From NCBI GenBank assembly GCA_017880905.1, contig JADGRO010000032.1, positions 1-64,000 of the forward strand: 64,000 bases of DNA. Direction: 5' to 3'. The notes under the pieces were generated by a model. The model did not search any database and was not told the DNA's origin. It worked only from the letters and a program-made list of their open reading frames with translations. The DNA is from Methylotenera sp. Lineage in GTDB: Bacteria; Pseudomonadota; Gammaproteobacteria; Burkholderiales; Methylophilaceae. The position numbers were made by a program, and so were the translations under genes. Shown here in pieces: positions 1-64,000 of this stretch; the first letter of the stretch is position 1, and every line of letters starts with the position of its first letter.

Positions 1-156
1 AAGCGTGTGCAGCAAGCCGCACTAGAACAAGGCCTGATTCTGCTTAGTTGTGGTGTTTATGTGAATGCGCTGCGTTTTTTGTACCCGCTCACCATTCAAG
101 ATAATGTGTTTGACGAGGCGCTGGATATCATTGACCGCGCACTAACCAAAGCGTAG
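1..156 (+). CDS. gabT: 4-aminobutyrate aminotransferase, C-terminal end only
   Basis: The first 51 codons read without a stop and end at TAG 154-156. The peptide contains LLSCGVYVNALRFLYPL followed by FDEALDII, which matches the conserved C-terminal segment of class III PLP-dependent GabT/GoaG aminotransferases. The family moves the amino group of 4-aminobutyrate to 2-oxoglutarate. The catalytic lysine and the start lie outside the window, so the substrate cannot be checked here; a related omega-aminotransferase is possible. The end looks intact. The next coding material, a glutamine synthetase-like N-terminus, begins only about 8 nt downstream, which suggests a nitrogen-metabolism neighbourhood. 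Confidence 0.75.
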   Translation, partial: KRVQQAALEQGLILLSCGVYVNALRFLYPLTIQDNVFDEALDIIDRALTKA

Positions 157-163
157 ATAAAAG

Positions 164-356
164 ATGGATGATACTGGCGTAAAAAAAAGAGGCCGCAAAA
201 ACCGAGGCAATAGAAAAAACCAAGCAACGTATGCAGGCGGCTGGTGTGCATACTGTCATTGCGCAGTTTGTGGATATTCACGGTGCAGCCAAAGGCAAAT
301 ATGTTCCGCTCGCGCATTTGGATGACATTGTTGGCGCGGGTGCAGGCTTTGCCGGC
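164..356 (+). pseudogene. gmaS: N-terminal fragment of glutamine synthetase-like gamma-glutamylmethylamide synthetase
   Basis: From ATG 164 the sequence reads MDDTGVKK, then loses frame in a run of eight A (181-188). With one A fewer it would continue EAAKTEAIEKTKQ into MQAAGVHTVIAQFVDIHG and on to GAGAGFAG, which resembles the N-terminal beta-grasp region of GlnT/GmaS-type glutamine synthetases. Similarity stops at about 356, where the text becomes adhesin-like. The ATP-grasp and catalytic domain is absent. GmaS makes gamma-glutamylmethylamide from glutamate and methylamine in the N-methylglutamate pathway, which fits a methylotroph. This is a dead fragment or an assembly junction. The exact subfamily is inferred from family memory. 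Confidence 0.5.
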
Positions 357-1310
357 ACCACGATTTCAAGCGGTATCGTCAATGTCGGCCCGCTGTTTGG
401 CGCCGACACGGTGACCGGTGCGGTGCAGGCCTTCGCCAGCAAGAACGCACTCGGCGTTAACGGCAGCAGCCTGAATGTAACCGGCTTTACCTTAAACGAC
501 GGCAATGGCGGTAACAACTACACGGTAAGTAGCGCAGCTGCGGCCGGTACTATCGCGCAACGTTCCATTACGGTGACTTCAAGCACTGATACCAAAACTT
601 ATGATGGCAATACTAGTTCAACTGCCGCACCTACAGTGACTACTGGCAGCATCATAGCGGGTGATACCGGCGGCTTTAGCCAAACATTTAACAATAAAAA
701 TGCTGGCACAGGAAAAACGCTTATCTCAACTGGTAGCGTGAATGATGGCAATGGCGGTGGTAATTATGCAATGACTTTCGTCGCAGACAACACCGGCGTG
801 ATTAACCAGCGTGCGCTTACCATTACTGCGAATTCAGGGCAAAGCAAGGTCTTTGGCGCTACAGACCCACTGCCCTTTACCTTTAGCATTGGCGGGCTTG
901 GCTTGGTAGGTGGTGATACACTCACCGGCGCGCTTAATCGCATTGCAGGCGAGACAGTCGGCAGCTATGCCATTAATCAAGGCAGTTTGGATGCTGGTAG
1001 TAACTATGTTTTGAGCTATTTTAGCAATAATTTTAACATTCTCACCCCATCAACTACGGGCGGCAGCAACCCACGTAATGATGCTGGCTTGGTAGATTTG
1101 AACCCAGCGCTAGGTAATTACACAAATCAACAACTATTTGTTTTAAATGTAGGATTTACAGCTGCAGGGCCAGATTCAGCAGGCAATCAGCAAGAGTGTG
1201 AGGAAAGTCCAGAAAAACTTGTCAAAGATAAAGAGTTTATTTTGATGTTAAATTACGGCTTGAATTTACCAAAAGGCTTAAATACCAGTTGTGATAAAAC
1301 CTCAATATAA
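231..1310 (+). CDS. Chimeric reading frame: synthetase N-terminus joined to adhesin tail with MBG/YDG-type repeats
   Basis: The open frame is 359 codons. Codons 1-42 are glutamine synthetase-like (see the overlapping fragment). From codon 43 the protein changes to Gly/Asn/Thr/Ser-rich repeats of the filamentous haemagglutinin type. Motifs such as LNDGNGGNNYTV, TKTYDGNTSS, SVNDGNGGGNYAM and GVINQRALTITANSGQSKVFGATDPLPFTF are typical of YDG and MBG domains in very large secreted adhesins. Three repeat units can be seen, then a non-repetitive tail ending CDKTSI. No signal peptide, secretion domain or membrane anchor is present, so the product is unlikely to work as an adhesin. The first in-frame ATG lies inside the synthetase part. 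A real deletion or a misassembly between two genes would both explain it. Confidence 0.5.
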   Translation: MQAAGVHTVIAQFVDIHGAAKGKYVPLAHLDDIVGAGAGFAGTTISSGIVNVGPLFGADTVTGAVQAFASKNALGVNGSSLNVTGFTLNDGNGGNNYTVSSAAAAGTIAQRSITVTSSTDTKTYDGNTSSTAAPTVTTGSIIAGDTGGFSQTFNNKNAGTGKTLISTGSVNDGNGGGNYAMTFVADNTGVINQRALTITANSGQSKVFGATDPLPFTFSIGGLGLVGGDTLTGALNRIAGETVGSYAINQGSLDAGSNYVLSYFSNNFNILTPSTTGGSNPRNDAGLVDLNPALGNYTNQQLFVLNVGFTAAGPDSAGNQQECEESPEKLVKDKEFILMLNYGLNLPKGLNTSCDKTSI

Positions 1311-1314
1311 TTAG

Positions 1315-2964
<1,650 letters not shown>

Positions 2965-2970
2965 AAATAT

Positions 2971-2995
2971 GGCCAGCAGAGCTGCTGGCCTTTTT
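2971..2995 (+). terminator. Intrinsic terminator after pgm
   Basis: A GGCCAGCA / TGCTGGCC stem of eight base pairs around a GAGC loop is followed by five T, starting seven bases after the pgm stop. There is no T-tract on the other strand, so it acts mainly on rightward transcription. It separates pgm from the convergent EF-hand gene. Confidence 0.9.
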
Positions 2996-3010
2996 ACATT
3001 TACTACAAAT

Positions 3011-3496
3011 TTATTTACCGCCCAAAACTTTTCCTGCCCATTCTTGCGCAGTAATTTGACCGTCACCTTTTTTGTCCATGGCTGCAAAAAGCTGTTGATG
3101 AAAGCCAATAAATTCATCCCTGCTAACTTTGTGGTTACCATCTGTATCCATTGCTTTCATCATCTTCATCGTACGTAACTCACGGCTATAGCCGCCTGTT
3201 GCAATTTCAATTTTGTTATTGCCAGTAGTTCCTACCCATTCCTTAGCATCAACAGAGCCATCGTGGTCAGTGTCCAACTCGTCAAAGACTTTACCATAGT
3301 AGTCGTCAAACTCTTCTTTGGTCACCATATGGTCGCCATTGGCATCCAACATTTTCATCATTTCCATCTTATGCATTTGACGTGCGTAACCACCCGTACC
3401 TAACATCACGTTGTCAGCAAAAGCTGGCAAAGAAATGGTGGCAACAGATAATAATACGCCAGTAGCAATTGCTACATTTTTAAATTGAAAGTTCAT
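3011..3496 (-). CDS. Secreted EF-hand calcium-binding protein with four EF loops
   Basis: A signal peptide of about 28 residues (hydrophobic ATGVLLSVATISLPAFA) precedes four EF-hand loops: DANGDHMVTKEE (51-62), DTDHDGSVDAKE (75-86), DTDGNHKVSRDE (117-128) and DKKGDGQITAQE (141-152). The two halves repeat each other, each opening with a TGGY(A/S)R segment followed by MKM and then two loops. The start chosen is ATG 3494-3496, because AGGAG lies eight bases upstream; an in-frame ATG eight codons earlier lacks such a site. The role is probably periplasmic calcium binding or buffering; no enzyme domain is visible. It is transcribed alone, toward the pgm terminator. Confidence 0.8.
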   Translation of the reverse strand: MNFQFKNVAIATGVLLSVATISLPAFADNVMLGTGGYARQMHKMEMMKMLDANGDHMVTKEEFDDYYGKVFDELDTDHDGSVDAKEWVGTTGNNKIEIATGGYSRELRTMKMMKAMDTDGNHKVSRDEFIGFHQQLFAAMDKKGDGQITAQEWAGKVLGGK

Positions 3497-3645
3497 TTTT
3501 AAATCTCCTAAATAATTCACTTGTAAGTTTAAGTTAAGTTTGCTAGCTAGCGACCATTAGTCACTGGATACTCAAAAATACTTACAAATATTTTTTAGAG
3601 ATTAAAATAAGTATTATAAAATCAATTAGTTATAATATATAAAAA

Positions 3646-4122
3646 TTATTCAATTTGTTTAATAGTCATTTGGTTTTTGAATAGTCGAACATCCATACGA
3701 CCTAAATAGCTCATGCCAAGCAATACATCACCTTCCAAATTTGGCGCAATCATGGCAGAAACATTTTTTGCTTCCACACCGCCCACTTTCACTGAATTAA
3801 GTCGTACCATATAGCCCACACTATCACCATTGGCGGTGTTGGTGCGGATAGCTTCGATACTTTTTAGGTTAAGCTTATCCGCCACAGCTTGCGAAATCGC
3901 CACCCCTGTTGCCCCCGTGTCTATTAACACATCTACCATTTGATTGTTAATCAGCGCTTCGGCGCGATAGTGACCATCTAGGCCGCGTTTGAGCGTAACG
4001 CTGCTGGTATTATCGCCCAATCGCCACATTTTGTTGGGGTTTTGAATGTTGTCGGCTAAATAATAAATGCCAAACGCTAGGCCAAGCCAAATGATGGCAA
4101 AAATGAGTGAATTGCGTGACAT
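3646..4122 (-). CDS. Membrane-anchored retropepsin-like aspartic protease (TIGR02281-type)
   Basis: One N-terminal membrane segment (LIFAIIWLGLAFGIYYLA) is followed by a periplasmic domain containing VLIDTGATGVAIS, the D-T-G active-site loop of clan AA proteases, and a later hydrophobic VLLGMSYLGRMDVR segment. The protein is 158 residues, so it holds one lobe and would need to dimerise to form an active site. The start at 4122 has AGGGGG about eight bases upstream; an in-frame ATG at 4170 would run back into the upstream gene. It lies 11 bp after the phosphomannomutase gene and is probably co-transcribed. Substrates of this bacterial family are mostly unknown. Confidence 0.8.
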   Translation of the reverse strand: MSRNSLIFAIIWLGLAFGIYYLADNIQNPNKMWRLGDNTSSVTLKRGLDGHYRAEALINNQMVDVLIDTGATGVAISQAVADKLNLKSIEAIRTNTANGDSVGYMVRLNSVKVGGVEAKNVSAMIAPNLEGDVLLGMSYLGRMDVRLFKNQMTIKQIE

Positions 4123-4133
4123 GCTAAAACCCC

Positions 4134-5558
4134 CTAGAAGGGTAACGCCAAGTTCGGCGCAGCGTTCCAAATTACATCGCGAAATTGCGCTTGTATGCGT
4201 TTGAGTGCTGCTTCATTATTGGCCTCGAAGCGTAACACAATCACTGGTGTGGTATTAGAAGGGCGCATTAAGCCAAAACCATCAGCGTATTCCACGCGCA
4301 AACCATCAATTGTGATGATATTGGTTGCACCTACGAATTTTGCCAAGGTTTTAGATTGGTTTTGTAATCGTGTAATGAGCGCGTGCGGCTCGCCTTCTTG
4401 CATTTGAATGTTTTGTTCCGGTGTGCAGATGCTGTTGGGTAGGTTATTTAACACTTCAGATGGATTTGCAAAATGACTTAAAATTTCCAATAAGCGCGCG
4501 CCAGCATATAAGCCATCGTCAAAGCCGTACCAACGTTTGTTGCCAACTGAATCTAAATCATTAAAAAACATGTGGCCACTCATCTCACCGGCTAGCGCTG
4601 CGTTGGTTTCTTTAATTTTGGCTTTTATCAGTGAATGGCCCGTTTTCCACATAATTGGCGTGCCGCCAAGTTTTTGTATCCATGGGCTTAGGTTGCGTGT
4701 CGATTTCACGTCGAAAATAATATTGGCACCGATATTGTGTCGTAACACATTCTCAGCAAATAACAATAACTGACGATCAGGGTAAATGATGTTGCCATCT
4801 TTAGTGACCACGCCTAATCTATCGCCATCACCATCAAACGCCAAGCCGATTTCAGCACGTGAGTTTTTAAGTGCTTCGATTAAATCTTTTAAATTTTCGG
4901 GAATCGATGGATCAGGATGATGGTTAGGAAAATGTCCATCTACCTCGCAAAATAGCTCGTCTACGCGGCAACCAATGGCATTGTAAAGTTGCTTGGCAAA
5001 AGCGCCCGCTACGCCGTTACCGCAATCTACCGCCACTTGCAAGGGTCTCGCTAGATTAATATCTGCCTTAATTTTGGCGATATAATTTGGTGCGATATCA
5101 TAACTACGCTCAATGCCATCGCCGTAAGTAAATCGATTGTATTCGATGCGATGACGTAAACTTTGAATACTTTCGTTGAAGAGTGTTTCTCCCGCCAACA
5201 CCATTTTTAGACCGTTGTAATCAGGCGGATTGTGGCTACCAGTGACCATGACGCCGCAATTATTATTTAAGTGGTGAGCTGCAAAATATACCATAGGTGT
5301 AGCAACCATGCCTAAATTCACCACGTTTACACCTGCTTTGCGTATACCTTCCGATAGAGCATCAGTTAGCTCCGGGCCGGATAATCGTCCATCGTAGCCG
5401 ATGCAAATTTCTTTTTGTACGCGTTGTTTGGCCTCGCTGCCTAATGCATGGCCAATCGCTTCTACAATCGCAGGGGTTAATGTTTTTCCGACAATGCCGC
5501 GGATGTCATAGGCTTTGAAGATTTCTCTTGGAGTTTTAGATACTTGTGCTGGTTGCAT
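4134..5558 (-). CDS. algC: Phosphomannomutase/phosphoglucomutase
   Basis: This 474-residue alpha-phosphohexomutase is of the AlgC/ManB type and converts mannose-6-phosphate or glucose-6-phosphate to the 1-phosphates used for nucleotide sugars and surface polysaccharide. Visible motifs are the phosphoserine loop TGSHNPPDYNG with Ser108, the metal loop DGDGDR at 242-247, the sugar loop GEMSGH at 324-329 and RPSNTTP in the phosphate-binding domain. It opens with REIFKAYDIRGIVG, typical of the family. It overlaps the upstream membrane-protein gene by 23 bp and is followed closely by the protease gene, suggesting one operon from iscX leftward. Substrate preference cannot be read from the sequence, so the symbol is tentative. 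Confidence 0.9.
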   Translation of the reverse strand: MQPAQVSKTPREIFKAYDIRGIVGKTLTPAIVEAIGHALGSEAKQRVQKEICIGYDGRLSGPELTDALSEGIRKAGVNVVNLGMVATPMVYFAAHHLNNNCGVMVTGSHNPPDYNGLKMVLAGETLFNESIQSLRHRIEYNRFTYGDGIERSYDIAPNYIAKIKADINLARPLQVAVDCGNGVAGAFAKQLYNAIGCRVDELFCEVDGHFPNHHPDPSIPENLKDLIEALKNSRAEIGLAFDGDGDRLGVVTKDGNIIYPDRQLLLFAENVLRHNIGANIIFDVKSTRNLSPWIQKLGGTPIMWKTGHSLIKAKIKETNAALAGEMSGHMFFNDLDSVGNKRWYGFDDGLYAGARLLEILSHFANPSEVLNNLPNSICTPEQNIQMQEGEPHALITRLQNQSKTLAKFVGATNIITIDGLRVEYADGFGLMRPSNTTPVIVLRFEANNEAALKRIQAQFRDVIWNAAPNLALPF

Positions 5559-5925
5559 GAAATGATAAATTGAAAGCGAAATAAACTATGACAAAATAAG
5601 TAATGTGATGTAGCAATTGATCGAAACCCAGCAATATCCAAAAGCGCTCGCTGTTATTGGGCTGCAAATCATAACGTTTGCTCACATTCATTTTTGCCCA
5701 ATCAATATGGTAATGCACCAGCATGTCAATTATCGCATAAAATACCGATGCGCTACCAATAAATGGCGCCAGTACTAAGAGCGTGCCAAGCGCATGTATG
5801 CCAGCGTGGGCAATGCCGCCGGGGTGCATGTAGATACCTTTGTTGCGGTACATCCATGGATTAGCCTGCAAAGGAAAATCGCAAACGAAATGTTTAATAA
5901 ATAGCAAAAATAGAGCTTCAAACAT
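5536..5925 (-). CDS. DUF3307-like small integral membrane protein
   Basis: The 129-residue protein has about four hydrophobic stretches: the start, LGTLLVLAPFI, VFYAIIDMLVHYHIDW and a C-terminal HHITYFVIVYFAFNL. Conserved-looking polar residues are KHFVCDFPLQ, H-rich HPGGIAHAGIHA and HYHIDWAK, the pattern of DUF3307 inner-membrane proteins. The function is unknown. The His and Asp residues near the membrane face could bind a metal or act in catalysis, but this is inference. The start is 2 bp from the iscX stop and the end overlaps the phosphomannomutase gene, so it belongs to that operon. Confidence 0.65.
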   Translation of the reverse strand: MFEALFLLFIKHFVCDFPLQANPWMYRNKGIYMHPGGIAHAGIHALGTLLVLAPFIGSASVFYAIIDMLVHYHIDWAKMNVSKRYDLQPNNSERFWILLGFDQLLHHITYFVIVYFAFNLSFHATSTSI

Positions 5926-5927
5926 AA

Positions 5928-6122
5928 CTATTCTGTTTCTTCAATCCAAGCCAATTGAATCGCCTCCAGTATTTTCTCTCCACAATGCTCAGGTACATCG
6001 TTAAAGCCATTCAGCGCCATGACCCAAGCCATTAAATCGGTAAAACGTATGATTTTTGGATTGGTATCCGGATATTTATCGAACAATTCCTCGGCGATTC
6101 TTTGGCTATCTGTCCACTTCAT
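5928..6122 (-). CDS. iscX: Fe-S cluster assembly protein IscX
   Basis: The 64-residue acidic protein begins MKWTDSQRIAEELFDKYPD, continues with IRFTDLM and ends EKILEAIQLAWIEE, matching IscX/YfhJ along its whole length. IscX binds IscS and iron and tunes the rate of cluster assembly on IscU. It usually closes the isc operon (after hscA-fdx); here it stands away from any isc gene and opens a minus-strand run with a membrane protein and a phosphomannomutase. A TATAAT hexamer lies about 30 bp upstream. Rightward from it lies the small RNA unit with its own terminator, so iscX probably does not depend on that promoter. Confidence 0.9.
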   Translation of the reverse strand: MKWTDSQRIAEELFDKYPDTNPKIIRFTDLMAWVMALNGFNDVPEHCGEKILEAIQLAWIEETE

Positions 6123-6151
6123 TATGTGAGTCTCAACGCGTTAATAGTGCA

Positions 6152-6157
6152 ATTATA
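6152..6157 (-). promoter_or_regulatory. Probable -10 element for iscX
   Basis: A perfect TATAAT reads on the minus strand, about 30 bp before the iscX ATG. The -35 position (about 6175-6180) is CTCACC, a poor match, so the promoter may be weak or activator-assisted. It lies downstream of the small RNA terminator, which implies independent transcription of iscX. Confidence 0.4.
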
Positions 6158-6188
6158 ACGCGAGCCTTGAGATTGGTGAGCGACATAT

Positions 6189-6222
6189 AAAAAAAGCCCA
6201 GCACTTTTATGGGGTGCCGGGC
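6189..6222 (-). terminator. Intrinsic terminator of the minus-strand small RNA
   Basis: Read on the minus strand, GCCCGGCAC pairs with GTGCTGGGC (nine pairs, one G-U) around a nine-base loop and is followed by seven T. The plus strand has no T-tract after the stem, so the element is directional. No protein gene on the minus strand ends here, which is what points to a small RNA. Confidence 0.85.
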
Positions 6223-6253
6223 AAGCGGGAAGCGGTTTTGGAGATATACGCTA
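6189..6253 (-). ncRNA. Putative sigma-54-dependent small regulatory RNA
   Basis: Between iscX and glyA the minus strand holds a complete transcription unit with no coding potential. A sigma-54 promoter at 6263-6280 predicts a start near 6253, and an intrinsic terminator ends the transcript at 6189, giving about 65 nt. The 5' half may form a small AGCG/CGCT stem that exposes UCUCC, a possible anti-Shine-Dalgarno patch. It is followed by an unpaired pyrimidine-rich stretch (CUUCCCGCUUG) before the terminator hairpin. No ATG-initiated frame exists. The architecture resembles nitrogen-responsive sRNAs such as NrsZ and NalA of Pseudomonas; sequence homology to them is not claimed. An alternative is a terminated leader of iscX. 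Confidence 0.6.
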
Positions 6254-6262
6254 ATTACATAT

Positions 6263-6280
6263 TAGCAATCCGCGTGCCAG
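6263..6280 (-). promoter_or_regulatory. Sigma-54 (RpoN) promoter
   Basis: The minus strand reads CTGGCACGCGGATTGCTA, which fits the -24/-12 consensus YTGGCACG-N4-TTGCW at essentially every position, with exactly ten bases between the GG and GC pairs. The predicted transcription start is near 6253. It faces a short terminated unit, not glyA. Confidence 0.8.
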
Positions 6281-6342
6281 ATATTTTATTTAATAAAAAC
6301 AATTAGTTATATTTTCATGAAGACTAAACATAGATGTTTTTA

Positions 6343-6379
6343 TGCATAAAATTAGTGCCAAGTGAACTAATTTGGTGCA
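6343..6379 (-). promoter_or_regulatory. Two NtrC-like enhancer sites upstream of the sigma-54 promoter
   Basis: Two imperfect 17-bp dyads of the form TGCAC-N7-GTGCA are present: TGCATAAAATTAGTGCC at 6343-6359 and TGAACTAATTTGGTGCA at 6363-6379. Their centres are 20 bp apart (two helical turns) and about 98 and 118 bp upstream of the predicted start, the usual distance for NtrC enhancers. Each has one or two half-site mismatches, so the assignment is inference from position and pattern. Confidence 0.5.
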
Positions 6380-6466
6380 ATTTATTTTGAGTTTTAAGTA
6401 AGTGCGTCAGCGTGTTAAAATGCGCTACTTAAGCTATTCAAATATTTTTTGGAAAAAATCACTGCC

Positions 6467-7714
6467 ATGTTCAGCACCTCAAACACACTAAAAAAAGCCG
6501 ACCCAGCACTCGCGTCTATGATTGAGTCTGAGGTTTTGCGTCAGCATCAACACATTGAGTTGATAGCCTCGGAAAATTACACTAGCCCAGCGGTGATGCA
6601 GGCGCAAGGCTCGCAACTCACCAATAAGTATGCGGAGGGTTATCCGGGTAAGCGTTTTTATGGTGGCTGTGAGTTTGTAGATCAAGTTGAACAACTAGCA
6701 ATTGATCGCCTGAAAGCCTTATATGGTGCTGAATATGCCAATGTGCAACCACATTCGGGCTCACAAGCCAATCAAGCGGTGTACTTCAGTATTTTAAAAC
6801 CAGGCGATACCGTAATGGGGATGAATCTTGGTCACGGCGGGCATTTAACGCACGGTTCACCGGCTAATTTATCAGGAAAACTCTTCCATATTGTTGCTTA
6901 TGGTCTCAATGAAAAAGAAGAAATTGATTATGACGAAATGGAGCGCATTGCTATTGAAGCTAAGCCAAAACTGTTAATCGGCGGGGCTTCTGCCTACGCA
7001 CTGCGTTTCGATTGGGCACGCATGGCTGAGATTGCTAAAAAAGTCGGCGCGCATTTTATGGTAGATATGGCGCATTACTCCGGTTTAATCGCAGCAGGTG
7101 TCTATCCAAACCCAGTGCCACATGCCGATTTTGTAACTTCTACGACACACAAAACTTTGCGCGGCCCGCGCGGCGGTATTATTTTGGCTAAAGCCGAATT
7201 TGAAAAATCGCTTAACTCGACCGTGTTTCCTGCCTTGCAAGGCGGCCCGCTCATGCACGTGATTGCGGCAAAAGCCACTGCTTTCTTGGAAGCTTCGCAA
7301 CCTGAGTTTAAAACTTATCAAAACCAAGTGTTAAAAAATGCGGTGATATTGGCTGAATCCTTGACTGTGCGTGGCTTGCGCATTATTTCTGGTCGTACCG
7401 AATCGCATATGTTTATGGTCGATTTACGCCCAAAAGGCTTGACTGGCAAGGCTGCTGATGCTGCACTTGGTTTGGCACATATTACGGTAAATAAAAACGC
7501 GATTCCGAATGATCCAGAAAGCCCATTTGTGACGTCTGGCATTCGCATTGGTTCGCCAGCTATTACCACGCGCGGCTTTAAGGAAGCGGAAGCCAAGAAA
7601 GTTGCTAATTTAATCGCCGATGTGTTAGATAATCCGACCAATGAAGCTGTAATTGCAGCGACCAAAGCCAAAGTGCATGCACTCACAGCGCGCTTTCCTG
7701 TATATGGTGCTTAA
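6467..7714 (+). CDS. glyA: Serine hydroxymethyltransferase
   Basis: GlyA interconverts serine plus tetrahydrofolate and glycine plus 5,10-methylene-tetrahydrofolate, supplying one-carbon units and, in serine-cycle users, fixing formaldehyde carbon. The protein is 415 residues. The PLP lysine lies in [14 protein letters not shown] at Lys229, and the cofactor and substrate segments [20 protein letters not shown] and [12 protein letters not shown] are intact. I chose ATG 6467; a TTG 18 bases upstream is in frame but would add residues absent from the family. It starts a tightly spaced run with nrdR, ribD and tatD, only 5 bp before nrdR. The upstream spacer carries the oppositely oriented small RNA unit. 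Confidence 0.96.
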
Positions 7715-7719
7715 TTAAA

Positions 7720-8163
7720 GTGAAATGTCCATTTTGTGGTGATGCAGATACTCAGGTGATAGATTCGCGCGTCAATGACGAAGGCGATTCCATTCGCCGC
7801 CGCCGTAAATGCAGCGCTTGCGATAAGCGTTTTACCACCTATGAAACCGCGGAATTACATCTTCCTCAAGTCGTCAAAACCAACGGTACACGCGAGGAAT
7901 TTAGCCGTGAAAAATTACACCTTTCTTTCACGCGTGCTTTGCACAAACGGCCGGTGCCAACGGAGTATGTGGATAGGGCGTTAGACCATATTGTGCAAAA
8001 AGTGTTGAGCTTGGGTGAACGCGAAATTCCCGCGCGCGACTTGGGTGAAAGCGTGATGCAGGAGTTGAAGCTGATGGATAAAGTCGCGTATATTCGCTTT
8101 GCCTCAGTGTATCGCAGTTTTTCCGACGTGGATGATTTCCACGATGTGATTCGCGATTTATAA
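7720..8163 (+). CDS. nrdR: Transcriptional repressor NrdR
   Basis: NrdR senses ATP/dATP and represses ribonucleotide reductase genes by binding paired NrdR boxes. The protein is 147 residues with the N-terminal zinc ribbon CPFC...CSAC (Cys3, Cys6, Cys31, Cys34), the basic IRRRRKC stretch and an ATP-cone domain from about residue 46 ([19 protein letters not shown]) to DVIRDL. The start is GTG at 7720, giving the invariant MKCPFC opening. It sits between glyA and ribD, an order common in Proteobacteria. No NrdR box pair was noticed in this window, so its targets are elsewhere. Confidence 0.96.
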
Positions 8164-8169
8164 AGCCAC

Positions 8170-9267
8170 ATGGCATTTACCGTTAACGACCATTTAATGA
8201 TGACACGTGCTTTGCAGCTGGCAGAGCAAGGTTTATACAGCACCATGCCGAATCCGCGTGTGGGTTGTGTGATAGCGAGAGATGACAAAATCGTAGGCGA
8301 AGGCGCACACTTAAAAGCAGGTGAGTCACATGCAGAAGTATTTGCACTTAAGCAAGCAGGCGCGCAGGCCAAAGGCGCAACCGCTTATATAACGCTAGAG
8401 CCATGCAGCCATACAGGCCGCACCCCGCCTTGTGTTGAGACATTGGTAAGTGCTGGTATCAGCAAAGTCATAGCCGCGATGCAAGACCCAAACCCACAAG
8501 TCTCAGGTAGTGGTTTAGCGCATTTACAATCTCACAATATTGAAGTTGCAATGGGTTTAATGGAAAACCAAGCACGTGCACTTAACCTCGGTTTTATTTC
8601 GCGCATGACACGTCAATTACCTTTTGTTCGCTGCAAAATCGCTGCCAGCTTAGATGGTAAAACCGCACTTAAAAACGGCGCAAGTCAATGGATTACCAGT
8701 GAAGCGGCGAGGTTGGATGTGCAACATTGGCGCGCCCGGTCTTGTGCTATTTTGACAGGCGCAGGCACTGTGCAGGCTGATGACCCGGGCATGACGGTGC
8801 GGGAGCTACAAGTTAATCGCCAACCATTGAAGGTGATTGTGGATAGCCAATTGCAAATATCACTCAAAGCAAAAATTTTGCAAAATGGCAATGCGCTGGT
8901 CGCTTTTTCACAAACAAATAAGAAAAAAGAAGCCAAACTGTTAGCAACAGGAGCGGAGCTACTTTGTATTCCAAATAATGATGGAAAAGTGTGCTTAAAA
9001 ACGCTGTTAAGCCACATGGCAAGCCGTGAAATCAATGAAGTGCTGGTGGAAGGCGGCGAAGGCTTAAATGGCGCGCTGCTGGCGCAAAATATGATTGACG
9101 AGTTATTGATTTATTACGCGCCCAAACTGATGGGTGGCGCAGCTAAAGATATGTTTGCTATGCCAGAATTTACTAGCATGAATCAAGCGATCGCGCTGGA
9201 AGTTCTTGATGTTCGCCAAATCGGCGCCGATATTCGACTGCGTGCTAAATTGCATCAAACTTTATGA
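8170..9267 (+). CDS. ribD: Bifunctional riboflavin biosynthesis deaminase/reductase RibD
   Basis: RibD carries out two steps of riboflavin synthesis: deamination of the pyrimidine intermediate and NADPH-dependent reduction of its ribosyl chain. The 365-residue protein has an N-terminal deaminase domain with the zinc site HAE (54-56), PCSHTGRTPPC (Cys79, Cys88), and a reductase domain from about 150 to the end, with the segments CKIAASLDGKTA, LTGAGTVQADDP and EVLVEGGEGLNGALL. The length and both domains are complete. It starts 6 bp after nrdR and its TGA overlaps the ATG of tatD, so translation is probably coupled. The remaining rib genes are not in the window. Confidence 0.95.
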   Translation: MAFTVNDHLMMTRALQLAEQGLYSTMPNPRVGCVIARDDKIVGEGAHLKAGESHAEVFALKQAGAQAKGATAYITLEPCSHTGRTPPCVETLVSAGISKVIAAMQDPNPQVSGSGLAHLQSHNIEVAMGLMENQARALNLGFISRMTRQLPFVRCKIAASLDGKTALKNGASQWITSEAARLDVQHWRARSCAILTGAGTVQADDPGMTVRELQVNRQPLKVIVDSQLQISLKAKILQNGNALVAFSQTNKKKEAKLLATGAELLCIPNNDGKVCLKTLLSHMASREINEVLVEGGEGLNGALLAQNMIDELLIYYAPKLMGGAAKDMFAMPEFTSMNQAIALEVLDVRQIGADIRLRAKLHQTL

Positions 9268-10079
9268 TGTTAATTGATACACACTGTCATTTGGATGCCG
9301 CTGAGTTTGATGCGGATCGTGATATGGTTGCCAATCTAGCCAAGCAAACAGGCGTGGGCGTCATAGTCGTGCCATCCGTAGAGCCCAATAATTTTCAACA
9401 AGTGATTGATTTATCGGTTCAACACCCGCATTGTTGCTATGCCTTAGGCTTGCATCCTATGTATGTTGATGTTGCTAGCCCCAGCGATATTAAGCGGCTT
9501 CACGCGCTTATTCAACAGCAGCTTTCAACGGATAATAAGCTAATTGCTGTCGGCGAAATAGGCTTGGACTTTTTCGTGACGCAGCAAAATAGAGAAACAC
9601 AGGAATATTTTTTTACTGAACAGCTCAAAATTGCCAATGAGTTTAATTTACCAGTAATTTTGCATGTGCGCCGTGCGATAGATGAGATTTTGAAGCATTT
9701 GCGTCGCTATAAAGTTACCGGCGGCATCGCACATGCCTTTAATGGTAGCAGGCAACAAGCGGATGAATTTATCAAGCTTGGCTTTAAATTAGGTTTTGGC
9801 GGCGCCATGACTTACCCGCGTGCGCTCAAAATTCGTGAATTAGCTAAAACTTTGCCACTCGAATCCATCGTGCTAGAAACGGATGCTCCGGATATTCCGC
9901 CACAATGGATTGGAACTAAGGCAAGAAACAGTCCCGCAGAGCTAATGAAAATAGCTGAAATATTAGCCGATTTGAGGGGCATTCATGTTGCGCAAATCAT
10001 TGAAAATACAAGCAAAAATGCTAAGCAAATTTTGCCTAATTTAGCCACTTTATGCACACGACTTGAAGTGTTACATTAA
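9264..10079 (+). CDS. TatD-family metal-dependent hydrolase
   Basis: This 271-residue TIM-barrel protein starts (M)MLIDTHCHLD with metal ligands His7 and His9. It also has GEIGLDF, ILHVRRA, HAFNGS and ETDAPDIPP, the standard TatD motif series. Members are Mg-dependent 3'-5' exonucleases or, in some cases, D-aminoacyl-tRNA deacylases; this member's substrate is unknown. The start overlaps the ribD stop (ATGATG at 9264-9269), so either ATG may be used. It closes the glyA-nrdR-ribD-tatD run and is followed by a roughly 300 bp AT-rich spacer. Confidence 0.88.
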   Translation: MMLIDTHCHLDAAEFDADRDMVANLAKQTGVGVIVVPSVEPNNFQQVIDLSVQHPHCCYALGLHPMYVDVASPSDIKRLHALIQQQLSTDNKLIAVGEIGLDFFVTQQNRETQEYFFTEQLKIANEFNLPVILHVRRAIDEILKHLRRYKVTGGIAHAFNGSRQQADEFIKLGFKLGFGGAMTYPRALKIRELAKTLPLESIVLETDAPDIPPQWIGTKARNSPAELMKIAEILADLRGIHVAQIIENTSKNAKQILPNLATLCTRLEVLH

Positions 10080-10377
10080 CATGTATAAAAAATCCTTATG
10101 AAACCAATGGCATACTGTAAGTTATTGATTTATATAATAAAAAAAGTAGATTAAAAAATGAACTTTTTGAAAAAACCCTTATAAATTGCTACGTTACGTT
10201 TTTAAGACTGTGTAATCCACAAAGTTATCCACAGATTTTGTGGATGGAAAAACGCAAAAAATAAAACGTAAAAAAATGCAAGCTTTTTATTAAAATTATT
10301 TATACCGTTTTTTAATATTTGACTGGTAATTTAAAAGAAAAAAATATAAGGATAAGCAGGCTAAAAATTAACCCAAT
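10080..10377. other. AT-rich spacer with DnaA-box-like sites and a dyad
   Basis: The 298-bp gap between tatD and mtnA has no reading frame that I can support. It contains TAATCCACA at 10213-10221 and a perfect DnaA-box sequence TTATCCACA at 10225-10233. ATCCACA-GATTT-TGTGGAT (10227-10245) forms a perfect seven-base inverted repeat. Long A and T runs flank the cluster. It must also carry the promoter of mtnA, which I could not place with confidence. Confidence 0.45.
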
Positions 10378-11436
10378 ATGAAGGTAGCCGAAAAACATTT
10401 TCGCACCATTTGGCCAGATGTGCGCTGCAAGTTTGTCGAGATAATCGATCAAACCAAGTTGCCCTTTACGTTTGAAGTTGTGCGAATTAATAACCTAGAA
10501 CAAATGGTGAGCGCGATTAAAACTATGCAAGTGCGGGGGGCACCGCTTATAGGCGCGGCAGCGGCGTATGGTATGGCGTTGGCGATGCTGCAAGATGATT
10601 CGGATGATTATGTGCAACAGATAGGCCAGGAGCTAATGTCCACGAGGCCTACAGCGGTGAATCTACAATGGGCTGTTAACCGTATGCAAACACGTTTATT
10701 AGCCGTTAAAACATTACGCAATTTAACGGCTTGGCGCGAGGCGGCTGCAATTGCTGAAGAAGATGTGACGCAGAACCAAGCCATTGGTCAGCATGGTTTT
10801 GAATTAATAAAAAAATTATACAAAAATAAAACGTTCAACATTTTGACGCATTGCAACGCTGGCTGGCTGGCCACTGTCGATTTTGGCACTGCGCTAGCAC
10901 CTATTTATACTGCACACGATGCGGGCCTAGATATTCATGTTTGGGTAGGTGAGACACGACCGCGCAATCAAGGCGCTAACTTAACTGCATGGGAGTTAAC
11001 GCAGCACGGTGTACCGCATACTGTGATTACCGATAACGCAGGCGGGCACTTGATGCAGCAGGGCAAGGTAGATATGGTGTTGGTGGGGGCAGATCGCGTG
11101 ACGTCAAAAGGTGATGTGTGCAACAAAATCGGCACTTATTTAAAAGCACTATCGGCATTTGATAATAATATTCCCTTTTATGCGGCCGTGCCCAGTCCAA
11201 CCATAGATCGGACAATCTCGAATGCCAGAGAAATTGAAATTGAGCACCGACATAGCGACGAAGTTGCCTTTATGCAAGGTTTAGCTGAAAATAACAAAGA
11301 GCAGAAAATACGTGTTATTCCAGCAGATTCAAAAGCGGCTAACCCTGCGTTTGACGTAACTCCCGCAAGATTGGTAACCGGCATTGTAACCGAGCAGGGC
11401 GTGTTTGAGCCGCAGCACTTGCTGACACTGATTTAG
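10378..11436 (+). CDS. mtnA: S-methyl-5-thioribose-1-phosphate isomerase
   Basis: MtnA converts the aldose 5-methylthioribose-1-phosphate to the ketose, and also accepts 5-deoxyribose-1-phosphate. The protein is 352 residues with the substrate loop VRGAPLIGAAAAYG, the catalytic cysteine in THCNAGW (Cys159) and the catalytic aspartate in VGADRV (Asp239); all are intact. The start is ATG 10378, preceded by a weak purine-rich stretch. The stop is 23 bp before a Tat-exported hydrolase gene, and a class II aldolase follows. No mtnB/C/D-type methionine salvage genes are nearby, so the context favours the DHAP shunt for by-products of SAM enzymes. Confidence 0.93.
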   Translation: MKVAEKHFRTIWPDVRCKFVEIIDQTKLPFTFEVVRINNLEQMVSAIKTMQVRGAPLIGAAAAYGMALAMLQDDSDDYVQQIGQELMSTRPTAVNLQWAVNRMQTRLLAVKTLRNLTAWREAAAIAEEDVTQNQAIGQHGFELIKKLYKNKTFNILTHCNAGWLATVDFGTALAPIYTAHDAGLDIHVWVGETRPRNQGANLTAWELTQHGVPHTVITDNAGGHLMQQGKVDMVLVGADRVTSKGDVCNKIGTYLKALSAFDNNIPFYAAVPSPTIDRTISNAREIEIEHRHSDEVAFMQGLAENNKEQKIRVIPADSKAANPAFDVTPARLVTGIVTEQGVFEPQHLLTLI

Positions 11437-11459
11437 CAACTTTATAAAAGGTACATGAA

Positions 11460-13067
11460 ATGAAAGAAAAATTAAACATCGGCCGCAGAAATTTTTTAGC
11501 TGTTTCCGCATCAACAGCACTTGCAACGCTATTTTTAAGCGTTAAAGACGCCATTGCTAAAGAATCAGAAGCAAATAAAGCAGTTACTGCTAACGCGCGT
11601 CTTGGCATCAATTTAGCCGGTATAGTGGATTGGAGTACCGAACAGCCTTTTGTAGATTTTTTTCATATGTCACGAGACTGGGTGAGTCAGCCTAAAAAAG
11701 GCGCTTGGGGCACAGGCCCTAAGTTGACGTTAGATGAAAATGGCTGGATTAAAAAATTAGAAAAGGGTTGTTACGCAACTAGGATCGTTTGCTCCTTAGA
11801 GGACAATCAATACCCAAGCGGGGATTATGTCATTCTTTATGATGGAGAAGGAGAGATAGCTCCGACTAACGGATTCATAAAAGAGAATAAAGCAGGCCGA
11901 ATGGTGCTCAAGGTTGATGCGGCAAGAGGTTCTTTTTTTATCAACATTAATAAAACCAACCCGCAAAACTATATTCGAAATATTAGAGTAATCTTGCCAG
12001 GCTATGAGGCATCCTACCAGAAAAATCCGTGGCATCCAGATTTTCTGAAACGTTGGTCTGGCATAGCCTGTTTGCGGTTTATGGATTTTATGAAAACCAA
12101 TAACTCAACCCAAATTAAATGGGATGATAGGCCTAAAGTTAGTGATGCCAGCTATACCAGTAAAGGTGTTCCGCTCGAGTTGATGGTAGATTTAGCCAAT
12201 CGCTTAAACACGGATGCATGGTTTTGTATGCCGCATCAGGCTGATGATGACTACGTCAAGCAGTTTGCACTTTATGTAAAGCAAAACCTTAAACCTGAAT
12301 TACGCGCTTGGGTGGAATATTCTAACGAAGTTTGGAATGGTGCCTTTAAGCAAAACGACTATGCAGCTAAGGCAGGACAGCTTCTAAAGTTTGCAGAAAA
12401 GCCTTGGGAGGCAGCATGGAAATTTAATGCTTACCGCTCAGTGCAAATATTCAATATTTGGACCCAGGTTTATGGTGACCATAACCAGTTTATAAGAGTT
12501 TTGGCATCTCAAGCGGATAACGATTATATTTCAGATCAAATATTAAGTTTTCAAGATGCCGCCACTAATGCCGATGTGCTGGCTATAGCGCCCTATGTTG
12601 CGCTTAGTGTTCCACCCGAAGCCAAAGATGGCATTACCGAAAAAGTAGTCGAAATATGGAGCCTCGATAAGCTATTTGACCATATCAATAAAGTCGCTTT
12701 GCCAGAGTCTGCAAAATCGATTAAAAATAGTAAAAGAGTGGCAGATAAATACGGGCTTAAACTGGTTGCGTATGAGGCGGGTCAGCATCTGGTGGGAATA
12801 ACAGGCGCCGAAAATAATGAAAAGCTAACTAAATTGTTTCTTCAGGCCAATGCAGATGTGCGAATGGGCGAGATTTATGCAAAAAATCTGGCTACGTGGA
12901 CACAGCTTGGCGGTGATTTAATTTGTAGCTTTAATAGTGTATCGCGTTGGTCTAAATGGGGTAGCTGGGGTTTATTAAGGAGCTATAGTGACTTGCCTGC
13001 AAATTCGCCCAAGTTTATGGCCACTATAAAATGGGCAATTTCGCGCGGCCAAAAAATGACCATGTAA
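11460..13067 (+). CDS. Tat-exported glycoside hydrolase-like protein
   Basis: The 535-residue precursor starts with a twin-arginine signal (NIGRRNFLAVS, then a hydrophobic stretch ending AIA at about 33). The mature part looks like a clan GH-A type barrel: the proposed acid/base lies in EYSNEVWN (Glu290) and the nucleophile in VAYEAGQH (Glu439). Aromatic segments such as WGTGPKLTLDENGW and DAWFCMPHQADDDY precede them. I recognise relatives annotated as cellulose-binding or hypothetical proteins, not a numbered GH family. The gene lies 23 bp after mtnA and 11 bp before the aldolase, as if in one operon, which is odd for an exported enzyme. The substrate is unknown. Confidence 0.65.
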   Translation: MKEKLNIGRRNFLAVSASTALATLFLSVKDAIAKESEANKAVTANARLGINLAGIVDWSTEQPFVDFFHMSRDWVSQPKKGAWGTGPKLTLDENGWIKKLEKGCYATRIVCSLEDNQYPSGDYVILYDGEGEIAPTNGFIKENKAGRMVLKVDAARGSFFININKTNPQNYIRNIRVILPGYEASYQKNPWHPDFLKRWSGIACLRFMDFMKTNNSTQIKWDDRPKVSDASYTSKGVPLELMVDLANRLNTDAWFCMPHQADDDYVKQFALYVKQNLKPELRAWVEYSNEVWNGAFKQNDYAAKAGQLLKFAEKPWEAAWKFNAYRSVQIFNIWTQVYGDHNQFIRVLASQADNDYISDQILSFQDAATNADVLAIAPYVALSVPPEAKDGITEKVVEIWSLDKLFDHINKVALPESAKSIKNSKRVADKYGLKLVAYEAGQHLVGITGAENNEKLTKLFLQANADVRMGEIYAKNLATWTQLGGDLICSFNSVSRWSKWGSWGLLRSYSDLPANSPKFMATIKWAISRGQKMTM

Positions 13068-13078
13068 CGAGTAAAGAA

Positions 13079-13723
13079 ATGCAAAATCAATTATTGAAAA
13101 TTACCCAGAAACTCGCCGAACTTGGTTTAAATAAAGGTACTTCAGGTAATTGCAGCGTTCGTTTCGGCGATGGTTTTTTAGTCACCCCATCTGGCATGAG
13201 CATGGAAGAAATGACCGCAAATAGCATGGTGCAAATGCAGTTTGATGGTAGTTTCGAGCAAAGCAAAAAACCTTCTAGCGAATGGCGTTTTCATCGTGAT
13301 ATTCTACAAAGCCGCATAGAAATTAACGCGGTTGTTCACACGCACAGCATGTTCGCCACTACGCTGGCGTGCTTACACAAAGTCATTCCGCCATTTCATT
13401 ATATGATAGCCGTCACAGGTGGCGATAGTATCCGCTGTGCGCCTTATGCGCTATTTGGCTCGCAAGCCTTGTCTGATAATGCCTTACAAGCTTTAACTGA
13501 CCGCAAAGCTTGCCTGTTGGCTAATCACGGTATGATAGCGCTAGGTTACGATTTAGATGATGCGCTAGCTGTGACGATAGAAGTAGAAAACCTGTGCGAG
13601 CAATATTGGCGAATCCTTCAAATTACTCAGGGGCAAATCAACCCAAACCCGCCATTACTTACGGAGGCCGAGATGCGCGAGGTATTTCAGCAGTTTAAGG
13701 GTTACGGTAGGTGGGCGATTTAA
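13079..13723 (+). CDS. Class II aldolase, probable 5-methylthioribulose/5-deoxyribulose-1-phosphate aldolase
   Basis: The 214-residue zinc aldolase is of the fuculose-phosphate aldolase/adducin fold. Visible active-site residues are Glu68 in SEWRFH, His87 and His89 in VVHTHS and His150 in LLANHGM, with the phosphate-binding GTSGNCS and TPSG loops. I chose ATG 13079, which gives the standard family length; an in-frame ATG at 13031 would start inside the preceding gene. Together with mtnA upstream, the likely reaction is cleavage to dihydroxyacetone phosphate and a small aldehyde (the DHAP shunt described in Rhodospirillum and E. coli). L-fuculose-phosphate aldolase is the alternative, but no fucose genes are present. 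Confidence 0.75.
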   Translation: MQNQLLKITQKLAELGLNKGTSGNCSVRFGDGFLVTPSGMSMEEMTANSMVQMQFDGSFEQSKKPSSEWRFHRDILQSRIEINAVVHTHSMFATTLACLHKVIPPFHYMIAVTGGDSIRCAPYALFGSQALSDNALQALTDRKACLLANHGMIALGYDLDDALAVTIEVENLCEQYWRILQITQGQINPNPPLLTEAEMREVFQQFKGYGRWAI

Positions 13724-14280
13724 TTATCAGGGGCAAAACCTAATCCAACAACTATCAAGTTTTTATCTATTCCAATCAATTTAGCCTTAATGCTAAAGTC
13801 TGGAGAGTTCATTAAAGCAATCGTTGAACCAATCTTATTTGGAAAGATAGCTTTATTACCGAAGAATTGGGAGTTTTTCATGTGCTCGGTATTTATAATA
13901 ATATCTGGGAGCAGTACCTCTATTGTTTCGTCAGTAATTTTTATTACACGCCCAGTTTTCCAGTTGATATCAAGCCCTGGAGGCACATTACCATCTGGGA
14001 CTAAAATGCCTGACTTTGAGATACCAAAAGCGGCGTATTCATCACCAAAAGTAGTTGATAGTGCTGGTTTTGACTCATTGATTGCATTTTTTACAATTTC
14101 TTTCAATTCTTCTTTGGTGTAGCCATTGTTTATGATTTTATCTCCAGCAACATAATCGCCTGCAACTTGCATGTTAGTTTGTGGTTTTTCGTTTGATTTT
14201 AAATCGAAGCCGTGCGGAATAGCATAGAGAGAAAATGCCCCAGCTATAACGCCTAAAAGTATCCATATATTGCCAGTCAT
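13720..14280 (-). CDS. Hypothetical membrane-anchored protein
   Basis: The protein is 186 residues. The N-terminus has one membrane segment (IWILLGVIAGAFSLYAI), followed by a linker with QVAGDYVAGDKIINN, a GDYVAGDK motif also seen in proteins with coiled or effector-associated parts, and then KEELKEIVKNAI, which looks helical. The C-terminal two thirds is beta-rich without a motif I know. It overlaps the aldolase end by 4 bp in convergent orientation. Codon use is more AT-rich than the neighbours, which suggests recent gain. The function is unknown. Confidence 0.6.
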   Translation of the reverse strand: MTGNIWILLGVIAGAFSLYAIPHGFDLKSNEKPQTNMQVAGDYVAGDKIINNGYTKEELKEIVKNAINESKPALSTTFGDEYAAFGISKSGILVPDGNVPPGLDINWKTGRVIKITDETIEVLLPDIIINTEHMKNSQFFGNKAIFPNKIGSTIALMNSPDFSIKAKLIGIDKNLIVVGLGFAPDN

Positions 14281-14555
14281 TTTATTACTCCTAAACTCAT
14301 AGCAAAAATATCATAACAATAGTTATAGCAAGTTAGTATATTCTCTTGGCTGTGTTGAAAAGTTAATCTTGGCATACTGTTTTTCTTTTTAATTCATTAA
14401 GTTAAGTCTCATATTGATATTTTCATAGTCAATCGCAAGTACGGACGCAACAATTTGCGATGTGTGTCAAGGCAAATCGAGCAAAAAAGACATGTGATTT
14501 TACTGGTGATTGCATGGCCTTTACGGTAAAATTTCCTTCCGTCTGCAATGAATAA

Positions 14556-18343
<3,788 letters not shown>

Positions 18344-18670
18344 GTGAAAGCACTCACACTCATATTCGTTATTTTAATTGCCTTGCTGCAATACCCGTTG
18401 TGGCTTGGCAAAGGTAGCTGGTTGCGGGTGTGGAATGTGAACCAGCAAATTACCGAGCAAAAAGAAAAAAATGCTGCTGCAAAACAACGTAACGAAACGT
18501 TAAGCGCCGAAGTGCGCGATTTAAAACAAGGTAATGCGGCGATTGAAGAGAGAGCCCGCAGCGAGCTCGGCATGATTAAGCAAGACGAAGTGTTCTATCA
18601 GGTGATTGATCATGCACTACCTGCTAACAAAATGCCTGTAACGCCGACACCCGGTAAAAACAAACCTTAG
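18344..18670 (+). CDS. ftsB: Cell division protein FtsB
   Basis: FtsB is a bitopic inner-membrane protein that forms the FtsQ-FtsB-FtsL complex at the septum. The 108-residue protein has one N-terminal membrane helix (LIFVILIALLQYPLWLG), a coiled coil from about 36 to 75 (ITEQKEKNAAAKQRNETLSAE) and the conserved IEERARSELGMIKQDEVFYQV segment. The start is a GTG touching the eno stop. The last 4 bp overlap the end of ygfZ on the other strand. The eno-ftsB pairing is conserved in gamma- and betaproteobacteria. Confidence 0.93.
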   Translation: MKALTLIFVILIALLQYPLWLGKGSWLRVWNVNQQITEQKEKNAAAKQRNETLSAEVRDLKQGNAAIEERARSELGMIKQDEVFYQVIDHALPANKMPVTPTPGKNKP

Positions 18671-19701
18671 GCTTCAAAAGAATAAGGCAGCGGATTGACG
18701 GATACCAGTGTGTTATTCCAATACACGTTTCCAGTTTGCTGCGCATCAATACGCATTTCAATCAATGCATCAAAACCATTTGAAGTATTTGCAGCGACTC
18801 GGACGACTTGGCCAACTTCGTTTTTGGTTGAATCCACAATCTTGTCACTCGCTTGAGGAGCCTGAATAGAAGCTATTTCAGCCAAATAAGTACGTCGTTT
18901 GACATTGCCTAAATAATGCGTTCTGGCCACAATTTCCTGTCCGGTATAGCAGCCTTTTTTAAAACTGATGCCATTTAAAATATCTAAATTGAGCATCTGT
19001 GGTACGAATTGCTCTTGTGTTTTTAAACTTATATCTGGAATGCCAGCTTGTATCTCCAGCCAATCCCAGCATGGCTTTCCAACCAGTTTGCAGTTTGCTT
19101 TAAGCGCATTCCAAATGGTTGGCGCATTAGTGGTATTCGCAAAAATTTCAAAACGTGTGTTGTTGCCAATACTAGGTAATTTTAAGATTGTGCCATTTTC
19201 TAAAGTAACTAATTCGTAATCTTGGTTAGGAAGTTTTGCAAATACAGGTACTAGCATTGATGCGGATTCTGGGCCATTTATTCCAAACTTGATAATGTCT
19301 TCTGAAACATCTTTAATTTCAACTTTGCTACGTATAACATACATTTTTAGCCGTTTCATGATGGGTTCTAGCAATTCACGGTTGAGCTGTAAATGCAGGT
19401 GGTCATAGTGTGCAAACGCTAGAAATAGCACCAGCATGCGGCCTTTCGGGTTGCAATATGCCGTGTAGTGCGCGTTATTGCCAACTAATAGTTTCACATC
19501 ATTGGTGACTTGGCCTTGCAAAAAATTAACTGCATCTGGGCCAGCAATTTCCAGTAAACCAAGGTGAGATAAATCGCACAGCACGTTGGTTTTGGTGGTG
19601 GCAAGCAATTCTTTGGCGGGCTCACCGAAGTGCATCACGGCGCTGTTTTCTATCACAGCATCTTGCGTCGTTAAACTTGTTTGCCATTCTGTTGCGGTCA
19701 T
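18667..19701 (-). CDS. ygfZ: Folate-binding protein YgfZ (tRNA modification/Fe-S repair)
   Basis: YgfZ is a GcvT-fold, tetrahydrofolate-binding protein that supports the radical SAM enzyme MiaB and Fe-S protein stability. The 344-residue protein carries the family signature KKGCYTGQEIVAR with its conserved cysteine at about residue 240, plus the folate-fold segments LCDLSHLGLLEIAGPDAVNFLQG near the N-terminus and YCNPKGRML. The start ATG is at 19699-19701 and a divergent gene begins only 34 bp away. Convergence with ftsB leaves no room for a terminator. Confidence 0.93.
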   Translation of the reverse strand: MTATEWQTSLTTQDAVIENSAVMHFGEPAKELLATTKTNVLCDLSHLGLLEIAGPDAVNFLQGQVTNDVKLLVGNNAHYTAYCNPKGRMLVLFLAFAHYDHLHLQLNRELLEPIMKRLKMYVIRSKVEIKDVSEDIIKFGINGPESASMLVPVFAKLPNQDYELVTLENGTILKLPSIGNNTRFEIFANTTNAPTIWNALKANCKLVGKPCWDWLEIQAGIPDISLKTQEQFVPQMLNLDILNGISFKKGCYTGQEIVARTHYLGNVKRRTYLAEIASIQAPQASDKIVDSTKNEVGQVVRVAANTSNGFDALIEMRIDAQQTGNVYWNNTLVSVNPLPYSFEA

Positions 19702-19735
19702 GCCAATATTTGCCTTGTTGATTCTAAAAATACCT

Positions 19736-20227
19736 ATGAAGCCAGTCTTATTACAGCCAATTCACATAACACTTAAGCGCTCAAACCTAATATTGGGGCT
19801 ATTAAGCGGCGTCACAATCGTCTGCAGCCTGATTTTACTCACTTTGCCAATAGCGTTCTATATGAGGTTTGTCATGGTTGTGCTCATCATTATATCGACT
19901 TTATATTTTATTTTGCGCGATGTTTTGTTGCTATTACCTTGGTCGTGGCAAATGATTGATATGGATGGCAAAGGACAACTAACAATTACAAACAAACGTG
20001 GACAACAGTTTCAGCCAATACTTGCCGCAAACTCTTTTATCCATGCGACTTGTACGATATTAAATTTCAAAAGACATGGCTTTAGGTTTGCTTTGCCGCC
20101 AGTGATTCTGGTTACAAATAGCGAAAACGAAAATGAATTAAGGCGCTTAAGGGTTTGGCTACGCTGGTTTAAACATGAAGATGTCAATCAAGAAGATTTA
20201 AGCGTACCAGAAGATTTTGCAGCATGA
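19736..20227 (+). CDS. YgfX/CptA-like small membrane protein
   Basis: From ATG 19736 the protein is 163 residues: two adjacent membrane helices (LILGLLSGVTIVCSLILLT and FVMVVLIIISTLYFIL), a beta-rich soluble part with WSWQMIDMDGKGQLTI, and an Arg/Trp-rich end LRRLRVWLRWF. This layout fits the YgfX family, which in Enterobacteria is paired with SdhE. The similarity is of architecture, so the assignment is tentative. The frame is open further upstream but would run into ygfZ on the other strand. It diverges from ygfZ and overlaps mxaL by 40 bp at its 3' end. Confidence 0.6.
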   Translation: MKPVLLQPIHITLKRSNLILGLLSGVTIVCSLILLTLPIAFYMRFVMVVLIIISTLYFILRDVLLLLPWSWQMIDMDGKGQLTITNKRGQQFQPILAANSFIHATCTILNFKRHGFRFALPPVILVTNSENENELRRLRVWLRWFKHEDVNQEDLSVPEDFAA

Positions 20228-21207
20228 CGTTTTCTGCGCATTACAAAGTGCTTATAAATTCCTTTCGATTCTTTTATCGGGTGTTTGGGTAGATAAGCCG
20301 CTAAAAACAATAATCCAGCCAAACCGGCAATTATCCATTTTAATTCAAATGCAGCTTTGTCGCGGCGCGCTGGCGGTTGTTTTTTCATGGCGGCCAAAAT
20401 GTTTTGCAAACTGTCGCCATTCACATAGTTACCACTCACTTCTTTGGCAAGCGATTGTAAATACTTTTCGTCTAATCTAGACATGTAACGGTCATTCGCG
20501 TCCGAAGCTACGCTGTCCTCACGTGTACCAATATTGTCCTGTGAGATTTGCGCAACGCCTGGTTGCATGGCAAAGCTTTCGCCAGACCAATAGCCGATGA
20601 GCTGATTTTTGTCATCAAGCTTAGGGATGGCTGTGCCTTTATCGCTACCCACGCCTACAAATAGCCAATCTTTCCCGCCCTGAAAGCCAGTTAAATCACG
20701 GGTGTTGAACACGTGTAGCTTTGGTGTTTCTTCACCATCAGTAAAATAAACCACTTGCGCGGGTTCTGGAAAGCTACGAATGAGCTTGGCTAAGGTCAAC
20801 ATGCTTTCACGGATACGGCTATTGCCGGACCAGCCATTGCGCCAATCTAAATGATCTATGGAATCTTCAAGCGCGGCAAAATTTTCACACACTTCAATCG
20901 GTGTATAGAGAGCAGCTACGCTAACGCCCGCAAATAAGCCTATGCTCACTTGCGTGCCACAAGGCATTTCACCAATAATACGATGCAATAAAAATTGTTG
21001 ATACTGCATGCGTGTGACGGGCTTGCCATCTAAACTCATGTCTTTTACGTTCATGCTCTGCGTGATGTCAACTACCAACAAATAGCTGTAGATATCGCGT
21101 TTAACCGGTACAGTTGGCCTGAACATGGCGATAATGAGTAACAGCAAAGCGGCTGCAAGCAAAGTAATGTCGCGGCGATGGCGTAGATAATTAAAAAGCT
21201 TTTTCAT
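20188..21207 (-). CDS. mxaL: VWA-domain protein MxaL of the methanol dehydrogenase accessory cluster
   Basis: The 339-residue protein has two membrane segments near the N-terminus, a von Willebrand A domain starting LLVVDITQSMNVKD (MIDAS motif D-x-T/S-x-S) and a C-terminal membrane helix (WIIAGLAGLLFLAAYL) with a basic tail. In Methylorubrum, MxaA, MxaK and MxaL are needed for calcium insertion into MxaFI methanol dehydrogenase. It is the last gene of the mxaRSACKL run. The next expected gene, mxaD, does not follow; its place is taken by the convergent ygfX-like gene, which it overlaps. The start is 5 bp from the mxaK stop. Confidence 0.85.
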   Translation of the reverse strand: MKKLFNYLRHRRDITLLAAALLLLIIAMFRPTVPVKRDIYSYLLVVDITQSMNVKDMSLDGKPVTRMQYQQFLLHRIIGEMPCGTQVSIGLFAGVSVAALYTPIEVCENFAALEDSIDHLDWRNGWSGNSRIRESMLTLAKLIRSFPEPAQVVYFTDGEETPKLHVFNTRDLTGFQGGKDWLFVGVGSDKGTAIPKLDDKNQLIGYWSGESFAMQPGVAQISQDNIGTREDSVASDANDRYMSRLDEKYLQSLAKEVSGNYVNGDSLQNILAAMKKQPPARRDKAAFELKWIIAGLAGLLFLAAYLPKHPIKESKGIYKHFVMRRKRHAAKSSGTLKSS

Positions 21208-21212
21208 GAATT

Positions 21213-21791
21213 TTAAGGTAAGCCCACAGGAATATTACCCATAATCAACCCAGCTTTATCTCCCTCGCCCACGCCAGGAGTCGGTGTGCTAGGTAGCATA
21301 CCAAGTACTCGATCCAAATTATGTTTTGCATCCCAATGGTTATTTTCAAGCTTAAGCGACGCTACATAAGCTGTTTTGGCTTGGCGCATCAAATATTCTG
21401 CCTCATTGCGTAAGGTGGAAGCGCTGCCGCTAATCGCCAAGGCGCGCAAAAAGAAAATATTGCCAACGTTGTATTGCACTGCAGATTTCTGGCTGGTATT
21501 GGCTTTAGGCATTAAGGCTGTAAATAGCAGCGTGGATTCTTTATAACGTTCTTTTTTAGCCAAATAGAGTGCAGTAGCAAACTTTGCCTCAAAGCTTTCC
21601 TTATCTGTTTCTGGCGTTTTTCCTACACTAACGGCCTGATTAAATGCATCAATTTGTTTGATGCGTTTATAGGTAAATACACTACCGGCCAAGCAAATGA
21701 GACTAATAATAGTAAAGGCCCAAGTGAGTTTTTTTACACTAAAAAATTGCGCCATATTTTGCGGCAGGTTTAATGGAATGCTTAATGCCAT
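21213..21791 (-). CDS. mxaK: MxaK, methanol dehydrogenase calcium-insertion accessory protein
   Basis: The 192-residue protein has an N-terminal membrane helix (LTWAFTIISLICLAGSVFTY) and a periplasmic helical domain with TPR-like pairs, including ALYLAKKERYKESTLLFTAL and KSAVQYNVGNIFFLRALAI. The position between a VWA gene (mxaC) and mxaL matches the canonical order, and the NVGN segment and length fit MxaK. It overlaps mxaC by 10 bp, so translation is probably coupled. The function is inferred from operon conservation and known mutants in Methylorubrum. Confidence 0.82.
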   Translation of the reverse strand: MALSIPLNLPQNMAQFFSVKKLTWAFTIISLICLAGSVFTYKRIKQIDAFNQAVSVGKTPETDKESFEAKFATALYLAKKERYKESTLLFTALMPKANTSQKSAVQYNVGNIFFLRALAISGSASTLRNEAEYLMRQAKTAYVASLKLENNHWDAKHNLDRVLGMLPSTPTPGVGEGDKAGLIMGNIPVGLP

Positions 21792-22756
21792 GTTTTAACC
21801 TCTAAGTATTTTACGCCGAGCAACAATCCAATCATGCTAGCAGCAATTAAAAAGCAAATATTTGAAAAATCCTTACCAGGAATTTTTTCTAAGTACTTAA
21901 TCGGTTTTTTTTCTTTACGATTAATGTCGTCAATTGCCAGTTGTAAACTTTTTGGATTTTCCGCCTCATAAGCGTTAAACGGTGTTTTCATAGTTTTAAA
22001 AAATTCGTACAGCTCTATTTCTGGCGGCAAAGCTTTGTCTGGATTGGGTGCATAATTTTTATCAAAAATACTGATACCGTCAGGTTCACGCAGTACAATC
22101 CAATAAAGGCTAATGTGCAATTTATCGAACCAATCACGGATTTTTTGCTGGGTATCGGCACTAATTCTACCGCCGCCATCAGATAGCAAAATCATTGCCC
22201 GTGAACCTGAGTCCGGGATATTGTCAAATAGTCCAGCGCCTGTAGTTAGGCCGCTACCAATATTGGTCTGAAACAGCGCATTACCAGCCGTGGCACGCAC
22301 GGCGGCGATCATGGCCTCTTTATTCTCGGTGAGCGGCAAAACATACATCGCCGAATTGCTAAAAGTAATCATGCCCATCAAGTCATTTTGGCGTGATTGC
22401 ACAAATTGTGTAATTAAGCGAGCAGCAGCAGCAGATTTGGTTTCACCTACATTTTGAGCAGAGCCTGAAAATGGATCATCCATGCTGGCGCTTCTATCCA
22501 GCACCAAGCCGATTTGTGCGCCCACGCCTATGCGTTCAACTTCTTGCTGATTGGTGTGCGGGGCGCTTAATCCTAGTACGATAAAAAGCAGAGTTAGTAC
22601 CGCAAGTACCTTTAAAATCATGCCTATCAAGTCAGATAGCGGGTCGGCCGGCAGCATATCAAGCCACGAATAGCTCTTGCTGTGCGCACGCTGAAACACC
22701 AATGGTAATAAAGCCAAAGGTACCAACCACAACAACCATGGGAACGAAAAAGACAT
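21782..22756 (-). CDS. mxaC: VWA-domain protein MxaC
   Basis: The 324-residue protein opens with the aerotolerance-protein-like membrane segment FPWLLWLVPLALLPLVFQ, then a second helix (ILKVLAVLTLLFIVLGLS). A VWA domain carries the metal-ion site DRSASMD (about 90-96) and LLSDGGG, and a C-terminal helix follows (NICFLIAASMIGLLLGV). It resembles BatA-type proteins. In the mxa cluster it works with MxaS and the MoxR ATPase in maturing methanol dehydrogenase. It starts 3 bp after mxaA. Confidence 0.85.
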   Translation of the reverse strand: MSFSFPWLLWLVPLALLPLVFQRAHSKSYSWLDMLPADPLSDLIGMILKVLAVLTLLFIVLGLSAPHTNQQEVERIGVGAQIGLVLDRSASMDDPFSGSAQNVGETKSAAAARLITQFVQSRQNDLMGMITFSNSAMYVLPLTENKEAMIAAVRATAGNALFQTNIGSGLTTGAGLFDNIPDSGSRAMILLSDGGGRISADTQQKIRDWFDKLHISLYWIVLREPDGISIFDKNYAPNPDKALPPEIELYEFFKTMKTPFNAYEAENPKSLQLAIDDINRKEKKPIKYLEKIPGKDFSNICFLIAASMIGLLLGVKYLEVKTWH

Positions 22757-22759
22757 GAT

Positions 22760-23761
22760 TTAGGCCTTGGCATCCGTATTTAAAGTATCGGGAACCAACC
22801 CGCGCTCGCAATCGCGGCAACGACGACAAAATTGCGCCAGCCATTGTATGGGGTTATTGCCCACCTCATGTTTGGAGTTCGGCTCAAAAAATACCTGACG
22901 CGATAAACCAAAAAATTGACCCATCTCAGTTTTAATGACATTAAATGCAGGATTTTGTACCAAAAACTGCTCTAAATTGCCACTAAATAAACTATTGCCC
23001 GCAGTAGTGTTAAGTGAAGCATGCATGCTGGAAACCGCTTGTTGTATTCCTTGTGGCGTATTAGGTAATTTGCGGATTTCTCGATAACTCCTAGCAAATG
23101 GCCCACCCATGCGCGGCAACCAAGCGTGTTTGCCGAGCATATACAGTAAACCAAGTAAACTTAAAACTAACACAATCAGCAAAGTTTTAAGGCGTTTTTT
23201 CTCAAGTGAATTATCAAGAAGTAGCGGGCCTCTAAAGGTGCTCATATCCTCTTCAACTTTAACCTGACCGAAAAGTGAAATCGGCGAAATTGCGAACTCA
23301 AAGCTTGGAATGCGGTATTTCACGACTTCTTTACCATGAGACTTTAAGTTAATTAAATGCAAATATTCGGTTGGCAATGCGCCGTGTTTAACCACCTCTT
23401 TATTGGTAAATACCTGATAACTAAGTGTTAATTCGTGAATGACTTTATCTCCATCATCTTTGCTGGTATGTTGGATATCACTTAAGTCAATGCCAAGCAC
23501 CTGTCCCCTATAACGTTTTTCGTAACCGACAATAGGTAATGATTCATCAATAAGTTTGTAAGGTTTTTTGATGGTGACGATGATGTGGCGTGTAAGAATA
23601 TCACCCACCATATAGCCTACAGCCCGCTCTGGGTCTTGTATTTGTGCGATGACTACGCCATCCTTTACGTCGGGCAGTAATTGAACATCAAGTGCAAGAG
23701 CAGCATTTGTGATCAAGCTTAAAATAAATGCGAATAGAATTTGATTCAATAATTTATTCAT
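22760..23761 (-). CDS. mxaA: MxaA, methanol dehydrogenase maturation protein
   Basis: The 333-residue protein has a signal peptide (ILFAFILSLITNAALA), a periplasmic beta-rich domain with VGYMVGDILTRHIIV and PIVGYEKRYRGQVLGIDL, one membrane helix near 195-212 (TLLIVLVLSLLGLLYMLG) and a cytoplasmic helical tail. The order between mxaS and mxaC and the domain plan match MxaA, required for calcium insertion into the MxaFI enzyme. It starts 18 bp after mxaS. No catalytic motif is known for this family. Confidence 0.85.
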   Translation of the reverse strand: MNKLLNQILFAFILSLITNAALALDVQLLPDVKDGVVIAQIQDPERAVGYMVGDILTRHIIVTIKKPYKLIDESLPIVGYEKRYRGQVLGIDLSDIQHTSKDDGDKVIHELTLSYQVFTNKEVVKHGALPTEYLHLINLKSHGKEVVKYRIPSFEFAISPISLFGQVKVEEDMSTFRGPLLLDNSLEKKRLKTLLIVLVLSLLGLLYMLGKHAWLPRMGGPFARSYREIRKLPNTPQGIQQAVSSMHASLNTTAGNSLFSGNLEQFLVQNPAFNVIKTEMGQFFGLSRQVFFEPNSKHEVGNNPIQWLAQFCRRCRDCERGLVPDTLNTDAKA

Positions 23762-23779
23762 ATAGTTTTGTATATAAGG

Positions 23780-24640
23780 TCAGGCGGCTACAAATTGGTG
23801 AAAATATTCTGTTAGCCTTTCGGCATCAAAATCGCCTTCTACATAAAATGGCGGCATATCAAATTGCATAAAAAGCTTATAAATGGCTTCCCGACGTGCT
23901 TCAAACGATTCAATTATCCTATTGCGGAAATCTTTACGTAAAAACAAAGTGCGTCTTGCGCTCGTTTCTGGGTCAGTCACCACGGTAATACCATTTTCAG
24001 GCAAATTCCTGTACTCGTCTGCATCCCATAACACTACTGGTACGATGTGGTGCCGCAACAAATTAGCCAGCGATTCTTCTAGCTGTTGCATGGGCATGTG
24101 AAAATCTGAAATCAAAAACACCAGCGAGCGCTCACGCGGTAAAAAACGCCATACTTCAGAAATGCCAACACTAGAAACAGGGCCTGGATGGTATTCTTTT
24201 AAGCGTTCTGCCAACTCAATTGCACGTTGAGATTTGAATGAGGCCATGCTAATCCAGTCTTCGCGCACAAAATCATCAAAACCTATGAAACCAAATGGGT
24301 CGCCATTACGGTTTGCCGATTGAGCAATGGATTCAGCAATATCGGCTGCTTTGCGGATTTTGCGTTCTTTTGCGCCAAAATTCATACTGCCGGATAAATC
24401 GCAAATGACAAACACTGGTGTCGCGCTTTTTTGGTTGAACAGGCGAACAAATACTTGCTCCATCGGGTCGCGTAGGGTTTGGCGCAAATCGATGCGGCGC
24501 GGATCAGGATAGGCAACTAGCGTGGTATGGCCGATAAATTCCATGCCCATACCGCGCTGTGTGCTAGCGTGGCGGCCTGGATGGCGGCCGCGGTTGCGCC
24601 AACCGATGTGGTAGCTAAATTCTTTGATATTTTCTATCAT
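23780..24640 (-). CDS. mxaS: MxaS, DUF58/VWA-like protein
   Basis: The 286-residue cytoplasmic protein belongs to the DUF58 family usually paired with MoxR ATPases. The N-terminus holds the basic IGWRNRGRHPGRHASTQRGMG stretch, and a VWA-like core begins at FVICDLSGSMNFG with the MIDAS motif, followed by FIGFDDFVREDW and FLISDFHMP. It starts 27 bp after mxaR. It presumably acts as adaptor between the ATPase and the membrane VWA proteins during dehydrogenase maturation; this is inferred from the family. Confidence 0.88.
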   Translation of the reverse strand: MIENIKEFSYHIGWRNRGRHPGRHASTQRGMGMEFIGHTTLVAYPDPRRIDLRQTLRDPMEQVFVRLFNQKSATPVFVICDLSGSMNFGAKERKIRKAADIAESIAQSANRNGDPFGFIGFDDFVREDWISMASFKSQRAIELAERLKEYHPGPVSSVGISEVWRFLPRERSLVFLISDFHMPMQQLEESLANLLRHHIVPVVLWDADEYRNLPENGITVVTDPETSARRTLFLRKDFRNRIIESFEARREAIYKLFMQFDMPPFYVEGDFDAERLTEYFHQFVAA

Positions 24641-24667
24641 AATTTCAGCCAGCCATTTTCATTTGAC

Positions 24668-25684
24668 CTAAGGAGCGGCAACGGCATTAAGAATGTTGCT
24701 CAACATCTCACGCGCAATCTCGGTGCGGCGCATTTCATACACCGGGCTGAACACCAACCTATGTGCCACAGTTTCGTGGAAAACTGCGTGAATGTCTTCG
24801 GGCGTAATCGCGGTACGCTCATTGAGCCAAGCGTTGACGCGGGCAGCACGTAGCATCATGCTCATGCCGCGCGGGCTGGCACCTGCCAGCACGAGGCGAT
24901 TCATATCCACATTGGTGACTTTTACACCATATTCAGTCGGGTTACGCGTGGATTTCCACAAGTTAAGCGCATATTTCTTAAGCGTTTCTGAGGCTTCAAT
25001 ACTTTTTTGAATCACGCCTGAAAATGCATTAAGTTTGTCAAATTGCAGCACGTCTTTTTTAATGGTATCCACCAAAGCGTCAACGTCATGGAAGCGTGTA
25101 TCAAACATCAGGCCAGACATAATCGCATCGTCGCTTGGCACTAGAATAGGGATTTCCATCATAAAACGGTCACGTGCGGCAGAGGGGATCTCAAAGGTTT
25201 CTTCTTTTTCCACTTGGTTGCGGTCTGCAAATACAATCATATGCGGAAACACATGCTCTTTATTGAACGCAGACAGTGTGCGTTCTGCCATCACGCGCAA
25301 TAGCAATGAGTGCACCTGCGGACGGGCACGGTTGATTTCGTTAAAGAAAAATACTGATAGGTTTTCGCCCGACATCAACAATGGCCCTGCGCTCACGTGC
25401 GGTTTGCCGTCCTCGCCCAAATAGGTGTGGTACACCAAATCATTAGGCATTAAATCAATCGTGCCTTCAATACGCTGGTAACCGCCGCCAATGCTGCGTG
25501 TAAAGGCGCGTAGCAATGTGGTTTTACCTACACCCACATCGCCTTCAAGCAACACGTGCCCGCGTGCGAAAATCGCGGTGGTAATCAAGCGTATCGGGTT
25601 ATGCTGACCAACCACGACTTTGTTGACTTCGGTTTCTAAAGTTAGCGCATGTTGACGCCAGTCGGCCAATTGACGGTCGCTCAT
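24668..25684 (-). CDS. mxaR: MoxR-type AAA+ ATPase MxaR
   Basis: The 338-residue AAA+ ATPase shows Walker A GDVGVGKTT (about 50-58), Walker B VFFFNEINRA, sensor FADRNQVEKEETFEIPSAARDRF and a C-terminal lid domain. MoxR proteins are chaperone-like and act on enzyme complexes. This one is the founding type, next to mxaS and mxaA, for methanol dehydrogenase maturation. It is the first gene of the leftward mxaRSACKL operon, divergent from fabA. The genes for the enzyme itself (mxaFJGI), which precede mxaR in classical clusters, are not here. Confidence 0.9.
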   Translation of the reverse strand: MSDRQLADWRQHALTLETEVNKVVVGQHNPIRLITTAIFARGHVLLEGDVGVGKTTLLRAFTRSIGGGYQRIEGTIDLMPNDLVYHTYLGEDGKPHVSAGPLLMSGENLSVFFFNEINRARPQVHSLLLRVMAERTLSAFNKEHVFPHMIVFADRNQVEKEETFEIPSAARDRFMMEIPILVPSDDAIMSGLMFDTRFHDVDALVDTIKKDVLQFDKLNAFSGVIQKSIEASETLKKYALNLWKSTRNPTEYGVKVTNVDMNRLVLAGASPRGMSMMLRAARVNAWLNERTAITPEDIHAVFHETVAHRLVFSPVYEMRRTEIAREMLSNILNAVAAP

Positions 25685-25771
25685 GGAGTTTTCCCTAAAA
25701 AATAAATTACTAAGTTTGAAATAGTTTTTTTGATAATTATTAGTGATTATATTAAATGAATTTCAGATGCA

Positions 25772-25791
25772 TGTATACAGGTTTGTATACA
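25772..25791. promoter_or_regulatory. Tandem palindromic operator candidate between mxaR and fabA
   Basis: The 8-bp perfect palindrome TGTATACA occurs twice, at 25772-25779 and 25784-25791, separated by four bases. It lies near the middle of the divergent spacer, about 88 bp from mxaR and 92 bp from fabA. Two identical dyads 12 bp apart suggest a dimeric regulator bound as a pair. Which operon it controls is not evident. Confidence 0.45.
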
Positions 25792-25882
25792 GCTTTTAAA
25801 ACTTGTTTTATCAGATAGGGCTTTCGTTAAATGCATTTTCCAGCGAAAATAGCACAAATATTTAAGTTTAAGAATGTATTTA

Positions 25883-26398
25883 ATGAAAAAACAAAATAGT
25901 TTTACCAAGGAGGAGTTATTGGCCTGCGGCAGAGGGGAGATGTTTGGCGAGGGTAACGCACAATTGCCGTTGCCGCCCATGTTGATGTTTGACCGCATTG
26001 TGAAAATTACCGAAGACGGTGGCAAATATGGTAATGGCCAAATGATTGCAGAGTTAGATATTAAACCGGACTTATGGTTTTTTGGTTGTCATTTTACAGG
26101 CGACCCTGTCATGCCGGGCTGTTTGGGCTTAGATGCCATGTGGCAATTGGTAGGGTTTTATTTGGGTTGGATGGGTGGCCTAGGGCGCGGCCGTGCGCTA
26201 GGTGCGGGTGAGGTTAAATTTAGTGGCCAAGTACTTCCAACTGCAAAAAAGGCAACTTATACTATTGACTTGAAACGAGTTATTTTGCGTAGATTAGTGA
26301 TGGGCATTGCCGATGCCACCATGACGTTGGATGGTCGTGATATATACGTGGCCAGTGATTTGCGTGTAGGTTTATTTACCAGAACAGACAATTTTTAA
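25883..26398 (+). CDS. fabA: 3-hydroxydecanoyl-ACP dehydratase/isomerase
   Basis: FabA dehydrates 3-hydroxydecanoyl-ACP and isomerises trans-2- to cis-3-decenoyl-ACP, the branch point to unsaturated fatty acids. The 171-residue hotdog-fold protein has the active-site His70 in [14 protein letters not shown] and Asp84 in [18 protein letters not shown] chose ATG 25883, which aligns with the E. coli start and length; an ATG three codons upstream (25874) is also possible. fabB follows 44 bp downstream, the usual pair. Confidence 0.95.
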
Positions 26399-26442
26399 TA
26401 AATGTTGAATAGAATAAAAGAATTAATTTTAGGGAGCACGGA

Positions 26443-27669
26443 ATGCGTCGTGTCGTAGTTACTGGCTTAGGCATTGTTTCTAGCCTAGGCAACAATAAAG
26501 CAGAAGTTAAAGATAGTTTGCATGCGGGCCGCTCTGGCATTACATTTCAGCAAGAGTATGCGGATCGTGGTTTTAGATCGCAGGTAGCTGGCAATGTGAA
26601 GTTGAATATTGAAGGATTGATTGATCGCAAATTGATGCGCTTTATGGCTAAAGGCCACGCCTATAGCTGGATTGCGCTGCAAGAGGCGATTGCTGATGCG
26701 AATTTGCCGCATGACATGGTTTCGAATATTCGTACGGGCATGATTGTGGGCGCTGGCGGCACTTCAACTGAGAGCATGTTGGAAGCCACAGATACATTCC
26801 GCGAAAAAGGTGTGCGTCGCGTGGGGCCGTACATGGTCACAAAAACCATGTCCAACGGTATTGTGGCTTGCTTGGCGACTGGCGCACAGATTAAGGGCGT
26901 TAATTATTCTATTAGCTCGGCGTGTTCAACCAGCGCGCATTGCATTGGTAATGGTGTTGAGCAGATTCAAATGGACAAGCAAGATATTATTTTTGCAGGC
27001 GGCGGCGAAGAAGAGCACTGGACCATGTCCTTACTGTTTGATGCCATGGGCGCTTTGAGTAGCAAATATAACGATACGCCAGAAAAGGCCAGCCGTACTT
27101 ATGATGCTAACCGGGATGGTTTTGTAATTTCTGGTGGTGGCGGCATTGTGGTGCTGGAAGAATATGAACACGCAAAAAAACGTGGCGCAAAAATCTACGC
27201 TGAAGTAGTAGGTTATGGCGCAACTTCAGATGGTTACGATATGGTGGCACCAAGCGGCGAGGGCGCAGAACGTTGTATGCACATGGCGCTACAAGGTATT
27301 GAACATGTGGATTACATCAATACGCACGGCACCAGTACGCCTGTTGGCGATACCAAAGAACTGGAAGCGATTCGTGGTGTATTTGGCAATGGACAATACG
27401 GCGAGCTACCGGCGATAGCCTCAACCAAATCACTCTCAGGCCATGCGCTGGGCGCTGCGGGTGTGAACGAAGCAATTTATACCTTGATTATGATGGAAAG
27501 TAATTTCATTGCGGCATCTGCCAATATTGATAACTTAGACCCCGCTGCAGAGGGCTTGCCTATTGCCACCAAGCGTATTGATAACGTAAAGGTAGAAACT
27601 GCGTTATCTAACAGTTTTGGCTTTGGTGGCACTAACGCGACCTTAACGCTATCAACCAAAAATCTGTAA
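26443..27669 (+). CDS. fabB: 3-oxoacyl-ACP synthase I
   Basis: FabB elongates cis-3-decenoyl-ACP and so works directly after FabA in unsaturated fatty acid synthesis. The 408-residue thiolase-fold protein has the catalytic cysteine in [12 protein letters not shown] (Cys161) and the two active-site histidines in [14 protein letters not shown] and [11 protein letters not shown], with the C-terminal [17 protein letters not shown] lies upstream of ATG 26443. The fabA-fabB pairing and this sequence type argue for FabB and not FabF. Confidence 0.95.
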
Positions 27670-27708
27670 GGCGCATTATAAGCGCATTACCGTAATCAGG
27701 AGCGCGCT

Positions 27709-28269
27709 ATGAAACATCTCTTAATTGCCCTTACCGCTTTTATTTTAGCTGGCAGTGCAACTATTTTAACGGGCTGCGCCACTATGATGGGCGACCGCAC
27801 GGTGAATGTTACGGGTGACCAAATTGCGCAAAAACTCAATGAGAAATTAGCGCTACCCATTTCGCTACTTAAAGTGTTTGATGTGAATTTATCTAACTCG
27901 CTGGTGACTTTTGACAAAACTACCGGCCGCATGACGACCACCATGGACACCACGCTCTCTAGCGAATTGTCTGATAAAACCCTAACAGGCAAGCTGGGCA
28001 TTTCTGGCAAACTGCGCTTTGATGCTGCTACCAGTACTGTGGTGTTAGACGAACCCAAAGTTGAAAACATTAACTTCGATGGCGCAGATGGCAAATATAA
28101 CGACCTTTTTAACGCGATGGTCAAAACCGTGGGTGGCGGGATGTTGAATGGCTTGACGCTTTATACCGTGAAGCTGGAAGATTTAAAATTTGGCGGCACG
28201 AGTTACAGCCCAAAAGACATGGTAGTGACGGATAATGGCTTGCAGTTAACGCTGACACCGCAACGCTAG
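27709..28269 (+). CDS. DUF1439 (YceB-like) lipoprotein
   Basis: The 186-residue precursor has a lipoprotein signal with lipobox LTGC (Cys at about 23), so the mature protein is anchored to a membrane. The rest matches the DUF1439/YceB plan: VTGDQIAQKLNEKLALPISL, LDEPKVENINFDG and a C-terminal VVTDNGLQLTLTPQ. The fold resembles lipid-binding tubular domains; the role is unknown. AGGAG lies before the ATG. It follows fabB by 39 bp and may be co-transcribed with it. Confidence 0.8.
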   Translation: MKHLLIALTAFILAGSATILTGCATMMGDRTVNVTGDQIAQKLNEKLALPISLLKVFDVNLSNSLVTFDKTTGRMTTTMDTTLSSELSDKTLTGKLGISGKLRFDAATSTVVLDEPKVENINFDGADGKYNDLFNAMVKTVGGGMLNGLTLYTVKLEDLKFGGTSYSPKDMVVTDNGLQLTLTPQR

Positions 28270-28404
28270 TGTGCAATTAAATTGCATAAATTAATTATAA
28301 ATAGATGCCCTGTAGACCGCATGGATATTGGGTTTTTTGGACATGCTAATATGGTTAATTGTGACCTGTCCCATATTGTTTCTCTTTGATCGAGTATAGA
28401 TGTG

Positions 28405-28748
28405 ATGCGGAAACTTATATTAAGTAAATCAATATTAATCGGTCTTATTTCGATAGTTGGTTGTAGCACCCAGCAATACGACCCAAACTATTGGCATCAG
28501 AATTTTGTTAACATTTTACAAAAAATGTTGGGCATAATTTTGATAATGTTCGAAATGGGGAAACTGGTGGCTGGGGAGGGAAGGAAGCATCTCTCATAGA
28601 CCAAACTAAATTACCAAATGGTTATGAGGCTTACAAGTATCTATATTCCAGAACGTGCAATTACATATTGGTGGTTGATCCTAAAACAAACACAATTGGT
28701 GAAGTGAAATGGGAAGGTGAGAAGAGTGATTGTATTATAGTGCCTTAA
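28405..28748 (+). pseudogene. Frameshifted small lipoprotein gene
   Basis: From ATG 28405 the frame gives a lipoprotein signal (LSKSILIGLISIVGCSTQQ) and continues to NFVNILQK, then leaves frame at a run of six A (28520-28525; a T4 run just before is the other candidate) and stops at 28597-28599. Adding one base restores VGHNFDNVRNGETGGWGGKE followed by a further 54 residues ending SDCIIVP, to TAA 28746-28748. The restored protein of about 115 residues has a compact Cys-containing C-terminus with ILVVDPKTNTIGEVKW. No family is recognised. It is either a recent pseudogene, a sequencing error or a slippage-regulated gene. Confidence 0.6.
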
Positions 28749-28790
28749 AGCTAATAGCAATAGTGGGTTAGGCAACGATTATTTGATGTT

Positions 28791-29159
28791 TTAAACAATC
28801 AACATAGCCGCTACATTGCGGCCTTCACTCATTAAAAAATTATAAGTTCTGCACGCTGCTGCGGTGGTCATGCATTCAAGCGAAACGCCAATTTCTGTCA
28901 GGTTTTTATAAATTTTTGGGTGCAAAAACTGATGTTTTTCGCCTGTTCCCAATAAAACCACTTCTGGTTTTAATTCAATAAGTTGTGCGAAATGCGCTTC
29001 GTTTAACTCTGCAAAATCACTCGCTTGCCAATCTAAAATAAGCTTATTAGCCATTACAATTAAATTGCGCGTATAACGTGCTTGATTGATTTCGATAAAG
29101 TCTGCACCGTAGCCCGTAATTAAATAGTTGTTTTCGGAAGTAGTTAAGTGTAGTTTCAT
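28791..29159 (-). CDS. Mth938-like domain protein (DUF498/NDUFAF3 family)
   Basis: The 122-residue protein shows PEVVLLGTGEKHQFLHP and ECMTTAAACRTYNFLMSEGRNVAAML, the two conserved blocks of the Mth938/AAMDC/NDUFAF3 fold. In eukaryotes the family includes a complex I assembly factor; the bacterial role is unknown, though genes of this type are often near protein export or respiration genes. It is divergent from alaA, 72 bp away, and stands alone on its strand. Confidence 0.8.
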   Translation of the reverse strand: MKLHLTTSENNYLITGYGADFIEINQARYTRNLIVMANKLILDWQASDFAELNEAHFAQLIELKPEVVLLGTGEKHQFLHPKIYKNLTEIGVSLECMTTAAACRTYNFLMSEGRNVAAMLIV

Positions 29160-29231
29160 AGCAATATTCTAGCCTATTTTGGCGCGGCTTTCATTGAACG
29201 AGAACCCTATTTTAAGGTAAACTAGCGCCTT

Positions 29232-30473
29232 ATGACCTTGCCTAAAAAATTACTCAAATCCACTAAGCTTTCCAACGTTTGTTACGATATTCGTGGCCCG
29301 GTGCTGCAACGCGCGCGTCAGATGGAAGACGATGGCATGCGTATTATTAAGCTCAACATTGGTAACCCCGGTGTATTCGGGCTGGATGTGCCCGATGAAA
29401 TGCAGCAGGACATCGTGCATAACATCAATAAAGCCGGTGTCTATACCGACTCTAAAGGTCTGTTCGAGCCGCGTAAGGCCATTATGCATTACACTCAAAA
29501 CAAGCACATTGCAGGCGTTACGGTGGATGATATTATCATCGGCAATGGTACTTCTGAGTTGATTGTGATGGCCATGCAGGCACTGGTAAACAATGGTGAC
29601 CAAGTGCTTATTCCGATGCCAGATTACCCATTATGGACAGCCGCAGTGACACTTGCCGGAGGTGCTGCACGCCATTATATATGTGATGAAGAATCAGGCT
29701 GGCTGCCTAATTTGAAGGATATTGAATCGAAAATTACCGCAAATACGCGCGGCATTGTGGTGATAAATCCGAACAATCCAACTGGCGCCCTATACCCTGT
29801 TGAAACACTTAAAGGCATTATAGACATTGCACGTCATCACGGCTTAGTTATTTTTGCCGACGAGATTTACGACAAAGTGTTGTATGACGGCAATACACAT
29901 GTATCGATGGCATCGCTTGCCAATGATGTGTTGTTTGTCACATTTAATGGCCTATCTAAAAATTACCGTGCTTGCGGTTATCGGGCTGGCTGGATGGTGG
30001 TTTCAGGCGATAAAGAATCCGCTAGTGATTACATTGAAGGCTTGAACATGCTAGCCAGCATGCGTCTTTGCGCCAATGTGCCAGGCCAATTGGCCATACA
30101 GACTGCACTTGGTGGCTATCAAAGTATCGATGATTTGGTCGCACCTACTGGCAGGCTTTGCAAGCAGCGCGATTTGGCATATGAGCTGCTAACGGCGATC
30201 CCGGGCGTGAGCTGCGTTAAACCTAAGGCAGCTTTGTATTTGTTTTTTAAGCTTGATCCAAAAATTTATCCGATTAAGGATGACCAGCAATTTATTCTAG
30301 ATTTATTGATTGAAGAAAAAGTATTGTTGGTGCAAGGCACAGGGTTTAATTGGAAGACGCCTGACCATTTCCGCGTGGTGTTTTTACCCAATGTGGATGA
30401 TTTAACCGAAGCGATGAAGCGTATCGCCAGATTTTTAGAAAATTACAGAAAAAAGCATGGAGCGAAAGTTTGA
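29232..30473 (+). CDS. alaA: Alanine transaminase AlaA type
   Basis: AlaA transfers the amino group of glutamate to pyruvate, the main alanine-forming reaction. The 413-residue class I aminotransferase resembles E. coli AlaA throughout: STKLSNVCYDIRGPVLQ, IGNGTSELIVMAMQAL, PDYPLWTAAV, NPNNPTGA and the PLP-lysine segment FNGLSKNYRACGYRAGW near residue 240. It starts the alaA-hom-thrC run typical of Betaproteobacteria, and its TGA overlaps the hom start codon. An aspartate-type aminotransferase role for threonine synthesis is a less likely alternative. Confidence 0.9.
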   Translation: MTLPKKLLKSTKLSNVCYDIRGPVLQRARQMEDDGMRIIKLNIGNPGVFGLDVPDEMQQDIVHNINKAGVYTDSKGLFEPRKAIMHYTQNKHIAGVTVDDIIIGNGTSELIVMAMQALVNNGDQVLIPMPDYPLWTAAVTLAGGAARHYICDEESGWLPNLKDIESKITANTRGIVVINPNNPTGALYPVETLKGIIDIARHHGLVIFADEIYDKVLYDGNTHVSMASLANDVLFVTFNGLSKNYRACGYRAGWMVVSGDKESASDYIEGLNMLASMRLCANVPGQLAIQTALGGYQSIDDLVAPTGRLCKQRDLAYELLTAIPGVSCVKPKAALYLFFKLDPKIYPIKDDQQFILDLLIEEKVLLVQGTGFNWKTPDHFRVVFLPNVDDLTEAMKRIARFLENYRKKHGAKV

Positions 30474-31783
30474 AGCAATTGAATGTAGGTTTGTTGGGTA
30501 TCGGCACTGTTGGCGGCGGTACTTATAGAGTATTAACGCGCAATGCAGAAGAAATCACACGCCGTACAGGCGTGGCGATTAAGGTGGTACAGGTCGCGGA
30601 TAAAAACGTTGAGCTTGCAAAAAAAGTGACTGGCGGTAATGTGGATATTACCGATGATGCCTTTGCCACGGTGAACAACCCCAATATAGACGTGGTTGTT
30701 GAGCTAATTGGCGGCTATACCTTAAGTAAACAATTGGTATTAAAAGCCATCGAAAACGGCAAGCACGTAGTGACTGCGAACAAGGCGCTGCTTGCCTTGC
30801 ATGGCAATGAGATTTTTGCAGCTGCGCAAGCTAAAGGTGTTATCGTTGCGTTTGAGGCGGCCGTAGCAGGCGGAATCCCCATTATTAAAGCACTACGAGA
30901 AGGCTTAGGCGCCAATAAAATTGAATGGGTGGCAGGTATTATCAATGGTACGACCAATTTTATTCTGACCGAAATGCGTGAAAAAGGCTTGGCATTTAAA
31001 GATGTGCTAGGCGAAGCGCAGCGTTTGGGTTATGCCGAAGCTGATCCAACCTTTGACGTAGAAGGCATAGACGCCGCACACAAATTGACCATCATGTCAG
31101 CAATTGCGTTTGGCATGCCAATGAAATTTGACCAGGCGTACACCGAAGGCATTACCAAGTTAGAACAAACTGACATTAAGTACGCGGAGGAACTAGGTTA
31201 TCGCGTGAAATTGCTTGGCATCACCAAGCGCACCGATGCTGGTGTTGAGTTGCGTGTGCATCCAACATTAATCTCGGAAAAACGTCTCATAGCAAACGTA
31301 AATGGTGCGATGAACGCGGTGGTAGTAATGGGTGATGCAGTCGGCCCAACGCTTTATTACGGTGCAGGTGCGGGTGCCGAGCCAACCGCCAGCGCGATAG
31401 TGGCCGATTTAATGGATACGGCACGTTTAAGTAATGCGACTGTAGAACAACGCGTGCCGTATTTGGCATTTCAACCCAATAGTGTGGCCGATTTGCCAAT
31501 ACTGCCTATCAGTGAAATCAACAGCGCATACTATTTGCGACTACGTGCTAGCGATAAGCCTGGTGTGCTCGCTGGAGTAACTAAAATTTTGGCTGACCGC
31601 AATATTTCGATTGATGCCTTGCTGCAAAAAGAGCCGGATGACAATGAAACTGAAGCTGATATTGTGATTTTGACGCATGTCACGGTTGAAAAAAATATGG
31701 ACGCAGGAATCACTGCAATTGAAGCGCTACCTGCGATTGTGGGCAAAGTGGTTAAGTTGCGCATGGAAGAATTAGGTAAGTAA
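30470..31783 (+). CDS. hom: Homoserine dehydrogenase
   Basis: Hom reduces aspartate semialdehyde to homoserine, the branch point to threonine and methionine. The 437-residue protein has the NAD(P) loop VGLLGIGTVGGGTY at the N-terminus, the catalytic core NGTTNFILTEM...YAEADPTFDVEGIDAAHK, and a C-terminal ACT domain (about 350-437) that normally gives feedback inhibition by threonine. The start is TTG at 30470, overlapping the alaA TGA, with GGAG seven bases upstream; no nearer ATG would keep the nucleotide-binding motif. thrC follows 12 bp later. Confidence 0.95.
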   Translation: MKQLNVGLLGIGTVGGGTYRVLTRNAEEITRRTGVAIKVVQVADKNVELAKKVTGGNVDITDDAFATVNNPNIDVVVELIGGYTLSKQLVLKAIENGKHVVTANKALLALHGNEIFAAAQAKGVIVAFEAAVAGGIPIIKALREGLGANKIEWVAGIINGTTNFILTEMREKGLAFKDVLGEAQRLGYAEADPTFDVEGIDAAHKLTIMSAIAFGMPMKFDQAYTEGITKLEQTDIKYAEELGYRVKLLGITKRTDAGVELRVHPTLISEKRLIANVNGAMNAVVVMGDAVGPTLYYGAGAGAEPTASAIVADLMDTARLSNATVEQRVPYLAFQPNSVADLPILPISEINSAYYLRLRASDKPGVLAGVTKILADRNISIDALLQKEPDDNETEADIVILTHVTVEKNMDAGITAIEALPAIVGKVVKLRMEELGK

Positions 31784-31795
31784 TTTAAAAGTAAT

Positions 31796-33217
31796 ATGAA
31801 ATACATCAGTACCCGCGGGCAATCGCCCGCACTTGATTTTAGTGAAATACTCCTCGGTGGCCTTGCGCCAGATGGCGGCTTGTATCTACCGGAATCTTAT
31901 CCACAATTTACTGATGCCGATTTAAGCGCTATGCGCAGCATGAATTATCGCGATTTGGCGTTTGCAATTTTAAGTCGCTTAATTGATGATATTCCAGCCG
32001 TTGATTTAAAAGCAATTATCGACAAAACGTATCGTGCTGATGTGTATAGTTTTGTCCGCAAAAGACAAAATGCGGAAGACATTACGCCCATACTTAAACT
32101 AGAAGATAACCTGTATTTGTTAAACCTTTCTAATGGGCCAACACTGGCATTTAAAGACTTGGCGATGCAGTTGCTTGGGAATTTTTTTGAATATGTTTTA
32201 GCTAAAAATGGTGAAACTACCAATATTTTGGGTGCAACCTCAGGCGATACGGGCAGCGCGGCAGAATACGCCATGCGCGGTAAAAAAGGGGTGTGTGTGT
32301 TTATGTTGTCGCCGCACAAAAAAATGAGCCGCTTTCAGACCGCCCAGATGTTCAGTTTGCAAGATGACAATATCTTTAACATCGCGGTAAATGGCGTGTT
32401 TGATGATTGCCAGGACATGGTGAAAGCAGTTTCTAACGATGCAGCGTTCAAGGCTAAGTATAAAATTGGCGCAGTGAATTCGATTAACTGGGGCCGCATC
32501 GTTGCGCAAGTGGTGTATTACTTTAAAGGCTACTTTGCTGTTACGCAAAATAATATGCAAAAGGTAAGCTTTGCCGTGCCATCAGGCAATTTTGGCAACG
32601 TCTGTGCAGGCCATGTCGCGCGAATGATGGGCTTGCCGATTGATAAATTGGTGGTGGCGACCAACGAAAATGATGTGCTGGATGATTTTTTTAAAACGGG
32701 TGTGTATCGCCCGCGTGGCTCGGCTAATACTTATCACACCAGTAGTCCTTCCATGGATATTAGCAAAGCTTCAAACTTTGAACGTTTTGTGTTTGATTTG
32801 GTTGGTAGAGATAGCGCTAAGGTACGTGAGCTCTGGGCGAGCGTCGATAAAGGCGGGGCGTTTGATATTAAATATCTCATGCCAAAACTGGCTGAATATG
32901 GCTTTGTATCAGGTAGCAGCAATCACGCTAATCGCATGCAAACCATATGCGAAACTAACAGCAAATATGGCGTAGTGATAGATACGCACACGGCAGATGG
33001 CTTGAAGGTTGCATTAGAATATAGAGAAGAAAATATCCCGATGGTAGTACTTGAAACCGCGTTGCCAGCCAAGTTTGAAGATGCGATTGCGGAAGCGCTA
33101 GGCCAAGCACCGGAGCGGCCAACAAGCTTAAAAGGCATTGAAGATTTGCTGCAAAAATTTACCGTGATGGATACTGATGTCACGGCGATAAAAGATTTTA
33201 TAGCGAAGCATTCATGA
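31796..33217 (+). CDS. thrC: Threonine synthase
   Basis: ThrC is PLP-dependent and converts O-phosphohomoserine to threonine. The 473-residue protein is of the longer proteobacterial/fungal type: it opens [33 protein letters not shown], carries the PLP lysine in [18 protein letters not shown], and has the phosphate-binding [11 protein letters not shown] loop. All are intact. It follows hom by 12 bp; ThrB, the intervening kinase, is not in the window. thyA starts 13 bp later, so the operon may continue. Confidence 0.95.
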
Positions 33218-33230
33218 AACAGACTTTTTT

Positions 33231-34025
33231 ATGAAACAGTATTGCGATTTAATGCGCCATGTACTGGCACATGGAAATAAAAAAGAAGATCGTACAGGCA
33301 CGGGTACTTTGTCAGTATTTGGCTATCAAATGCGCTTTAATTTGGCGGATGGTTTCCCTTTGCTCACTACCAAAAAAGTGCATTTAAAATCTATTATTCA
33401 CGAACTGCTATGGTTTCTGCAAGGCAGTACCAACATTGCTTACCTGAAAGAAAACGGTGTACGTATTTGGGATGAATGGGCGGATGAAAATGGCAATTTA
33501 GGGCCTGTATATGGCTACCAATGGCGCAATTGGCCGAAGCCGGACGGCACACATATTGATCAAATTACCCAAGTAGTAAATGCGATCAAAAAGAACCCTG
33601 ATTCGCGTCGTTTGATTGTTTCTGCTTGGAACGTGGCCGATGTTGACCAAATGAAGTTGCCGCCTTGTCACGCGTTTTTTCAGTTTTATGTGGCCGATAG
33701 CAAATTGAGTTGCCAGTTGTATCAACGTAGCGCCGATATATTTTTAGGTGTACCGTTTAATATTGCCTCTTACGCGCTACTGACAATGATGGTAGCGCAA
33801 GTGTGCGGCTTAAAATTAGGTGATTTTGTGCATACGCTTGGCGATGCGCATATTTACACTAACCACATGGATCAAGTGAATGAACAGCTTTCACGTGAAC
33901 TACGCCCGCTATCGCAAATGAAAATCAGCCCAAATGTGAGCGATATTTTTAACTTTAAGTTTGAAGATTTTATGCTGGAAAATTACGACCCACACCCAGC
34001 CATTAAAGCGCCCGTTGCTGTTTGA
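33231..34025 (+). CDS. thyA: Thymidylate synthase
   Basis: ThyA methylates dUMP to dTMP using methylene-tetrahydrofolate, giving dihydrofolate. The 264-residue protein matches E. coli ThyA in length, with the nucleophile Cys146 in [12 protein letters not shown], the substrate arginines in [10 protein letters not shown] and [20 protein letters not shown], and the C-terminal [11 protein letters not shown]. folA, which recycles the dihydrofolate, follows at once, a logical pairing with glyA elsewhere in the window. Confidence 0.97.
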
Positions 34026-34036
34026 AAAGTCGCGGT

Positions 34037-34522
34037 ATGAAAAGTAATCTTTCAGTAATTGTTGCTACTGCAAAAAATAATGTTATTGGCTACAACAACA
34101 CACTGCCGTGGCGCTTGCCCGAGGATTTAAAGCGCTTTAAAGCGCTTACCATGGGGCATCACATCATCATGGGGCGCAAAACTTATGAATCACTAGGACG
34201 CTTGTTGCCAGGTCGTACCATAGTTATTGTGACGAGAAATAAAGCTTATAAAGTAGAAGGCGCATTAATAGCAGAATCGCTAGAAGCGGCTATTGGACTA
34301 TGTGATGGCGATGCAGAACCTTTTTTAATTGGTGGTGCAGAGCTGTATCAAGAGGGCTTAAAATTGGCTACCAAGCTCTATATCACACAGATTCATGCTG
34401 AGTTTGTAGGCGATACGTTTTTTGAAGAAATTGATGCAGAGAAGTGGCAATTAAGTGAAAAAAAAGACCACGTTTCAGCGAATAGTCTTGAATATAGTGA
34501 TTTAGTTTATCTACGAAAATAG
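34037..34522 (+). CDS. folA: Dihydrofolate reductase
   Basis: FolA reduces dihydrofolate to tetrahydrofolate with NADPH. The 161-residue protein has SVIVATAKNNVIGYNNTLPWRLPEDLKRFK with the catalytic acidic residue in PEDL, the NADPH segment HHIIMGRKTYESLGRLLPGR and FLIGGAELYQEGL. I chose ATG 34037; a TTG 15 bases upstream overlapping the thyA stop is in frame but adds nothing conserved. The stop is 6 bp from the end of the convergent decarboxylase gene. Confidence 0.95.
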   Translation: MKSNLSVIVATAKNNVIGYNNTLPWRLPEDLKRFKALTMGHHIIMGRKTYESLGRLLPGRTIVIVTRNKAYKVEGALIAESLEAAIGLCDGDAEPFLIGGAELYQEGLKLATKLYITQIHAEFVGDTFFEEIDAEKWQLSEKKDHVSANSLEYSDLVYLRK

Positions 34523-34528
34523 ATCGCT

Positions 34529-36769
34529 TTACTGTCTAACGCAATCAACGTAGTACACGGGTTTGCCGTCCACCATTTCTTTCACTAAGCCGTGGTTATC
34601 GGTCTCAAAGCCAGGAAATTTTTCGTTAAATTCACGCGCAAATTTAAGGTAACTCACAATGACTTTGTTAAAGCGTTCGCCAGGAATTAACAGTGGAATA
34701 CCAGGAGGATAAGGCGTTAGCAGTACGGCTGTGACACGACCTTCCAAGTCATCAATCGGCACACGGTCAATTTCACGATGCGCCATTTTAGCAAACGCAT
34801 AGGTTGGTTTCATAGCGGGCACCATGTCAGATAAATACATTTCCGTGGTCAAACGCGCAATATCGTTGGCTTTATAAACAGCATGAATTTGGTCGCATAA
34901 GTCGCGCAAACCCACTTTTTCGTAACGTGGTTGTTTTTGAATGAACTCAGGCAATACTTTCCAAAGCGGTTGGTTCTTGTCGTAATCATCTTTAAATTGC
35001 TGTAAGGCTGCTACCATGGTATTCCAGCGACCTTTGGTGATGCCTATAGTGAACATGATAAAGAACGAGTAAAGCCCGGTTTTCTCAACAATAACACCGT
35101 GTTCAGCTAAATATTTGGTGACGATAGCAGCAGGAATTCCAAATTTATCAGAGAAGTCACCTTTAATATCTAGGCCTGGCGTAATAATGGTTGCCTTGAT
35201 AGGGTCCAGCATGTTGAATCCTTCGGCTAAATTGCCAAATCCATGCCAATCTTCATTCGCTTTTAGCATCCATGCATCGCGCTCTTCGAGACCTTCTTCT
35301 GATAAATCATCAGGCCCCCATACCTTAAACCACCATTCCGCACCCCATTCTTCGTCTACTTTGCGCATGGCGCGCCGGAAGTCCAAAGCTTCCATCAGTG
35401 ATTCTTCTACTAAAACTGTACCACCCGGCGCCTCCATCATGGCTGCCGCGACATCACAACTAGCAATAATCGAATATTGTGGGCTTGTCGAGGTGTGCAT
35501 TAGATAAGCTTCGTTGAATACGTCACGATCCAAGCGGTTATTCTCAGCATCCTGCACCAAGATTTGTGAAGCCTGACTTAAACCAGCAAGTAGCTTGTGT
35601 GTAGATTGGGTTGAAAAGATCATGCTTTCCTTGCAGCGGGGGCGTTCCGCACCAATGGCATGGTAATCGCCATAAAAGTCATGGAAAGTAGCATGCGGCA
35701 ACCAAGCTTCATCAAAGTGCAGGGTGTCGATTTTTCCATCAAGCATTTCCTTAATCTCTTCCACGTTATAAAGTACGCCATCGTAGGTAGATTGTGTAAT
35801 CGTCAACACGCGCGGCTTGGCTTTTTTATCCGTGATAAATGGGTTGCGGTCGATTTTCTTCTGAATATTTTTCCATTCAAATTCACTTTTAGGAATCGGT
35901 CCAATAATACCAAAATGATTGCGTGTAGGCATCAAGAAGACAGGAATCGCTCCAGTCATAATAATCGAGTGCAACACGGACTTATGGCAGTTACGGTCAA
36001 CAATCACTATGTCGCCTGGAGCGACAGTTGAGTTCCACACAATTTTGTTGGATGTTGACGTACCGTTAGTAACAAAATACAAATGGTCGCAATTGTAAAT
36101 GCGTGCTGCATTACGCTCAGAAGCTGCTACAGGGCCCGTATGGTCGAGCAGTTGGCCAAGCTCATCTACTGCGTTACAAACGTCTGCACGCAGCATATTT
36201 TCGCCAAAAAACTGGTGAAACATCTGCCCAACCGGTGATTTTAAAAACGCAACGCCACCAGAATGCCCAGGGCAATGCCAAGAGTATGAGCCATCCGCAG
36301 CATATTCGGTCAAAGCTTTAAAAAATGGTGGAGCCAAGCTATCTAAATAAGTACGTGCTTCACGTAAAATATAGCGCGCAACGAACTCTGGTGTATCTTC
36401 ATGCATGTGAATAAAACCGTTGAGTTCACGTAAAATCTCATTTGGAATATGACGTGAAGTGCGTGTTTCGCCATGTAAAAAGATAGGAATTTCTTCGTTA
36501 CGATAGCGTATTTCATCCACGAATTTACGTAGTTGATCTAGCGCTTCTGGTGATTCCTCCGCAATCTCTTCGTCATCAATTGAAAGAATAAACGCTGAAG
36601 CGCGGCTTTGCTGCTGTGCGAACGAGGTGAGATCGCCGTAGCTCGTCACGCCTAGCACTTCAAACCCCTCGTCTTCTATGGCTTTGGCGAGTACGCGGAT
36701 GCCTAGGCCTGAAGCGTTTTCAGACCTAAAGTCTTCGTCGATAATGACTACAGGAAAGCGAAATTTCAT
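34529..36769 (-). CDS. Orn/Lys/Arg decarboxylase (prokaryotic wing-domain type)
   Basis: This 746-residue PLP enzyme has an N-terminal flavodoxin-like wing domain (about 1-130), the PLP core with the Schiff-base lysine in FSTQSTHKLLAGLSQ (Lys392) and the cofactor aspartate in HFDEAW, and a C-terminal domain. It decarboxylates ornithine, lysine or arginine to the diamine (putrescine, cadaverine or agmatine). Residues that fix the substrate cannot be judged without an alignment. There is no adjacent antiporter gene (cadB/potE/adiC), so a biosynthetic polyamine role is more likely than acid resistance. dcd lies 13 bp upstream on the same strand and may be co-transcribed. Confidence 0.88.
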   Translation of the reverse strand: MKFRFPVVIIDEDFRSENASGLGIRVLAKAIEDEGFEVLGVTSYGDLTSFAQQQSRASAFILSIDDEEIAEESPEALDQLRKFVDEIRYRNEEIPIFLHGETRTSRHIPNEILRELNGFIHMHEDTPEFVARYILREARTYLDSLAPPFFKALTEYAADGSYSWHCPGHSGGVAFLKSPVGQMFHQFFGENMLRADVCNAVDELGQLLDHTGPVAASERNAARIYNCDHLYFVTNGTSTSNKIVWNSTVAPGDIVIVDRNCHKSVLHSIIMTGAIPVFLMPTRNHFGIIGPIPKSEFEWKNIQKKIDRNPFITDKKAKPRVLTITQSTYDGVLYNVEEIKEMLDGKIDTLHFDEAWLPHATFHDFYGDYHAIGAERPRCKESMIFSTQSTHKLLAGLSQASQILVQDAENNRLDRDVFNEAYLMHTSTSPQYSIIASCDVAAAMMEAPGGTVLVEESLMEALDFRRAMRKVDEEWGAEWWFKVWGPDDLSEEGLEERDAWMLKANEDWHGFGNLAEGFNMLDPIKATIITPGLDIKGDFSDKFGIPAAIVTKYLAEHGVIVEKTGLYSFFIMFTIGITKGRWNTMVAALQQFKDDYDKNQPLWKVLPEFIQKQPRYEKVGLRDLCDQIHAVYKANDIARLTTEMYLSDMVPAMKPTYAFAKMAHREIDRVPIDDLEGRVTAVLLTPYPPGIPLLIPGERFNKVIVSYLKFAREFNEKFPGFETDNHGLVKEMVDGKPVYYVDCVRQ

Positions 36770-36782
36770 TTAATTTCCTTAA

Positions 36783-37358
36783 TTAAATCTTAGGTAAAGT
36801 CACGCCAACTTGCCCCTGATATTTTCCGCCACGATCTTTGTAGCTGGTTTCGCACACGTCGTCGTCGTCCGCCTCAAAAAACAGCACTTGCGCACAACCC
36901 TCATTGGCGTAGATTTTGGCCGGTAGTGGCGTTGTGTTACTGAACTCAAGTGTGACAAAGCCTTCCCATTCCGGTTCAAATGGTGTCACATTCACAATAA
37001 TGCCACAACGCGCATAGGTCGATTTGCCTAAGCAGATTGTCAATACATTACGTGGAATGCGAAAGTACTCCACAGTGCGAGCTAGCGCAAAAGAATTTGG
37101 CGGAATAATGCAAAAATCTGCATTCACCTCCACAAAAGAACTCGGGTCGAAATTTTTTGGGTCAACAATGGTGCTATTGAGGTTGGTAAAGAGTTTAAAT
37201 TCCTTGCTACAGCGGATATCGTAGCCATAGCTAGAAGTGCCATATGACACCATGCGCTGGCCATTCGCAGATTGTTTCACCTGGTTTGCCTCAAATGGCT
37301 CTATCATGCCGTGCTGCAGAGCCATGCGTCGTATCCATTTATCTGATTTTATACTCAT
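36783..37358 (-). CDS. dcd: dCTP deaminase
   Basis: Dcd deaminates dCTP to dUTP, feeding dTMP synthesis with dUTPase and the nearby ThyA. The 191-residue trimeric-fold protein begins [13 protein letters not shown] and has [53 protein letters not shown] with the catalytic glutamate, and a C-terminal [11 protein letters not shown] loop that closes over the nucleotide. It is complete and lies between the zwf terminator and the decarboxylase gene. Confidence 0.95.
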
Positions 37359-37393
37359 AATTTAGTACTCATACTTACTTATAAATTCAAGAT

Positions 37394-37421
37394 AAAAAGC
37401 GGAGTTAAAACCCCGCTTTTT
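37394..37421 (-). terminator. Intrinsic terminator after zwf
   Basis: AAAAAGCGG pairs with CCGCTTTTT around a ten-base loop. It lies 47 bp after the zwf stop in the direction of zwf transcription and just before dcd. The A and T tracts make it potentially bidirectional. Confidence 0.8.
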
Positions 37422-37467
37422 AGTTAATGCGCATGATAGCAACAAATCGCAAACTGTTTGCAATTAT

Positions 37468-38973
37468 TTAGTGCTTATCGCCACCTAATTCAATGCTATA
37501 ACGCCAAAATTGATCTTTAGATTCAAAAATAATACTTGATTCCTCTGGATCACGGCTACCAGCACGGTACTGATGCACAGGCTTTTTGTCGGCTGCCCAA
37601 GCTTTCACTACTGGGTCAACCAAACGCCATTGCGCCTCTACCTCGCTGATATGCAAATATAGCGAGGGGTCGCCTTCCATTAGGTTTAACATCAATGCCT
37701 CGTAAGAATCGATGGTTTCATCGTCATGTTGACGCTGCGGAGCATCAATACTTAAAGTACGCGTGGCAATATCCAAGCCCGGAATTTTAGATTCGATTTC
37801 CATTTTGATGCATTCACGCGGTTGAATATTGAGCGTGAGCCAGTTTTGGTGCTGATCTGTTACCAATTGCATGGGTGCTTGCTTAAAACGTATTGAAATC
37901 CCCGTGTTACCCTCATGCATGCGCTTGGCAGTGCGCACGTAGAAAGGCACGCCTTTCCAGCGTGGATTATCTATAAAAAGTTTCAAAGCGGCATAAGTTT
38001 CAGTCACGCTTTCTGTCACTCCTTCTTTAGCTAGTTCTTCTAGATAACCATGCACGTTTTCGCCATGTCCATCGGCAACACATACGCGGCCAGCTGCATA
38101 TTGTGCACGGAAGGCATGTTTGTTAAGGTCATTCACAGGAATAGGGCGAATAGATTCGAGCAGCTTGATTTTTTCAGCACGGATGTTTTGTGGACTTAAA
38201 TCTTCAGGTTTTTCCATTGCAACCAGCGCCAGTGTTTGCAGTAGGTGGCTTTGGATCATATCGCACAGGGCGCCAGTACTATCATAGAACTTGGTGCGAT
38301 CGCCCACACCTAAAATTTCGTTATTGGTAATTTGTACATGGTCAATATATTGATTGTTCCAAATTGGTTCAAACATCGCATTCGTAAAGCGTGTAAACAT
38401 CACATTTTGCAGTGCAGATTTACCCAAATAATGGTCAATACGGTAGATCTGACTCTCTTTTAAGTGCTTGCTGATTTTCGCTTGCAAATCTTGTGCGCTT
38501 TGTAAATCGGTACCAAACGGTTTTTCAATTAGCACACGACGCCAATACTTGCTTTCATCTAGCAAACCCACGCCTGAAAGCTGCTCTACTACCAGCGCAA
38601 AATCAGTCGGCCGCACTGATAAAAAGTAAGCCAGATTTTGTGGAAATACCTTTTCATTTGATAGTGTCGCTTTCATTTTGTTGAAAGCATCAGGATCAGT
38701 CGGTGCGTTGGTGTGATAAAAGTTGCGTGCAATAAAGCGCTCAAATATTTTTTGGTCGTAACCATTTTTAAATTTGGCATCCAACATGCCTTTAATGTCG
38801 GTGCGCCACGCATCAAGTACTACCTCTTGGCGACCAACAGATAAAATTTTCATCTCATCAGGCAAGCGACCAAGCATGTCTAAGCGAAACAACCCTGGCA
38901 TAAGTTTAACGCGCGACAGATTACCGTTCGCGCCAAATAACACTAGGGTGCAAGGATCAATTTTTTTAGTCAT
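37468..38973 (-). CDS. zwf: Glucose-6-phosphate 1-dehydrogenase
   Basis: Zwf oxidises glucose-6-phosphate to 6-phosphogluconolactone and reduces NAD(P). In Methylophilaceae it feeds the dissimilatory RuMP cycle that oxidises formaldehyde. The 501-residue protein has the nucleotide loop TLVLFGANGNLSR, the active-site segment YRIDHYLGKSALQNVMFTR with the catalytic His, and EKPFGTDLQSA. The start ATG at 38973 is next to an AT-rich spacer that must hold its promoter. pgl, the next enzyme, lies 1.1 kb away on the other strand; gnd is not in the window. Confidence 0.96.
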   Translation of the reverse strand: MTKKIDPCTLVLFGANGNLSRVKLMPGLFRLDMLGRLPDEMKILSVGRQEVVLDAWRTDIKGMLDAKFKNGYDQKIFERFIARNFYHTNAPTDPDAFNKMKATLSNEKVFPQNLAYFLSVRPTDFALVVEQLSGVGLLDESKYWRRVLIEKPFGTDLQSAQDLQAKISKHLKESQIYRIDHYLGKSALQNVMFTRFTNAMFEPIWNNQYIDHVQITNNEILGVGDRTKFYDSTGALCDMIQSHLLQTLALVAMEKPEDLSPQNIRAEKIKLLESIRPIPVNDLNKHAFRAQYAAGRVCVADGHGENVHGYLEELAKEGVTESVTETYAALKLFIDNPRWKGVPFYVRTAKRMHEGNTGISIRFKQAPMQLVTDQHQNWLTLNIQPRECIKMEIESKIPGLDIATRTLSIDAPQRQHDDETIDSYEALMLNLMEGDPSLYLHISEVEAQWRLVDPVVKAWAADKKPVHQYRAGSRDPEESSIIFESKDQFWRYSIELGGDKH

Positions 38974-39181
38974 TCAATATCTTCAAAAAAGTTGTAATAT
39001 AAGCACAATTGTAGGTAGCCAATTGCAAATTGTTTATTAATGATAGCAAAAATATTCAATTAAAAAGCACCAATAAAAGCACTTATAGCATTGTACTTCT
39101 GCGATTTTAAATAGAAGTAAATAAAATTATAAATATACTATATGTTATGGTTAAGTTGCTTGTGAACAAAGTAGGCAGTGA

Positions 39182-39973
39182 TTAATGGCGGCTTTCAGCT
39201 GGCGCGCTATCCGATTGCATATCAAGGTCACCCCAGCCTAGACGTCTATGGAATAGCTCAAGCAGCAATATCCAGCTTTGCAGTGCTAGTGCTGGATCAT
39301 AGCGATGACCCTCGTCGCGCATAAAGGCATGTTGGCCATTAAATTCGTGCCAGGTATAGCGCGTGCCCACTTCATCTAAGCGGGCTTTAATCATATTACG
39401 GCCTTCCAGCGGCACATGTGGGTCTTGGCGCCCCCAAATATGCAGTAGCTCGCCTTTGATTTCGCTGGCTCTTTCTAAGGAGTTATCATTTTTGCCATAA
39501 CCCAAGCCTTTTTTGTGGATATCAGTCGCGTAAAAACATACTGCGGCCAACACTTCAGGGTTCATGGCGGCTCGAAAAGCCAAGTGTCCGCCCACACAAA
39601 TACCCATTACTCCTAAACGGCCGGTGCAATCTTCGCGTGATTTTAAATATTTCAGCATGGTGCGTGCATCGCTGTCATAAGACGAGAGTTCTTTGGTGAT
39701 TTTGTGTGCATTCCCGCGTGTGGTGCCTTCCTCGTCGTAAGGGATGACCGAGCCAGCAGGCTCAAGCTCGTGATAAATTTCTGGGCAGGTGACGATGAAA
39801 CCATGACCAGCCAACATTGCAGCGGTGCGGCGTATAGGGCCAGTGACCTGAAATATTTCAGAATACATCAATACACCGGCGTATTTCCCTGGTGCGACGG
39901 GGCGAAAAATATGCGCGCGCATGTCGCCAGTTGGGGTGTCAATATTCACAATTTCGTCGTCTTTAATCAGCAT
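39182..39973 (-). CDS. Dienelactone hydrolase family protein
   Basis: The 263-residue alpha/beta hydrolase has the dienelactone hydrolase residues Glu39 (YSEIF), Cys126 in GICVGGH, Asp184 in WGRQDPHVP and His215 in GQHAFM. The substrate is unknown; broad esterase or lactonase activity is plausible. I chose ATG 39971-39973, with AGGA seven bases upstream; the frame extends 41 codons further but that part is His-rich, non-conserved and spans the likely promoter (TTGTAT, 17 bp, TTATTA). It lies between zwf and the divergent pgl. A link to sugar lactones is tempting but unproven. Confidence 0.85.
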   Translation of the reverse strand: MLIKDDEIVNIDTPTGDMRAHIFRPVAPGKYAGVLMYSEIFQVTGPIRRTAAMLAGHGFIVTCPEIYHELEPAGSVIPYDEEGTTRGNAHKITKELSSYDSDARTMLKYLKSREDCTGRLGVMGICVGGHLAFRAAMNPEVLAAVCFYATDIHKKGLGYGKNDNSLERASEIKGELLHIWGRQDPHVPLEGRNMIKARLDEVGTRYTWHEFNGQHAFMRDEGHRYDPALALQSWILLLELFHRRLGWGDLDMQSDSAPAESRH

Positions 39974-40116
39974 GTTTCTGTCCTTTTGCGTAACCCGATA
40001 TAATAATGCATGGTGATGATTACATACAATGACCAGACGAAAAAAAGCCCGATAATTTCCGTTATTTTTTTGCCAGAAACGACCTGATTTTTTCACAAAA
40101 CAAGAATGTTTAAAAT

Positions 40117-40800
40117 ATGCAAAGCCAAAATATTAAGTGGCGACACTTTAAAAGCATTGAGGCGTTAAGACGCGCGGCCTGCACTGCTATTGTACGTAGC
40201 GCAAACGAAGCGATTGTCAAGCGCGGCAAGTTTTCTATCGTGTTGGCGGGCGGCAACACGCCACGAGCGGTGTATCGCTTATTACGCGACGTAGAAATGG
40301 ATTGGAGCAAGTGGCATATTTACCATGGTGATGAGCGCTGCCTACCACGCAAACACGAAGATCGTAACAGCTTGATGGTAGAGCAGGTTTGGCTGCAATT
40401 TGTAGCTATTCCCGCAAATCAGATACATGATATTCCAGCAGAGTTAGGTCCTGTGCAAGGCGCAAAAGCTTATGCAGAGACACTAACAGATGTGCCTACT
40501 TTCGATATGGTGTTATTAGGCTTAGGTGAGGATGGCCACACAGCCAGCATATTTCCTGGGCATGCAGTTGATAATAGTGCAGATGCAGTGCCAGTGTTTA
40601 ATTCGCCAAAGCCGCCGCCAGAGCGCATTAGTCTTAGTCAAAACCGATTAAACAATACACGAGCAGTAATTTTCTTGGTCACAGGTGCAGCTAAACAACA
40701 AGCTGTAGATCAATGGCGGAGCGGGGTAGCGATACCTGCGACTTTAATTTCGCCTAAAAATGGTGTGGATGTATATTGCTATGAGGTGGAGCTGAACTAA
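40117..40800 (+). CDS. pgl: 6-phosphogluconolactonase
   Basis: Pgl hydrolyses 6-phosphogluconolactone made by Zwf. The 227-residue protein is of the DevB/Pgl sugar-isomerase fold: FSIVLAGGNTPRAVYRLL, IYHGDERCLPRKHEDRNS and DMVLLGLGEDGHTASIFPGH, with the active-site histidine and aspartate in the last, then ISLSQNRLNNTRAVIFLVTG. It is complete. It is divergent from the dienelactone hydrolase with 143 bp between, and faces the convergent transporter gene at its 3' end. Confidence 0.93.
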   Translation: MQSQNIKWRHFKSIEALRRAACTAIVRSANEAIVKRGKFSIVLAGGNTPRAVYRLLRDVEMDWSKWHIYHGDERCLPRKHEDRNSLMVEQVWLQFVAIPANQIHDIPAELGPVQGAKAYAETLTDVPTFDMVLLGLGEDGHTASIFPGHAVDNSADAVPVFNSPKPPPERISLSQNRLNNTRAVIFLVTGAAKQQAVDQWRSGVAIPATLISPKNGVDVYCYEVELN

Positions 40801-40821
40801 TTTGGCGATGCTGCAATAAGT

Positions 40822-42111
40822 CTATTTACTTAGTGTCCACAGCATGGTGATTACTGCAAATGCCATAACTCCCGTGCTTATCCAGCCTAGCAATTTTAGT
40901 TTGAATGTAATAACGAATTTCCCCATAATTTCTGGACGAACAGCCATTAGCATCATTAACGCCATAATTGGAACAGAAATTACGCCATTAATGACAGCGC
41001 TCCAGTAAAGCGCTTTGATTGGATTTATGGGAGTGAAACAAAGCACCACACCCATTAAAGTAGATATTGCAATGATGCTATAAAATCTTTTCGCTGCCAT
41101 GGGTTCCAGCTCCAAGCCCTTTTTCCAATTGAATGCGCCGGCCATTGCGTAGGCAGCGGAGCCTGCCAGTACTGGAATTGCAAGTAATCCTGTGCCTATA
41201 ATTCCTGCACTAAACAGTAAAAAAGCAAATTCACCCGCAATAGGTCGTAGCGCAGCGGCTGCCTGTGCGGATGTTTGAATATCAGTTATGCCATTCAGGT
41301 TTAATGTCAGCGCTGTAGTTAAAATAATAAAAAATGCTACTAGGTTGGAAAAACCCATGCCAACAAAATTATCGATTTTTATTCTCTTAAAATTAGCTAT
41401 AGCCTGTTCTGGAGCGTCTCTAAGAGGCTTTGCATGCGGGTCTAGTTGCAACTCTTCGACTTCTTGTGAAGCTTGCCAGAAGAACAAGTAAGGACTGATC
41501 GTGGTGCCGAATACGGCAACAACCGTGGTGATATATTCTGATTTCCAAGATAAATGCGGTAGGAATGTTCCTTTTAGTACCAGTAGCCAAGGTGTATGCA
41601 CAGCGAATATAGTAGCAACGTAAGCTAGTAGGGTAAGTGTAAGCCATTTTAGTAAGCGTACATAGCGGCTATATGGTATAAATATTTGCAGTAACAGCGA
41701 TAAAACGCCAAAGCCAGTCGCATAAAGATGTGTATGTCCACCGACTAATAATTTCGACGCAGCCCCCATCGCTGCAATATCAGCTGCGATATTAATTGTA
41801 TTAGCGATTAACAATAGCCCGACAATGCCGTATAAAAGCCACGCAGGGTAGTTTAAGCGGATGTTAGCAGAAAGTCCTTGACCACTAACTCGACCTATTC
41901 TAGCACTTACAATTTGAATTCCCACCATTAGTGGGTAAGTGAATAACACCGTCCATAACATGTTGAAGCCAAATTGTGCACCAGCTTGAGAATAGGTGGC
42001 TATGCCGCTTGGGTCGTCATCTGCTGCGCCGGTAATTAAACCAGGGCCCAGTTTTTTTAACCAAGGGTCTTCGGTGGCTGTTTCTATTTTTTTTGCATCT
42101 ATGGATATCAT
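40822..42111 (-). CDS. NRAMP-like metal ion transporter with atypical metal-site motifs
   Basis: The 429-residue protein has about eleven membrane helices and the NRAMP fold. The TM1 signature reads DPSG (33-36) where classical MntH/Nramp has DPGN. The TM6 segment, TTISPYLFFWQASQE near 200, lacks the usual Met-Pro-His. Asp33 is kept. This places it outside the canonical Mn/Fe set, in a group of proteobacterial NRAMP relatives whose ion is uncertain (Mn, Mg or Al have been seen in divergent clades). It stands alone on the minus strand, 59 bp before a TfoX-domain gene. No Mn riboswitch or MntR-like site was identified. Confidence 0.8.
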   Translation of the reverse strand: MISIDAKKIETATEDPWLKKLGPGLITGAADDDPSGIATYSQAGAQFGFNMLWTVLFTYPLMVGIQIVSARIGRVSGQGLSANIRLNYPAWLLYGIVGLLLIANTINIAADIAAMGAASKLLVGGHTHLYATGFGVLSLLLQIFIPYSRYVRLLKWLTLTLLAYVATIFAVHTPWLLVLKGTFLPHLSWKSEYITTVVAVFGTTISPYLFFWQASQEVEELQLDPHAKPLRDAPEQAIANFKRIKIDNFVGMGFSNLVAFFIILTTALTLNLNGITDIQTSAQAAAALRPIAGEFAFLLFSAGIIGTGLLAIPVLAGSAAYAMAGAFNWKKGLELEPMAAKRFYSIIAISTLMGVVLCFTPINPIKALYWSAVINGVISVPIMALMMLMAVRPEIMGKFVITFKLKLLGWISTGVMAFAVITMLWTLSK

Positions 42112-42170
42112 TTTTATCTTAGTCGAATTATTAAAAAAGTATCCCTTAGGATAACAGCACTACATTATTA

Positions 42171-42497
42171 TCAATATTTAACCTTTTTAGGTTTAGGCAT
42201 CGGGAGTTCGTCAGCAGTTATTTTAATTAGTTCAGTCAACCATTCATTATTATCCAAGCCTTCTTCAATTAAAAAAGAAGGTTTTGCGCCAATGTATGCA
42301 GGCGCTTCAACAACTTTGCCTATGAACGCCTTGCCCGCAACAGTTGGCTTAACAAATAGTTGATTATCACAAATTAGCGCGACTACTTTTCCATTGCAAT
42401 AAATGGCATATTCGCCAAACATTTTTTTCGATTCAATAATGCCTGCGTCAACGATTTGACCAACTACAAATTCAACAAAACTCGCATCAGAAGCCAT
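42171..42497 (-). CDS. TfoX N-terminal domain protein
   Basis: The 108-residue protein contains FVEFVVGQIVDAGIIESKKMFGEYAIYCNGKVVALICDNQLFVK, the conserved core of the TfoX/Sxy N-terminal domain, without the C-terminal domain of full-length Sxy. Single-domain members are common; their link to competence is not established. It starts 1 bp after the apbC stop, so the two are probably co-transcribed. The C-terminal KPKKVKY is basic. Confidence 0.85.
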   Translation of the reverse strand: MASDASFVEFVVGQIVDAGIIESKKMFGEYAIYCNGKVVALICDNQLFVKPTVAGKAFIGKVVEAPAYIGAKPSFLIEEGLDNNEWLTELIKITADELPMPKPKKVKY

Positions 42498-42498
42498 T

Positions 42499-43587
42499 TT
42501 AGGTATTCTGAATCACGATATTCGGAAATTTACTGCTGTGATCTAGTCCGGCATTGGCGATTTTAATCGCAGCTTTACGCGCTATCTCTTTGTATATGCT
42601 TGCTATTTTTGAATCAGGCGCTGCAATCACAGTCGGTTTCCCGCCATCGGTTTGCTCGCGAATGCTAATATCTAGCGGCAGCGAGCCGAGTAAATCAACG
42701 TTGTAATCTTTGCTCATTAACGCGCCACCGCCCACACCAAATATATGTTCTTCATGCCCGCACTTAGAGCAAATATACGTGCTCATGTTCTCGACAATGC
42801 CTAAAATGGGAATGCCGACTTTCTCGAACATCTTTAAGCCCTTGCGCGCATCCAGCAGGGCAATATCTTGCGGCGTGGTGACAATAATCGCACCGGTCAC
42901 GGGAATTTTTTGTGCCAGTGTAAGTTGAATATCGCCTGTGCCAGGTGGTAAATCAATTACAAGATAATCTAAGTCTTGCCAACGTGTTTCGCGCAACAAC
43001 TGCTCCAGAGCACCCGTCACCATTGGGCCGCGCCATACCATGGGTGTATCGGTATCTACCAAAAAACCAATCGACATGGCTTGTATCCCGTGCGCCAGCA
43101 TTGGCTCCATACTTTTGCCATCGGAGCTTTCCGGGCGGCCACTGATACCTAACATTTGTGGCTGACTGGGGCCGTAAATGTCTGCATCCAACAAGCCTAC
43201 CGTAGCACCTTCTGCTGCCAGCGCCAAGGCTAAATTTACAGAAGTGGTTGATTTACCCACGCCACCTTTCCCGGAAGCGACGGCAATGATATTTTTCACA
43301 TTCGGTAGCAGCGTAACACCTTGCTGCGCTTTGTGTGCAACGATGCGACTGCCGATATTCACCGTGACTCTACCAATGCCTGCGAGCTTTTTTAAGTGAT
43401 TTTCAACCAGTGTTTTTACACTGTCCATTACACTATTAGCAGGGTAACCTAGCACAATATCTAAGCTCACATCGCTGCCGTTAATTTGGATGTTTTTAGC
43501 CGATTTGCTCGCAATAAAATCACGGCCAGTGTTTGGGTCAAGCAGTTCTTTCAGCGCGTTTTGGATGTTTAATTCACTTATTGCCAT
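42499..43587 (-). CDS. apbC: Iron-sulfur cluster carrier protein ApbC/Mrp
   Basis: ApbC is a dimeric P-loop ATPase that carries and transfers [4Fe-4S] clusters. The 362-residue protein has an N-terminal MIP18/DUF59 domain (about 1-85), the deviant Walker A GKGGVGKST at 106-114, LLDADIYGPSQP, and the cluster-binding CSKC (Cys273, Cys276). It is divergent from metG, a conserved arrangement in Proteobacteria. The TfoX-domain gene follows with a 1 bp gap. Confidence 0.95.
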   Translation of the reverse strand: MAISELNIQNALKELLDPNTGRDFIASKSAKNIQINGSDVSLDIVLGYPANSVMDSVKTLVENHLKKLAGIGRVTVNIGSRIVAHKAQQGVTLLPNVKNIIAVASGKGGVGKSTTSVNLALALAAEGATVGLLDADIYGPSQPQMLGISGRPESSDGKSMEPMLAHGIQAMSIGFLVDTDTPMVWRGPMVTGALEQLLRETRWQDLDYLVIDLPPGTGDIQLTLAQKIPVTGAIIVTTPQDIALLDARKGLKMFEKVGIPILGIVENMSTYICSKCGHEEHIFGVGGGALMSKDYNVDLLGSLPLDISIREQTDGGKPTVIAAPDSKIASIYKEIARKAAIKIANAGLDHSSKFPNIVIQNT

Positions 43588-43684
43588 GATTTATTTTCAA
43601 GTTATGCTATAAAAAGCCATTTTAACTGATGTGTAAGCTAGCGTCTTTGTTAAAATAGCTTATTCAAAATAAATAAAGTTAGTC

Positions 43685-45760
43685 ATGTCACGCAAAATTC
43701 TTGTTACTTCTGCCTTACCTTACGCCAACGGTAGCATACACCTTGGCCATTTGGTGGAATATATCCAAACCGATATTTGGGTGCGCTTTCAAAAAATGCA
43801 GAAAGATACCATCGTGTATTATGTGTGTGCGGATGATACGCACGGCACGCCTATTATGCTGCGTGCAGAAAAAGAGGGCATTACGCCAGAAGCCTTGATT
43901 GATGCGGTGCATAAAGAACATGCTTCGGATTTTAAAGATTTTTTGGTGGAGTTTGATAATTACTATTCTACAAACTCTGAGGAAAACCGCGCTTTATCTT
44001 GCGAGATTTATCAAAAATTAAAAGTCAATGGAAAAATTGCCACTAAGACTATTGAGCAGTTTTACGACCCTGTTAAAAACATGTTTCTGCCGGATCGCTT
44101 TATTAAAGGCGAATGCCCAAAATGCCATGCCAAAGACCAATACGGTGATGCATGCGAAGTGTGTGGCGCAACTTATAACCCTACCGAGCTGATAAACGCT
44201 TACTCTGCAGTTTCTGGCGCAGCGCCAGTACGCAAAGAAACTGAACATTTCTTCTTTGAGCTTGGCAAGTGTGAGAAATTCTTGAAAGATTGGACTACAG
44301 GTAACCTAACTGATATTCCTCCCTTGCAGCCAGAGGCGGCAAACAAGATGCAGGAATGGTTTGCATCTGGTCTGAACGATTGGGATATTTCACGCGATGC
44401 GCCTTACTTTGGCTTCGAAATCCCCGATGCGCCCGGCAAATATTTTTATGTGTGGCTAGATGCGCCGATTGGCTACATGGCCAGTTTTAAAAAGCTTTGT
44501 GAGATGCAAGGACTAGATTTTGACGAGTATTGGGCGAAAGATAGCAAAGCCGAGCTTTATCACTTTATTGGTAAAGATATCCTCTATTTCCACGCCTTGT
44601 TCTGGCCTGCAACCCTTGAATACAGTGGTTACCGTACACCTACACAAATTTTCGCTCATGGTTTTTTAACCGTGAATGGTGAAAAAATGAGCAAATCGCG
44701 CGGCACGTTTATCACTGCGCGCAGCTATTTAGACCACATTAAAAACCCCGAATATTTGCGTTATTACTACGCCGCCAAACTCAATGGCAGCATGGAAGAC
44801 ATTGATTTAAATTTAGAAGACTTTGTCGCACGTGTGAATAGCGATTTGGTGGGGAAGTACATCAATATTGCAAGTCGCACGGCGGGGTTTATCACGAAAC
44901 AGTTTGGCGGAGAACTTCGATGGGACAGCATGAAGCCTTTGATTGACGGTGCTTTAGCCCAAGGTTTATTAATAGAAGAGTCTTATAGAGACCGTAATTA
45001 TTCCAAAGCTCTCCGTGATATTATGGAAATTGCTGACCGAATAAATGGTGAGATTGCAGCTAAGGAACCATGGAATTTAGCTAAAGATGAAAATAAGAAA
45101 GCAGCCCTGCATGATATTTGTTCAGCTGCAATGCACGGTTTTTACGTGGTTTCTATCTTGTTACAACCTGTTTTACCTGCGCTAGTATGCAGGGTAGCTC
45201 GCGATTTATTTGGCATGAAAAGAGATTTCCAGTGGGATGATTTAGGTGTATTACCTACATCCATCAATGCGTATCAGCACTTAATTACTCGTATCGACAC
45301 TAAACAGATTGAAGCCATGACAGAAGCCAATAAAGAAAACTTGCAAGCTACTGCGACACCGCAACAGCATTCTGAGCAGCGTCACGCAGTGCATCAGCAG
45401 AACGAAGTGCATGCGGAAGCGACAGAAGCTGAGTACATCAGTATTGATGATTTTACCAAGGTGGATTTACGTATCGCTAAAATCATCAATGCCGAGCATG
45501 TAGAAGGCGCCGATAAGCTGCTCAAACTCACACTAGACATCGGCGAAGAGAAACCACGCCAAGTATTTGCAGGCATTAAATCAGCTTACGATCCTGAAAC
45601 CCTAAAAGGACGCTTAACGGTGATGGTAGCTAACTTAGTGCCCCGTAAAATGAAGTTTGGCATGAGTGAGGGCATGGTATTGGCTGCCAGTGATGAGCAG
45701 GGCGGGCCATTCATACTGAGTCCAGATAGCGGTGCACAGCCCGGCATGCGTGTAAAATAA
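43685..45760 (+). CDS. metG: Methionyl-tRNA synthetase
   Basis: MetG charges initiator and elongator tRNA-Met. The 691-residue protein has the HLGH form of the HIGH motif in [18 protein letters not shown], a zinc knuckle [18 protein letters not shown], the KMSKS loop in [11 protein letters not shown], an anticodon-binding helical domain and a C-terminal dimerisation/tRNA-binding domain from about 585 ([28 protein letters not shown]). Between the two lies a Gln/His/Glu-rich linker (about 555-580), possibly flexible. It is complete and ends 16 bp before the convergent porin gene. Confidence 0.97.
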
Positions 45761-45776
45761 CTTTATTCAAAGCAAA

Positions 45777-47066
45777 TTAAAACTCAATTTCGAAGCGGGT
45801 ACCGATAATCCATGCATTGTTAATGCTGGGGTCTAGGCCAGGATTGATAATGGTTTGGATTGTAGGCTGAATAGCTAACCAAGGCTTGATTTGTGCATGA
45901 TAGGTGAATTCAACATCTGTTTCTCTGCTGTCGAAGTTGCCCGTGCTTCTAAACCCATTACCAGCATGGTTGACTGTAACCGCAATGCCCGTAATATCGT
46001 CATTGTGCCCAGGAATTAGGCCATGATAGCGTAATCCTAAGCTGCCAGACCAATCCAGTTGATTTACACTGTCGCTGGCCACGCCGAATCTAACAAAGCC
46101 AGCCAAACCTTGTGACTTGCTGCCACTTTCGTGGAATAAACTATGTTCGGTAAGCACATATGCACCTTGGCTTTTGCTATGGCCACCTAAGCCATCAATA
46201 TCATCAAATCTGGATGAATAGCGCCAAAACCCAAGCGCGGTTTTATTAAAACTTTCGATATCAACACTGGTTTCATTTACTGCGGCTGCAGGCTCTTCGG
46301 CAGCTTGCGGTTTGTAGCCAAACTCAACAATTGACAAAGTACCATTGCCATTGCCCAGCTTAATGTGCGTGCCGCGCGGGTGGTTGGGGTCACCTGGCAC
46401 GCCGTCTGTCAGCGCGGCCTGCACGTAAAAATTCTTATTAGGTGATAATACTTTTACACGCAATGCCAAAGCGCCCAAAGGAAAGATTGGTGGACCATTT
46501 TTGCCAGTAAGCGCTAATTCATTGGACATGCCGTAAGGTGGTTGAATAAATATACCAGAAGTTTCGGTGACGTAAAATTCTGAATCAATTGGATATAAAC
46601 CAAATAACACGGAAAGTTTGTCAGCAAAAAAGTTTTTTTGTAGCCATACGTCATAAAATTGCGCGGTATTAGTTGCCACTTCGATATTATCTACGCCCGC
46701 AACGCTGCCAATGTAGTGCGTGTTAAATTTGCTGCCCAAATCACTTTGGTAGAGTACAAAGGCTTCGGTGGAATCCCAGCCAAATAGTTTTTCAAGATCA
46801 AAATCTGCACGTATCTCGCTATGGCCTTCCCATTTAGAGCCGCACTTTAAGCCGCCAGAAACATTATCCAGCCAATCGCTTTTATGCGTTAAGCCAATAT
46901 CCACACCCGATTTGTAAAGGTTGCTGCGCAGGCCACCCCAATCACCAGTTAAGGTGTCATTTTTCCAGTCGGGCAATTTATCTTCCGCCACCACATGCCT
47001 ACAAAATAGGCTCATAGACAGCAATGACAACATTATTATTCTTAAATACGTCACAAACACTCTCAT
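45777..47066 (-). CDS. OprB-family carbohydrate-selective porin
   Basis: The 429-residue precursor has a signal peptide (IIMLSLLSMSLFCRHVVA) and an outer-membrane beta barrel with the OprB opening LTGDWGGLRSNLYKSGVDIGL, alternating segments such as ALRVKVLSPNKNFYVQAAL and a C-terminal IGTRFEIEF ending in Phe, as barrel proteins do. OprB porins admit glucose and other sugars; in an obligate or near-obligate methylotroph the true cargo is unclear. No sugar transport genes are adjacent. The upstream spacer is AT-rich. Confidence 0.85.
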   Translation of the reverse strand: MRVFVTYLRIIMLSLLSMSLFCRHVVAEDKLPDWKNDTLTGDWGGLRSNLYKSGVDIGLTHKSDWLDNVSGGLKCGSKWEGHSEIRADFDLEKLFGWDSTEAFVLYQSDLGSKFNTHYIGSVAGVDNIEVATNTAQFYDVWLQKNFFADKLSVLFGLYPIDSEFYVTETSGIFIQPPYGMSNELALTGKNGPPIFPLGALALRVKVLSPNKNFYVQAALTDGVPGDPNHPRGTHIKLGNGNGTLSIVEFGYKPQAAEEPAAAVNETSVDIESFNKTALGFWRYSSRFDDIDGLGGHSKSQGAYVLTEHSLFHESGSKSQGLAGFVRFGVASDSVNQLDWSGSLGLRYHGLIPGHNDDITGIAVTVNHAGNGFRSTGNFDSRETDVEFTYHAQIKPWLAIQPTIQTIINPGLDPSINNAWIIGTRFEIEF

Positions 47067-47310
47067 AACTTACAAAATTAGTTTAACTGTATAGCAATAT
47101 TTCAGTAAAAGTATATTGCAAATTTGTATAACACAAACTTAAGCAGTGACTATCGATGATAAATAATTAATTGATTTTAAATAAAACTATAAAATTCAAC
47201 ATTGTTATTAGCTATTTTGAATGTTTGAATAAATAACTATATGATGAACGACATCATGATTGGTTGCTGGAATGGTCGCTAATGAACATATGGAATAGTT
47301 GCCAGAGAAT
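47067..47310. other. AT-rich spacer upstream of the porin gene
   Basis: This stretch separates the porin start from the terminator of the ComEA-like gene. I see no supported reading frame or RNA gene in it. It must hold the porin promoter; several AT-rich -10-like hexamers occur and none is clearly best. Confidence 0.3.
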
Positions 47311-47339
47311 AAAAAAAGCCCCGAATTTCGGGGCTTTTT
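47311..47339 (-). terminator. Intrinsic terminator of the ComEA-like gene
   Basis: AAAAAGCCCCGAAATTCGGGGCTTTTTTT reads on the minus strand in two arms: AAAGCCCCGAA and TTCGGGGCTTT. It lies 28 bp past the ComEA-like stop. The T-tract is on both sides, so it may be bidirectional, but no plus-strand gene ends here. Confidence 0.85.
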
Positions 47340-47366
47340 GTTTTGATGCCAGCAACTAAAACGAGA

Positions 47367-47972
47367 TTACTTTTTAGTGTCTTTTTTGTCAGTTGCTGCG
47401 GCCTTTTTGTCAGCTTTTTTCTTGTCTGCGGCGGCTTTTTTGGCATCGGCAGCAGCTTTTTTATCAGCTTTTTTCTTGTCTGCAGCGGCTTTTTTGTCAG
47501 CTTTAGCGGTGTCTTCAGCTTTCATCGATTTTGTATCAGCAGGCTTGGCTTCTTTTTCAACTTTAGCAGGCTTGTCTGCTTTCATCTCTTTGGCAGGTTT
47601 CGCTTCTTTAGCCATGTCAGCTTTAGAATCTTTAGCTGGTTTATCTGCTTTAGCAGGTGTTTCTTTTTTCATATCTTTAGAAGCTTTGTCAGTTGATTTA
47701 GCAGCAGGCACGCTCGTTGCGCCACTTATAGAAACGTCTTTACGTACATTTTGCATTGTCACAGGGCCAACGCCGCTTACTTTTTCAAGTTCGTCTACTG
47801 ATTTAAAACCACCATTTTTTTTGCGATAATCAATAATAGCTTGGGCTTTCACTGGGCCAATGCCATCAAGACTTTCAAGCTCAGCTTGCGTCGCCGTGTT
47901 AATGTTAACCGCTGCAAATGCACTAAAACTTAATACCATTGAAGCTAGCAACGCCAATAAAAATTTCTTCAT
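47367..47972 (-). CDS. ComEA-like helix-hairpin-helix protein with Lys/Ala-rich repeat tail
   Basis: The 201-residue precursor has a signal peptide (FLLALLASMVLSFSAFA), then a tandem helix-hairpin-helix domain (about 22-85): VNINTATQAELESLDGIGPVKAQAII and LEKVSGVGPVTMQNVRK, as in ComEA, which binds DNA in the periplasm during transformation. From about 90 to the end it is an AKPADK/KKAAADKK repeat, rich in Lys and Ala like histone H1-type proteins. The tail is unusual for short ComEA homologues, which normally stop after the HhH. I chose the ATG at 47972, with GGAG eight bases upstream. A terminator follows. Confidence 0.8.
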   Translation of the reverse strand: MKKFLLALLASMVLSFSAFAAVNINTATQAELESLDGIGPVKAQAIIDYRKKNGGFKSVDELEKVSGVGPVTMQNVRKDVSISGATSVPAAKSTDKASKDMKKETPAKADKPAKDSKADMAKEAKPAKEMKADKPAKVEKEAKPADTKSMKAEDTAKADKKAAADKKKADKKAAADAKKAAADKKKADKKAAATDKKDTKK

Positions 47973-48100
47973 TTTTTGATTCTCCATGTTTTAAAACTAA
48001 TGATTTAAAAGACTTCTTTAAAAATTATAAAAATACGACCGTAATCATAGCTTAAATATTCTATGTATTACAAACAAAACCGCATCTTGCCAGCTAAAGC

Positions 48101-48811
48101 TTACGTTAAACTTATATTGCTGCATTCAGCACAAATCGCTTCTAACGCCTTAATAGGGTTTGCCGCCTGCGTAATTGGCCTACCAATAACCAAATAGCTA
48201 GCGCCCATCTGTAGAGCTTGGCTTGGCGTAACAACGCGGGATTGATCGTCTTGGTTGACATTGAAAGGGCGTATACCGGGTGTCACAAGTAAAAAATCAT
48301 TTTTTAGGCGTTGTTTTAGTAATTGTGCCTCAAGTGCCGAGCACACAACGCCATGCAAACCCGCAAGTTGCGCGAGCTTAGCGAGTCTAAGTACTTGGTC
48401 ATCTACACTCGCTTCAATGCCGATTTCATGCAAACCCGTTTGATTCATGCTGGTAAGCACGGTGACTGCTACCAAATAAGGTTTATGGCTCGTTTTGCTT
48501 ACACCTTCAAGTGCCGCCTGCAGCATGGTGCTACCGCCAGATGCGTGAACGTTTAACATCCACACGCCTAAGTTGCTGGCGGCTTCACACGCCTTTGCCA
48601 CTGTATTGGGGATATCGTGAAATTTTAAATCGAGAAAAATTTTAAAATCTTTGGCAATTAACTTTTCGACTAATTGCGGGCCAGTGGCAGTAAATAACTC
48701 TTTGCCGACTTTAAGTTTGCAAAGTGAAGGTTCGAGTTGATCGACCAGTTTTAGTGCACTTGTGGCATCGGCATAGTCGAGTGCAACGATTACTTTACTA
48801 TTATTTTCCAT
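48101..48811 (-). CDS. pyrF: Orotidine 5'-phosphate decarboxylase
   Basis: PyrF decarboxylates OMP to UMP, the last step of de novo UMP synthesis. The 236-residue TIM barrel of group I has VIVALDYADATSALKLVDQL, the catalytic FLDLKFHDIPNTVAKA with the Asp-Lys-x-x-Asp array, VHASGGSTML, LVTPGIRP and YLVIGRPITQA. It is complete. Its start overlaps the lapB stop by 11 bp, giving translational coupling; lapB-pyrF is the usual proteobacterial pair. Confidence 0.96.
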   Translation of the reverse strand: MENNSKVIVALDYADATSALKLVDQLEPSLCKLKVGKELFTATGPQLVEKLIAKDFKIFLDLKFHDIPNTVAKACEAASNLGVWMLNVHASGGSTMLQAALEGVSKTSHKPYLVAVTVLTSMNQTGLHEIGIEASVDDQVLRLAKLAQLAGLHGVVCSALEAQLLKQRLKNDFLLVTPGIRPFNVNQDDQSRVVTPSQALQMGASYLVIGRPITQAANPIKALEAICAECSNISLT

Positions 48812-50003
48812 TAGTCTTTTTAATAGTCATTTCACGGCTGATGGCCTCAGAAGGCTCGGCTGGTAACGACTCCCAGGCATTGCAGGCTGGGCACTGCCAG
48901 TGGAATTGTTTGGCGCGAAAGCCACATTGGTCGCAGTGATATGCGGAACGGTTGCCAATGGCATTGCGCACGGTTTGTTGCATGAGTTGAATGTCTTGAT
49001 CATTTGCGTCTTCGGCCATGGCGCGCGCTTGCAAAAGCTGGTCTAGTGTCGTCAAATTAGGTTGGCGTATCAGTTCGTTTCTAGCCAGTTTGGTGGCCTT
49101 TTCAGCGCCATCCTCAGCTAGTGTGGCTTCATACAAAACCGACATCAGCGAAGGTAATTTATAGGTTTCTAAATAAGTGTTGAGCTGGTCTAGACCTTCT
49201 TTTAACTGCTCGCTGGCGCGATAACTTTTGAGCATTTTGCCCGCGACCAGACCTAAATATTCAGGTTGCTGAAACTCGATACGTTTCCAATGCGAAATAG
49301 CCGCTTGGTGAGCGCCGTCATTGACTTCCAAATCACCTAAAAGCACACTGGCACGCACACAGTTTTTATTCGCATCTATCGCCATGTGTAGTTGATTGCG
49401 CGCAGCATCAGGGTTTTGCGCGATGATTTCATTCATGGCCAATTCGCAATAATATTGTGCAATCTCTTGTCTAAAAGGCACGCCAGATAATCGTTCCAGC
49501 TCGGTTGCAGTTTCAATGGCACGCGTCCATTCACGTTCACGTACATAAATTTCCAGTAGCGCGTGTAGTGCGGGTTGGCGATAACGTGTGTCGTCCAAAC
49601 CCTTAAACAATTCCTCGGCACGGTCGTATAAACCCGCTTTTAAATAATCTTGTGCCAGTTCGGCCTTCACGGCACTTCTTTGATTTTCTGTGAGTTCCTT
49701 TTTGTCTAATAGGTTGAGGTGCATATTAATGGCGCGGTCGGTTTCGCCAGTACGTCTAAACAAGCTACCCAACGCAAAATGTAGCTCGAGAGAATCGGTA
49801 TTGGCCTGCATGGCCTCCGAGAAGGCTTCTACCGCTCTATCGTGCTGATCACTAATCAGAAAATTCAAGCCCCTAAAATAGGCAGCGGGCAGTGTAGTGG
49901 ATTCAGAAATGAGATGTTTAATATCAACTCGTGCTGCTATCCAGCCCAACGTAAAAAATAGAGGAAGGACAAGTAGCCACCAGTATTCAAATTCAACGGT
50001 CAT
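48801..50003 (-). CDS. lapB: Lipopolysaccharide assembly protein B
   Basis: LapB (YciM) is an inner-membrane-anchored TPR protein that with FtsH controls LpxC turnover and so lipopolysaccharide synthesis. The 400-residue protein has an N-terminal membrane helix (WWLLVLPLFFTLGWIAARVD), about nine TPR-like helical pairs and a C-terminal rubredoxin-type zinc or iron knuckle with CDQC and CPAC ending CNAWESLP. The usual upstream partner lapA is not present: the next gene is ihfB after 128 bp and a terminator. Confidence 0.93.
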   Translation of the reverse strand: MTVEFEYWWLLVLPLFFTLGWIAARVDIKHLISESTTLPAAYFRGLNFLISDQHDRAVEAFSEAMQANTDSLELHFALGSLFRRTGETDRAINMHLNLLDKKELTENQRSAVKAELAQDYLKAGLYDRAEELFKGLDDTRYRQPALHALLEIYVREREWTRAIETATELERLSGVPFRQEIAQYYCELAMNEIIAQNPDAARNQLHMAIDANKNCVRASVLLGDLEVNDGAHQAAISHWKRIEFQQPEYLGLVAGKMLKSYRASEQLKEGLDQLNTYLETYKLPSLMSVLYEATLAEDGAEKATKLARNELIRQPNLTTLDQLLQARAMAEDANDQDIQLMQQTVRNAIGNRSAYHCDQCGFRAKQFHWQCPACNAWESLPAEPSEAISREMTIKKTNGK

Positions 50004-50077
50004 AGTTATTGTTTCAGTTAGATGGCGTTATTTTACCTAAGCTTGGAGCGAGTAGCTAATCATTCTAAAATGACCAT

Positions 50078-50109
50078 AAAAAAGGCGCCTGAGATAGCGC
50101 CGTTTTTTT
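50078..50109 (-). terminator. Intrinsic terminator after ihfB
   Basis: On the minus strand GGCGC pairs with GCGCC around an eight-base loop (TATCTCAG), followed by six T. It lies 22 bp past the ihfB stop, in the ihfB-lapB gap, so lapB-pyrF probably has its own promoter between here and 50004. Confidence 0.8.
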
Positions 50110-50131
50110 AAGAATAACATCAAATAAAATT

Positions 50132-50416
50132 TCAACTTGCCGAATCAACTCTATCGCGTAACTCCTTACCCGCTTTAAAGTGCGGTACATGCTTGGCAGG
50201 CACCTGCACTTTACTGCCAGTTTTAGGGTTGCGCCCTAAACGTGGCGGACGGTAATTTAAACTAAAACTACCAAATCCTCTAATTTCGATGCGTTCACCA
50301 GTGGATAAATTATCGGTCATTGCATCTAAAATAGCTTTAACTGATAACTCAGCGTCCTTCACCACCAGTTGTGGAAAGCGCTCGGCCAATAAATTAATTA
50401 ATTCAGATTTTGTCAT
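50132..50416 (-). CDS. ihfB: Integration host factor subunit beta
   Basis: IhfB pairs with IhfA to bend DNA sharply, assisting recombination, replication and sigma-54 promoters. The 94-residue protein shows the HU/IHF fold: [42 protein letters not shown] with the intercalating Pro, and [19 protein letters not shown]. Its position after rpsA is the standard one. IHF is of interest here because sigma-54 promoters in the window may need it. Confidence 0.96.
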
Positions 50417-50452
50417 GGCTTATGGTTGCCTTTAGTTTAACTTTTTAAAAAA

Positions 50453-51973
50453 CTATTTTTTCTTGCTATCTTTATTATCCAGCTTGGCTTTTAACAAAGC
50501 GCCAAGGTTGGTGGTGCCTGCAGAAGCCGCTTCGTCAGCTGCTTTCGTGTCAATGGCTTTGGTTTTTGCAGCTTTTTCTTTGGGTTTTTCTGCTTTTTCC
50601 TCGGTGACTGGTTTCGCGCCGGATGGATCTTCGGTCAATTGTTTCACACCTAAAGAAATGCGCTCTTTTTCTACATCAATGGCCAAAATCACTGCTTTTA
50701 GCTCATCACCTTTTTTGAAATTACGAATCGCTTCTTCGCCAGATTGTGTCCAAGATAGGTCAGACAAGTGCACTAAACCATCAATACCGCCAGGCAAGCC
50801 AATAAATACGCCAAAGTCGGTAATAGATTTAATTTGACCAGTAACTATATCACCTTTGTGATGCGTAGCAGAGAAATCGTCCCAAGGGTTTGGTTTACAT
50901 TGTTTCATGCCAAGTGATAAACGACGACGTTCTTCGTCAATCTCCAAAATCATCACTTCAACTTCATCGCCCAATTGTGCAATTTTGCCCGGGTGAATGT
51001 TTTTATTGGTCCAATCCATTTCTGAAACGTGCACCAAACCTTCAATACCTGGTTCAACTTCAACAAACGCGCCATAATCGGTGATATTAGAAACTTTACC
51101 AAATAGACGTGTACCTACCGGGTAACGACGGGTTAGGGCTACCCACGGGTCATCACCTAACTGTTTAATGCCAAGTGAAACACGATTTTTTTCTTGATCG
51201 AATTTCAAGATTTTTGCTTCAACTTCTTCGCCAACTGTTAACACTTCTGATGGGTGTTTAACGCGGCGCCATGCCAAATCGGTAATATGCAACAAGCCAT
51301 CGATACCGCCCAAATCCACAAATGCGCCGTAATCGGTGATGTTTTTGACGATCCCTTTAACAACCGCGCCTTCAGTTAATGTTCCCATAAGTGCTTCGCG
51401 ATCTGCGCCCATGCTCACTTCCATCACAGCGCGGCGAGAAACTACGATATTGTTGCGTTTACGGTCTAATTTAATAACCTTGAAATCCCATTCTTTGTTT
51501 TCGAATGGTGTGGTGTCCTTCACAGGACGTATATCAACCAGTGAGCCCGGCAAAAATGCCATAATGCCGTTGACTGAAACGCGTAAACCACCTTTAACAC
51601 GACTACTCACAAAGCCTTTAACCACGCGGCCTTCGTTCATTGCGTCTTCCAAATCAAGCCATGCTTCCATTTTCTTCGCTTTTTCGCGAGAAAGTTGGGT
51701 TGAGCCAAAACCATCTTCCAGTTTTTCGATACATACTTTTACAAAGTCGCCTACGGCAACTTCAAGCTCACCTTGAGCATTTTTGAATTCAGCAGCGTCA
51801 ATGACGCTTTCAGATTTTAAGCCAGCGTTAACAATCACGTGGTCGCTATCAATTGAGATTACTTCGGCGGTGATAACCTCGCCAGAACGCATTTCTTGTC
51901 GCGCTAAGCTTTCCTCAAATAGCGCGGCAAAGGATTCCATCGGAGATGGTTTTGATTTGGAAGTAGAAGCCAT
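50453..51973 (-). CDS. rpsA: 30S ribosomal protein S1, five-domain form
   Basis: S1 binds mRNA upstream of the start codon and helps load it on the 30S subunit. The 506-residue protein has S1 domains at about 30-100, 116-182, 201-270, 286-357 and 373-445, then a Lys/Ala/Glu-rich tail (446-506) ending [18 protein letters not shown]. coli S1 has six domains and 557 residues; here the sixth is replaced by the charged tail. Domains 1-2 (ribosome docking) and 3-5 (RNA binding) are intact. cmk lies 129 bp upstream and ihfB 36 bp downstream, the conserved order. Confidence 0.96.
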
Positions 51974-51996
51974 TAAAATAAAGTTACCTAAAGTTT

Positions 51997-52025
51997 CCCA
52001 CCTAGCAGTGGGGCAGTTAATTATA
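51997..52025 (-). promoter_or_regulatory. rpsA promoter -10 and leader hairpin
   Basis: On the minus strand TATAAT lies at 52025-52020, and the expected transcript begins with CCCAC-TGCTAG-GTGGG (52012-51997), a five-pair hairpin ahead of a purine-rich stretch before the rpsA start codon. S1 is known to repress its own translation through leader structure in E. coli; a similar role here is inference. No convincing -35 was found. Confidence 0.4.
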
Positions 52026-52102
52026 AAGTTATGTAAAAATAAATTTTATTGTTATAAAAACACAACACGAACCGTGCATACTACACAAAAAATGGCTTAT
52101 GT

Positions 52103-52801
52103 TCAATGACTTAAAACATTTTTATGCAATTTTTTGTTATATTCATTGAGAACGAATTCCACGGCTTCGTCAATGGTGCGATTGCTGGTGTCTAAAAGCA
52201 CTGCATCCGGTGTTTGAATGAGGGGTGACGTTCTGCGTTGACCATCACGAGTATCGCGTAGTTGCAAATCGTGCAAAATTTGTGCGTAATTGGCGCCCAG
52301 ACCTTTATGTATAGTATTTTTGCCAATAGGTTGCTTGTAGCGGCGTTCAGCGCGCACTTCAACGCTGGCAGTCAGGAATATTTTGAGTTTTGCGTCTGTA
52401 AATACAACGGAACCCATATCGCGACCGTCGGCCACAAGACCGGGCGCTTTGCGAAAACTTTGCTGCAAATCAAAAAGCGCATTCCGCACTTGTGGATGAA
52501 TGGCGACTTCAGATGCGCCACGGCTTATTTCTTCAGAACGCACGAGTTCGGTTATGCGGTCGTTCCCAAGAAATATTTCGCCATTTTTAAAATTAATATT
52601 GAGCTTTTTTGCAAGCTCGCCAAGCGCTTCAGCATTGTCCCAAGCAATATTTTTTTGTTGCGCAGCCAACGCCACAATGCGATACAGCGCGCCGGAATCC
52701 AGATAATGAAAACCAAGTTTCTCTGCAACTAACTGAGCAACTGTGCCTTTGCCCGAGGCAGAAGGGCCGTCTATGGCAATGACTTGAATAGCATTAACCA
52801 T
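52103..52801 (-). CDS. cmk: Cytidylate kinase
   Basis: Cmk phosphorylates CMP and dCMP. The 232-residue protein has the P-loop [19 protein letters not shown], the acceptor-site segment [15 protein letters not shown] and [24 protein letters not shown], all typical of the bacterial enzyme. The start overlaps the aroA stop by 8 bp. The aroA-cmk-rpsA order is conserved across Proteobacteria. Confidence 0.96.
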
Positions 52802-54083
52802 GCGTTATTTTCTTGAATTCGTCAAAATAATTGGGGAAAGTTTTAGCAACGCACTTTGGGTCGTTAATGGTAATTGGCACACCACCCAAACTTATTAAGG
52901 AAAAACACATCGCCATACGGTGGTCGTCGTAAGTGTCAATCACCGCATTGGGCGTGAGTTTGGCTGGGGGCGTGATTTTGATGTAATCCGCACCTTCCTC
53001 AACTGTAGCGCCCACTTTGCGCAATTCAGTCGCCATGGCAGCAATACGATCAGTTTCTTTCACGCGCCAACTGGCGATGTTGCGTAAGGTCGTTGTGCCG
53101 TCAGCAAATAACGCAACTATTGCCAACGTCATTGCTGCGTCGGGAATATGGTTGCAATCCAGATCAATTGCCTTAAGACGGCCATAACAGATCGACTCTA
53201 CTGTTAAAGAGCTAAACTCAATTTTCGCCCCCATCTCTTTCAAAGCATCGCAAAATTTTATATCGCCTTGAATGCTATTCTCCCCAATTCCATAAACTTG
53301 ACAGCGTCCTAGAATCGCGCCTGCGGCGAGGAAATATGAGGCACTGGAAGCATCACCTTCTACAAAAATTTGTTTGGGAGAAATGTATTGCGCCTTTGCT
53401 GGAATAGTGAAATGTTGCCAGTTTTGGCGATCAATATGAACACCGAATTTGGCCATTAAATTAAGCGTAATTTCGATGTAAGGTTTTGAAATGAGTTCGC
53501 CTACCAGTTCAATTGTGGCTTGTTGTTTGGTTAGTGGCAGCGCCATTAAAAGTGCAGTTAAAAATTGGCTGGAAACATCACCACGAATTTTGATCGGTTT
53601 GTTAACGTCAATTTTTGCGGGCGAGATTTTGAGCGGTGGAAAACCTTCAATTTCTAAATATTCAATATTCGCACCTATTTGCCGTAAGGCATCGACCAAA
53701 TCACCAATCGGGCGCTCGTGCATGCGTGGTACGCCAGAAAGTGTGTAATGTCCACTAGATAAGGCGAGTGCAGCCGTGAGTGGTCTAAATGCGGTGCCGG
53801 CATTGCCCAAAAAAAGCTCTGCATTTTTGTTAGGAAAGTTGCCGCTACACCCGTGGATGCGCCAATCTGTTTCGTTCAGCTTTTCTAACTTTATCCCTAG
53901 TTTTTCTAGCGCTTCCAGCATTCTTGCGGTGTCATCAGAAACCAACAAATCGCGAATTTCTGTTACGCCGTTAGCCAGTGCCGCTAGTAGGAGCGTGCGG
54001 TTTGAAATGCTTTTCGAGCCAGGTAGCTTAATACTGCCTTCAGCGCGGTGAGTGGCGGGCAAAGTAAGTTGTTCTTGTTTCAT
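52794..54083 (-). CDS. aroA: 3-phosphoshikimate 1-carboxyvinyltransferase (EPSP synthase)
   Basis: AroA joins phosphoenolpyruvate to shikimate-3-phosphate in aromatic amino acid synthesis. The 429-residue protein has [51 protein letters not shown], and the C-terminal [22 protein letters not shown] and [14 protein letters not shown]. The class I pattern is clear. I chose ATG 54083, which aligns with the E. coli start ([16 protein letters not shown]); an in-frame ATG at 54113 would overlap tyrA. tyrA lies just upstream on the same strand. Confidence 0.95.
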
Positions 54084-54094
54084 ATTCGCAACTA

Positions 54095-54955
54095 CTATTT
54101 CGCGTTTGCCCAAGCATTACGTGCCGCACTTGCACGTACGAACAGCGCTTGCAAACCAGCGCCATCTTTGTTAGTAAGCAATTTTTTTAATTGAGATAAT
54201 TCGTCTTGGTAAGCAGTTAATTCACTCAATAAAGCGGATTTATTGGCAAGGCTAATGTCGCGCCACATTTCGGGGTGGCTACCTGCAATGCGGGTAAAGT
54301 CTCTAAACCCGCTGGCGGCAAAGCTGAAAAGCTGTTCGGCATTGGGACGCGATGCGATTTCATCCACTAGCGCGAACGCCAATAGATGTGGCAAGTGGCT
54401 TACCGCGGCAAAAATGCCATCGTGATTTTCAGCAGACATTTCACTCACAATTGCACCACAGTTTTTCCATAATTGAGTAACGACAGCAACCGCATGGATA
54501 TTGGTCTCCGGCGTAGGTGTTAAAACGACATTTTTGCCTACAAATAAATCTTCTTTTGCTGCTGAAACGCCGCTTTTCTCTGCGCCGGCAATCGGGTGAC
54601 CGCCCACAAACTGGTTAAACTGCTCGCCTAAAATCTCTTTGGCGCAAGCTAAAACATCGCCTTTGGTGCTGCCTGCGTCCGTGATAACGGTTTGATTGGT
54701 TAAGTGCGGTTTAATGCTTTTTAAAATACTTGCAGTCTGCGCGACGGGTGCGGCAATTAGCACTAAATCTGCACCTTCAAGCACCACATGGATATTGGTT
54801 TCTAGTGCATCTATTACGCCTAGTTTTAAGGCTTGATTTAAGCTTTCAGCACTACGCCCAACACCCACGACCACAGGCGCATTGCCTGCTTTTTTCAAAG
54901 CCAATGCAACCGAGCCACCAATCAGGCCCACACCAAATATGACGAGTTTTTTCAA
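54095..54955 (-). CDS. tyrA: Prephenate dehydrogenase
   Basis: TyrA oxidatively decarboxylates prephenate to 4-hydroxyphenylpyruvate for tyrosine. The 286-residue protein begins [23 protein letters not shown], the NAD(P) loop, and carries [28 protein letters not shown] with the catalytic His and [17 protein letters not shown]. No chorismate mutase or ACT domain is fused. Some members also use arogenate. It is the first gene of the run leading to cmk and rpsA; hisC and pheA, often upstream, are absent. Confidence 0.93.
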
Positions 54956-55107
54956 AAGAAAATGCTAAAAAATCTAAAACTGAATTGTAACATTTTGCCT
55001 CACGCTTTGCTTATAGGCTTGCGCGCACAATAAGTTATCTGCAAGTGAATGTTATGTAGTATTATTTTTTTAAGTGAAGTTTATATCACTACTCAATTGA
55101 CAATAAT

Positions 55108-56025
55108 ATGGCGATAACACTCAAAACCTACGGGGAATTTCTTGAAACCGTACCCGATGCCGCTGCGGTAATCAATCGGCAAGACATGTTTGTCGTGGTT
55201 AACATACAAACAGAAGCGCTTTTTGGCCAACCACTGAATGCGCTATATGGCAAATCTTTAGAAATTCTGCTTCCGAAATCTGCTGCGCCGTTTCATGCAA
55301 AGTTGGTAGAAGGTTATTTTGCGCACCCAAAAATGCGGGCAATGGGTAGCGGTATGGCAATTAAAGGGCGGCATGCAGATGGACACGAATTTCCGATGGA
55401 CATTATGCTAAAGCCTATTGAGTTTGAAGGAGATTTATACGCGTTGTGCATGATGCGTGATATTACTGCCATTAAAGAACAAGAAGCACAATTACAAAGA
55501 GCATTAGCGCGTGAACATGAGCAAGCACTTACTGATTATTTAACGGGCATTGCCAATGCGCGTGCTTTCCACATCTCACTAGAAGCAGAGATGAATCGCC
55601 TTGCAAGGTTCGAGCGGCCATTCACGCTGGTATACCTTGATCTTGATCATTTTAAGGTAGTCAACGACGAAAAGGGTCACGCTGAGGGCGATCGCGTACT
55701 TTGCACTGTGGTTGATGTAGTCAAACTTAAGTTAAGAAAGACTGATTTCTTTGCGCGCATGGGCGGTGATGAATTTGCAATCCTGTTTCCAGAAACAACA
55801 TCAGACATTGCTAACACTTTGATTAATAATTTAAAAAAAGATTTAGCACAAGCCATGCAGCAACATAAATGGGGTGTTACGTTTTCTATAGGAGTACTCA
55901 CATGCTTTTGCCCCGTGGATAGTGTTGATGAGCTAATTAAAACAGCAGATGAACTGATGTATGAAGTTAAAAAACACGGCAAAAATGACGTCAAATATTC
56001 GGTGTTAGGAAGTACCAAAACCTAA
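55108..56025 (+). CDS. PAS-GGDEF diguanylate cyclase
   Basis: The 305-residue soluble protein has an N-terminal PAS domain (about 10-125: VPDAAAVINRQDMFVVVNIQTEALFG to LYALCMMRDITAIKE), a short coiled linker and a GGDEF domain with YLDLDHFKVVND and the intact active site RMGGDEFAILF. It would make cyclic di-GMP from two GTP in response to a PAS signal (ligand unknown). No RxxD inhibitory site was recognised immediately before the GGDEF loop. It is divergent from tyrA; a second cyclase lies at 57489-59492. Confidence 0.9.
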   Translation: MAITLKTYGEFLETVPDAAAVINRQDMFVVVNIQTEALFGQPLNALYGKSLEILLPKSAAPFHAKLVEGYFAHPKMRAMGSGMAIKGRHADGHEFPMDIMLKPIEFEGDLYALCMMRDITAIKEQEAQLQRALAREHEQALTDYLTGIANARAFHISLEAEMNRLARFERPFTLVYLDLDHFKVVNDEKGHAEGDRVLCTVVDVVKLKLRKTDFFARMGGDEFAILFPETTSDIANTLINNLKKDLAQAMQQHKWGVTFSIGVLTCFCPVDSVDELIKTADELMYEVKKHGKNDVKYSVLGSTKT

Positions 56026-56032
56026 ATAGCTA

Positions 56033-56764
56033 TTAAATCCACTTCCCGTTCATCAGCTTCTCTTGTGATTTAAATTGTTGTTTGTACACCATTTTTTGGC
56101 TTTCTTTAATCCAATAACCTAAATATAAATAGGACAAATCAAGGCTTTTTGTCCATTCAGCAAGCCACATAATGGAATACGTGCCGAAACTGGCTTTAGT
56201 TTCTGTCGCATCATAAAACGTATACACCGCCGAGACGCCGTCGCTCACCATATCAATAACGCTGACGATTTTAATTCGGTTTTCGGCATTTCTAAATTCC
56301 ACCATCAGGCTCCCTACGTTGCTCATGCACAAAAACTGGCGATACTGCTCGGCTTCATTCTGAGCGTCGGTTGGATTACTTAATTCTGCGTCTGCATGGC
56401 GTAAATTTAGATAGCTAGTGTATAACTCAAAATGGCTTTGCTTGTAGTTTAGCGGCAATATCCGTGCGGTTAAATCTGCATGCTGTCTGAAGGCGCGTTT
56501 TTGGCTGCGGTTAGGTAGAAATTTATCTAAAACTAAACGCACTGGAATGCAAGCATTACAAGCCTCACAGTGTGGTCTGTAGGCAAATTTACCGCTACGC
56601 CGAAAGCCTTGCTGTATAAGGCCGCTGTAGACATTGGCATCGACTAAGTGATGCGGGGCAGCGATTAAACTTTGTGCGAGTTTGTTGGGCAAATAGCCAC
56701 ATTTATATGGCGTGGTGACGTAAAACTGCAGCTTGTGTAATGGTGGTTCGCTAGGCAACGTCAT
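56033..56764 (-). CDS. bpt: Aspartate/glutamate leucyltransferase (Bpt)
   Basis: Bpt attaches leucine from Leu-tRNA to proteins with N-terminal Asp or Glu, marking them for ClpAP. The 243-residue protein has LHKLQFYVTTPYKCGYLP, FRRSGKFAYRPHCEACNACIPVRL with the conserved cysteines and YLYLGYWIKESQKMVYKQQF. These are family signatures shared with eukaryotic Ate1; the short length and the pairing with aat support the bacterial Bpt function. Its start overlaps the aat stop by 4 bp. Confidence 0.93.
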   Translation of the reverse strand: MTLPSEPPLHKLQFYVTTPYKCGYLPNKLAQSLIAAPHHLVDANVYSGLIQQGFRRSGKFAYRPHCEACNACIPVRLVLDKFLPNRSQKRAFRQHADLTARILPLNYKQSHFELYTSYLNLRHADAELSNPTDAQNEAEQYRQFLCMSNVGSLMVEFRNAENRIKIVSVIDMVSDGVSAVYTFYDATETKASFGTYSIMWLAEWTKSLDLSYLYLGYWIKESQKMVYKQQFKSQEKLMNGKWI

Positions 56765-57456
56765 ACTGAGTATTCTACCAATTTCACTAAATTTTGCATG
56801 AATTCTTCACGTGCAATTTCACGCCCACCAAAACTGGTTAAAAGCGGCGTTTTCATTTGGCAATCTATCATGCCAATACCTTGATTTTTAAGATGATTCA
56901 CTAAATGTACGAATGCGACTTTTGAGGCGTCGGTTTGCGTGTGAAACATGCTTTCGCCATAAAACATGCGACTGATTTTAACGCCGTAACAGCCGCCTAC
57001 CAGCTTGTTGTTGAGCCAACTTTCCATACTGATTGCGTGGCCTAAATTATGTAATTCGCAATAAGCATCAATCATTTCATTGGTAATCCAAGTACCGGCT
57101 TGGCCTCCACGCGGCGAGTTGCTACAGGCCGTCATTAGCTCTCTAAAAGCCGTGTTAAAACGTATTTCAAACGGCTGCTTTTTGAGTGTCTTTTTAAGTG
57201 AATCTGAAACTTTTAACTCGATTGGAAACAGCACCATGCGTGGGTTTGGGCTCCACCAAATGATCGGCTCATTCTCGTTAAACCAAGGGAATATGCCTTG
57301 TTTGTAAGCACTCAAAAGGCGTGTAGTAGATAAATCGCCACCAATCGCAATTAAGCCGTTAGGCGTGGTTAAAGCTTGGCTGAGTGGCGGGAATGGAGTG
57401 TTTGGCTCAAGTGCGAGTACGTAACCGGCTGGGAGTTTGTAATAAGCTTGTGCCAT
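56761..57456 (-). CDS. aat: Leucyl/phenylalanyl-tRNA-protein transferase
   Basis: Aat transfers Leu or Phe from tRNA to N-terminal Lys or Arg, the other entry of the bacterial N-degron pathway. The 231-residue protein shows PNGLIAIGGDLSTTRLLSAYKQGIFPWFNENEPIIWWSPNPRMV, HAISMESWLNNKLVGGCYGVKISRMFYGESMFH and IDCQMKTPLLTSFGGREI, all diagnostic. It lies upstream of bpt with a 4 bp overlap. clpS and clpA are not in the window. Confidence 0.96.
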   Translation of the reverse strand: MAQAYYKLPAGYVLALEPNTPFPPLSQALTTPNGLIAIGGDLSTTRLLSAYKQGIFPWFNENEPIIWWSPNPRMVLFPIELKVSDSLKKTLKKQPFEIRFNTAFRELMTACSNSPRGGQAGTWITNEMIDAYCELHNLGHAISMESWLNNKLVGGCYGVKISRMFYGESMFHTQTDASKVAFVHLVNHLKNQGIGMIDCQMKTPLLTSFGGREIAREEFMQNLVKLVEYSV

Positions 57457-57488
57457 GCACGGCTAATTATCCGCTTAAATCACTTGAT

Positions 57489-59492
57489 TCATGAGAATAG
57501 ACTAGGTTGTGCGTCAAATAAATGATAATGACCGCCACCGCGTGTTTTGGCTTGATACATGGCGTGATCGGCATGGCGCAATAAAATATCCGGTGGGTTG
57601 TTATCGGATGGGAAAAAGGTATAGCCGATGCTGGCAGAAATGTGCAGCGCAGTTTGGTCGGCAATAGCAAATGGCATTTCAATCGCTTCAAGCAACCTAT
57701 CCAAGGTTTTGGTGTATTCATCAATAGATTGCAAACCGCACAGCAGTAAGGCAAATTCATCGCCGCCAAGTCGTGCGATAGTGTCGCTTTCGCGTAAATT
57801 AACACGTAATCGTTCGGCCAGTTGTACTAGTAGTTGATCACCCGCTCCGTGTCCCAGCTGGTCGTTAATGGGTTTGAATTTATCTAAATCGAAATAACAA
57901 ATGGCGACTATTTCATTGCTGCGCGTAGCGCGTGCCAGCACTTGTTGCAGCCTATCTGAAAACAATGCTCTGTTTGGTAGCTGGGTGAGTGGGTCATGGT
58001 AAGCCATGTGTTCAAGCGCTTGTTGTTGCTCTTTAGCGCGCGTGATATCGGAAAATAAACCCACATAATGTTGAAATTTTCCATTATCGTCGTAAACAGG
58101 AAAAATATCGAAGGTAGCGGCGTATGGGCTGCCATCTTTATGTAGGTTTAAAGTTTCACCGCGCCATTCACCTTTGTTTGCGGTAGCTTTAAAAAGTTTT
58201 GAGAAAAAGTCTTCCTTTTGATACACAAATCCCAGTTCGTTCGGGTTACGACCGATTGCTTCTTTGCGACTATAACCTGTGTTTTTGGTAAAGGCAGGAT
58301 TTACTTCCGTGATATTGGCATTGGAATCGGTAATAAAAATACCATCATGTGCATGAGCGAATACGCTAGACGAAACAATGAGGCGTTCGGTATTTTCGTT
58401 CAGCTCGTTCACCATTTCACGCAATCGTTTACGCATTTTAACCATATTATCAATCAGCGTATCGGGTTTTGCATGTGTGCCATCCTCGCTAAAATCTCCT
58501 TGTTCAATGCGACTTACCAGATTACTAGCGGTTTCAGGGTCTCCACCCAGTGGTGTTAAAACAAAACGTCGAATGCTATACAGGGCAAGCAACAATAAGG
58601 CCCCGCCAAATAATCCACCCAGCAGCAATAACGGATATAAATTGCTGATACTTTTTAAATAAGCTTCTCGTTTAGGGTAGGCAATGTGCGCATGAAAATC
58701 CCAATTTGGAATGTTTTTACTTACTACCAGCCACTGGCCAGATGTGCTACTCAAAACGGCAGCAGCTTGTGCTTTGGTGATGCGCTCAGAAGTAAAGCGG
58801 ATGTTGAAGTTATAGTCGGTGATGGCCGCAAAACCCGTTTGCAGATACGACCATTTTTTAATGGCCTGATCCAGCGCTTTTACGTCTACTTTATAGCCCA
58901 CATACCAAGCGCCAATCACACTGCCCGCGCTATTTTTGATGGGCTCATAACCAGAAATATAAGGCTCACCTAAAATATCTACTACGCCATAAAATGGTTT
59001 TCCCTCTTGCAGCTGGGTGATAGCCTTGCCCGTGGGGTCGAGTAGAGTTCCGATAGCACGCGTTCCGTCTTTTTGTCTTACGTTGGTGGCCACGCGGATA
59101 AAGTCACTACCCGTTTTAACAAACAAGGTTGCAGTACCGCTGCCAATGCTGGTAACGCCGTCCACTAGGTCTGTGCGCTCGCTCTGCGATTGCTTGCCAA
59201 ATATCAAGTTAGGTTGAATTTGTTGGTGTAAAACTACTGTGCCGTCAATGCCGGGCTTGCCTAGACTCAGGCTACGCTGTTTTAGTAACTCCATCGAGGA
59301 ATAAACACGTTCACCCACTAGGCTTTCTGCCATTTCTAGCAAATAGGCGAGTTTGTCTGTTTCTCCGCTTGCCCCGGTCTTGATTTTTTTCATGTCGAGT
59401 GTAAACATGTACACGGCTGTACAAATGATAGCTAATACGCCAACCAGTAATAAGGGTGCTAGAAAGCGCCTAAAAAGGGTGAATTGCTTCAT
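57489..59492 (-). CDS. Membrane Cache-HAMP-PAS-GGDEF diguanylate cyclase
   Basis: The 667-residue protein has a membrane helix at about 10-30, a periplasmic Cache-type sensor (about 40-285, with WYVGYKVDVKALDQAI), a second helix (LYPLLLLGGLFGGALLLLALYSI), a HAMP-like linker, a PAS domain (about 375-490) and a GGDEF domain with YFDLDKFKPINDQLGH and RLGGDEFALLL intact. No EAL domain follows. It should make cyclic di-GMP in answer to a small periplasmic ligand. A sigma-54-like promoter lies 40-55 bp upstream. The last gene before it on this strand is the HMA-MauE fusion at 59670. Confidence 0.9.
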   Translation of the reverse strand: MKQFTLFRRFLAPLLLVGVLAIICTAVYMFTLDMKKIKTGASGETDKLAYLLEMAESLVGERVYSSMELLKQRSLSLGKPGIDGTVVLHQQIQPNLIFGKQSQSERTDLVDGVTSIGSGTATLFVKTGSDFIRVATNVRQKDGTRAIGTLLDPTGKAITQLQEGKPFYGVVDILGEPYISGYEPIKNSAGSVIGAWYVGYKVDVKALDQAIKKWSYLQTGFAAITDYNFNIRFTSERITKAQAAAVLSSTSGQWLVVSKNIPNWDFHAHIAYPKREAYLKSISNLYPLLLLGGLFGGALLLLALYSIRRFVLTPLGGDPETASNLVSRIEQGDFSEDGTHAKPDTLIDNMVKMRKRLREMVNELNENTERLIVSSSVFAHAHDGIFITDSNANITEVNPAFTKNTGYSRKEAIGRNPNELGFVYQKEDFFSKLFKATANKGEWRGETLNLHKDGSPYAATFDIFPVYDDNGKFQHYVGLFSDITRAKEQQQALEHMAYHDPLTQLPNRALFSDRLQQVLARATRSNEIVAICYFDLDKFKPINDQLGHGAGDQLLVQLAERLRVNLRESDTIARLGGDEFALLLCGLQSIDEYTKTLDRLLEAIEMPFAIADQTALHISASIGYTFFPSDNNPPDILLRHADHAMYQAKTRGGGHYHLFDAQPSLFS

Positions 59493-59530
59493 TTATTTAA
59501 ATTTTATTGGAGTAAAGTGAAATATACGCA

Positions 59531-59546
59531 GCAATTTTGATGCCAA
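59531..59546 (-). promoter_or_regulatory. Sigma-54-like promoter before the membrane diguanylate cyclase
   Basis: The minus strand reads TTGGCATCAAAATTGC with ten bases between GG and GC; it departs from the consensus TGGCACG only after TGGCA. The predicted start is near 59519, 27 bp before the cyclase ATG. The match is weaker than that at 6263-6280. Confidence 0.5.
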
Positions 59547-59578
59547 GTTTTGAGTCGGTAAAGCACAAATTCCAAAAA

Positions 59579-59601
59579 CAAGTTTGCAAAAAATAAACTT
59601 G
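59579..59601. promoter_or_regulatory. Inverted repeat, possible enhancer or operator
   Basis: CAAGTTT and AAACTTG form a perfect seven-base dyad around nine bases, centred about 70 bp upstream of the predicted sigma-54-like start. A second dyad, GTTACA-T-TGTAAC, is at 59636-59648, between this site and the end of the HMA-MauE gene. Neither is followed by a T-tract, so they look like protein-binding sites and not terminators. Confidence 0.4.
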
Positions 59602-59669
59602 CCGATAAGGTAACCGAAGATTCTAATCCTTTATTGTTACATTGTAACTACTAGCGCCGAAAGGCTATT

Positions 59670-60380
59670 TTACAATAACATCCAGGCGGCCATTGCGGCC
59701 ATCAGCAAGTCTTCAATAATGGTGACAGTGGTCATGGGCAAATTAAAGCCAGTGCCAAGGCAGGCGCAACGGATTTTTTGTTTATTCGTCACCGCTAAAA
59801 TCACACCAATACTGGAAAATGCCATGACAATGAGCGTAATAACATTTACAAGCATTGGCCTGTAAGCCAATAAATATGCGGTTCCTAAGCCAAGTTCAAT
59901 AAATGGGTAAATGAAGCCATAGGTGGGGACGCGTTTTGCGAGTAGGTCGTACATGGCGTAGCTGCTGGCAAAACCGGACAAATCGAGTAGTTTAAAAAAC
60001 GAAAACACCAAGAAAAAGCCTGCCATAAAATTGGGCATAAATCGATGCCAATGAAACTCACCATTCGTCACTTCAACCGCCAGCGTCACCAGCAAAATAT
60101 AGCCAAAAACTAGCATCAATGGCTTATATGCCGCTATGGTTGCGGGTGCTACGTCGTTATATGCACTATCGATAATTTCCGCGCCAATTTTATAACTACC
60201 TATAGTTTCTAACACTTTGTTCAGTTTTTCGACACCGGTCTTTTGGCCAGTAAGGCTAATCTGGGGCGGCTTCAGTGTGACTTCAACTTCATCTGCATAA
60301 GGCGCTAAAGTAGCTTTGACCTTAGCAACGCAATTGTTGCAACTCAGGCCAGAAATCGAGTAAATTGTGTGTGTTTTCAT
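59670..60380 (-). CDS. HMA metal-binding domain fused to MauE/DoxX-like membrane protein
   Basis: Residues 1-70 form a heavy-metal-associated domain with GLSCNNC (Cys14, Cys17), as in copper chaperones and MerP. From about 85 follow four to five membrane helices of the MauE/DoxX type, including FMAGFFLVFSFFKLLDLSGFASSYAMYDLLAKRVP and FIYPFIELGLGTAYLLAY, and a late CACLG motif (Cys205, Cys207) before the last helix, comparable to the paired cysteines of MauE. MauE helps mature methylamine dehydrogenase. The fusion suggests metal or disulfide delivery across the membrane; the substrate is unknown. It is divergent from a small conserved gene. Confidence 0.75.
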   Translation of the reverse strand: MKTHTIYSISGLSCNNCVAKVKATLAPYADEVEVTLKPPQISLTGQKTGVEKLNKVLETIGSYKIGAEIIDSAYNDVAPATIAAYKPLMLVFGYILLVTLAVEVTNGEFHWHRFMPNFMAGFFLVFSFFKLLDLSGFASSYAMYDLLAKRVPTYGFIYPFIELGLGTAYLLAYRPMLVNVITLIVMAFSSIGVILAVTNKQKIRCACLGTGFNLPMTTVTIIEDLLMAAMAAWMLL

Positions 60381-60485
60381 CGTATTACCTATATTTCTGT
60401 AAAATCAGTGGTAAGCTACAGATTAAGCCATAAATTAATAATGGCAAAGTTTAGATAATAAACTCTCGGGAAAGTGATTTATTTT

Positions 60486-60695
60486 ATGAACACTATATAT
60501 AAAAAAACCCTGAAAGGGGTTGAAGAGGCTGCGCTTCGCACTCAAGGTTTGCAGTTAAAGTTACGTGCGTACTTAAAATTAGTAGATGGCAAGCATTCCA
60601 CAGTGGAAATTCAGTGTGCAAATCCTAATTTGGCAGAAATAGAAACGGTGTTGGGCGTGTTGCAGCAAGAAGGCTACGTAGAAGTTTCTTGCTAA
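60486..60695 (+). CDS. Small conserved hypothetical protein
   Basis: From ATG 60486 the product is 69 residues: NTIYKKTLKGVEEAALRTQGLQLKLRAYLKLVDGKHS, then VEIQCANPNLAEIETVLGVLQQEGYVE. The KT-KG-EE...LRAYLKLVDGK pattern occurs in short betaproteobacterial proteins of unknown function, with a likely winged-helix-like end. GGGAAAG lies upstream, nearer to an in-frame GTG at 60474, so the start could be 4 codons earlier. It is divergent from the HMA-MauE gene and precedes ygiQ on the same strand. Confidence 0.65.
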   Translation: MNTIYKKTLKGVEEAALRTQGLQLKLRAYLKLVDGKHSTVEIQCANPNLAEIETVLGVLQQEGYVEVSC

Positions 60696-60790
60696 ACCTT
60701 TAGCTATATAGGCACAATAATAAACTACATAAGCCTTTGTAATTAAATAAAAAATGCGTAGAATGCGCAATTTGGCTTTAATTGCAAAGC

Positions 60791-62986
60791 ATGGAAGTTT
60801 ATACCAACAATCTAGCTAAACCCATCCACAGCTATCGCCCATATTGGGCGAAGCGCTTTGGTACGGCTAAAATGCTGCCAATGACGCGTGCCGAGATGGA
60901 CGAGTTAGGCTGGGATTCGTGCGACATTATTTTGGTGACCGGCGATTGCTATATCGACCACCCCAGCTTTGGCATGGCGCTGGTCGGTCGCCTGCTCGAG
61001 GCGCAAGGTTTTCGCGTCGGCATTATCGCCCAGCCAGATTGGCAAAACGCCAGTGCTTTTAAAGCGCTAGGTAAACCTAATCTGTATTTTGGCATTACCG
61101 CAGGCAATATGGATAGTATGGTCAATCGTTATACTGCCGACCGCAAAATCCGTTCTGATGATGCCTATACGCCCGATGCCGCGCCCAACAAGCGCCCAGA
61201 CCGCGCAGTGCTGGTATATTCTCAACGCTGCCGCGAGGCTTATTCGCAAGTCCCGCTCGTCATTGGCAGTATTGAAGCCAGTTTACGCCGCATTGCGCAT
61301 TACGATTACTGGAGCGACAAAGTGCGCCGCAGTGTTTTGGTGGATTCTAAAGCCGATATTCTCATTTACGGCAACGCCGAGCGCGCTTTGGTGGAGCTCA
61401 GTCACCGCATCGCCAAAGGCGAGAAAGTAAGCGATATTCAAGATGTTCGCGGTACGGCTTTTTTACGCAAAAATATTCCAGAGGGTTGGAGTGAAGTTGA
61501 AAGCACCAAGCTAGACCGCCCAGGTACGATTGATAAAGCCATAGACCCGTACGAGATGAAGATGGGCAAGGTGGATGCCAGTTGCGCGACAGATGATGCT
61601 AAACCAAAACTGCCAGAAGGCACAAAAGTCATCGAAATTGTGCATAAACCAAAGGCGGATAGAGCAAAACAGGTAGTGCGTTTGCCAGCCTATGAAGAAG
61701 TCTCGCAAGACCCTGTTTTGTATGCCCATGCTTCGCGCGTGCTACACCTAGAAGCCAACCCGGGCAATGCGCGTGCGCTGGTACAAAAGCATGGCGACCG
61801 CGAAGTGTGGCTTAACCCGCCGCCGATTCCGCTTACCACCAAAGAGATGGATTATGTGTACGACATGCCATATGCACGCAAGCCGCACCCCATCTACAAA
61901 AACGCAAAAATCCCCGCTTGGGAGATGATACGTTTTAGCGTGAACATCATGCGTGGCTGCTTTGGCGGTTGTACCTTTTGTAGTATTACCGAGCATGAAG
62001 GCCGCATTATTCAAAGTCGTTCTGAGGAATCGATACTCAAAGAAGTCGAAGAAATTCGCGATAAAGTCGAGGGTTTCACCGGCGTGATTTCTGACCTTGG
62101 CGGCCCAACCGCCAATATGTACCGCATCGCCTGCAAAAGCGAGAAAATCGAGCAGGCCTGCCGCAGACTTTCATGCGTTTACCCGGGTATTTGCGAAAAC
62201 TTGAATACCGACCACAGTGCGCTGATTCAGCTTTACCGCAAAGCTCGCGCCATTAAAGGTGTTAAGAAGGTGCTGATTGGTAGCGGTTTGCGTTATGACT
62301 TGGCGGTGAAATCGCCGGAATACGTGAAAGAACTGGTGCAGCATCACGTCGGCGGCTACTTAAAAATCGCGCCCGAACACAGTGAAGAAAACGTGTTAAG
62401 CAAAATGATGAAGCCGGGCATGGGCGCTTACGATGAATTTAAAGCCATGTTCGAAAGATTCAGCGCAGAAGTCGGCAAAAAACAATATTTGATTCCGTAC
62501 TTTATTGCCGCGCACCCGGGCACCACAGATGAAGACATGCTGAATCTGGCATTGTGGCTGAAGAAATACGATTTTCGCCTAGACCAAGTGCAGAACTTTA
62601 CGCCTACTCCAATGGCGATGGCGACTGCGATGTATCACAGTGGCAAAAACCCGCTGCGCAAAGTGACGGCGGATTCTGAGGATGTGCCTATCCCCAAGGC
62701 AGGCAATGTACGCAAGCTGCACAAAGCGTTTATTCGCTATCACGACCCTGCCAATTGGCCGATGCTGCGCGAGGCGCTTAAAAAAATGGGTAGGGCAGAT
62801 TTAATCGGCAACAGCAAAAAACATTTGGTACCAGCGTTTCAGCCCGCGGTGATTGGCGCAGTGCGGCAATCTGACGGCAGCGTGTTTAAACCAAAAGTGT
62901 TGCCAAAAGCCTTTAATAACTTCAAAAATGCCGCGAGGCCGGCATTTAGTAAACCGGCGTTTAGCAAATCTAAAAAAGTGCATTAA
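60791..62986 (+). CDS. YgiQ-family radical SAM protein
   Basis: The 731-residue protein has an N-terminal DUF3362-type/cobalamin-like region ([44 protein letters not shown]) and a radical SAM core with the cluster cysteines in [12 protein letters not shown] (Cys390, 394, 397). A C-terminal part ends in the short repeat [14 protein letters not shown]. YgiQ proteins are widespread and their reaction is unknown. I chose ATG 60791; a TTG nine bases upstream is in frame. It is monocistronic as far as can be seen. GC content is close to its neighbours. Confidence 0.9.
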
Positions 62987-62995
62987 TCTTAGTAA

Positions 62996-63739
62996 CTAAT
63001 ATACCTTTTTGATTAATTTCTTTGCGGCAATACTCGCTTCTTTTTTACTATTAAAATTTTGGTTGATGAAGTAAAAAAAAGCTATTTGATGTTTAGGTAG
63101 TTCGATAAATATGAATTCATTTGTTTTATGAAAAAAATGATAGCTTTTATTTGTTGTTATGTAGATGACTAGCGAGATTACTTTGTTAGCCTTTGATTTA
63201 ATGCTCAATTTTTTCAGCGCATTTCTTAAATTTGAGAATATTTTATGAGGGGATGCATCCATTTTTTGCATTATGCTAATAGGAATATCAGCCAGAAAAG
63301 GTATAAATTTACTGTCTTTTGGTTTTTTAAGTTTTCTTCTAAAATTTAAAACCTGAAACTTATAGTCAATGAATTCTAACCATAGAATTATCTTTTCAAT
63401 ATCAGCGTCATCGAAGTAGTTTTCATCAAGTTCAATTTGTCTAAATATAATCTCAAGATAGCGTTCTAACGCACTTAAAATGTATGAGTTGCATTCAGAG
63501 CAGGTCGGTATAGTGGTTTTACTATATTTTTGATTTATTCCATTGATTTCAGTTGAAAAGTAGCCCTTTGGATTGTTCTCAAAAACCCATTTAGGAATTA
63601 CATGTTCTTTCGTTAAATCTTCAGTAGAGCCGCATATTACGCAGATATTTGCAAAATGGTTACTGAGTAATGTGTCAATAACGTGCTTACCATTAAGTCT
63701 AATTTTCTTTCTTAAAGTGGTTAACCTTTGCTCTATCAT
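62996..63739 (-). CDS. HNH-type zinc-finger nuclease-like protein of unknown role
   Basis: The 247-residue protein has CVICGS, then EHVIPKWVFEN and later PTCSECNSYI, which fits an HNH fold with two zinc-binding Cys pairs and the catalytic EH-x-x-P-K-W pattern. The rest is helical and Lys/Asn/Phe-rich, with no second domain I know. Codon use is much more AT-rich than the neighbours, a sign of horizontal gain. It lies beside a broken rsuA gene. HNH proteins of this form occur in mobile and defence loci, but no partner gene is in view, so no function is assigned. Confidence 0.6.
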   Translation of the reverse strand: MIEQRLTTLRKKIRLNGKHVIDTLLSNHFANICVICGSTEDLTKEHVIPKWVFENNPKGYFSTEINGINQKYSKTTIPTCSECNSYILSALERYLEIIFRQIELDENYFDDADIEKIILWLEFIDYKFQVLNFRRKLKKPKDSKFIPFLADIPISIMQKMDASPHKIFSNLRNALKKLSIKSKANKVISLVIYITTNKSYHFFHKTNEFIFIELPKHQIAFFYFINQNFNSKKEASIAAKKLIKKVY

Positions 63740-63767
63740 AAAGTTATTTAGTTAAGACTGTAATCAC

Positions 63768-64000
63768 TCATATAAATGTTAAGGCTCCAAGTCCCGCCAT
63801 ATCATCCTCACTCAACCAGCGCCATTCGCCAGCAGCCAAGTCATTAGGTAATTTTAACTCACCAATTTGAATACGTTTTAAGCTTTCAACACGATTGGTG
63901 CAGGCTCATCGACTAATTGCACTCCACCAAGAAGCGCATGGATATTGGCTTACGAGATAGGATGTTTGCAGGTGACTTTGTACGCCTTGGGTACTTTGTG
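63768..64000 (-). pseudogene. rsuA: Decayed 16S rRNA pseudouridine synthase gene, C-terminal half
   Basis: Read leftward from the window edge, the protein runs HKVPKAYKVTCKHPIS, then an in-frame TAA, then ANIHALLGGVQLVDEPAP, matching the middle of RsuA-type synthases. The text then jumps in another frame to NRVESLKRIQIGELKLPNDL and AAGEWRWLSEDDM, the RsuA C-terminus, ending at TGA 63768-63770. About 30 residues around the usual (G/K)YHQVKRM segment are missing. One nonsense codon plus one internal deletion with frameshift make it non-functional. RsuA would modify 16S rRNA U516. The identity rests on recalled family sequence. Confidence 0.65.

Follow-up and report, generated by a model that had tools for sequence, protein, structure and literature searches.

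How methylotrophs keep methanol oxidation in step with their nitrogen supply is, to our knowledge, an open question, and the intergenic region between iscX and glyA analysed here may bear on it. The region lies near one end of a 64,000-nt stretch of DNA (the window). The initial annotation read it as a sigma-54/NtrC-driven small RNA unit, and the locus raises three questions: whether such an RNA gene exists, which activator controls it and which mRNAs it would meet. The reading that we favour, judged from sequence and with rather more confidence than doubt, is a conserved sigma-54-dependent non-coding RNA gene of ~65 nt that would throttle methanol oxidation under nitrogen limitation via xoxF. 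The sigma-54/NtrC small RNA proposed by the initial annotation proves largely right.

The putative gene is preceded by a -24/-12 element, CTGGCACGCGGATTGCTA, on the minus strand at 6280-6263, in which GG (6278-6277) and GC (6266-6265) are separated by exactly ten nucleotides. The core of this sigma-54 promoter, TGGCAC-N5-TTGCW, occurs a single time in the 64-kb window, against 0.18 occurrences expected from 100 first-order Markov sequences. Judging from the -12 position, transcription is predicted to start at about 6253 and to run through an intrinsic terminator hairpin (6222-6196, minus strand), whose arms at 6222-6214 and 6204-6196 form nine pairs, one of them G-U, into a tract of seven U (6195-6189). 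The predicted small RNA of ~65 nt (6253-6189, minus strand) has relatives in 65 further genomes and is matched over 6189-6256 by the model R1 described below. Folding of the stretch 6254-6189 yields two hairpins (z = -2.7; 2 of 200 shuffled sequences fold equally well): the terminator and a 5' hairpin (6252-6231) with an AGCG/CGCU stem and a 14-nt loop containing UAUCUCCAAAA. The UCUCC core of the putative pairing site is found at 6244-6240. A coding RNA was considered and rejected, the predicted RNA being without an ATG when its sequence is read; the list of open reading frames likewise holds none of at least 50 aa overlapping the RNA, which says little about so short a stretch. No Rfam family reaches its cut-off anywhere in the 64-kb window. 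Read-back thus recovered in place everything that had been described for the unit, namely the GG-N10-GC element, two upstream dyads, the nine-pair hairpin with its seven T and the lack of a protein frame. Elsewhere in the window, at 59545 on the minus strand, a second sigma-54-like site (TTGGCATCAAAATTGCTG) lies ~50 bp upstream of what may be an ATG start.

The neighbouring genes are also those first proposed. Downstream and outside the unit lies iscX (5928-6122, minus strand; TIGR03412, 110 bits), to which a TATAAT box at 6157-6152, spotted by eye, belongs; on the other side glyA (6467-7714, plus strand; named from sequence) is divergent, with its ATG at 6467. A divergent upstream glyA motif was found in 53 of the 64 aligned relatives of the unit, at a distance of 290-470 bp in 52 of them; two of the 11 members without it have fewer than 200 bases upstream.

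The existence of these relatives was first apparent from BLAST with 6290-6180 against 150 genomes of the Methylophilaceae, which gave strong matches in several genera. The model R1, built from 22 aligned units (that of the window included) from about the transcript start onward and excluding the promoter, matched 79 of 187 family genomes at E up to 0.01. Sixty-six members were recognised among these: in 14 of the 15 genomes of the genus of the window (g1), in 21 of Methylophilus (g20), in 27 of Methylotenera (g7) and in four of a further genus (g10); the 13 genomes with terminator-type matches only, below ~28 bits, were left out by eye. GG-N10-GC stands directly upstream of the RNA in 63 of the 64 aligned members, and both members outside the alignment (G087 and G099) possess the promoter. 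In the remaining row (L018, from G060) an insertion parts promoter and RNA, a TTGGCA-N6-TTGCT element being situated upstream of the inverted-repeat insertion. The insert itself (L018:1302-1501), ~200 bp long with 32-nt imperfect inverted ends (81%), resembles a small non-autonomous transposable element. As the query behind the first units contained the promoter, a better test is provided by 40 weaker matches outside the R1 building set that were fetched by R1 position: 33 are real members, all 33 with GG-N10-GC upstream, and the element was found upstream of none of the seven terminator-only matches, one of which has no upstream sequence.

The initial annotation had staked its reading on the persistence of the -24/-12 element and the terminator in related genomes; promoter, loop and terminator are kept across four genera, and the compensatory changes that it had looked for occur at four of six predicted terminator pairs. 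UCUCC is identical in all 46 distinct aligned 5' ends, in rows retrieved with a model that favours UCUCC. The AGCG/CGCU stem is common, with some alternatives, and its mean score is weakly above that of shuffled sequences (10.1 versus 8.8); folds of five members gave both hairpins in four and the terminator alone in L005. A wider search of 399 Burkholderiales genomes gave matches in 18 at E up to 0.001, and three of these 18 are Methylophilaceae; the other 15 matches are terminator-type or UCUCC look-alikes, and GG-N10-GC at the right distance is absent from them. A search for promoter plus loop returned 43 records, 23 of them Methylophilaceae, with ~17 chance matches expected by a hand estimate; the combination is present in records of Methylophilus methylotrophus DSM 46235 and Methylotenera mobilis 13. 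That the window contains a sigma-54 small RNA gene we regard as almost certain. A sigma-54-type promoter was also seen directly before a guanidine-I riboswitch (RF00442, 87 bits) in L031:1509-1682 (G133), suggesting that guanidine use may there be under nitrogen control.

Upstream of the promoter in the window lie two NtrC-type dyads, TGCACCAAATTAGTTCA (6363-6379) with 9/10 and GGCACTAATTTTATGCA (6343-6359) with 8/10 positions of TGCAC-N7-GTGCA. Their centres, 20 bp apart, lie 118 and 98 bp before the predicted start, and the former dyad recurs at a similar position in most g1, g10 and Methylophilus members. The only dyad of at least 9/10 in the 64-kb window is the one at this promoter; at least 8/10 is reached at 32 places. 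The genome to which the window belongs encodes RpoN and four full enhancer-binding proteins, among which NtrC scores 710 bits to TIGR01818 (cut-off 559) and adjoins NtrB. Control of the small RNA by NtrC in this genome is judged likely. The presence of rpoN is uninformative as a predictor of the RNA: RpoN was found in 176 of 187 family genomes, including those of genera that lack the RNA. NtrC was found in 29 of 30 chosen genomes.

The expected conservation of the enhancers holds in part. Between 60 and 125 bp before GG, dyads of at least 8/10 are present in 30 of 37 members outside Methylotenera versus one of 26 within it. By genus the counts are 17 of 19 in Methylophilus (one miss has no upstream sequence), four of four in g10 and nine of 14 in g1, where ~0.9 would be expected for the three genera together, and most members of these three genera carry the dyads mostly 97-104 bp before GG; the upstream region of L028 is cut off, which makes its dyad score meaningless. 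In 21 of the 26 Methylotenera members we find instead a palindrome TGGTTG-N4-CAACCA (at least 10/12, between -150 and -30; 0.04 expected), mostly 88-99 bp before GG with a range of 68 to 110, a count to be taken as descriptive, as the motif was chosen by eye from Methylotenera sequences and then counted there. Among g1 members, the five that lack NtrC dyads carry the same palindrome at 10 or 11/12 (three) or 9/12 (two), and one g1 and one Methylophilus member have it at 10/12 alongside an NtrC dyad; it was not found between -150 and -30 in g10 members. The enhancers named in the initial annotation are kept in most members of three genera and missing in 25 of 26 Methylotenera and five of 14 g1 members, where the palindrome occurs at or near the threshold.

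In Methylotenera NtrC appears to have retained its own site, because a dyad of at least 9/10 precedes glnA by 150-280 bp in 11 of 12 genomes, four of Methylotenera included (the miss is G105); the C-terminal helix region of Methylotenera NtrC is almost unchanged. The sigma-54 pattern used for scanning was seen near glnA in one of these 12 genomes, so the scan misses promoters. To judge from the upstream regions, another activator seems to have taken over this RNA and promoter in Methylotenera. With the RNA itself unchanged, such a difference in enhancers has the appearance of a sigma-54 promoter rewired in nature.

The initial annotation had further proposed that the UCUCC patch could pair with ribosome binding sites, possibly of one-carbon genes, and this idea fits xoxF. 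In a search of six genomes for the loop complement TTTGGAGATA, matches at ribosome binding sites included those of a PQQ methanol/ethanol dehydrogenase, pqqE, a formate dehydrogenase subunit and guaB; further matches were situated inside genes. In nearly all species examined that bear the RNA, (A)CTTTGGAGAT precedes the start of xoxF; of seven species without the RNA, six have TATGGAG or TACGGAG at xoxF and the seventh (G020) has TTTGGAGAT. Set against the RNA of its own genome, xoxF shows perfect pairing over 9-12 nt in 39 of 47 copies from 42 RNA-bearing genomes; seven of the remaining copies pair over 8 nt and one over 6. None of 372 background genes from five genomes reaches 9 nt and six reach 8, in start regions 5 nt shorter than those used for xoxF. 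The count comprises the best xoxF-like copies of each genome, more distant paralogues being left out; G063, G059 and G116 were dropped as they gave no start, the RNA of G099 was represented by L020, which has the same body, and in one G105 copy the pairing run is shifted.

Several changes in the loop are mirrored in xoxF. Both copies of G006 and three g10 genomes combine U for A before UCUCC with GGAGAA in place of GGAGAT, and in G173 another position is altered on both sides; in G042 the pairing amounts to 12 nt in all. Loop changes without a counterpart in xoxF are found in G138, G083, G111, G068, G084, G122 and G009, the last with the pairing broken at another letter than in the g10-type change. 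Shuffling the RNAs among the 42 genomes gave p = 0.014 with G-U pairs and p = 0.053 without, kinship being uncorrected in both; for G105 the second copy took the place of the best match, which pairs elsewhere. With the xoxF leader conserved as a whole, its difference from the genera without the RNA may represent a single event. A leader motif AACCCTTAGTA (or AACCTTAGTA) was seen ~20-30 bp before the start in most xoxF genes read (L246-L269 among others), in genera with and without the RNA. We put the chance that xoxF is a main target at a little better than even.

The strongest alternative accepts a real sigma-54/NtrC small RNA and places its main targets among other mRNAs (the porin-like gene near ntrC, a NosL-like gene, guaB, rpmB or many genes with GGAGA sites), the match to xoxF being a strong Shine-Dalgarno sequence inherited by descent. 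UCUCC does resemble an anti-Shine-Dalgarno sequence, and whole-duplex energy failed as evidence for a target: the values for RNA and xoxF, -14.7 to -17.9, do not single out xoxF and are unexceptional beside background medians of -12 to -14 and best values of -21 to -25. Moreover, TTTGGAGAT precedes a porin-like gene 2-3 kb from ntrC in G048, G115, G068 and G016 (the last without the RNA), NosL-like genes in G117 and G068, and rpmB in G000, G068 and G029, all named by eye. The pattern TTTGGAGAT-N2-9-ATG occurs 3-10 times per genome in seven genomes with the RNA and 1-7 times in six without, many of the occurrences being off gene starts. What this alternative accounts for poorly is that runs of 9 nt or more are so frequent in xoxF and absent from the background genes, and that loop and xoxF have changed together in G006, g10 and G173. 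We consider it possible, if unlikely.

Genes for PQQ biosynthesis were among the candidates as well. One pqqA copy in each of G048, G117, G132 and G042, and pqqE in G117, are preceded by TTTGGAGAT. Across 75 pqqA copies TTTGGAGAT is present in four and TTTGGAGA in 12, two of the 12 from G020, in which no RNA was detected and which has TTTGGAGAA at two pqqA copies. The pairing sequence is exceptional among the 75 copies, and pqqA as a general target was not upheld. The pqqA pattern itself matched 2 to 11 times per genome in 33 Methylophilaceae genomes, with varying ribosome binding sites.

A general brake on translation, comparable to the RF02278 RNAs that inhibit growth in Burkholderia, with a CU-rich RNA covering ribosome binding sites broadly, is a decidedly less probable reading. 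The two-hairpin, CU-rich layout is shared and RF02278 aligns end to end, and over-expression of ncS27 attenuated growth according to passages of PMC5688073; however, the conservation of the loop extends beyond UCUCC and includes partial co-variation with one gene, and the RF02278 scores (18.5 bits in the window, 18.4 in L019 and 18.1 in L012) are far under the gathering cut-off of 50, at which membership was rejected. Six member loci gave no Rfam match at cut-off; SdsR_RyeB, at 29.5 bits in L012 where 38 are needed, was discarded, its match extending into the promoter.

It is more improbable still that iscX has a regulated leader closed by this terminator, with attenuation and no free RNA. With a loose pattern, 15 of 64 members showed an iscX motif no more than 260 nt downstream and in the same orientation, but iscX in the window has a TATAAT box of its own, loop and terminator are conserved, and folds of the RNA stretch alone contained no alternative pairing. 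A chance assembly of motifs in AT-rich intergenic DNA, suggested by their shortness and by the abundance of 8/10 dyads in the window, is refuted by conservation, 66 genomes keeping the same order with similar spacing.

The favoured reading, a small RNA acting on xoxF, would work as follows. Upon nitrogen shortage NtrB would phosphorylate NtrC, which would bind the dyads ~100 bp upstream and open the sigma-54 promoter, so inducing a free RNA of 65 nt. Its AUCUCCAAA-type loop would pair with the Shine-Dalgarno sequence of target mRNAs and block their translation. The best-supported target is the xoxF-type methanol dehydrogenase, with (A)CTTTGGAGAT...ATG; pqqA, pqqE and the porin-like gene near ntrC are perhaps further targets in some species. 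Less methanol dehydrogenase would be made, and methanol oxidation would probably be throttled while nitrogen limits assimilation. A broader proposal is that in Methylophilaceae nitrogen status is coupled directly to lanthanide-dependent methanol oxidation by a nitrogen-starvation RNA (through xoxF, joined in some species by pqqA and pqqE), and that its activator has been exchanged, the NtrC dyad giving way to TGGTTG-N4-CAACCA at a similar distance, with RNA, sigma-54 promoter and target kept; we rate this somewhat short of an even chance. In the marine betaproteobacterial methylotroph NB0046, an OM43 isolate, xoxF transcripts are described in part of PMC5120137 as 20-fold different between nutrient-deplete and nutrient-amended conditions. 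If the proposal is true, the RNA lets methanol-eating bacteria slow their use of carbon during nitrogen shortage, and, as a single 65-nt RNA with a defined pairing site, it would allow a direct test, in named strains, of whether NtrC is linked to methanol dehydrogenase.

Nitrogen-related RNAs driven by sigma-54 and NtrC are familiar from Pseudomonas, namely NrsZ and NalA, of which NrsZ is longer than ~65 nt and processed. The present RNA is likened to them by regulation alone, from their descriptions, and it has no Rfam match at gathering score. Our literature search found no paper on a Methylophilaceae small RNA with NtrC or on a Methylotenera small RNA, and in a wider search no title or abstract start among the matches listed described the present RNA. 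In layout it resembles the RF02278 double-hairpin RNAs of Burkholderia cenocepacia, ncS03, ncS05, ncS27 and ncS62, which in passages of PMC5688073 are likewise short (three of the four 57-67 nt) and two-hairpinned, with a CU-rich unpaired stretch complementary to ribosome binding sites and predicted targets in carbon metabolism. Unlike these, it has a sigma-54 promoter with NtrC dyads, usually a single copy adjoining glyA, and the loop UAUCUCCAAA. The same passages liken betaproteobacterial double-hairpin RNAs to NmsR of Neisseria, whose CU-rich unpaired stretches are also complementary to ribosome binding sites of carbon-metabolism genes; in contrast to the present RNA, NmsR occurs in tandem copies, and sigma-54 goes unmentioned for it in those passages. 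Tandem double-hairpin RNAs with UUAUCUCCAA and an NmsR-like layout were observed in another Burkholderiales family (L396:1501-1677 and L399/L410; G218 and G262), with sigma-70-like promoters by eye and, for L396, 26.8 bits to RF02278, below its cut-off. NcS25 of Burkholderia was rejected as a relative, being described in PMC10117139 as constitutive and without sigma-54 motifs. A functional parallel is GlnZ of Enterobacteriaceae, which according to PMC9731577 lowers sucA under nitrogen limitation; the present RNA is likewise predicted to reduce a carbon enzyme when nitrogen is short. GlnZ, however, originates in the 3'UTR of glnA and has its pairing site well upstream of the start region, whereas the present RNA is a free-standing gene whose loop matches the ribosome binding site region of xoxF. 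What is new relative to these systems is that a sigma-54/NtrC promoter, linkage of the gene to glyA and a loop matched to xoxF occur together.
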